The notes below the pieces were generated by a model, which was given only the letters and a program-made list of their open reading frames with translations, had not been told where the DNA came from and made no database searches. DNA of 33,083 nucleotides from the NCBI GenBank assembly GCA_024276465.1, contig JAJRXD010000036.1:1-33083 (forward strand). The letters run 5' to 3'. Of the stretch, positions 1 to 33,083 are shown piece after piece. The position numbers and the translations under genes are program-made. Each line of letters starts with the position of its first letter. The stretch's first letter is position 1. The stretch comes from Deltaproteobacteria bacterium. Its GTDB lineage: Bacteria; Desulfobacterota; WTBG01; CAIYCZ01; CAIRTM01.

Positions 1-1533
1 GATAACAGGGCAAAAAAGCAGATTGATATCCTTTCCAAGATTTCGCATACAATACTGCACCAGCAGAATGTATCAACACTTCTTGAAGAAGTGCTGGATA
101 TTCTGGACTCTGAAATGGGGATGTCACGCGGAATCCTTACCCTGCGTACCCCTGATACAGACATATTTGTTATCGAGGCTTCAAAGGGACTGACCGCAGA
201 GGAAAAAAGGCGGGGTCAGTACAGGTTGGGTGAAGGGATAGTGGGCAGAGTGGCGCATACTAAAAAGCCGGAGTTTGTAAAAGACATTAATCTTGACCCT
301 GATTTTTTAAACAAAACACGTTCGCGAAAAAAAGGTGACCCTCTTGCATTTCTCTGTGTCCCTGTTATCCACCGCAGGAATGTTATCGGGACAATCAGTA
401 TTGACAGATCCACAGATGATACAGAAACCCTTAAAAATGACCTTAATTTTCTTAAATTAGTTTCAGACATTCTGGCTGAAGCTGTGGAAAATATCAGGGA
501 GCAGATTGAAGAGAGGGAAAGCCTAATGGCAGAGAACAAGCAGCTCCGCCAGCAGTTGACCAAGCTGTACCAGCCAAAAAATATTGTTGGAAAATGCAGT
601 TCCATGCAGACGGTCTATATGCAGATAGCACAGGTTGCTGACAGCACTGCAACTGTTTTTATCCGTGGTGAGTCAGGAACAGGTAAAGAGCTGGTTGCAC
701 GCGCCATTCATTACTCAAGCCCAAGGAAGAACAATCCCTTTGTTGCGGTAAACTGTGCTGCGTTGCCGGGAAATCTGATAGAAAGTGAACTTTTCGGCCA
801 TGAGAGAGGTGCGTTTTCCGGTGCTGTTCAGCGCCGGAAAGGACGCTTTGAAGTGGCAAACGGGGGAACCATTTTTCTTGATGAAATCGGAGATATTACA
901 CCTGATGTACAGGTCAGGCTTCTGCGTGTTCTTCAGGAACGGAGTTTTGAGAGGGTAGGGGGAGATGAAAACATCAAGGTTAATATTCGTGTTATTACAG
1001 CTACAGCCCAGAACCTTGAAAAAGCAATAGTTGAAGGCCGGTTTCGCGATGATCTTTTTTACAGGCTCGATGTGTTTCCCATTCACCTGCCACCGCTCAG
1101 GGAGAGACGCTCTGATATTATCCTGCTTGCTGATCATTTTCTGCAGAAATATAATGATATGTATGAAAAAAACATCAGGCGTATTTCAACAACAGCAATC
1201 AATATGATGATGTCCTATCACTGGCCGGGAAATGTCAGGGAGCTTGAAAACTGTATTGAGCGCGCGGTGCTGACATGCGCTGATGATGTAATACATGGAT
1301 ATATGCTGCCTGCCTCATTGCAGACATCGGATGAGACAGACACGGCGATTCTGCCTGATGAGGGAGCAAACCTTTTAACAATTGTTCATTCCTATGAAAG
1401 GGAATTAATTGTTGATACATTGAAAAAATTCAGGGGAAATGTTGCAGCTGTTGCCCGGCACCTTCAGATAACCCAGCGTATCCTCCACTACAAAATAAAA
1501 AAACTTGGTATTGAACCAAAACAGTACAGGTAA
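1..1533 (+). CDS. NifA-type sigma-54-dependent activator (GAF, AAA+, Fis HTH), 5' truncated by window
   Basis: An enhancer-binding protein that would remodel sigma-54 RNA polymerase using ATP. The frame is open from base 1, and the residues before the GTG at 91 look like the start of a GAF domain, so the true start lies outside the window. Order: GAF sensor (to about base 480), short coiled linker, AAA+ domain with Walker A GESGTGKE (about 667-690), the sigma-54 contact loop GAFSGA (808-825; usual form GAFTGA) and Walker B FLDEIGD, then a Fis-type helix-turn-helix ending about 1525. The HTH contains NVAAVARHL and ITQR, as in NifA proteins, and there is no receiver domain. It lies 413 bp upstream of glnA with a good sigma-54 promoter between, so control of glnA is likely but inferred. 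It could be a NifA paralogue dedicated to ammonia assimilation rather than nif genes; no nif genes are visible. Confidence 0.88.
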
Positions 1534-1540
1534 ATTGATT

Positions 1541-1586
1541 ACAATATTGTCTTATTGCTGCATTAAATTACAATATTGTAATTTAA
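1541..1586. promoter_or_regulatory. Two palindromic operator-like sites upstream of the glnA sigma-54 promoter
   Basis: ACAATATTGT occurs twice, at 1541-1550 and 1570-1579, with centres 29 bp apart. The second copy sits in a 24-bp perfect palindrome (1563-1586). They lie roughly 70-105 bp upstream of the -24 element, where enhancer sites for sigma-54 activators normally lie. The motif is not the classical NifA site TGT-N10-ACA. Assigning it to the adjacent activator is inference. Confidence 0.5.
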
Positions 1587-1646
1587 ATTTTCAGATTCTG
1601 TTTGAAAAAATTATTTTAAATCAATAAGTTAGAGCGATTGTAAGAG

Positions 1647-1664
1647 TTGGCACGTAATTAGCTT
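1647..1664 (+). promoter_or_regulatory. Sigma-54 (-24/-12) promoter, probably for glnA
   Basis: TTGGCACGTAATTAGCTT has the invariant GG and GC dinucleotides exactly ten bases apart (GG 1649-1650, GC 1661-1662) and matches TGGCACG-N4-TTGC well. It points toward glnA and predicts a leader of about 270 nt that contains REP hairpins. Confidence 0.65.
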
Positions 1665-1702
1665 ATTAATTTAAATTTTACCAGTGGTAATGGCAATATT
1701 AT

Positions 1703-1892
1703 ATCGCGGCTGAAGCCGCTCCTGCAATTAATTGTCATACGCGAATATTTCAGATGTTGTGTATAACAGTGGTTGAATGAAAAACCTTTTTTTGTCAGCG
1801 ATTTCTGCAGGAGCGCCTTCAGCCGCGAAAAACAGATTTGAGCCTGATATCGCGAATAAATATGCTCCTGCAGTAATGAAAAAGATAAATAA
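1703..1892. repeat. Inverted pair of REP elements in the glnA leader
   Basis: CGCGGCTGAAGCCGCTCCTGC (1704-1724) and an oppositely oriented copy, TGCAGGAGCGCCTTCAGCCGCG from about 1806, could pair with each other or fold separately. A third partial copy at about 1849-1872 (CGCGAATAAATATGCTCCTGCAG) continues into a tail, AGTAATGAAAAAGATAAA, that recurs after the REP at about 18972. All belong to the GTAGGAGCG family that forms the arrays at 8.4-10.4 kb. Confidence 0.75.
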
Positions 1893-1946
1893 TGTTACTG
1901 TATGTAGTACTAATAATTAAATTTAATTAGTTAGAGGAGGAAGCAG

Positions 1947-3371
1947 ATGAGTCAACTTGAAAACCCAAAAGATGTTTTGGATTTAATTAAAAGGGAAAAA
2001 GTAGAGGTTATTGACATGAGGTTTATGGATTTTCCAGGGCTGTGGCAGCATTTTTCCATCCCTTCGCGGGAGATGGACGAAGACATGTTTGACAGCGGCC
2101 TTGGATTTGACGGTTCAAGTATAAGAGGCTGGCAGGCAATTAATGAATCTGATATGCTTGTAAAACCAGTACCTTCAACAGCATTTATTGATCCTTTCCT
2201 TGAACATAAGACCCTTGTTTTGATCTGTAATATTTGTGATCCCCTTACTGGTGAAGACTATACAAGGGATCCCCGCAATATTGCACGTAAAGCTGTTAAT
2301 TATCTTAAAAGTACAGGTATTGGTGAAACAGCCTATTTCGGGCCTGAGGCAGAGTTTTTTATTTTTGAGGATATTCGTTTTGACCAGAATGAGCACGAAG
2401 GATATTATCACATTGATTCTATCGAGGGAAGATGGAATACAGGCAGAGTAGAAACCCCGAATCTCGGTTATAAGCCCCGCTATAAAGAGGGGTATTTCCC
2501 TGTACCACCCACAGACAGCCAGCAGGATATAAGAAGCGAGATGATGTTGACTCTTGAAAGGATGGGTGTCCTGATCGAAGCACAGCATCATGAAGTTGCC
2601 ACCGGTGGCCAGGCAGAAATAGACATGCGTTTTGGTCCACTTGTTGAGATGGCTGACAATGTGCTGAAGTATAAATATGTTATTAAAAGTGTGGCAAAAA
2701 AACATGGCAAGACAGTAACATTCATGCCTAAACCTCTGTTTAATGACAATGGAACAGGAATGCATACTCACATGTCCTTCTGGAAGGGAGATAACAACCT
2801 GTTTGCAGGGGATATGTATGCTGGGCTGTCTCAGGAAGCACTTTATACAATTGGAGGCATTCTCAAGCATGCACCTGCTTTGTTAGCCTTCACCAATCCC
2901 ACGACCAACAGCTACAAGCGCCTGGTGCCGGGTTTTGAAGCACCTGTTAACCTTGCATATTCCAGCAGGAACAGAAGCGCCTGCGTCCGTATTCCCATGT
3001 ATTCATCTTCTCCAAAAGCAAAGAGGCTTGAGTTCCGCTGTCCTGATCCAAGCTGCAATCCATACCTGGCCTTTTCCGCGATGCTGCTTGCAGGCGTTGA
3101 TGGAATTCTTAACAAAATTGATCCTGGAGATCCTCTTGATAAGGATATTTATGATCTGCCGCCGGAAGAACTTGCAAAAGTACCACAGGCCCCAGGATCC
3201 CTGAGAGATGCTTTGAATTCTCTGGAGAAAGACCATGATTTTCTGCTGAAAGGTGATGTGTTTACCAGTGATGTGATTGAGACATGGATAACCTACAAAA
3301 TGGAGAATGAAGTCCAGGCAATTGATTTGCGTCCTCACCCGTGGGAGTTTGCTCTTTACTATGATATTTAG
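1947..3371 (+). CDS. glnA: Glutamine synthetase, type I
   Basis: Makes glutamine from glutamate, ammonia and ATP; cytoplasmic dodecamer. The 474 residues match the GSI length. Visible motifs include the beta-grasp segment [12 protein letters not shown] (52-62), [10 protein letters not shown] (131-140, metal ligands), [15 protein letters not shown] (266-280, ATP site), [14 protein letters not shown] (321-334) and the Arg segment [10 protein letters not shown]. Tyr402 in DIYDLPPEE corresponds to the adenylylated tyrosine of enterobacterial GS, so this is the GSI-beta, adenylylation-controlled type. That agrees with glnE being the next gene. GAGGAGG at 1934-1940 lies six bases before the ATG and fixes the start. 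Transcription is probably from the -24/-12 element at 1647 under a nitrogen-responsive activator, plausibly the one encoded just upstream. Confidence 0.98.
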
Positions 3372-3372
3372 T

Positions 3373-3517
3373 CTGAACGAAAAGTCGAGGATTCACAGTT
3401 GTCATTGCGAGGAGTGAGTAACGAACGACGAAGCAATCCCCCTGTTTTCAAGAGATTGCTTCGGTCATGCTTCCCTCGCAATGACAGAAAAATACCATTA
3501 ATGGGGTTTTCGTTCAG
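3373..3517. repeat. Nested inverted repeat / extragenic hairpin element
   Basis: The core arms are TGTCATTGCGAGGAG (3400-3414) with GACGAAGCAATC and, on the far side, GATTGCTTCGG ... CCTCGCAATGACA ending at 3486. An outer pair, CTGAACGAAAA (3373-3383) and TTTTCGTTCAG (3507-3517), encloses them. This resembles the widely dispersed TGTCATTGCGAGG intergenic hairpins known in many proteobacteria. A decayed relative lies near 9749. No coding potential is apparent; the short frame across it is chance. Confidence 0.75.
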
Positions 3518-3560
3518 GCTCTATTTAACCTTAAGCGAACTTATTGAAAGTACAGACATA

Positions 3561-3602
3561 AAAAAGCAGGGGTTTTGTTTTGCAAAACCCCTGCTTTTTT
3601 TG
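3561..3602. terminator. Strong bidirectional-type intrinsic terminator between glnA and glnE
   Basis: A 12-bp perfect stem, GCAGGGGTTTTG (3566-3577) with CAAAACCCCTGC (3583-3594), has a 5-base loop, an A-run before and a T-run after. It ends only about 15 bases before the glnE ATG, so glnE must rely on readthrough, attenuation or a promoter overlapping the hairpin. Confidence 0.9.
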
Positions 3603-3616
3603 TATCTTTATCTGCC

Positions 3617-6600
3617 ATGAGCACAGAGCCAGAGTTTCGAAAATTAAAGAGTCTATGTCCCAATATTGCTGATGACCTTCTTAATGAGCATATATCACGG
3701 CTGAATGCAGGTTATTTTGATGCGTTCAGCGAGCAGGAGGTCTGCCGGCATATTTCTGATCTTTCAACACTTTCTCCTGAAAATCCGATCAGAACAGTGT
3801 TAGAAAAAGATGATACTGGTCTTGTGCGATGCACTTTTACAGCTTTTGATTATCCTTTTGCCTTTTCACTTCTGACAGGTATTCTGGCAGGCATGGGTTT
3901 TTCAATACAGTCCGGCAGGGCTTTTACCTATGCAAAAAGTTTCAGGCGTGCCCCTGCTGCCATGCACAGGCGAAGGTTTTCCCGCAGAAAAGTGATTGAA
4001 AACAGCCTTGAAAGAAAAAAAATAATCGATTGCTTTTCAGGATCTGCTGTTTCTTCTCTTCCTTTTGATGTGTGGAAAATGGAAGTTAAGAAAAGAGTTG
4101 AAGAAATATTTATTCTGCTTGAAAAAGCTGATAGTTATTCTGTTACAAGGGCTAAAGTACTGGTTAATGAGCAGGTGGTTAATTTCCTGAGGGATGAAAG
4201 CATTGATTACAAATCTGTTTTGTATCCGATCAAAATTGACGTTGATAATGAACACGGCCCTTTTACCAGGATGAAGGTTATTTCAGAGGACACACCTTTT
4301 TTCCTCTATACCCTCAGCACAGCTTTTTCTCTTCATAATATTTTAATAAAAAATGTTTCTATCCGCACTGAACATTCATTAGTTGAGGATGAGTTTGATC
4401 TTGTTGATAATTTGGAGAAAAAAATTGAAGATCCGGTGCTGTTGTCACGGGTCAAGCTGTCTGTTCTTCTGACAAAGCAGTTCAGCTATTTTCTTGGAAG
4501 GGCTCCTGACCCTTATACAGCCCTGTCCAGGTTTGAAAAGCTTGTTGAAGATCTGGCCCAGGCTCCTGGAAAAGGACAGACAATTGAGATGCTCTCAAGC
4601 CCTGATGTCATGCAGAACCTGGCCCAGGTGTTTGGTGCAAGTGATTTTCTGTGGGAGGACTTTATCCGTGTCCAGTATGAGGAATTACTGCCGCTTATTT
4701 CCTCGCGGGCCGGAAAAAAAGTTTATATTGAGCCTTTAGATGTGGTTGAGCAAAGGCTGGAGGAATCTTTGAAAGGCATATCATCGTGGGATGAAAAAAT
4801 TGATAAAATCAATCAATTTAAGGACAGAGAGATATTTCTTATTGATCTTGACCACATAATCAACCACATCACTGACTTTAAAATTCTCTCCGGGCGTCTG
4901 ACTGTTCTTGCAGAAGCAGTTATAAGGATTATGATGGGTCTTGTGTATAACAGGCTTGCAAAACGCTTTGGTGTTCCAAGGACAGTTGCGGGATTTGAGG
5001 TGAAATTTGCTGTTCTTGGACTGGGTAAATTCGGTGGTGCTGCTCTGGGGTATGCATCGGATATAGAGCTTCTGTTCGTGTACAGTGACAATGGACAGAC
5101 TGACGGTGACAGACCTTTGGAAAACTCTGAGTTTTTCAATATCCTTATCAAGGAACGGACAGGCTCAATCAAGGCGAAAAGAGAGGGTATTTTTAATATT
5201 GACCAGAGGCTCAGGCCCTATGGAAATGACGGTCCCCTTGCATCAAGCCTGGAAACATTCTGCCGGTACTATGGAAAAGGGGGCGCTGCCCACTCATATG
5301 AGCGTCTTGCGCTTGTGCGGATGAGGGCTGTTGCCGGGGATATGGATTTTGGACTGCAGATTGAGAGACTGCGCGACGAGATGATTTATTCATCAAAAAG
5401 TATTGATTTAAAAGAACTGCGTGAGTTGAGGGAAAAACAGCTCAGAGAAAAAACAAAGCACGGAAAGGAAAACGCCAAATTCAGCCCCGGTGCACTTGTG
5501 GACCTTGAATATGCTGTTCAGCTTCTGCAGGTTGTCCATGGCATGAACATACCGGGCATGAGGACACCGAGAATACATAAGGCCCTCACGGAACTGAAAG
5601 AGGCGGGAGTTTTGAATGAGGACGAATGCAGGGGGCTGACAGAAGCTTATGATTTCTTGCGCCATTTAATCAATGGATTAAGAATGCTCAGGGGAACTGC
5701 CCGTGACCTTTTCATGCCTCCTGCAGGCTCTGTGGAATATGATCACCTTGCGCGCCGTCTTGGATATCTGAAAAAGCAGAACATGGAGCCTGCCAGGCAT
5801 CTTGAGCTTGAGTTTGGAACCAGAACCGCTGTTGTCCGCTTTTTTATAGAGCGTCATTTCGGGCGCGACTCAATCCCGGGTCCTGCTGTGGGAAATGCAG
5901 CTGATCTGGTGCTGTCGCAGAATGTTCCTGAGGATCTGGTCAGCAGAATTCTCAGGGGATATGGTTTTGAAAACCCTAAGCGAGCATACATTAATCTTAA
6001 AACCTTAGCAGGTATTGATGAAAAGGCACACGAGCTTTTTGCCAGGCTTGCCCTTCTTGCATGTGATATCCTGAACACAAGACCTGACCCGGACATGGCT
6101 CTGAACAACTGGGAAAGGTTTGTCAGGTCCCTGGACTGTCCTCAAAGCCATTATGATATGCTTCTGTCCCAGCCCATGCGCCTGGAAATTCTCCTGAGCA
6201 TTTTTTCAGGCAGTCAGTTCCTTGCAGATACTCTGATAAGGAATCCAGGCTTTTTTGAATGGATAACACTGCCTGAAAATGTACAGTCTTTGATTGAAAG
6301 AAATGCTGCAGAAAATGAGCTGAGAGCTATTCTTGACAATGCTGCAGATCACAAAGAATGGCTGAATGGTCTGAGGGTTTTTAAAAAGCGGGAGATACTG
6401 CGCATCGGGACGCGCGATATCTGTATGCAGGTGCCTGTGCAGGACATTGTTCTGGAGCTTTCAACCCTTGCAGAAGCTGTGATACATGTAGCGCTGGAAA
6501 AAATTTTTTCAGATATTGCTGAAACAAAAAATATCAGGCTGAATGCAGAAGATTTGTCAGATGCATTTTGTGTTCTGGCATTAGGTAAGCTTGGTGGCGA

Positions 6601-7429
6601 AGAGTTGAACTACAGCTCTGACATAGACCTGCTGGGCATATATGATGACAGCAGGTCGGCTGATTTTGAACATTCTGTGGGTGTTTCTCCTGAGAGTTTT
6701 TTTTCAGAGATAATCGGTTCCCTCAGATCTGATTTGTCAGCCTATACTGAGGAGGGCTACGCATACCGTGTGGATTTGAGACTCAGGCCTTACGGCAGAG
6801 CCGGCCTGCTTGTTTATTCAATGACAAGCCTTGAAAAATATTACAGGGAAAGGGCATCCCTCTGGGAACTTCAGGCATTGCTGAAAATGCGTCCTGTGGC
6901 TGGAAACCTTAAACTCGGGAAAATGTTTCTTGAGAAAATTCAGCCCTTGCTGCTTCAGGAATTTAAGCCTGATAAAGTTGTGAAATCAATTGAAAAAATG
7001 CGCAGCAAGGCAATCAAACAGCTTTCAAAAAAGATAAAAACCGGAGATGACATTAAGACCGGACTGGGAGGGATAAGAGATATTGAATTTTTGGTCCAGG
7101 GGCTTCAGCTCATGCACCTTCATGAATATCCTGAGCTGTTAAGCAGTAACTCACTGAAAGCTCTTAAACTCCTGAAAAAAACAGGCCTGTTACCGGAAAG
7201 CATCTCCGACCAGCTTTCAGATGATTATATTTTTCTGCGCAGGGTTGAACATGTCTTGCAGATCTATGAAGACCGGCAGACACATTCTCTTCCGCAAGGT
7301 CAGGCTGATTTGAATGCACTGGCAAAAAGAATTTTGGGGAAAGATGCAGATCATGATACATTTAATGAAAAGCTGAAATTTTGTCAGGCAAGAGTAAGAA
7401 AGGCTTATAAGAAATATTTAACGGGGTAA
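3617..7429 (+). CDS. glnE: Glutamine synthetase adenylyltransferase/adenylyl-removing enzyme with ACT-like N-terminal extension
   Basis: Adds AMP to, or removes it from, the regulatory tyrosine of GlnA. It has 1270 residues from the ATG at 3617, against 946 in E. coli. Two nucleotidyltransferase cores are visible. The first (removase half) has GLGKFGG ... ASDIELLF with D482/E484, a D-x-E where E. coli has D-x-D. The second (transferase half) has [19 protein letters not shown] with D1002/D1004. The spacing to the E. coli positions puts an extra ~300 residues at the N-terminus. That extension holds two stretches that look like ACT domains: [19 protein letters not shown] (near residue 78) and [19 protein letters not shown] (near residue 225). 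GlnD has a similar pair at its C-terminus. The start is chosen because the earlier in-frame start lies inside the terminator hairpin. No Shine-Dalgarno sequence is evident. Confidence 0.93.
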
Positions 7430-7452
7430 ACCATGCACAGAGGGAAAATAGC

Positions 7453-7676
7453 CAATAGGCAATAGGCAATGGGCAATAGGCAATAGGCAATAGGCAATAG
7501 GCAATAGGCAATAGGCAATAGGCAATAGGCAATGGGCAATAGGCAATGGGCAATAGGCAATAGGCAATGGGCAATGGGCAATAGGCAATGGGCAATAGGC
7601 AATAGGCAATGGGCAATAGGCAATAGGCAATAGGCAATGGGCAATAGGCAATAGGCAATGGGCAATAGGCAATAAA
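7453..7676. repeat. Heptanucleotide tandem array, CAATAGG/CAATGGG
   Basis: Thirty-one uninterrupted 7-bp units run from 7453 to 7669, plus a partial one. Each is CAATAGG or CAATGGG, about 22 A-type and 9 G-type, in irregular order. Because three units make 21 bases, all reverse-strand frames stay open and encode [14 protein letters not shown] repeats; I regard these as non-coding artefacts. The style recalls the short tandemly repeated heptamers (STRRs) of filamentous cyanobacteria. Length variation between strains is likely. Confidence 0.97.
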
Positions 7677-7937
7677 CCAGAGCAGTAAACAGAGGAGTTA
7701 ACCTGTAAAGGTTTCATAAAAGGCTTACGCCTTAACTCCGGAAGAGGTAAAAAGCCTTGACAACAATAAACCAGGCACAGAGGGGCAAAGGCACAAAGGC
7801 ATAACGGGTTACGGGACAGTAGGTTGGTGTTGAGGAACGAAACCCAACAAAATTAAATGCAGGTCGGAGATCCCGAGCTTGTATCGGGACATAGATGTTT
7901 TGACCTGAACTTTTTTACCAGAAAGGAAAAGAAACAG
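7677..7937. other. Intergenic stretch with decayed small repeats
   Basis: Contains a degenerate GCACAGAGG/GGCAAAGGCACAAAGGC run (about 7773-7800), a GTTGG ... GAACGAAACCCAAC hairpin-like repeat (about 7822-7849) and a small inverted repeat, TCCCGAGCTTGTATCGGGA (7870-7888). A methionine frame begins at 7857 inside this material and joins the next gene, but its first ~27 codons are repeat-derived and are probably not translated. Confidence 0.5.
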
Positions 7938-8447
7938 TTGAGCAGTCTGAAAGTACATACAGTACAGAGTATTACTACAAGTGCAGCCCTTTATCCCTTT
8001 ATTGGCGAAAATGTTGTTCCGTTTGGACTTGCTGTGATTTTTATTGATCTGGATCATTTGATTGAGTATGTGAGGGATACCAGATGCCTTGATGTCCTGG
8101 GGGTTTTCAGTTACTACGATATTATCATTAAAAACATTGACAGAAATTATCTTGCTTTGAGCGTTTTTCATACAATTGAGTTTTTTGTTCTGGTGTTTTG
8201 CCTGTCAACACTGTTTCCTGTTTTGACCTATGTGTTTTTCGGAATGCTCTGGCATATGGCACTTGACCTGTTTTACATTATAAAAGCCCGCAAACCATTT
8301 ATACGTGCGTATTCACTAATAGAATATTTTGTCAGGAGTAAAAGCGGTAAATATGTAACGTCAGTTCTGCAAATTCTTAAAATGGATGGTATTAACACTT
8401 CTGGTATCAGCAATCTTTCAGGATGGATGAAAAAGTGGGGAGCATGA
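7938..8447 (+). CDS. Small membrane protein, possibly DUF457/YdjM-like putative metal-dependent hydrolase
   Basis: About 170 residues. An Asp/His cluster (IDLDHLIEY), a later FHTIEFF and LWHMALDLFY, plus a strongly hydrophobic stretch from FFVLVFCLSTLFPVLTYVFF, resemble the layout of the DUF457/YdjM family of putative membrane-bound metal-dependent hydrolases (D-x-D-H, H, H-x3-D). The family call is tentative. TTG at 7938 is preferred because AAGGAAA lies about 9-15 bases upstream; an ATG at 7857 is in frame but has no ribosome site and would translate repeat sequence. It stands alone between the heptamer array and the REP arrays, with no partner gene visible. Confidence 0.6.
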   Translation: MSSLKVHTVQSITTSAALYPFIGENVVPFGLAVIFIDLDHLIEYVRDTRCLDVLGVFSYYDIIIKNIDRNYLALSVFHTIEFFVLVFCLSTLFPVLTYVFFGMLWHMALDLFYIIKARKPFIRAYSLIEYFVRSKSGKYVTSVLQILKMDGINTSGISNLSGWMKKWGA

Positions 8448-8463
8448 TTGATTCAGGAGCGCA

Positions 8464-8792
8464 ACACAGCTGCAGGAGCGCGTTCATGCGCGAAAGGATT
8501 GCCGTAGAATTGCAATAATTTTAATACAACCCCATCGCGTTGTAGGAGCGCGTTCACGCGCGAAATAAATTGCCATAGAATTGCAATAATTTTAATACAA
8601 CCCCATCGCGCTGTAGGAGCGCGTTCACGCGCGAAAGGAATTGCCGTAGAATTGCAATAATTTTAACACAACCCCATCGCGCTGTAGGAGCGCGTTCACG
8701 CGCGAAATAAATTGCCATAGAATTGCAATAATTTTAATACAACCCCATCGCGTTGTAGGAGCGCGTTCACGCGCGAAATAAATTGCCAGAAT
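8464..8792. repeat. Tandem array of five ~71-bp REP units
   Basis: The hairpin core TGTAGGAGCGCGTTCACGCGCGAA or a close variant starts at about 8471, 8541, 8612, 8683 and 8754, so the period is 70-71 bp. Each core is followed by a conserved linker (ATTGCCRTAGAATTGCAATAA, then TTTTAAYACAACCCCATCGC). The stem GCGCG-TTCA-CGCGC preceded by GTAG fits the GTAG class of REPs that RAYT transposases mobilise. No spacers vary as in CRISPR. Confidence 0.93.
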
Positions 8793-8815
8793 ATCCACAT
8801 AAATTTTGGCAGAAC

Positions 8816-8861
8816 CCATTCGCGGCTGAAGCCGCTCCTACCCTGTGTGTGCAGGAAATGA
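8816..8861. repeat. REP subtype B, inverted orientation
   Basis: TTCGCGGCTGAAGCCGCTCC then TACCCTGTGTGTGCAGGAAATG. The reverse complement reads GTAGGAGCGGCTTCAGCCGCG, a sister of the array core with a different stem. The same 40-bp block recurs at about 9945 and 10140. Confidence 0.85.
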
Positions 8862-8887
8862 ACCAACCATAAAAGAGAATATTTTTG

Positions 8888-8916
8888 TTGACTAAAAGGA
8901 TAGCTTGGGCTATACT
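8888..8916 (+). promoter_or_regulatory. Sigma-70 promoter of hicAB
   Basis: TTGACT (8888-8893) and TATACT (8911-8916) are 17 bp apart. The -10 ends five bases before the hicA ATG, so the transcript should start at or next to that ATG (leaderless). TAGC-TTGG-GCTA (8901-8912) in the spacer is a possible HicB operator. Confidence 0.75.
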
Positions 8917-8921
8917 TAAAT

Positions 8922-9104
8922 ATGGCAAGTGAAAAAAGGTTTAAAGTTGTTCAAATGATGCTTGGGGCTAAAGGTTACGAACTTGTAAGGATCAAAGGAT
9001 CGCACCATATCTTTGAAAAAGATGGTAGCCCAATAATTATAATTCCTGTTCATAATGGAAAGGTAAAGCCGTTTTATGTCAGACAAATCGAAAAAATTGA
9101 ATAA
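8922..9104 (+). CDS. hicA: HicA-family mRNA interferase toxin
   Basis: A 60-residue protein with the HicA double-stranded-RNA-binding-like fold: KRFKVVQMMLGAKGYELVR followed by KGSHHIF, where the His of GSH (28) is the family catalytic residue. HicA toxins cleave mRNA independently of the ribosome and are blocked by HicB. The gene overlaps hicB by 29 bp, and the toxin comes first, as is usual for this family. The start is supported by a consensus promoter whose predicted start site falls on this ATG; there is no ribosome-binding site. The length is normal, so it is probably functional. Confidence 0.9.
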   Translation: MASEKRFKVVQMMLGAKGYELVRIKGSHHIFEKDGSPIIIIPVHNGKVKPFYVRQIEKIE

Positions 9105-9462
9105 GGATTTCGGAAAAAAAACACTGGAAACAGCAAGGAAATTCGCAGAAAAATACGAGGTAATTATAATTTTTGAAGACGGCGAGTATTACGGAAAAGG
9201 CCTTGAAATGCCAATGGTTTTTGGCGATGGCAAAACACCCAATCAATGCGTAAAAAATCTCAGGGATGCTTTGACTTATGCGGTTGCACATCTGATTGAA
9301 ACCGGTAAACCCGTTCCTGCACCAGCAAGCGAGGGCAAACGAACCGAACAGGTAAATGTTCGCCTGACAGTTGAGGAAAAACTTATATTAGCAAGCTCCG
9401 CAAAATCACACGGCTATCGCGGCCTGGCGGATTATATCAGGGCAAAAGTTTTGGCAGGATAG
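9076..9462 (+). CDS. hicB: HicB-family antitoxin
   Basis: 128 residues. The N-terminal part (about 27-85) has the degenerate RNase-H-like HicB fold, with the typical EDGEYYGKGLEMP and a conserved Asn-rich helix (TPNQCVKNLRDALTYAVAHLIETGKPVP). The C-terminus (TEQVNVRLTVEEKLILASSAKSHGYRGLADYIRAKV) is a ribbon-helix-helix DNA-binding tail, which would bind the hicAB promoter. Translation begins inside hicA. GGAAAGG lies about 13 bases before the ATG, which is long for a ribosome site. A broken copy of codons 65-102 lies at 14100-14231. Confidence 0.9.
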   Translation: MSDKSKKLNKDFGKKTLETARKFAEKYEVIIIFEDGEYYGKGLEMPMVFGDGKTPNQCVKNLRDALTYAVAHLIETGKPVPAPASEGKRTEQVNVRLTVEEKLILASSAKSHGYRGLADYIRAKVLAG

Positions 9463-9570
9463 AGTGATTGTGAAATATCATGATATATGTAGAAAGAACT
9501 TGACATGTTATAAAATATAAGATAACATACTATAATCTATAGAAGATCTGCTAAAAATCAAAAATGCTAA

Positions 9571-9705
9571 GACAACAGACACAGGAATGCAGAGCGGTTA
9601 ATTGAAAACCCAGTTTTTTTAAGAAAAGAGGGAGGAATGTTAGAGGGGTATTCTGTAAAAGCTCATAAATTAGATTATGTTGAAAATATGCCGCCTAAAG
9701 GTTGA
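9571..9705 (+). other. Possible short gene remnant after hicB
   Basis: An open frame with no start at its 5' end reads NAERLIENPVFLRKEGG and then MLEGYSVKAHKLDYVENMPP, ending at 9705. The inner ATG at 9637 follows GGGAGGA directly (spacing too short). A neighbouring frame ends GMQSG at about 9600, suggesting a frameshifted relic. I do not recognise the family. The last codons form the first arm of a terminator. Confidence 0.25.
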
Positions 9706-9728
9706 AAGAAACCTGAAGGCGGTTTTTT
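9691..9728 (+). terminator. Intrinsic terminator
   Basis: CCGCCT (9691-9696) pairs with AGGCGG (9717-9722), with an inner GGTT/AACC pairing and six T residues following. It probably ends the hicAB transcript or a short RNA from the AT-rich region at about 9500-9540. Confidence 0.75.
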
Positions 9729-9748
9729 GTTGTGGGCAGGACAGCCCC

Positions 9749-9828
9749 CTGTCATTTGCGAGGCGCAAAGCGCCGTGGCAATCTTTGTGTTTTTCAGGAG
9801 ATTGTTTCGCTACGCTCGCATTTGTGCT
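9749..9828. repeat. Decayed TGTCATTGCGAGG-type hairpin
   Basis: TGTCATTTGCGAGGC ... GGCAATC, then GAGATTGTTTCGCTACGCTCGCA, is a degenerate relative of the element at 3400-3486. Confidence 0.55.
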
Positions 9829-9865
9829 CAATCAGCAGGGGCACTTTATGGATCGCTTACTTAAT

Positions 9866-10372
9866 ACAACCCCAATCGCGTTGTAGGAGCGCGTTCACGC
9901 GCGAAGGATTGCCGTAGAATTGCAATCTTTTTAACACAATTTCTTCGCGGCTGAAGCCGCTCCTACCCTGTGTGTGCAGGAAATGCAGGAGTGCAACACA
10001 GCTGTAGGAGCGCATTCATGCGCGAAAGGAATTGCCATAGAATTGCAATCTTTTTAACACAACCCCATCGCGGCTGCAGGAGCGCATTCATGCGCGAAAA
10101 GGATTGCCGTAGAATTGCAATAATTTCAACACAATTTCTTCGCGGCTGAAGCCGCTCCTACCCCGTGTGTGCAGGAAATGCAGGAGAGCAACGCAGCTGC
10201 AGGAGCGCATTCACGCGCGAAAGGATTGTCGTAGAATTGCAATAATTTTAACACAACCCCATCGCGCTGTAGGAGCGCATTCATGCGCGAAAGGATTGCC
10301 ATAGAATTGCAATAAATTCAACACAACCCCAATCGCGATGCAGGAGCGCGTTTACGCGCGAAAGGAATTGTC
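9866..10372. repeat. Second REP array, mixed subtypes A and B
   Basis: GTAGGAGCGC-type cores start near 9882, 10003, 10076, 10198, 10268 and 10339. They are interspersed with inverted subtype-B cores (CGCGGCTGAAGCCGCTCC) at about 9946 and 10141. Linkers again read ATTGCCRTAGAATTGCAAT then ACACAACCCCATCGC. Some pairs form larger repeated blocks (9946-10050 and 10141-10240). With the array at 8464 it brackets hicAB in direct orientation. Confidence 0.93.
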
Positions 10373-10436
10373 AGCAGTTTTTTTACACAGCGACTAAATT
10401 TCAATTTTACCACTGGATTTTGGATCCCTAATTTCC

Positions 10437-10511
10437 TTGACATGGAGTATTGTCATTTGTATAGTTTAACAGAGAGCATCTCTATGTTTTTCGTTGTTTT
10501 TTTGACAATAC
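10437..10511 (+). promoter_or_regulatory. Sigma-70 promoter with TGACA/TGTCA operator half-sites for the VapBC-like pair
   Basis: TTGACA (10437-10442) and TATAGT (10460-10465) are 17 bp apart. GTATTGTCA (10447-10455) and TGACAATAC (10503-10511) form a perfect 9-bp inverted repeat, and the -35 itself supplies another TGACA. Autoregulation is the likely role. AAGGGAGA at about 10520 is the ribosome site. Confidence 0.65.
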
Positions 10512-10533
10512 AACACATAAAAGGGAGAATATT

Positions 10534-10740
10534 ATGCCCATGACAGTAGAAAGAAGATTGGGGAAGTTAATTCATGAAATAAAGGAAATAAAAAAAGAGC
10601 TTATCCTGGACAAATCGAACAAAATCATTTCGGCACAAAATAAAATAAATTCATGGGATAGCCTTGCTAAAAAAATTTCCTGTAAATGGGATAAAATTTC
10701 AGCAGTTGACGAAATTATTCAGCAAAGAGAAAAGATGTAA
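10534..10740 (+). CDS. VapB-like antitoxin of a PIN toxin pair
   Basis: A 68-residue, Lys/Glu-rich, mostly helical protein (RRLGKLIHEIKEIKKELI ... WDSLAKKISCKWDKISAVDEI). Its stop overlaps the ATG of the PIN-domain gene by one base (TAATG), so the two are translationally coupled. Size, position and the autoregulatory-looking promoter suggest the antitoxin. No clear ribbon-helix-helix or AbrB DNA-binding domain is visible, so its own promoter binding is uncertain. The ribosome site AAGGGAGA lies six bases before the ATG. Confidence 0.8.
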   Translation: MPMTVERRLGKLIHEIKEIKKELILDKSNKIISAQNKINSWDSLAKKISCKWDKISAVDEIIQQREKM

Positions 10741-11138
10741 TGAAAAAATTAACCATAGATAGTTCGGTTATCATTGCGTCTTTGCTGGTGGATGAGCCAC
10801 AGCATAAAGAGGCCTTGAAAATCTGGCATAGTGTACTGTCTGGAAAGTGTATGGCCATAATGCCCTATTCTGTCCTTGTTGAAATAGTGGCTGCTATAAA
10901 GAGAAGAACTGGTTCGGAAACATTAGCACGCTCAGTTAAAAAAGAATTGTTTGACCTTGAAACCGTATCTTTTGTTGTTTTAGATGACAATTCAGCAGAA
11001 GATGCTGCTGATCTGGCAATAAAAACAGGGGTACGTGGAATGGATGCTCTTGTGATACAAGTTGCCAGAGAATTCGGCACAGAACTTATCAGTTTTGACA
11101 ATGAGATGATAAAGAAGGCAAAAAAAGTACTTTCTTGA
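10740..11138 (+). CDS. PIN-domain ribonuclease toxin (VapC-like)
   Basis: 132 residues with the PIN fold: D7 in LTIDSSVI, E48 in VLVEIV, D102 in GMDALVIQVA and D120 in ISFDNEM form the usual Mg2+-binding acidic set. VapC toxins cleave tRNA or rRNA; the target here cannot be read from sequence. It is preceded and coupled to the 68-residue antitoxin, and the length is standard and intact. REP-rich non-coding sequence follows. Confidence 0.88.
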   Translation: MKKLTIDSSVIIASLLVDEPQHKEALKIWHSVLSGKCMAIMPYSVLVEIVAAIKRRTGSETLARSVKKELFDLETVSFVVLDDNSAEDAADLAIKTGVRGMDALVIQVAREFGTELISFDNEMIKKAKKVLS

Positions 11139-11242
11139 TTTGCTGAAACATAAATGGCTTCATAAACCGTATTTTCACAGCCAAGCGGACAGATGGTATT
11201 ATGTGCCAAAAATAAATAATTGCAATAATTTCAACACAATTT

Positions 11243-11365
11243 CTTCGCGGCTGAAGCCGCTCCTACCCGGCAATGAGGGACACTTCAACGTATTAATAAT
11301 CAGGGGAAGCAACCCCCGTTTTCTAACGACCATTTCGAGATGCAGGAGCGCATTAATGGTTGTGA
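11243..11365. repeat. REP copy plus 49-bp direct repeat (copy A)
   Basis: An inverted subtype-B REP, TTCGCGGCTGAAGCCGCTCC (from 11243), is followed by a 49-bp block at 11276-11324 (AGGGACACTTCAACG ... CCCCCGTTTTCT). That block is identical to 12056-12104. It is followed at 11341 by a truncated REP, TGCAGGAGCGCATTAATG. The short frames through this stretch look spurious. Confidence 0.9.
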
Positions 11366-11485
11366 ATATGTAATTAAATTTACCCCTGAATTCCAATAAG
11401 GATTTCTTTACAATTCAATTATATAATGATAATAATTCAATAAATAAATGAGATTATAATAAAGCAGGCTTAGGGAGATTGAAAA

Positions 11486-11689
11486 ATGGATTTAACCTCT
11501 AAGAAATATATTGTTGATGAACATAATACGAAAATAGCAGTTCAGATTCCTATTAAGATTTTTGAAAAGATTGAGGAAACCTTGGAAAACTATGCTTTAG
11601 TTCAATTGATGGAGGAAAATGAAGGAGATGAAGTTATTGGAGCAAAAGAAGCAAAGGTATATTATGATCAATTGAAAAAAATAAAATGA
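11486..11689 (+). CDS. Small antitoxin of a RelE/ParE-type pair
   Basis: 67 residues. A short N-terminal strand region (KYIVDEHNTKIAVQIPIKIFEKIEETLENYAL) is followed by an acidic stretch, EENEGDEVIGAKEA, and a Lys-rich end, a layout common to antitoxins paired with RelE-type toxins (RelB/Phd-like). The exact family is not recognised with confidence. AGGGAG lies about ten bases before the ATG. The stop overlaps the toxin ATG as ATGA. The module sits between two identical 49-bp repeats. Confidence 0.8.
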   Translation: MDLTSKKYIVDEHNTKIAVQIPIKIFEKIEETLENYALVQLMEENEGDEVIGAKEAKVYYDQLKKIK

Positions 11690-11952
11690 AGGTAAATTTT
11701 CGAAAAAGGTTTTTAAAGGAGCTTTCCAGGATTCCATCAGAAATGAGATCAAAAATGGAAAGCTTTGTATTTAAAGAACTCCCCAGGGCTGATTCCATAT
11801 TTGAATTAGGAGCAGTAGAACAGATGAAAGGGTATCCATCATATTTTAAGGTTCGATTTGGCTTATATAGAATCGGTCTTAAAATGGAAAAGGGTAAAGT
11901 GATCTTAGAGAGAGCATTGCACAGAAAAGATATTTATCGTCATTTCCCATAA
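11686..11952 (+). CDS. RelE/ParE-family toxin
   Basis: 88 residues with the compact RelE/ParE pattern: an N-terminal KRFLKELSRIPSEMRSKM helix pair, MKGYPSYFKVRFGLYRIGLKM (the strand-turn-strand with the family's R-x-G-x-Y-R) and ERALHRKDIYRHFP at the C-terminus. RelE-type members cut mRNA in the ribosomal A site, while ParE-type members poison gyrase. The conserved Arg/His near the end favours RelE, but this is not proven. It is coupled to the preceding antitoxin by a 4-bp overlap. Confidence 0.87.
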   Translation: MKVNFRKRFLKELSRIPSEMRSKMESFVFKELPRADSIFELGAVEQMKGYPSYFKVRFGLYRIGLKMEKGKVILERALHRKDIYRHFP

Positions 11953-12055
11953 GTTTTATTGTCTGACATCGGGGTTTAAAATCCTTGCCTTTTCCAGTCA
12001 TGCGTGATTTTCACCCCTGTTTTTATAATTCAGGGCCCACCTCTTTTTTGTAATA

Positions 12056-12144
12056 AGGGACACTTCAACGTATTAATAATCAGGGGAAGCAACCCCCGTT
12101 TTCTGATAACCCCTTCGCGATGCAGGAGCACGTTCACGGGCGAA
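12056..12144. repeat. 49-bp direct repeat (copy B) plus REP
   Basis: 12056-12104 is identical to 11276-11324, exactly 780 bp away. After a divergent joint it runs into the REP TGCAGGAGCACGTTCACGGG, starting at 12121. The inner GGGGAAGCAACCCC is a small hairpin. Confidence 0.92.
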
Positions 12145-12222
12145 AAGATTTACAAACACATATAGCACGAAGGTTTGGCCCCCTCAGATTCCGTCATTGA
12201 GGAACACGCCGGGTTTACATTA

Positions 12223-12259
12223 TTGACAAAGCATTATATATGACTATAATAGTCATATA
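12223..12259 (+). promoter_or_regulatory. Promoter with a 23-bp palindromic operator for the Phd/PIN pair
   Basis: TTGACA (12223-12228) and TATAAT (12245-12250) are 16 bp apart. TATATGACTAT and ATAGTCATATA (12237-12247 and 12249-12259) form a perfect palindrome around a single central A. It covers the -10, the classical arrangement for Phd autorepression. Confidence 0.8.
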
Positions 12260-12284
12260 GATTAAACCATGGAGAGTTCAACTT

Positions 12285-12578
12285 ATGAAAACAACGGCTA
12301 TTTCGACACTTAAGGCATCACTTAGCAGGTATCTTGGCATTGTTAAGGCTGGTGAAGAAGTGGTGATTACAGACAGGGGAAAACCTGTTGCCAAGATTGT
12401 TCCTTTGGAAAGAGGGGAGTTAAAGATTCCACCACATTTAGTTGACCTGGAACGTTCCGGCCTGGTACATATTGGTTCCGGAAAAATTACAAAGGGATTC
12501 TGGGAATTACCACGGCCTAAAGATTTGAGGGGAAGTGCCCTTGAAGCGCTGCTAAAAGAAAGAGAAACTGCCAGATGA
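12285..12578 (+). CDS. Phd/YefM-family antitoxin
   Basis: 97 residues beginning MKTTAISTLKASLSRYLG, then VKAGEEVVITDRGKPVAKIVPL, the hallmark Phd/YefM N-terminal DNA-binding fold. The C-terminal half (about 50-97) is the toxin-binding extension. It overlaps the PIN gene by four bases (ATGA). GGAGAG lies about ten bases upstream of the ATG, and the palindromic operator at 12237-12259 sits at the promoter, so autoregulation is very likely. Confidence 0.92.
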   Translation: MKTTAISTLKASLSRYLGIVKAGEEVVITDRGKPVAKIVPLERGELKIPPHLVDLERSGLVHIGSGKITKGFWELPRPKDLRGSALEALLKERETAR

Positions 12579-13003
12579 TGTTCTGGGATGCATCAGCAAT
12601 TATACCGCTGTGTGTTGCAGAGAAACATTCCAGAGCTGTCAAGCGGTTGCTTATGAATGATCCATTGATGGCTGTATGGTGGGGAACTCCGCTGGAATGT
12701 TTTTCAGCTTTTGCCAGATTGATCAGGCAGGGAGAGATTGACAGAGAACTGGACTATTTGCGTCCCCTGAATGAATTGATGAAGATCTGGACAGAAATAA
12801 AACCAGGTCATGACCTGCGTGATATTGCTTTCCGGATTATTGCGACACATCAGCTGAAATCAGCGGATTCTCTTCAATTAGCCTCAGCATTTATCTGGTC
12901 GGGCAAAAAACCCATGGGAAACAATTTTGTATGTTTGGATAAAAAATTGAGAGCAGCAGCCCAAAAGGAGGGTTTTAAAATTTTACCTTTAGCCACCCGG
13001 TAA
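12575..13003 (+). CDS. PIN-domain ribonuclease toxin (VapC-like)
   Basis: 142 residues. The acidic active-site set is visible: D5 (FWDASAI), E41 (PLECFSAF), D98 (KSADSLQLA) and D122 (CLDKKL). It pairs with the Phd-type antitoxin through a 4-bp overlap. Its sequence is not close to the other PIN toxin at 10740, so the two modules were probably acquired separately rather than by duplication. The RNA target is unknown. Confidence 0.9.
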   Translation: MMFWDASAIIPLCVAEKHSRAVKRLLMNDPLMAVWWGTPLECFSAFARLIRQGEIDRELDYLRPLNELMKIWTEIKPGHDLRDIAFRIIATHQLKSADSLQLASAFIWSGKKPMGNNFVCLDKKLRAAAQKEGFKILPLATR

Positions 13004-13202
13004 GGAGAAGAATCAAGGAACAACGGGGGTGTTGAAAAAATCATTCCAACGGGCTGTTCAAAAAAACCCAGACGTTGTGTTGTACTCATCATTTGTTATT
13101 GCGACGTACTAACAAGTATGCCCCTTTCCTCAATTTAACAACTTAATCAGCTTAAACTTTGCTTATGAGTTTAATAATTTCTGGTGAGACGGGATATTTA
13201 AC

Positions 13203-13754
13203 TTGGACTTCAAACTTGTTATAGAAAAACTTTTAGCGGCTTTTAAAGATAATGATATCAGCTATGCACTCATAGGAGGCTTTGCACTTGGTATCTGGAA
13301 AGTTCCAAGGGCTACAGTTGATGTTGATTTTCTTGTTTCCAGGGAGGATCTGGGGAAAGTCGATAAAATCATGAAAAATATGGGATATGAATGCCGGTAT
13401 CAGACTGAAAATGTTTCGCAGTATGTTTCACCGCTTGACATTTTCGGTGAGATTGATTTTATCCATGCTTTCCGTGAAATATCACTAAGTATGCTCAGCC
13501 GGGCTGAAGAAAGAAAAATATTTAACGAAACTCTAACTATTAAAGTGCTCCGGGTAGAAGACCTGATTGGATTGAAGGTTCAGGCTATGGCAAATGATGA
13601 ATCAAGGAAAGCGATTGATTTTGCTGATATAGAAGCACTGATGAAACTGCATGGGAAAGAAATTAACTGGTCAGACATTGAGGGGTATTTCAACATGTTT
13701 GGTTTTTACGATATGTTCTGCAAATTGAAGGGAAAGTACAGTGGAAATAAATGA
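13203..13754 (+). CDS. Nucleotidyltransferase-fold protein, candidate toxin-like partner
   Basis: 183 residues of the minimal nucleotidyltransferase superfamily. IGGFALGIWKVPRATVDVDF supplies the GG (25-26) and D-x-D (40, 42), and the third acidic residue is D85 in FGEIDF, so the active site looks intact. Relatives include the AbiEii toxin and stand-alone antitoxin-like or RNA-modifying enzymes; the precise family is unclear. The only in-frame start is TTG at 13203, with GACGGGA about nine bases upstream. The next small gene starts inside its 3' end (14-bp overlap). Sitting last in a run of toxin-antitoxin pairs, it may form a fifth pair with that gene. Confidence 0.8.
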   Translation: MDFKLVIEKLLAAFKDNDISYALIGGFALGIWKVPRATVDVDFLVSREDLGKVDKIMKNMGYECRYQTENVSQYVSPLDIFGEIDFIHAFREISLSMLSRAEERKIFNETLTIKVLRVEDLIGLKVQAMANDESRKAIDFADIEALMKLHGKEINWSDIEGYFNMFGFYDMFCKLKGKYSGNK

Positions 13755-13965
13755 CAGGCAAAAAGAGGAACTGCCGCGGTTGGCTCAAGCAGCAACACTT
13801 AAAAATGACATGCGCTATCTCAATGAGCACAGGCATAACCCTTTGCTGGTAAATGGTAAAGTTGACATTGACAGGTGGATAACCTTTCTGAGCGAGTATA
13901 ATGAATTTATAAATCACAGTCCAAAACCCTTCAGGCAAATAATAGACAGGATAATGAAGCTGTAA
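13741..13965 (+). CDS. 74-residue hydrophilic partner of the nucleotidyltransferase
   Basis: A small, charged, helical protein (RQKEELPRLAQAATLKNDMR, then GKVDIDRWITFLSEYNEFIN). It starts at GTG 13741, within the end of the nucleotidyltransferase gene and in another frame, with GAAGGGAAAG about six bases upstream. No known domain is recognised. The tight overlap and size suggest a translationally coupled partner, perhaps an antitoxin or target-binding subunit; this is inference from context only. Confidence 0.7.
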   Translation: MEINDRQKEELPRLAQAATLKNDMRYLNEHRHNPLLVNGKVDIDRWITFLSEYNEFINHSPKPFRQIIDRIMKL

Positions 13966-13979
13966 ACCGTCCCACACTT

Positions 13980-14062
13980 CCCGTATTAATAAGATGGAGA
14001 TGTAACCCTCATTTTCTGACGACCATTTTGCGATGCAGGAGCGCATTCACGGGCGAAAATAT
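13980..14062. repeat. Diverged third copy of the 49-bp repeat plus REP
   Basis: CCCGTATTAATAAGATGGAG ... CTCATTTTCTGACGACCATT matches copies A and B in outline. It is followed by the REP TGCAGGAGCGCATTCACGGG, starting at 14034. Confidence 0.7.
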
Positions 14063-14099
14063 CCCAATAAATATTGCAATTTAATACAAGCCTTTTGCG

Positions 14100-14231
14100 G
14101 CTTTTGCTTATGCAGCTGCACATCTGATTGAAACCGGTAAACCCGTTCCTGCACCAGCAAGCGAGGGCAAACGAATCGAACAGATAAATGGTTGCCTGAC
14201 AATTGATGAAACAAAAGTGATAATTCAGTGA
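14100..14231 (+). pseudogene. hicB fragment (relic)
   Basis: Bases 14117-14175 are identical over 59 bp to hicB at 9285-9343, and similarity extends on both sides to about 14100 and 14210. The reading frame AYAAAHLIETGKPVPAPASE continues to a TGA at 14229-14231. It lacks the HicB N-terminus and most of the DNA-binding tail, with no hicA or promoter. It abuts a REP on its left and the pgl start codon on its right. Confidence 0.88.
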
Positions 14232-14965
14232 AAACAGAATTTAGAAAATTTTCCTGCTTAAAAAGTCTCAGCAGAGATGCGGCCTTTTATGTCCGGAAAA
14301 TTATAAATGAAAAGATAGAGGAAAAAGGCTGTTGTTCTATAGTGCTCAGCGGGGGCAAAACCCCTGTGTTTCTCTATGAACTTTTTGCTGATCCGCGTTT
14401 TGCTTCAAAGATCCCCTGGGAGAGAATACATTTTTTCTGGGGAGACGAAAGGTGTGTGCCGAGTGAAGATGCACAAAGCAACTTTAACATGGCATCCACT
14501 GCCTTTTTGTCAAAAATAGAAATTCCCAGGTCAAATATTTATCCAGTCAGAGCTGATACTGATACCCCAGACAGTGCTGCAGAGGCCTATGAAAAAGAGA
14601 TAAAAAAATTTTTTATCTCTTTTAAACATGGCTCAAAGCGAGTCCTTCCCGGGTTTGATCTAATGCTGCTTGGAATGGGTAAAGACGGGCATACTGCATC
14701 TCTTTTTCCAGGCAGTGATGTTCTTGATGAAACAAGCAGGTGGGTGCTGCCGGTGAAAGCCCCTGAGGCATACCAGACAAGGATGAGGATAACACTGACA
14801 CTGCCTGTTATCAACATTTCGCAGCATGTTCTGTTTTTAGTTTCCGGCAGGGAAAAAGAGGCAGTTGTAAAGGAGATAAAAGATAACAGAAAAAAGGCTG
14901 CTGAATTATATCCTGCAGCAAGAGTCAGGGCGCAGGAAAAACTGATCTGGTTTGTTGATTTTTAA
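14228..14965 (+). CDS. pgl: 6-phosphogluconolactonase (DevB type)
   Basis: Hydrolyses 6-phosphogluconolactone to 6-phosphogluconate in the oxidative pentose phosphate pathway; cytoplasmic. The 245 residues match the family. Motifs: LSGGKTP (near 40), FFWGDERCVP (near 75), SNFNMA and the signature LLGMGKDGHTASLFPG (near 150). The start is GTG at 14228, inside the stop of the hicB relic, with no clear ribosome site, so the upstream region was probably disturbed by that insertion. zwf and gnd are not in the window. Its TAA shares the four bases TTAA with the stop of the convergent gene. Confidence 0.93.
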   Translation: MKTEFRKFSCLKSLSRDAAFYVRKIINEKIEEKGCCSIVLSGGKTPVFLYELFADPRFASKIPWERIHFFWGDERCVPSEDAQSNFNMASTAFLSKIEIPRSNIYPVRADTDTPDSAAEAYEKEIKKFFISFKHGSKRVLPGFDLMLLGMGKDGHTASLFPGSDVLDETSRWVLPVKAPEAYQTRMRITLTLPVINISQHVLFLVSGREKEAVVKEIKDNRKKAAELYPAARVRAQEKLIWFVDF

Positions 14966-16191
14966 TTCTCCGGGGCATCAATTATCCACAAGGTTGTTCC
15001 GTCTGAATCCTCAGGGTCTGTCTGCGATGATTCATAAGCAATCATGTTTCCATCCGGTGACCAGGACGGAGCACCGTCATAGTTCTCACCTTCTGTTATC
15101 CTTATGGAGCTCCCACCTGTTACAGGCACCATGAACAGATTGGCAAATTCCAGATCTCCCTCATCCGAGCTGTAAACAATCCATTGACCGTCAGGGGAAA
15201 AAGAAGCATCAGTCTTATCACCTGATCCCATGGTAACCTGAGTATGATTTATTCCATCAGTATCCATCACCCAGATATCCCATTTCCCCCGGGCTGACTT
15301 CTGATAAAGAATCAGATCTCCTGCTGGTGACCAGTTGGGCTGACGGCAGTCATCGTTTTCTCCAGAAAGGGCGATATATGACCCGGATGCGTTTGCCTTG
15401 AATTTTGTTATGACTCCATTCCCCTCAACATCCAGTATGTGCGATTCAAAAACCAGCCACTGGCTGTCAGGGGAGAATGTTGGTTCATAAGCAACTTTAA
15501 AAGACCTGTCAGTTATCTTTATCTCGTCCCCAGGGTTTCCGTCTTCATTAATTATAAATATTTCATCATGTGGTTCACGGGAGGATGAAAACGTGATTTT
15601 ATGACTGATTGAATTCCAGGAGGATCCTGGCAGATTAATATTACCGCTCCCGTCTGATACAAGAAGCCTGACGGATTTGTCCTCCAGGTTAAAAACAAAA
15701 AGATCAGCAGGTTCTTTGTTATATCCGTTCCTGAACCTTGTAAAGAGGATTTCAGTTCCATCCGGAGACCAGGCAGGGTTTTGAAGACTGCCTGTTTCAG
15801 ATATGCTTAACTTTACTCCTGCAGCATTACCCCCACTGTTATCATTGGATTCATTAACCGAGATTGTGATCTCATCTGTTTCCCATTCTCCCTCCGAATC
15901 AGTAGCCGTAAGAGTAATTGTGTGTTTTCCTGTGCCAAGGCTGTCAGTTGTGAGAATCTCACCTGTTCCTATTTTCCCGTCCTGATCTGAACTCCACAAA
16001 AGGGAATCCCCTGACAGTTCCCCGTCTTCAATATCCCGGGCAGATCCTGAAAATGTAATACTTTCACCCTGCTCAAACACTGAACCATCATCAGGGGAAG
16101 TGATAGTAACCGCAGGTTTGCAGCCGGTAAAAAAAGGGATGAAACAGAGAATGATTATTGTTTTAATTAATCTGTTCAGGTTTACAGTCAT
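14962..16191 (-). CDS. Lipoprotein with Ig/PKD-like domain and TolB-type beta-propeller
   Basis: 409 residues from the ATG at 16191, chosen for AAGGAAA about ten bases upstream and for the lipoprotein signal that follows (hydrophobic core then FFTGC). An Ig/PKD-like domain (VTITSPDDGSVFEQGESITF ... HTITLTATDSEGEWETDEIT) comes first. At least five PD40-type repeats follow (PAWSPDGTEILFTR, PTFSPDSQWLVFES, PNWSPAGDLILYQK, ASFSPDGQWIVYSS, PSWSPDGNMIAYES), making a TolB-like propeller. It is probably anchored to the outer membrane or periplasm with a binding role; no enzyme residues are evident. It lies divergent from the 825-residue lipoprotein across a 182-bp promoter region and may share its regulation. 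Confidence 0.88.
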   Translation of the reverse strand: MTVNLNRLIKTIIILCFIPFFTGCKPAVTITSPDDGSVFEQGESITFSGSARDIEDGELSGDSLLWSSDQDGKIGTGEILTTDSLGTGKHTITLTATDSEGEWETDEITISVNESNDNSGGNAAGVKLSISETGSLQNPAWSPDGTEILFTRFRNGYNKEPADLFVFNLEDKSVRLLVSDGSGNINLPGSSWNSISHKITFSSSREPHDEIFIINEDGNPGDEIKITDRSFKVAYEPTFSPDSQWLVFESHILDVEGNGVITKFKANASGSYIALSGENDDCRQPNWSPAGDLILYQKSARGKWDIWVMDTDGINHTQVTMGSGDKTDASFSPDGQWIVYSSDEGDLEFANLFMVPVTGGSSIRITEGENYDGAPSWSPDGNMIAYESSQTDPEDSDGTTLWIIDAPEN

Positions 16192-16373
16192 AATGCTGTT
16201 TTCCTTAATATGCATGTTTGTCCCGTAAATTAATTTAACTGGTTGCACCCTGCAGGCAGTTTGCTTATCCTTAGTTGATAAATATTGCATAACTATCTGT
16301 ATGTTTATTACCTTTATGTTTCTGTTTATGCTATCTATTATAGAAGAGATGACTTAACAAAGTAAATAGAAAG

Positions 16374-18851
16374 ATGATAATTATGAAAACAAAAAACATG
16401 GGCGTGACAATTAAAAACAGAAGCTGCTTTATTTTTGCAAGATGCATTATCCTGCTGCTTCTTGTAATCATGCTGTGTCTGACTGTCGGAGGATGTGATC
16501 TGGGTGTTCAGGTTCCGGGCAGTGAAATAGAGAGCACAGTACCTGAACACGGGGAAACTGATGTTGCCACTGATACAGTAATTTCCATAACGTTTAACAA
16601 ACCTGCTCTGCCGCAGAGTTTTTCTGGCGGGCCGATCCCTTATTTTGAATATGAAAAAACCTGGTCAGCTGATAACACCACTATTGTATTAACTCCATCA
16701 GAAAACCTGCTGGAATCCACAACATATCTGATAACAGTGGGCGCTGTGAGGTTTGACGATAATTCATCACTGGAACAGCCGGTTTCATTCAGCTTTGATA
16801 CAATTGTGGATGAAAGCCAGTCGCCTGCCCAGCTTGCGATGTCACCGGAAAACGTGGAAACTGTTGAGAGCATCCATGAAAATATGGACCGTCTGATCAT
16901 GAGGGGCAATGATGCTGAAACCGTTTGCGCAGAAGTTGTTGAGATGCTTGAAGATGATGAAAATATAAAGGCAGCAGGTGTTGATGAGGAAAACAGTGCG
17001 GTCTGGGTTGATTTCAATGACGGGGAGATCCAGATTTTTCAGGTAGAGGATAATGATGAGGATGGATACGGATATATCCCGGATGACGCGTTTCTGCCTG
17101 AGCGATCGGAAAATTACTCCCGTAAATCATGGCTGTCTGATAATCGAGCGGCTTCTGAAGAAACAGGCAATACTCCTCATTATCTGCCTGCAAACAACAA
17201 AGCCCTTCTTGCAAATTCTCTTGAGTACCTGCATCCTGGAATTTACATAAACGATTCCACGGATGTTATTAACGAGATGCTTTCTGATCGCGGTTATGAT
17301 GTCACGCGGCACGCGCTTGTGCTTGATGATTTCAAACACCTTGGTGATTATGGGGTTATAGTGCTTGAAACACATGGTACATGGAGGCCTGCAGCCTCAT
17401 TTAACGCCAACACATTAGATTCTCTAAGCACGCAGCATGTACTGCTTACCACAACACGTATTACTGATGGAAATTTCCCCCCTGATAAAAACAGTATTAC
17501 CAATGACCGCACGTCGCTTGTTAGCTGGACAGTAAAAAAGTCATATTTGATAGTAAATGGCGTTACAACACAGGTAAGTACGATCAGGAATTACGGGGTA
17601 ACTGCTGAGTATGTCAGGGAGCAGGTAAACAGGTTTACAGATAAAACAGTTTTCTTTTTGAACGGGTGCAGAGGTTTATCCAGTGATGTGGTGCCAGACG
17701 AAACTGTTTCTCCGTTTAAAGACGTATTTTTTGAAAAGTGTGATAAGGGAGCTTTGTTTATGGGCTGGGATGGCAGGACATCGTTCTTTACCGCAGTGCG
17801 GGCCGCGCTTAATTTTTTCCAGTATGCCACAGCTTCAAACAGAGGGTTAAGGGTTTTTGGTCAGGACAGGTCCGGGTCCTGGGCAGAAGTAACCCTGCTG
17901 AAAAAACTTGACGTGCCCTGGGGCGGATATAATATGACGGCTCAGAATTCATATGATATCATTAAAGGGCAGAACCAGGTAACATGTCCTAAATTCAAAG
18001 GTACTTTACAGATTGAATCTGAGGGTTCCGACACATATAAAAACATTCTAATGCCCCACCCGCTGTATGTTGAGTTTGACGCCGGCGGCGAGCATTTGAT
18101 TGACATGCTTACTGATACTGATCCTGAAGTCAGGGTCGGTGGAGTAAAATGCACTTTGGTCCGTGATTCTGAAAATTCAAATTTATGGGATATTAAAATA
18201 CCTTCCGGAGCTTACGGAGATCTTGTTGTTACTGAGAACGAACGAAAAAGTATTTCCCGTACGGTTTACAAGTGGAACCCGAAAATCAGGATTCAGGGAA
18301 GCTACAAGGACGATTATGGACAGGAGCAATATACCGTAAACCTTTCGCTCCATGCCAGAGCAACAATAAGTGCTGAGAGTCTGAGAGAGAACCCTTTTGA
18401 AGATGCTTTACCACCTGCAGGATTTACAACCGAGTTTGAGAGGGAAGCAAGCGTTATATCCTGGACCATATCAGGCAGTAGAGGTGAAAGTGTCATATAT
18501 ACATCATCTGGTTCAGGCAATCATGTTTTTCGAGATTCCGACAGTGGATTTATGTTTTACACATATGGCACAATTGGGGGATTCGCAATGGGAGGCAGCA
18601 TAACTTTTCCATACAAGCAGACTGTTACAGGTGAAGGCATCTCCTTGACAGAAGATGAGGAATACAGTCTTACATGGGCCAGCGCTACGACTGATGTATT
18701 TGATCTCCTGACTTCCAACTGGACTGTTATTGAGGGGTTGAGAAGTTCGACTGAAGAGAGTCCCTATGTTAATTCTGTTATAAGTCAGACAGATTCCTGG
18801 AACGAATTTTCAGCAGATCCTGTATTTGAAGCTTTTGTTGAACCAAGGTGA
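16374..18851 (+). CDS. Large lipoprotein with Ig-like domain and clan-CD (caspase/gingipain-like) peptidase-type core
   Basis: 825 residues. The signal peptide ends in LTVGGC (lipobox). Residues about 50-145 resemble a bacterial Ig-like Big_5 domain (STVPEHGETDVATDTVISIT ... SFSFDT). The middle region carries a hydrophobic strand before H334-G (YGVIVLETHGTW) and another before C432 (TVFFLNGCRG). That His-Gly/Cys order is the hallmark of clan CD cysteine peptidases (gingipain, clostripain, caspase, CHAT). GALFMGWDGRTSFF after it fits the following strand of that fold. The C-terminal part (about 560-825) is beta-rich and unrecognised. M4 (16383) is an alternative start. Assignment as a surface peptidase is inference from motif order. 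Confidence 0.8.
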   Translation: MIIMKTKNMGVTIKNRSCFIFARCIILLLLVIMLCLTVGGCDLGVQVPGSEIESTVPEHGETDVATDTVISITFNKPALPQSFSGGPIPYFEYEKTWSADNTTIVLTPSENLLESTTYLITVGAVRFDDNSSLEQPVSFSFDTIVDESQSPAQLAMSPENVETVESIHENMDRLIMRGNDAETVCAEVVEMLEDDENIKAAGVDEENSAVWVDFNDGEIQIFQVEDNDEDGYGYIPDDAFLPERSENYSRKSWLSDNRAASEETGNTPHYLPANNKALLANSLEYLHPGIYINDSTDVINEMLSDRGYDVTRHALVLDDFKHLGDYGVIVLETHGTWRPAASFNANTLDSLSTQHVLLTTTRITDGNFPPDKNSITNDRTSLVSWTVKKSYLIVNGVTTQVSTIRNYGVTAEYVREQVNRFTDKTVFFLNGCRGLSSDVVPDETVSPFKDVFFEKCDKGALFMGWDGRTSFFTAVRAALNFFQYATASNRGLRVFGQDRSGSWAEVTLLKKLDVPWGGYNMTAQNSYDIIKGQNQVTCPKFKGTLQIESEGSDTYKNILMPHPLYVEFDAGGEHLIDMLTDTDPEVRVGGVKCTLVRDSENSNLWDIKIPSGAYGDLVVTENERKSISRTVYKWNPKIRIQGSYKDDYGQEQYTVNLSLHARATISAESLRENPFEDALPPAGFTTEFEREASVISWTISGSRGESVIYTSSGSGNHVFRDSDSGFMFYTYGTIGGFAMGGSITFPYKQTVTGEGISLTEDEEYSLTWASATTDVFDLLTSNWTVIEGLRSSTEESPYVNSVISQTDSWNEFSADPVFEAFVEPR

Positions 18852-18893
18852 GGGCGGGGGAATATCTTGTTTTATTTTTGAACTGATTTATGG

Positions 18894-18988
18894 CTTCAGG
18901 AGAGGCTTTAGCCGTGATCAAGACCGATTCATATTAATGGTTAATCAATCGCGCATAAATGCGCTCCTACAGTAATGAAAAAGATAAA
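18894..18988. repeat. Degenerate REP pair downstream of the peptidase-like gene
   Basis: TTCAGGAGAGGCTTTAGCCG (from 18895) and, inverted, TCGCGCATAAATGCGCTCCT (from 18949). The second continues into AGTAATGAAAAAGATAAA, the same tail as in the glnA leader at about 1872-1889. Confidence 0.6.
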
Positions 18989-19038
18989 AATGTCGCTGCA
19001 GTATTTTGCAATGCTGCTAAAAAATTTTTGACCGGAAC

Positions 19039-19165
19039 GTGCCGCGCAAGCCCCGTCCCGAATGCTTTCGGGATAAGCGGGGAAAAGCGGCACAGATCAA
19101 AATATAAATATTATTTACCGGGAAGCCCCGCCCCGAATCCTTTAGGGATAGGCGGGGAGCTTCAC
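19039..19165. repeat. Two related CCCGA/TCGGG hairpins upstream of the GH114-like gene
   Basis: The first has nested arms GTGCCGC/GCGGCAC, CCCCG/CGGGG and CCCGAA/TTCGGG (19039-19094). The second has GAAGC/GCTTC, GCCCCGCC/GGCGGGG and CCCGAATCCTTTAGGGA (19119-19165). They end about 28 bp before the next ATG and could lie in its leader. No riboswitch family is recognised. Confidence 0.65.
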
Positions 19166-19193
19166 ATAACGGAATTTTTAAAAAGGAGTTTTA

Positions 19194-20261
19194 ATGAAAA
19201 ATCAGACTGTTAAAAACTTATATCTTAGTGTACTTATGGTATTTATCATGACATCGGGTTGTGATGAGGTTGAAGAGAATTGTACGGGGGAGCCTGTGCC
19301 ACTTTCTGAAATCAGGTTCTGGGGCTATCAGATCCAGGATGTTAATGCTGATGGAGCGGTTGACAGCCTTACAGAATCCCACTATGACATGCTGGTCCTG
19401 GAGCCGACCAGGACTGACTGGTCCTCAGAGGCCATGGACTTTAACACAAAGAAGATGGTTGAAAGGCTTAAAAGCAGCTGCGCAAGTAATGGAATCAACC
19501 GTAAACTCATAATCGCATATATTGATATTGGTGAGGCAGAAGACTGGCGCTGGTACTGGACCTGGTCAGAAGAGTGGCAGGAGGGAGACCCTAAGCCGGA
19601 AGACTGGCCTGACTACATTATTACCCATGACCCTGACGGCTGGGGTGGAAACTACCCTGTTGCCTACTGGGATGAAATGTGGAAGGACATAGTAATATAC
19701 GGTAATGACCAGTCCAGCAGCCCGTATGGAGATTATAACAGCATAATAGATGAGGTCATAAAGGACGGTTTTGACGGCATCTACCTTGACTGGGTTGAAG
19801 CTTTTGAGAATGATGATGTAATAAAAGCTGCCCTTGATGCAGGCCTTGATCCGGCAGATGAGATGATCAGATTTATCGGCGAAATGAGAGAGTATGCGTT
19901 AAAACGAAACCCTGACTTTTTAATAATCCAGCAGAATGCCGCATCACTTGCAGAAGGCCGCAGTGATCTGTTTTCAGTGATTGACGCCATTGCGCAGGAG
20001 GCGATATGGTATGATGGTGACGCAACAGATAACTGGAACGATCCCTCTGGTCATGATTCAATTAATGATGATGATCTTGTGCAGTATTATTTAGACTACC
20101 TTGATCTTTACCAGAAAGCTGATATCCCTGTGTTTGCCTGTGAATATGCCCTTATCTTTGCTGATGATGCCTATGAAAAATCTTATAACAGGAATTTTGT
20201 TCCATATGCAACACGCAGGTCTCTCGGGAGGCTGACCACAACACCTCCTCCTGAATATTGA
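19194..20261 (+). CDS. Lipoprotein glycoside hydrolase, GH114/TM1410-like (endo-alpha-1,4-polygalactosaminidase family)
   Basis: 355 residues. The signal peptide ends MTSGC (lipobox). The TIM-barrel pattern of the MJ1477/TM1410 group follows: WGYQIQDV, YDMLVLEP, KLIIAYIDIGEAEDWRWYW, the catalytic-strand segment GFDGIYLDWVEAFE (about residues 193-206), DFLIIQQNAA and IAQEAIWYDG. Characterised relatives cleave galactosamine-containing polysaccharides; the substrate here is unknown. A clear AAGGAG lies about eight bases before the ATG. A surface location, together with the neighbouring lipoproteins, suggests work on extracellular or self-made polysaccharide (inference). Confidence 0.88.
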   Translation: MKNQTVKNLYLSVLMVFIMTSGCDEVEENCTGEPVPLSEIRFWGYQIQDVNADGAVDSLTESHYDMLVLEPTRTDWSSEAMDFNTKKMVERLKSSCASNGINRKLIIAYIDIGEAEDWRWYWTWSEEWQEGDPKPEDWPDYIITHDPDGWGGNYPVAYWDEMWKDIVIYGNDQSSSPYGDYNSIIDEVIKDGFDGIYLDWVEAFENDDVIKAALDAGLDPADEMIRFIGEMREYALKRNPDFLIIQQNAASLAEGRSDLFSVIDAIAQEAIWYDGDATDNWNDPSGHDSINDDDLVQYYLDYLDLYQKADIPVFACEYALIFADDAYEKSYNRNFVPYATRRSLGRLTTTPPPEY

Positions 20262-20387
20262 GCTTTGTTGATAAAATCCATGGGTTGTTGTTATAGTGGC
20301 AGCAGGCAATATCTGGGTTAAACATCAATGAACTGGTGCTGCAGTCACAGGTTTGTTTTTCAGTGTCAATTATGTTTTTTTGTCTGC

Positions 20388-21695
20388 TTATTTTATCGAT
20401 ACCAGTTTATCAAAATTATCTGTTGTAAGCATTTCCAGCTTTTCAGCAATTGCAGGCATCTCTTGACCTATCTTTTCCATCATAGGCTGCAAAGCTTCTT
20501 TCACCAGCCTGACAATTGCAAAAGGGTTAAGGGTTGAACGCAAAGGTGCTTTGAACAGACCATATAAATATATGAGTTCTTCCCTGGTAAATGTACGCCT
20601 GAAAAATATCGGCAGCAGGGCAAAATTGCGGTAGTCGTCAAATTGAGGATAAGATTTTTTCCACCAGTCAATGTAGCTCAAGACCCCCTCCCTTCCAGGC
20701 TTGTTATCCCGCAGGGCAACGGTTACAGCATTGGCTGCCTTACGGCCGCACATCATTGAACCCGTGATCTCTGCTTCAGCAAACCAGGTTGCATCACCCA
20801 CGAGAAGGACATTATCCCTGAAAGGCTCTGAAACAGGTGAACGCAGGCTTAAGACATAGCTCATTATCCGCTCAATCCTGAAATCGCAGAACCACTCTGA
20901 ATACGGGGTTTCTTTTGTTAGGTATTCCATGTCCTCAAGGTTTTGTACTGAGATCCAGTATTCATCCTCAGCGTATATGCCTGGAACCATAAAAAAAGAG
21001 GGCGGCATTGAGGAACCTCGCTTTGAAAAACTGGCGGTGATGGCAGCCTCGGAATGGGGGAATTTTACACCCTTTACATAGCATGCAAGAGACGATGCCC
21101 TGCCGAATAATTTCCGGTCTTTATTAAAGCCTGTGAGTTCAGCAACCCGTGAGTTTATACCGTCTGCTCCGATTACAAAGCGGCCTTCAAAAGTTTCACG
21201 GTTTGTTGTAACCCTTACCCCATTATGGATCTTTTCTATCCCCTTCACATTAACCCCGGAATACAGATCAACGCTGTTTTGCAGGGCATCCCTCATCAGC
21301 CCTTCAATGAGTTTTCCTTTATCGTAAACAAAAGAAAGCCTGCCTGCGTGCCCCTTTTGAATGTTCTGGTCATAGTCTCCGAATTCCAGCCTGGTTTTTC
21401 CATCAGGTGCATAAAAATGCCATGCATAAAAGTTCCGGATTGGCCCCTCATAATCCACTGTAAATCCGTTCATGGGAAAGATCATTTTCCCGTTTTTTTC
21501 ATTATAATACATCCTTTCTGCAAAGTAGTAGTCACTCTCTACTGCAAACATCATGGCACAGCCCCTGGTAATCTCTGCCGGATCTGTTTTTCTTTCCAGG
21601 ATTGCTGTCTTTAAACCGTTTTCACCAGCTGTTTTTGCTGCCATGGCACCTCCTGGACCAGCTCCCACTATTACCAGATCGTATTTTTTTGTCAT
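20388..21695 (-). CDS. FAD-dependent oxidoreductase, geranylgeranyl-reductase-like
   Basis: 435 residues. The N-terminal Rossmann motif is VIVGAGPGGAMAAKTAGENG, with ERK at the end of the second strand. GRFVIGADGINSRVAELTGF is the family DG motif, and NVLLVGDATWFAEAEITGSM then MCGRKAANAV is the GD motif and C-terminal helix. Members reduce isoprenoid double bonds or hydroxylate aromatics; the substrate here is not known. No signal peptide. It lies 26 bp downstream of the Tat-exported aminotransferase gene on the same strand, with AGGAGG before the ATG. It is a full-length paralogue of the interrupted gene at 23230-24531, sharing the ITR...C.M and MCG.(R/K)AA motifs. Confidence 0.85.
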   Translation of the reverse strand: MTKKYDLVIVGAGPGGAMAAKTAGENGLKTAILERKTDPAEITRGCAMMFAVESDYYFAERMYYNEKNGKMIFPMNGFTVDYEGPIRNFYAWHFYAPDGKTRLEFGDYDQNIQKGHAGRLSFVYDKGKLIEGLMRDALQNSVDLYSGVNVKGIEKIHNGVRVTTNRETFEGRFVIGADGINSRVAELTGFNKDRKLFGRASSLACYVKGVKFPHSEAAITASFSKRGSSMPPSFFMVPGIYAEDEYWISVQNLEDMEYLTKETPYSEWFCDFRIERIMSYVLSLRSPVSEPFRDNVLLVGDATWFAEAEITGSMMCGRKAANAVTVALRDNKPGREGVLSYIDWWKKSYPQFDDYRNFALLPIFFRRTFTREELIYLYGLFKAPLRSTLNPFAIVRLVKEALQPMMEKIGQEMPAIAEKLEMLTTDNFDKLVSIK

Positions 21696-21721
21696 TAGTT
21701 CAGTATTCCTCCTGTCTGATT

Positions 21722-23131
21722 TCAGATTTTATCTGCAATTTTTTTAATTGCGCGTACTGTTGTGTCAATCTCATCACAGCTGTTAAAAATGTGTGTTGAA
21801 ATCCTGAGTGCATTTGTTTTTGTGGTGTCTGTTTTTTTTAATTTGAAATCTACGTTTCTAATATAAATATTATTCTGCTTTCTCAGTTGTTTGCAAACTT
21901 CAAGGTTCTTTTTTGAATCATATCTGTCTTTAAACACCTTAAAGGGTGTAAAAGAAGTTAATCCACTGCAAAGATCATTCTGCTCAAATGAGGTCATGAG
22001 GTTTTCTTTTCCCCATGTCTCAATAATTCTTTCCTTTAAATATCTGTTCAGGGAAAGAATTCTTTCCTGAACTTTATTCCTTCCAATTGTTTTTTGCAGT
22101 TCAACAGCTTGAATCATTGCTGCAAGGGCAGGGGTGTTTTGCTGTCCTCTCATTTGAAGCATGGTTGAGACCCTGCCTTTGTTTGAAAGATAATATACTT
22201 CAGTTAAAACCGGCCACAGGCTGTGTGGGTTATTGCCGGCATTTCTGATATAGAAAATACCGGTTCCTGGAGGGCCGTTCAGCCACTTGTGTCCTGAGCA
22301 TGCGTAAAAGTCACACCCAAGATCATGAAGATTAAAATCAAGGGCTCCCATTGCATGTGCACCATCAACAATACTTATTATTCCCCTGTGTCTTGCCATG
22401 TCACACAACTCTTTTACAGGCATGCGCAGGCCGGTTGTATAGTTAATGTTGCAGATACTTATTACTTTTGTTTTTGCTGTTATTGCTCGTTCAAAAATAT
22501 CAATAATTTCCTGTTTGCTGTCAGCAGGAACAGGAAGAGCAAGTTCTTTAATAGTAATGCCTTTTCTGTCCTTTAAAATATGCAGTGCAGACAAGCCTGA
22601 ATGATGGTCATGCAGGGTTGTAATAATTTCGTCACCCTTTTTCAGGTCCAGGCCATTAACTGCAAAATGCAGGCCCTCTGTTGTATTGGTGGTCAGTACA
22701 ATTTCGGAAAAATCAGCCCCGGCAAATTCAGAAAATATTTTCCGGTTTTTTATCTGCATCTGATGCGTATCCTCCTTAAAACCAATACATTCCATGGGAC
22801 TGCCCGCGAATTCTTTCAGGTTTTTTGTCAAGCTTGCAAGAACAGAGGCTGGCATGGATCCTTCAGTGCCGGTATTCAGATAAATGATATCCGGACGCAA
22901 GACAAATTTTGACCGGACATCATTCCAGTAAAGCCCATCATCTGTATCTGAAGAGGGGGGCAAGCTGATTTTTTCTGCAGCAGCATTATCAGAGCCAGAC
23001 GCAGCATTTAAACCTTGTGAAAGGATGAGCGAAGAAACACCACCAGCAGTTGCTATCCCCATTGCTTTTAATAATTGCCTTCTTGTGCCTTTAAATGTCT
23101 GATCGAGTATTGTGCTCTTTATTAAACTCAT
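21722..23131 (-). CDS. Tat-exported class V aminotransferase-fold PLP enzyme (isopenicillin N epimerase-like)
   Basis: 469 residues. The N-terminus has GTRRQLLKAMGIATAGG (twin Arg 17-18) and a hydrophobic run ending near LNAASG, a Tat signal. The PLP fold shows YLNTGTEGSMP, TTNTTEGLHFAVNG, SIVDGAHAMGALDF and the Schiff-base Lys282 in ACSGHKWLNGP. Class V members with this layout include isopenicillin N epimerase and PvdN, the periplasmic PLP enzyme of pyoverdine maturation. By analogy it may modify a small molecule or peptide in the periplasm (inference). It stands between two flavoprotein genes in one likely operon; AGGAGG precedes the ATG. Confidence 0.9.
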   Translation of the reverse strand: MSLIKSTILDQTFKGTRRQLLKAMGIATAGGVSSLILSQGLNAASGSDNAAAEKISLPPSSDTDDGLYWNDVRSKFVLRPDIIYLNTGTEGSMPASVLASLTKNLKEFAGSPMECIGFKEDTHQMQIKNRKIFSEFAGADFSEIVLTTNTTEGLHFAVNGLDLKKGDEIITTLHDHHSGLSALHILKDRKGITIKELALPVPADSKQEIIDIFERAITAKTKVISICNINYTTGLRMPVKELCDMARHRGIISIVDGAHAMGALDFNLHDLGCDFYACSGHKWLNGPPGTGIFYIRNAGNNPHSLWPVLTEVYYLSNKGRVSTMLQMRGQQNTPALAAMIQAVELQKTIGRNKVQERILSLNRYLKERIIETWGKENLMTSFEQNDLCSGLTSFTPFKVFKDRYDSKKNLEVCKQLRKQNNIYIRNVDFKLKKTDTTKTNALRISTHIFNSCDEIDTTVRAIKKIADKI

Positions 23132-23229
23132 TATTTTTTCCTCCTGCTGTATTCATGGTTGTTGCAATGCTTATGTGGGCAGGGATAAAACTTCTGTTTA
23201 ATGAAATCCTGTGATCATTTGTCACAGGG

Positions 23230-24531
23230 TTATATCTTCCCAATTATATTATCCTCTACTTTGAATTTATCAAAATCCCTGATTTTATCTGCAAGTTCAG
23301 GCAGTTCTTTTTCAATCCTGGACATCTGTGATTTTATAAATTTAAAAATTGTATTGCCTGATTTGAAATGGTTTATATAGCCGTCAAGAAACATTCCATC
23401 TGCAAGTCCTATAATGTAATCAATGTTCTCTTTCCCGAGAAACCGCAGGATAAATCCCTTCCAGGTATCCTTGAGAACTTCAGGGTCATTGAACTCAAAG
23501 GATTCCTGCCAGAACCTGTTATACTCCTCAAAACCATTTTCACCCCTTTCCTCTGCTGCAACCGCCTTTGCTGCCCTGAAGCCGCACATGATTGCACCCT
23601 GATTTTCCACCTCCTGAAATGATGCAGAGTCACCAGTAATAATTACTCTGTTTTTAGCTGGCTCTGCTATTGGTGACCAGCATGTCCATTTACAACCCAT
23701 TTTTTTTATCAGATCAGAACCTGATAGCAGTTCTGTCAAAACTGGATGTGAAAGAAGCCGCTGCATTGCATCCTTAAGGCTCATACCGCTTCTGAGCGGT
23801 GGAATTACATTAATTTCGCAGATATCCCTGTGCCCGTCCTGATCAGGCTTATGAAGCATGTAGCCTGAAACACCGTTAAATCCATTGCCCAAAAACTGGA
23901 CCCAGGAATCAGTATATGGTGTTTTTACATTGGCAAAATAGTATTCCAGGACAGAGGTTCGCAATATCAACTTTCTTTTATTGTTCAGCCCCATTGATTC
24001 AACAACCTTTGAGTCAACACCGTCTGCAGCAAACAGATATTTTCCATGGACCCACTCCTCTGAGCCATTGTGTCTGAGTCTGGCTTTAACACCTCTTTAA
24101 GATTCATCAATTCCAAGGCAGGTTGTTTTTTTTCTTATTTGTACCCCTGCCTTCTCTGTTTCTTCCATTAATCCACTCAGGAGATTATGCTTGTCAATAA
24201 CCTTTGCAATGGGCATGAGCCTCTTGCCCATAACCATGGTTTTGCCCTGTGAAGAAATTCGAACGCTTCTTTGCAGGTCAACTGTTTCTCCGGAGTATGG
24301 AATAGAAAAATCGTTTCTGTGGAAATAGATCTTTTCATCCTTAAATGTCCATGCTTCATTATGGAAACCAGGTTCCAGTATCCACATTGAACAGCATGGC
24401 CTTGTCTGACGGGTGATGTTCAGTTTTGTATCCACCAGAATTACTGAAAAACCTTCAGATGCAGCAGTCATGGCTGCGGTCAATCCTGCAGGCCCTCCAC
24501 CGACAACAATGATATCATATATATTTTCCAC
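23230..24531 (-). pseudogene. Geranylgeranyl-reductase-like flavoprotein interrupted by one in-frame TAA
   Basis: One continuous reading frame of 433 sense and stop-interrupted codons, almost the same length as the intact paralogue (435). It opens at the ATG at 24531 after AGGAGAAAAAAGGTGG, with IIVVGGGPAGLTAAMTAASEG. After GIDES a TAA (24099-24097 on this strand) intervenes. The same frame then continues as RGVKARL ... YLFAADGVDSKVVESMG, ITGDSASFQEVENQGAIMCG and on to the end. No shift of frame is needed, so this is a single nonsense mutation or a sequencing error. The remaining sequence is not decayed. It heads the operon with the aminotransferase (98 bp downstream). The ATG at 23994 lacks an evident ribosome site. 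Confidence 0.85.
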
Positions 24532-24609
24532 CTTTTTTCTCCTGTTTGATAGAGATTCTCATAAGCTGAATAGTGGCTGACTGAGAACCCTGTTTTTTGT
24601 CAGGGTCAG

Positions 24610-24638
24610 CTGCAGGAGCAGACTTTAGCCGCGAAAAA
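24610..24638. repeat. Single REP copy
   Basis: TGCAGGAGCAGACTTTAGCC, then GCGAAAAACAGA, matches the copy in the glnA leader at 1806 including its GCGAAAAACAGA tail. It lies upstream of the flavoprotein operon. Confidence 0.65.
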
Positions 24639-24738
24639 CAGACCTTATATAGTCTGCGACGCAGGCATATCAATAGATCTGTTGAGGACCAAAATTTTGT
24701 CCTGCAGTCCCGATTTCAACGGGACTGCAAATTCCGGG

Positions 24739-25125
24739 TTAATACAGTGACCTGATCTCTGTTTCCAGTTTCGTGGCAGTCCAGGTTCCGGAATCATCCT
24801 CCCCCTGCCAGCTTCCTTCCATGTGTGTTTCGTCCATAAAGTTCCCAATCCATTGCTCCTCTCCTTCCAGCACCACCTTCGTATTGTTAACGTGGTATGT
24901 GCCGATATATTCCACATCATAAAGATTGTACAGCGTCCAGGTCCCACCCGAGGGATCACCTGAAAAGCTGATGGTGCCGTTGTCATACACAACGGTTTCC
25001 ATGTGATATTGAACATAGTCCCATGTTCCGCGGATGTCATACTCCGCGGACTGATCGCATCCTGCAAATATTGCAATCAGCAAGAGTGCTGCGAGTGTTG
25101 TCCATGCCGATATTCTTTTTTTCAT
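24739..25125 (-). CDS. Small lipocalin-like lipoprotein
   Basis: 128 residues from the ATG at 25125, preceded by AGGAGG at a good distance; a longer in-frame version starting at 25209 is unlikely. The signal peptide ends IAIFAGC (lipobox). The rest is beta-rich with a repeated W-type pattern (IRGTWDYVQY, GGTWTLYNL, MEGSWQGEDDSGTWTATKL), typical of small lipocalin-like domains that read as G-x-W strands. The ligand is unknown. It lies 207 bp upstream of, and co-directional with, the flavoprotein operon, and is divergent from the gene at 25481. Confidence 0.82.
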   Translation of the reverse strand: MKKRISAWTTLAALLLIAIFAGCDQSAEYDIRGTWDYVQYHMETVVYDNGTISFSGDPSGGTWTLYNLYDVEYIGTYHVNNTKVVLEGEEQWIGNFMDETHMEGSWQGEDDSGTWTATKLETEIRSLY

Positions 25126-25292
25126 AACCTTTTCCTCCTTGTTCTGTTTTTCTGTTCGTGGGGCAAGATCAGGGTTTTTTAAAAACACACCCGGGAAATA
25201 CTGAACCATGCTCCTTTGTTTTCGATTCTATTTCACTCATCTGCATCGGTCAATAGAATTTGGCAGAGATGAATTGCTTCGAAAATATAACA

Positions 25293-25336
25293 TTCTATTT
25301 GCATTTTAACCATATATGGTTAAAATGCAAATAGAA
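25293..25336. other. Perfect 44-bp palindrome in the divergent promoter region
   Basis: Twenty-two bases, TTCTATTTGCATTTTAACCA then TA, are followed without a loop by their exact complement, ending at 25336. It lies 168 bp from the start of the lipocalin-like gene and 145 bp from the gene at 25481. It lacks the GC stem and T-run of a terminator. A large operator, cruciform or integration scar are all possible. I see no ORF or other signal in the rest of 25126-25480. Confidence 0.9.
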
Positions 25337-25480
25337 GATTTGGTTTAGCAAATTTCCCCTTCACCTGCTAAAATATGTGCTACACGAGGGCATAATGGTT
25401 ACGTTTTTTTGGTCGGCGAAGAGGTAAACGAAGAAAACAGATAAACAATAATGTCCACAACAAATTACAGGTAGACAGTT

Positions 25481-26494
25481 ATGAAAAGAAAGTATTTCAG
25501 AATCTGGTGTTTGGTTGTTCTTGTGCTCAGCTGTTTTGTTTTCATGGGGCAATCGTGCTGCACTGACAATGATGGAGATGGGTACTATGCAGATGGTGGA
25601 GACTGCGGAGTTCTGGATTGTAATGACAGTGATTCGAAAATAAACCCCGGTGCTGATGAGATTTGCAGTGATGGGATTGATAATGACTGTGATTTTGATA
25701 TAGATGAGCAGGATTGTGCTGATGATGATAATCCGGCTACAACAACGACTACTATCATGGAAGAAACAACTACAACCATCTCTGCAGGTCCTGAAAATCT
25801 TGATACTATAGAAAGTATTGGAGAAAATATTGTTCCCATCCCCTCCGGCACATTTGAGATGGGCTGTTCCGACGGTGACAAAGATTGTGGCTTGGATGAA
25901 TACCCCAGCCACACGGTGACAATTTCTTCATTTAAGATGAGCTCCTGTGAAGTGACTCAGGGGCAGTGGAAGGCGGTTATGGGTTCTAACCCTTCATATT
26001 TCTCAGACTGCGGGGATGATTGTCCTGTGGAGACAGTGTCCTGGAATGATGCGCAGAATTTCATTGATGAGCTGAACAGCCAGACAGGAAAAAATTACCG
26101 TCTGCCGACTGAAGCTGAATGGGAGTATGCAGCCCGTGCAGGAACTACAACGAAATGGTATTGTGGAGATTATGAAACCTGCCTTGATGACATTGCATGG
26201 TATAATGACAATTCAGGAAGACAGACCCATCCTGCAGGTCAGAAACAGCCTAATGCAAGGGGGATTTATGATATAAGCGGCAATGTATGGGAATGGGTTG
26301 CTGACAGCTATGACAGAGACTATTATGAGTACAGTCCGTCAACTGATCCTCAGGGACCTTCCAGTGGCTCTGCCCAGGTACTTCGCGGTGGCAGCTGGAA
26401 CTACTATCCCTGGTACTGCCGTTCGTCATATCGCTTCAGTTACTTTGCGTCGTACACATCCAACTACGTTGGGTTCAGGCTTGTCCTGCCATAA
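25481..26494 (+). CDS. Secreted protein with MopE-like Cys motif and FGE/sulfatase-modifying-factor-type domain
   Basis: 337 residues. The signal peptide precedes MGQSCC (possible lipidation at Cys). Residues about 29-80 carry TDNDGDGYYADGGDCG ... INPGADEICSDGIDNDCD, the MopE-type metal-binding motif. A Thr-rich linker (TTTTTTIMEETTTTISAGPE) follows, then an FGE-sulfatase fold (PIPSGTFEMGC, SSCEVTQGQW, RLPTEAEWEYAARAG, GNVWEWVADSYD, RGGSWNYYPWYCRSSYR, YVGFRLVLP). Of the two copper-binding cysteines of human SUMF1 (C336, C341), only the second position is Cys here (C313); the first is Tyr308. True formylglycine-generating activity is therefore doubtful. The role is unknown. Confidence 0.87.
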   Translation: MKRKYFRIWCLVVLVLSCFVFMGQSCCTDNDGDGYYADGGDCGVLDCNDSDSKINPGADEICSDGIDNDCDFDIDEQDCADDDNPATTTTTIMEETTTTISAGPENLDTIESIGENIVPIPSGTFEMGCSDGDKDCGLDEYPSHTVTISSFKMSSCEVTQGQWKAVMGSNPSYFSDCGDDCPVETVSWNDAQNFIDELNSQTGKNYRLPTEAEWEYAARAGTTTKWYCGDYETCLDDIAWYNDNSGRQTHPAGQKQPNARGIYDISGNVWEWVADSYDRDYYEYSPSTDPQGPSSGSAQVLRGGSWNYYPWYCRSSYRFSYFASYTSNYVGFRLVLP

Positions 26495-26649
26495 GGTTAT
26501 TCCTGCAACAGGTTGTGGAATTTAGCCAGCAGGACGACACTGAGTAAGGTTAAGTTAAAAGGGGAGGGAGGCAAACAGAACATACATCATCATGTGTCAG
26601 GAAAACTGAACCATTACTATCCTTTAATGGTCTTTTTAAAGCCCTGTCA

Positions 26650-28548
26650 CTACTTACTATCAGCACGTTCCTCAAGCTCCTCCCATCGGGCATACAGCGG
26701 AGGCAGTCCCTTCTCTATCTGCTCCATACGCTTTGCAGCTGCCGAAACCTCACCACCTGCTTCTTTGTAAAATGCCGGATCAGCAAGACGTGCATAAATT
26801 TCCTGCTGTTCCGCTTCAAGAGTTTCTATCTGCGCCGGGAGGATTTCCAGCTCACGTTTTTCCCTGAAACTAAGCTTTTTACCTGTACAGGCTGAGCGAC
26901 ATTTTTTTCTCAGAGGAGCTGCTGCTTTTGGCTTCTTGTCAACAAGTGTCAGTTCAGGGCGCTGACGCAGCCAGTCGTCATAGCCTCCGACATATTGCGC
27001 CACGCTTCCATCACCTTCAAAAACATAGGTGCTGGTAACCACATTGTTGAAAAAAGTCCGATCGTGACTGACAAGCAGTACTGTCCCGGGATATTGCAAC
27101 AGCAGGTCTTCCAGGAGCTCGAGTGTCTCAACGTCAAGGTCGTTTGTGGGCTCATCAAGACATAATAGATTTGACGGCTGCGCAAACAGCTTTGCGAGCA
27201 GCAAACGGTTGCGCTCGCCGCCGGAAAGGCTTTTTAACGGACTGCGTGCACGATCTGGAGTAAACAGGAAATCCTGCAGATACCCATACACGTTGCGCAT
27301 CTTGTTGTTGATGGTCACTGTGGCGTTGCCGTCGGCAACATTGTCATAGACTGTTTTCTCAGGATTAAGCTGGTCGCGGAGTTGATCGAAATAGGTGATT
27401 TCAAGGCTGGTCCCCGTACATACAGTGCCACTCCAGGGTGCCAATTCACCCAGCAACAACCGCATTAGAGTTGTTTTTCCAGCCCCGTTTGGGCCCAGTA
27501 TGCCGATGCGGTCACCTCGCATGATACGGGTCGTAAAATTGTGAATAATCGCACGGCCAGTATAGCCGAATGTCATACCTCTGACTTCGCATACAATTTT
27601 GCCGCTCAGACCGGCATCCTGAATATTCATGCGCGCTGTTACCTGCTGTTCACGACGCAGACTATATTCTTCGCGCATTTTCTGCAGTGCCCGCACACGA
27701 CCTTCGTTGCGCGTGCGGCGTGCCTTGATTCCCTGCCGAATCCAGCTCTCTTCCCGTGCAAGTTTTTTGTCAAATTCAGATCGGCGTGTTTCTGTGGCAG
27801 ACTGTTCAGCTTCCCTGCGTTTCAGGTAATCAGCATAAGTTCCAGGCCAACTCAAAAGTCTCCCACGGTCAAGCTCAACAATGCGGGTTGCAAGCTGCTG
27901 CAAAAAGCGCCTGTCATGTGTCACAAACAGCAGTCCTCCCTCAAAGCGCTGCAGAAACTTTTCCATCCATGAAATTGCTGCAATATCAAGATGGTTGGTC
28001 GGTTCATCAAGAAGCAGGAGGTCAGGCTGCATAACCAGTGCCCGGGCAAGCAGGGCTCGCCGTTTTAACCCGGCTGACAGAGAACTGAACGGCGTGTCGG
28101 ATACAAGATTAAGGCGGGAAATAACAGTTTCGACTTTCTGGTTGTGCAGCCAACCTCCCTCCAGCTCCAGACGATGCTGGAGTTCCCCAAGCCTGAGAGT
28201 CAATGACGGCTTGTTTTCAGCAGCAAGACGCATACTCAAATTGTGGTAATCGGAAAGCAGTTCACTCAACAGGCCGATACCTCCGGCAACTACATCAAAA
28301 ATCGTACCTGGCATGTTGTCAGGGACTTCCTGCTCCAAAAATCCAATGCGCAGCCCCTGCTTGTTTTGTATGGTTCCTGCTTCAGGCTGCAGTTCTCCGC
28401 ATATGATTTTTATCAGGCTTGTTTTACCTTCGCCGTTACGTCCCAGCAGACACACGCGTTCACCCGGCTCAATCACAAGGTTGATGCTGTCAAGCAGTGG
28501 TGGCCCGCCAAAGCTAAGTCGAATATTTTTCAGATCAATTAACGCCAT
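26650..28548 (-). CDS. uup: ABC-F ATPase Uup
   Basis: 632 residues with two ATP-binding cassettes and no membrane segment, as in ABC-F translation factors. The first has Walker A GRNGEGKTS, a degenerate signature LSAGLKRRALLARAL and LLLDEPTNHLD. The second has GPNGAGKTT, LSGGERNRLLLAKL and LCLDEPTNDLD. The interdomain linker is Arg-rich and the C-terminal ~80 residues form a coiled coil (REKRELEILPAQIETLEAEQ), characteristic of Uup, which acts on ribosomes and branched DNA. No Shine-Dalgarno is evident before the ATG. Codon use appears somewhat more GC-rich than in the neighbouring secreted genes, consistent with a conserved core gene. Confidence 0.95.
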   Translation of the reverse strand: MALIDLKNIRLSFGGPPLLDSINLVIEPGERVCLLGRNGEGKTSLIKIICGELQPEAGTIQNKQGLRIGFLEQEVPDNMPGTIFDVVAGGIGLLSELLSDYHNLSMRLAAENKPSLTLRLGELQHRLELEGGWLHNQKVETVISRLNLVSDTPFSSLSAGLKRRALLARALVMQPDLLLLDEPTNHLDIAAISWMEKFLQRFEGGLLFVTHDRRFLQQLATRIVELDRGRLLSWPGTYADYLKRREAEQSATETRRSEFDKKLAREESWIRQGIKARRTRNEGRVRALQKMREEYSLRREQQVTARMNIQDAGLSGKIVCEVRGMTFGYTGRAIIHNFTTRIMRGDRIGILGPNGAGKTTLMRLLLGELAPWSGTVCTGTSLEITYFDQLRDQLNPEKTVYDNVADGNATVTINNKMRNVYGYLQDFLFTPDRARSPLKSLSGGERNRLLLAKLFAQPSNLLCLDEPTNDLDVETLELLEDLLLQYPGTVLLVSHDRTFFNNVVTSTYVFEGDGSVAQYVGGYDDWLRQRPELTLVDKKPKAAAPLRKKCRSACTGKKLSFREKRELEILPAQIETLEAEQQEIYARLADPAFYKEAGGEVSAAAKRMEQIEKGLPPLYARWEELEERADSK

Positions 28549-28877
28549 GTTTGTTTGAATGCTCAGAGGACGGTGTAGTGGTCAGTACGCCAATGGAAAT
28601 GTGGCCACACAGGGTACGTATTCCTGACACAGGATTTTTTTAAACGCGTCAAATTTTAATGTGTCAAAATCAGTAGTTTCACTTCTTAAAAGCTTACCAA
28701 GACGCCTTTGTACCAGTCAAGATAAAGTTGACTTCATATATGCTTTAAATAGTCATAGAGACTGTCAAAAAAGTTCATTCTTAATGTTTTGACGAAATTA
28801 CATAAAGGAAATCAGTTGGCTGTAATATATAGAAGCGGTGAAAATAGCTGAGAAATAAAAATTGCATCATTTTTATT
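28549..28877. other. Intergenic region, AT-rich, no gene seen
   Basis: Contains GTGGTCAGTACGCC ... ATGTGGCCACAC (about 28579-28614), which resembles insertion-sequence end debris, and AAAAGTTCATTCTTAATG. No coding frame is supported. Confidence 0.35.
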
Positions 28878-28906
28878 TTGATATTCGGCAATTCATATTC
28901 TATACT
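28878..28906 (+). promoter_or_regulatory. Sigma-70-like promoter upstream of the propeller protein
   Basis: TTGATA (28878-28883) and TATACT (28901-28906) with a 17-bp spacer. The predicted leader is about 80-110 nt. Confidence 0.5.
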
Positions 28907-28994
28907 ACTAACATACATAGTTAAAATTAATGCGGATGTGTTTTGCGGGCAAAAGTACTTGCAGTGCCAAAAAACAGATGCCTGATTACAGCAC

Positions 28995-31778
28995 ATGCAA
29001 ATCCATAAACGGGTTTTAAATCAGATGATCAAAAAAAATCTTCTGCCAATAATATTAATTCTTATACTGATTTCCCACCTGGATATATGCTTTTCCGGTG
29101 AATGGAAAGATCAGAGCTTTGATACTGATCTTGATGTACGGGATATTTGGGGCAGCTCGGCAAGTGATGTTTATGCTGTTGGAGATAACGGCACTATCTA
29201 TCACTATGACGGCAACTCCTGGACATTAGTGGTTGTGGGTAGAGAAAGACTTAATAGTGTATGGTGTAAATCACCGCAGGATGTTTATGCTGTTGGGGAT
29301 AACGGCACTATCTATCACTATGACGGCAACTCCTGGACATCGATGAACAGCGGTACAGATCAAAACCTTAATGCTGTATATGGTGGTTCACCAACAAATC
29401 TTATTGCTGTCGGAGATAATGGAACCATTCTTTACTATAATGGAATTGAATGGTCTGTTCAGGAAAGCGGAACTCAAGAAAATCTGAACAGTATTTCATC
29501 AATTCCCATTGCATGGCTTGTGGTTGGAGATAACAGGACATATATTGGATCATGGCAGGGCGTATGGTCTGACTCTCCTTATCAGCTTGAAACAGGCAGC
29601 AATTTAAATGGTATGGGGGGAGGGTACATAGTTGGTGATGAAGGTGTTATATATAACTATATCAGTTATCCCATGCAAAGCGGAACCAGCCAGGATCTGA
29701 ATGATGCATGGGGTGGGTCTGGCGGAGTCAGTGCTTTTATTGTTGGCGATTGCGGCACTATTCTTCACTATGATGATACCTTATGGTCAGCAATGGCAAC
29801 AGGAACTGATAAAAATCTGTATGGCATATGGGGCAGTGTAGGTAATTATGATTTGTTTGCTGTGGGTGAAGACGGCACGATTCTTTACTATGACGGCAGA
29901 GCAGAAAAAGATGAGTCAGATGATTTTGGGGACAGCTGCGAATATGCCACGCAAGTGAATATTAACAGTACTGTGGAGGGAAAAATTAATTTTGAAAATG
30001 ACCATGATTTTTTCCTCATAGATGTTCCGTCATCCGGTGTGCTCACCATCTACACAACCGGCAACACTGATACTCAGTTATTTATCTATGATTCAGACTA
30101 TAGTCCATCATGTGACTGGACAGGGCAGGTTGGCTCCGGAGGCCCGGGTGATAATTTTCTGTACAAAAAAACCTTTTCTGAACCCCACACTTTCTATATA
30201 TCTATTATGGCCATGTTTGGGGCAACAGGTGATTATACGCTGCATGTAGAGTTTAAAAACTGTGATGACGCTGTTCCTGTAGATATAAACACCTCTTCTG
30301 TAATAAGTTTTGATACAGGTGGGGTCGAATTTTACAGTATAAATTTACCACATCCCGGAACATTAAGAGCATATACAACTGGAGACGATTATACCTATGG
30401 AACAATTTACAGCTCTGATTGTTCATACATGGAAACTGGTATAACCTTCGGTTCGAAAAAAAATTTTTTTAAAGAACGCTATTTTTCCGAAAGGACAATC
30501 TATCTTGCTGTGTCTTATAAAAGTCTTGCCGAATATCCAGGAAGCTTTACATTACATGTTGAATTCCCACCAGATGATGCTGTTTCACTGTTTTATGCAA
30601 AGCCTTCCTACGGATATGCAGGGGGTGACCTGCATGTAACTATTTATGGGAAAAATACAGATTTTGATATTGGAACCACGGTTTCTTTCCTGTCCAGCGG
30701 TATTACAGTTAACAGTACAACAGTAAATTCTCCAACAAAGCTGATTTCCCAAATAACCATTGACAGTGAAGCAGTCGAAAAATATTGTGATGTAGTTGTA
30801 AATACCCTTGATGGCAACCAGATTATTGAAACCAATGCTTTCAAAACATATGCTAATAATAGCACAACAACTTCAGTACCTGAAACATCCACAACAACAT
30901 CTGCAGGGGAAACATATAACCCGCCGACAGGGGGAGGAGGTGGCAGCAGTGGCAGCAGTAACGAAACAGGATTCTATGTCATGGATGAATCCATAGACTT
31001 GGGAACTGCTTTCAGCCGGTGGACATTTATAATAGGAACCAGCGCACAGGGCAAAGCAGTAGAGTGGGAAACAGGCAAAGTCACTTATAATAAAGGTACG
31101 GGCTGGATAACATCAGTTGGACCATCTTCCGGGGTGGCAACCTATGACAGGCCTGATATTGTAACGGTTAAAGTGAAAAGAGAAGGATTTGTACCAGGTA
31201 TATATACTGCAGAAATTCCTGTGACCTCAAATGGAGAAGACGCCAGTGTTTTGGTCAGAATGGAAATTGAATCACCTCTGCCAGTGCCTGACCCGGAGCC
31301 TGAGTGTGTATCAAGCTCAGAGTGTAATGATGATATATTCTGCAACGGGGAAGAACTGTGTGTTAGCAGGAAATGCATTGGGGGTGAGACACCATGCAGT
31401 GATGAAGATATCTGCATGGAGGATCTGGACCAGTGCTGGGGTGTTGAAAAATTAACAGATCTTAGTTTGCAGAAGACAATTCGAAAACCCGGTATTCGCT
31501 CTCAAAAATGTCTGTGGTTAGTGATAGGATCTGAAGAAATGAACAACTTTGATGGGCCTGCAAGTACAGTTGATATTACAGGGCCTGAAGAAAACTCCAG
31601 GGGTGTTACTATTGACCCTGCAAGAGATGCTTTAAAGGCATGGGATTTTATTCTTGTGCCAGTGTGTGTAGAAAAAGACGCAGGTGCTGGCAAATGGACT
31701 GTTAAGATACAAACTGATGTCACCAATACTGAAAAACCCTATAAGGAGTTTATAGAGTCTGTTTTTTCAGTAAAATAA
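28995..31778 (+). CDS. Secreted multidomain protein: beta-propeller repeats, two PPC-like domains, IPT/TIG-like domain, Cys-rich module
   Basis: 927 residues. The signal peptide is best read from M11 (29025: MIKKNLLPIILILILISHLD), so that start is equally plausible. About 35-310: six or seven propeller-type repeats (DVYAVGDNGTIYHYDGNSW; LIAVGDNGTILYYNG; AFIVGDCGTILHYDD; LFAVGEDGTILYYDG). About 310-420 and 420-525: two pre-peptidase C-terminal-like domains (DHDFFLIDVPSSGVLTIYTT ... YTLHVEF). About 527-618: IPT/TIG-like domain. A Thr-rich linker (TTTSVPETSTTTSAGE) and Gly/Ser run follow, then a beta domain, a Cys-rich module (766-815: CVSSSECNDDIFCNGEELC) and a C-terminal domain. No catalytic site is recognised; adhesion or binding at the cell surface is likely. 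No ribosome site is evident. Confidence 0.85.
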   Translation: MQIHKRVLNQMIKKNLLPIILILILISHLDICFSGEWKDQSFDTDLDVRDIWGSSASDVYAVGDNGTIYHYDGNSWTLVVVGRERLNSVWCKSPQDVYAVGDNGTIYHYDGNSWTSMNSGTDQNLNAVYGGSPTNLIAVGDNGTILYYNGIEWSVQESGTQENLNSISSIPIAWLVVGDNRTYIGSWQGVWSDSPYQLETGSNLNGMGGGYIVGDEGVIYNYISYPMQSGTSQDLNDAWGGSGGVSAFIVGDCGTILHYDDTLWSAMATGTDKNLYGIWGSVGNYDLFAVGEDGTILYYDGRAEKDESDDFGDSCEYATQVNINSTVEGKINFENDHDFFLIDVPSSGVLTIYTTGNTDTQLFIYDSDYSPSCDWTGQVGSGGPGDNFLYKKTFSEPHTFYISIMAMFGATGDYTLHVEFKNCDDAVPVDINTSSVISFDTGGVEFYSINLPHPGTLRAYTTGDDYTYGTIYSSDCSYMETGITFGSKKNFFKERYFSERTIYLAVSYKSLAEYPGSFTLHVEFPPDDAVSLFYAKPSYGYAGGDLHVTIYGKNTDFDIGTTVSFLSSGITVNSTTVNSPTKLISQITIDSEAVEKYCDVVVNTLDGNQIIETNAFKTYANNSTTTSVPETSTTTSAGETYNPPTGGGGGSSGSSNETGFYVMDESIDLGTAFSRWTFIIGTSAQGKAVEWETGKVTYNKGTGWITSVGPSSGVATYDRPDIVTVKVKREGFVPGIYTAEIPVTSNGEDASVLVRMEIESPLPVPDPEPECVSSSECNDDIFCNGEELCVSRKCIGGETPCSDEDICMEDLDQCWGVEKLTDLSLQKTIRKPGIRSQKCLWLVIGSEEMNNFDGPASTVDITGPEENSRGVTIDPARDALKAWDFILVPVCVEKDAGAGKWTVKIQTDVTNTEKPYKEFIESVFSVK

Positions 31779-31829
31779 GAAATTTGAAATCCCTATGTTT
31801 GTACTGGCCTGATCTGTGTCCAGCATAAT

Positions 31830-31881
31830 CCTCATAGACAACCGGGAAATTCTCCCGATAAAATGAGGTTGTCCCCCCCCC
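31830..31881. other. Hairpin and nine-base C tract in the leader of the GT-C gene
   Basis: CCTCAT (31830-31835) pairs with ATGAGG (31863-31868) around an inner GGGA/TCCC. A run of nine C residues follows at 31873-31881. There is no T-run, so it is a weak terminator candidate. The C tract could vary in length. Confidence 0.45.
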
Positions 31882-31928
31882 GATTCTGCTATCCTTTGTT
31901 TGGCCAACTAAAAGAGGATACGGCTGTG

Positions 31929-33083
31929 ATGGAATCTATTGCTGTAAAAAATGAACTTACAGATAAAGCCAGAGATGAGGAACTTTGTAGAAAACTGTTT
32001 CATGTTATTAGCAGTTATCAACTGTTAAGCAAATTCTTCCCCATTACAGATAAAACATTAGAAAAGATTATTTTTGTTTTAACCCTGCTTATTTTTACAT
32101 ATGTTTTTTTCTTTAATGCCTGGGTATGTGATGATGCATATATTACATTCAGAACGGTTGACAATTTTGTTAATGGATACGGTTTAATCTGGAATCCTGG
32201 AGAACGGGTTCAGGCATATACAAATCCTCTGTGGATGTTTCTTGTAAGTTTCTTTTATTATTTTACCTCTGAATTTTTTTATACTTCAATTTTTATCTCA
32301 TACTTTTTATGTCTCTTTTCAATATTTACGATCTGGTATTGCCTGCGCCATGAACCAGTTTGGAAACGTTATCTGTTTTTTCTTTTAATCATAAGTTCAA
32401 AGGCATTTGTTGACTATTCATCATCCGGCCTGGAAAATCCGCTTTCATTTTTATTGATTTCAATCTTCTATACCTTTGTTTTTGCAAAAGCAAAAAAAAC
32501 AGATGAGATTAAACAAAAAGATCTGTTCATGGTTTTTTTTATTGCTTCACTGGCTTTTGTCAACCGCCAGGATTCTATTTTATTGTATTTGCCTACACTA
32601 ATTTATTTTTTTGTCACTGCAAAAAAATTACGACATAAATTTTTTACACCAATTGCAGCCGGTATTTCACCTGCCCTGTTTTGGCTTCTGTTTTCTCTGA
32701 TTTATTATGGATTCCTTTTTCCAAATACTGCTTATGCAAAACTTTGCCACGGTATTCCACAAATTCTTTTGCTCAAGCAGGGGTTAAAGTACTGTTTTTT
32801 TTCCAGCTTTTCCGACCCTGTAACACTTCTTGTTATTTTCACTACTGTTGGTGCCATCTTATTCCAGAAAAGAGAGAACATTTATTTAACCGCTGCTTCT
32901 GGTATTGTTTTATACCTTATCTACATATTAAGAATTGGAGGTGATCATTTTGCCGGAAGGTTTTTTTCAGTTCCGTTTTTTTTCTCCTGTTTTTTACTGG
33001 TAAAATTAATAAAATGCAAAAAGACTGCTCTGGCTGTTTCAACAATAACCATGCTGATAATAATATTGAACCCTGTTACACCA
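31929..33083 (+). CDS. Multi-pass membrane glycosyltransferase, GT-C type (partial, runs off the window)
   Basis: The frame is open for 385 codons from ATG 31929 to the window end. AAGAGGA lies about ten bases before the ATG. A short cytoplasmic N-terminus leads into the first membrane segment, then CDDAYITFRTVDNFVNGYGL followed by WNPGERVQAYTNPLW (from residue 67). This acidic first loop is the hallmark of GT-C enzymes that use polyprenyl-phosphate sugars (arabinofuranosyl- and mannosyltransferase relatives). More hydrophobic segments follow, with YSSSGLENPLSF, FVNRQDSILL, PNTAYAKL and GGDHFAGRFFSVPF. The likely role is transfer of sugar to a surface glycan or protein at the outer face of the inner membrane; donor and acceptor are unknown. 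Confidence 0.87.
   Translation, partial: MESIAVKNELTDKARDEELCRKLFHVISSYQLLSKFFPITDKTLEKIIFVLTLLIFTYVFFFNAWVCDDAYITFRTVDNFVNGYGLIWNPGERVQAYTNPLWMFLVSFFYYFTSEFFYTSIFISYFLCLFSIFTIWYCLRHEPVWKRYLFFLLIISSKAFVDYSSSGLENPLSFLLISIFYTFVFAKAKKTDEIKQKDLFMVFFIASLAFVNRQDSILLYLPTLIYFFVTAKKLRHKFFTPIAAGISPALFWLLFSLIYYGFLFPNTAYAKLCHGIPQILLLKQGLKYCFFSSFSDPVTLLVIFTTVGAILFQKRENIYLTAASGIVLYLIYILRIGGDHFAGRFFSVPFFFSCFLLVKLIKCKKTALAVSTITMLIIILNPVTP

Follow-up and report, generated by a model that had tools for sequence, protein, structure and literature searches.

The window, by which we mean the whole 33,083-nucleotide stretch of deltaproteobacterial DNA that was analyzed, carries three genes near its start on the forward strand. 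A transcriptional activator with GAF, sigma54, and Fis domains, identified by domain search (positions 91 to 1533), lies upstream of glnA (1947 to 3371), and glnA is directly followed by glnE (3617 to 7429). According to the list of open reading frames and alignment, GlnA is the presumed substrate of GlnE and has its target tyrosine, Y402, in an IYDLPPEE motif. The glnE frame opens with the ATG at 3617, ends at 7429, and encodes 1270 residues; the frame list, Pfam, and alignments together describe it as a GlnE of the form ACT-ACT-AT-AR, in which AT denotes a putative adenylylating half and AR a putative removase half.

The region between glnA and glnE has features of its own. An 87-nt element with 13-bp inverted ends (TGTCATTGCGAGG...CCTCGCAATGACA) occupies positions 3400 to 3486, looking like an interspersed palindromic repeat. 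Sequence inspection also revealed a perfect 18-bp terminator hairpin on the forward strand (3560 to 3600) that ends 17 nt before the glnE ATG, and a T-run accompanies it within 3560 to 3617. No clear ribosome-binding site was found upstream of the ATG. With such sequence in front of it, glnE may depend on a promoter of its own or on leaky termination. An Rfam search 5' of glnE gave no riboswitch match at gathering score, and the sub-threshold matches look like noise across the terminator hairpin. An alternative in-frame TTG at 3575 falls within the hairpin, and homologs of the protein start at the position equivalent to the ATG at 3617.

Judged by its domains and catalytic motifs, the window protein can be assigned to GlnE. 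Pfam recognizes two GlnE domains (PF03710), each followed by a helical GlnD_UR_UTase domain (PF08335), and in alignment the D-x-D/E metal sites are intact in both halves. The first catalytic half (residues 330 to 770; positions 4604 to 5926), assigned as probably AT-type from alignments, profiles, trees, and a structural model, has a site of the DxE type, D482-I-E484 (5060 to 5068). The second (residues 845 to 1268; positions 6149 to 7420), assigned as probably AR-type from alignments, profiles, and trees, has D1002-I-D1004 (6620 to 6628). Relative to D173 and D701, which we take to be the catalytic aspartates of E. coli GlnE, these sites are shifted by +309 and +301 residues, the same displacement of about 300 to 309 residues from which the original prediction had started. 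The first ~290 residues have no counterpart in conventional GlnEs: in a joint alignment, residues 1 to 200 are 97-98% filled in 56 GlnEs that share the extension (ACT-GlnEs) and 1-4% filled in 19 conventional ones. An extension lying within the removase domain, which had been named in advance as grounds for abandoning the idea of a sensor, was tested and is ruled out, as conventional GlnEs have almost nothing aligned there.

Sequence comparison identifies the extension as the sensor module of GlnD, since all 64 homologous extensions match the ACT-ACT end of that protein in the GlnD models TIGR01693 and PRK05092 (best 2e-21 and 1.3e-26). Pfam ACT is matched by 49 of the 64 at E<=0.1 (best 4e-8). 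The window's own extension lies below the reach of the Pfam ACT model and matches the C-terminal ACT part of the GlnD models at 3e-7 (PRK05092) and 5e-4 (TIGR01693). In the reverse direction, a profile built from four extensions picks out, across dozens of genomes, the ACT domains of GlnD, and direct alignment of the extension with GlnD gives common blocks across ACT1 and ACT2. An AlphaFold2 model of residues 1 to 313 (pLDDT 88.2, pTM 0.87) contains two ferredoxin-like ACT folds. The matches to GlnD and ACT models, together with these predicted folds, argue that the likeness to ACT domains is not due to chance. Tandem ACT domains related to the C-terminal sensor pair of GlnD had been suspected from the letters of the sequence, and both parts of that suspicion are borne out by the homology searches and by the structure prediction that had been proposed as a check.

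The module begins with a helical segment (residues 4 to 50; positions 3626 to 3766) that, by profile searches and the AlphaFold2 model, is common to GlnD (from about model position 612 on) and to the 180-kDa NAD-glutamate dehydrogenase mGDH180. Model, fold search, and alignments then place ACT1 at residues 58 to 170 (3788 to 4126) and ACT2 at residues 206 to 293 (4232 to 4495). The two DxP-hydrophobic segments predicted near residues 78 and 225 correspond to D78-Y-P80 in the ACT1 loop and D225-T-P227 in the ACT2 loop. Pre-ACT helices, ACT1, linker, and ACT2 align with GlnD throughout; the window extension differs from GlnD in its longer ACT1 loop and linker, and the pair, which in GlnD is C-terminal and follows the NT and HD domains, here stands N-terminal to an apparently AT-type half. 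The closest structural match of the extension model is aspartate kinase (Z 10.5, rmsd 3.4, 145 aligned), and threonine deaminase also matches (Z 8.2, rmsd 3.3, 140 aligned). What the extension shares with these two amino-acid-regulated enzymes is the ACT fold and the way in which two such domains are set against each other within a single chain; they are otherwise different enzymes with no relation in sequence beyond ACT. mGDH180 is likewise a different enzyme, and it matches the first half of the module alone, in the pre-ACT helices and ACT1 (Z 9.6, rmsd 3.5, 142 aligned). By hmmsearch, extension residues 10 to 106 match residues 489 to 585 of PDB 7a1d, this same region of mGDH180, at E 0.0065, which suggests that GlnD, GlnE, and the 180-kDa NAD-glutamate dehydrogenase share one nitrogen-sensing module.

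A scan of GTDB genomes for ACT-GlnE yielded 72 loci in Deltaproteobacteria/Desulfobacterota, Spirochaetes, Kiritimatiellae, Lentisphaerae, Verrucomicrobia, Planctomycetes, Chitinivibrionales, and a few Chloroflexi, and the proteins are mostly 1230-1300 residues long. We also carried out the comparison across the window's phylum that the original prediction had suggested: among 197 genomes of at least 90% completeness, 80 encode a GlnE, and six of these have the ACT form. A tblastn search of IMG/VR found no relatives.

In the textbook view, GS adenylylation is governed by a bicyclic cascade: GlnD is the main reader of glutamine, and the signal passes on through PII. PII proteins of E. coli-type systems are uridylylated at Tyr51, and GlnD there binds glutamine at a single site (PMC4285133). 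The source assembly, a MAG that is 95% complete, departs from this cascade in containing no GlnD recognizable by a TIGR01693 profile search; its two matches to that profile, examined as a possible hidden GlnD, are a CCA-adding enzyme and RelA. Of its four PII-family proteins, the AmtB-linked one (GlnK) has Ile at position 51, and no PII bearing Tyr51 is present. Position 51 follows the numbering of E. coli GlnB; what supports the conclusion is the RGAEY motif as aligned in GlnD-bearing genomes.

The same pairing of absences recurs among relatives. Of 50 sampled ACT-GlnE genomes, 34 lack a recognizable GlnD and the other 16 encode a GlnD-like protein, whether full-length or partial, with absence read from MAGs. 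In the phylum sample, GlnD is present in 70/74 genomes with conventional GlnE versus 3/6 with ACT-GlnE (Fisher P 0.008, uncorrected for relatedness). Tyr51 occurs in 17 of 18 PIIs from nine GlnD-bearing ACT-GlnE genomes and in none of 18 PIIs from 13 GlnD-less ones; the latter count sets aside G017, a GlnD-less genome of 93% completeness whose PII has Tyr51 and whose glnD contig may simply be missing from the assembly. Ten GlnD-less genomes gave no PII at E<=1e-20. Because the presence of GlnD partly tracks phylum, the correlation with PII does not represent many independent events. Furthermore, because 16 of the 50 genomes keep GlnD, with 16 of 17 PIIs there of the classical kind, ACT-GlnE is not solely a GlnD substitute; where GlnD is present, glnD, glnK, amtB, glnA, and ACT-glnE can adjoin (L020, L021, L030).

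We consider it rather probable that ACT-GlnE, with an AT half fused to a GlnD-type ACT pair, senses an amino acid, most probably glutamine, directly. Direct sensing of an amino acid is well supported by context, because the source genome lacks GlnD and its GlnK lacks the uridylylation tyrosine. The identity of the ligand is complicated by the ACT2 "DxPG" loop, whose glycine, present in 11 of 12 aligned GlnDs, is replaced in the extensions by Ala (41/64) or Phe (18/64; Phe228 in the window). Ala predominates at this position where GlnD is present (16/17), and Phe is frequent where GlnD is missing (13/33). This replacement could reflect a changed ligand or lost binding, and thus it is not safe to take glutamine for granted.

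The alternative that we take most seriously, and still regard as unlikely, is that the ACT pair no longer binds a ligand and instead acts as a dimerization, scaffold, or docking module, for example for GlnK or GS, while glutamine acts on the catalytic domains. ACT and ACT-like domains can serve as ligand-free dimerization modules, and in E. coli ATase glutamine reportedly acts on the catalytic domains; the altered ACT2 loop would fit such a role. Against this, conservation across several phyla extends to both DxP loops and to many residues on the side of the pocket, with each Asp retained in 63/64 homologs and F229, L230, and D258 in all 64. The alignment shows that ACT1 of E. coli GlnD likewise lacks the loop glycine, so a domain without this glycine may still function, and a pair without a ligand would leave GlnD-less genomes with no known nitrogen input.

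Next in standing, and in our view improbable, is that the pair senses a different small molecule, either another amino acid or a nitrogen-status metabolite. The changed loop residue is compatible with this idea, as are the ligands of the closest solved folds, which are Lys and Thr in aspartate kinase, Ile in threonine deaminase, and Arg in CASTOR1. The homology in sequence, however, is to GlnD, a glutamine sensor (PMC4285133), and the substrate context is glutamine synthesis.

In E. coli GlnE, the N-terminal position of AR and the C-terminal position of AT are established (Jaggi et al. 1997, cited in PMC9249168). Our alignment shows that most conventional GlnEs have an ELNFSSDIDL-like motif first (AR) and an ELGYxSDLDL-like motif second (AT). 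The halves of ACT-GlnE appear crossed with respect to this order. In profile-profile comparison, the C-half matches the conventional N-half better than the conventional C-half (E 5.5e-96 vs 1.9e-84), and the N-half matches the conventional C-half better than the conventional N-half (1.9e-66 vs 8.8e-60). Scores of individual ACT-GlnEs are crossed for 56/56 N-halves and 53/56 C-halves, and a maximum-likelihood tree of halves supports the crossed grouping with bootstrap/SH-aLRT values of 100/99, or 100/98 when planctomycete halves are added. The window protein is thus probably ordered ACT-ACT-AT-AR, permuted relative to conventional GlnE; as the AU test rejects no unswapped tree (p 0.11-0.13), the permutation is likely and unproven. 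An AlphaFold2 model of residues 1 to 780 (pLDDT 86.0, pTM 0.78) confirms the predicted fold and leaves the type of the half undecided by near-equal Z, with 34.4 against the E. coli AT domain 3k7d (rmsd 3.1, 26% identity) and 34.1 against the AR domain 1v4a (rmsd 4.2, 21% identity).

Planctomycete proteins offer a further view of this order. Six of them (L169-L174, from genomes G427, G486, G459, G337, G494, and G482) are arranged AR-ACT-ACT-AT, with a YSSDIDL half in front, the ACT pair in the middle, and a half bearing the window-type DIE signature at the end; in the tree, their first halves group with the window C-half (97/90) and their last halves with the window N-half (100/100). The spacing of the halves alone suggests the same order in about 20 of 100 GlnE-bearing planctomycete genomes sampled. 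A third architecture consists of ACT-ACT-AT alone, in proteins of 756-912 residues from Phycisphaeraceae (L062, L065, L069), Planctomycetaceae (L067), and Chloroflexi (L063). No second GlnE domain was found in these five genomes, each of which encodes one or more GS proteins that retain the target tyrosine. Across all three architectures, the ACT pair constantly stands directly before the AT-type half. Because the planctomycete halves group with those of the window in the opposite order, a firmer conclusion from these comparisons is that the ACT pair is fixed to one catalytic half while the other half may stand on either side.

Alternatively, ACT-GlnE may have the usual AR-AT order, with the ACT pair adjoining the removase and the crossed resemblance arising as a tree artifact or by independent duplication. 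We hold this to be quite improbable. The AU test rejects neither the usual order (p 0.129 and 0.121) nor independent duplication (p 0.11), and type-specific residues at eight columns do not discriminate between AR and AT types; the crossed tree grouping, the agreement of the profile and per-sequence scores with it, and the planctomycete proteins that have both of the same halves in opposite order all speak against it. The half adjoining the ACT pair is accordingly best regarded as probably adenylylating and not the removase, in which case the protein is more than an E. coli GlnE to which a region has been added; on this point the original prediction, which described a GlnE with an N-terminal extension, needs correction. 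The remaining alternative, that the N-terminus was called wrongly or that the extension belongs to the ordinary removase domain, has practically no standing: the lack of a clear ribosome-binding site before the ATG would suit it, but it is already refuted by conservation, in that an open frame of the same length with conserved sequence recurs in dozens of genomes from several phyla and the extension is absent from conventional GlnE.

Three other candidates in the architecture survey require comment. The frame of L084 (Anaerolineae) is cut by the contig start, and the protein groups with planctomycete C-halves; it was rejected as a single-half enzyme. L020 and L057, which seem to be split or broken, were likewise left out of that class. 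In L020 (G043, a one-contig MAG), frames of 633 and 776 residues lie on opposite strands near 1.966 Mb and 4.048 Mb, 2 Mb apart, and the apparent split of this ACT-glnE is an inversion or a misassembly.

In the mechanism that we propose, an amino acid, most likely glutamine, would bind the ACT pair when nitrogen is plentiful, and the occupied pair would drive the adjoining AT half to adenylylate GlnA at Y402. The AR half would be restrained in coupling with AT activation, and when the ligand is low, removal of AMP would dominate. The ACT pair, its homology to GlnD, its attachment to an AT-type half, the absence of GlnD, and a GlnK without Tyr51 are computed results; we infer the ligand, the direction of regulation, and the coupling to the AR half. 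In genomes without GlnD, one step would replace the relay from glutamine through GlnD and PII-UMP to GlnE, and in those that keep GlnD, ACT-GlnE would provide a second, direct input. A three-protein nitrogen relay may therefore have collapsed into one protein here. A broader reading, on which we are nearly evenly divided, is that ACT-ACT-AT constitutes a self-contained, amino-acid-regulated module for GS adenylylation that has been joined to a removase half in two opposite orders or that, in some Phycisphaeraceae and Chloroflexi, works by itself as a one-way adenylylase, and that, without GlnD and with a PII that cannot be uridylylated, it forms a one-protein circuit from glutamine to GS.

In common with E. 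coli-type GlnE, the window protein has two nucleotidyltransferase halves, helical domains, intact D-x-D/E sites in both halves, and an adjacent glnA encoding the GS target tyrosine; it differs in its N-terminal ACT pair, its DxE first site, and the probably opposite order of its halves. In the proposed model, it would work like a GlnE equipped with the sensor of GlnD, or like aspartate kinase with its ACT pair. Our results suggest a direct union of sensor and adenylylating enzyme in several phyla whose members are mostly uncultured, with the intermediate steps of the cascade either absent or closed to modification. ACT-GlnE offers a compact subject for studying the effect of glutamine on adenylyltransferase, a long-standing question, and it shows how nature can shuffle and permute the modules of a bifunctional modifying enzyme. 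Where the AT-type half stands alone, one may ask by what route GS regains its activity when no removase half is present. We found no account of a GlnE with ACT domains in the open-access literature, which is weak evidence of absence.

Two further observations concern neighboring genes. An activator with GAF, sigma54, and Fis domains and no receiver domain, like the one at positions 91 to 1533 of the window, recurs near ACT-glnE in L074, L076-L079, and L082, and at several spirochete ACT-glnE loci it occurs together with amtB and glnK; this suggests a regulator tied to the ACT-GlnE form of nitrogen control. Farther along the window, positions 10740 to 11138, 12575 to 13003, and 13203 to 13754 hold two PIN-domain frames and an AbiEii-like nucleotidyltransferase, which are likely toxin-antitoxin systems or their remnants.
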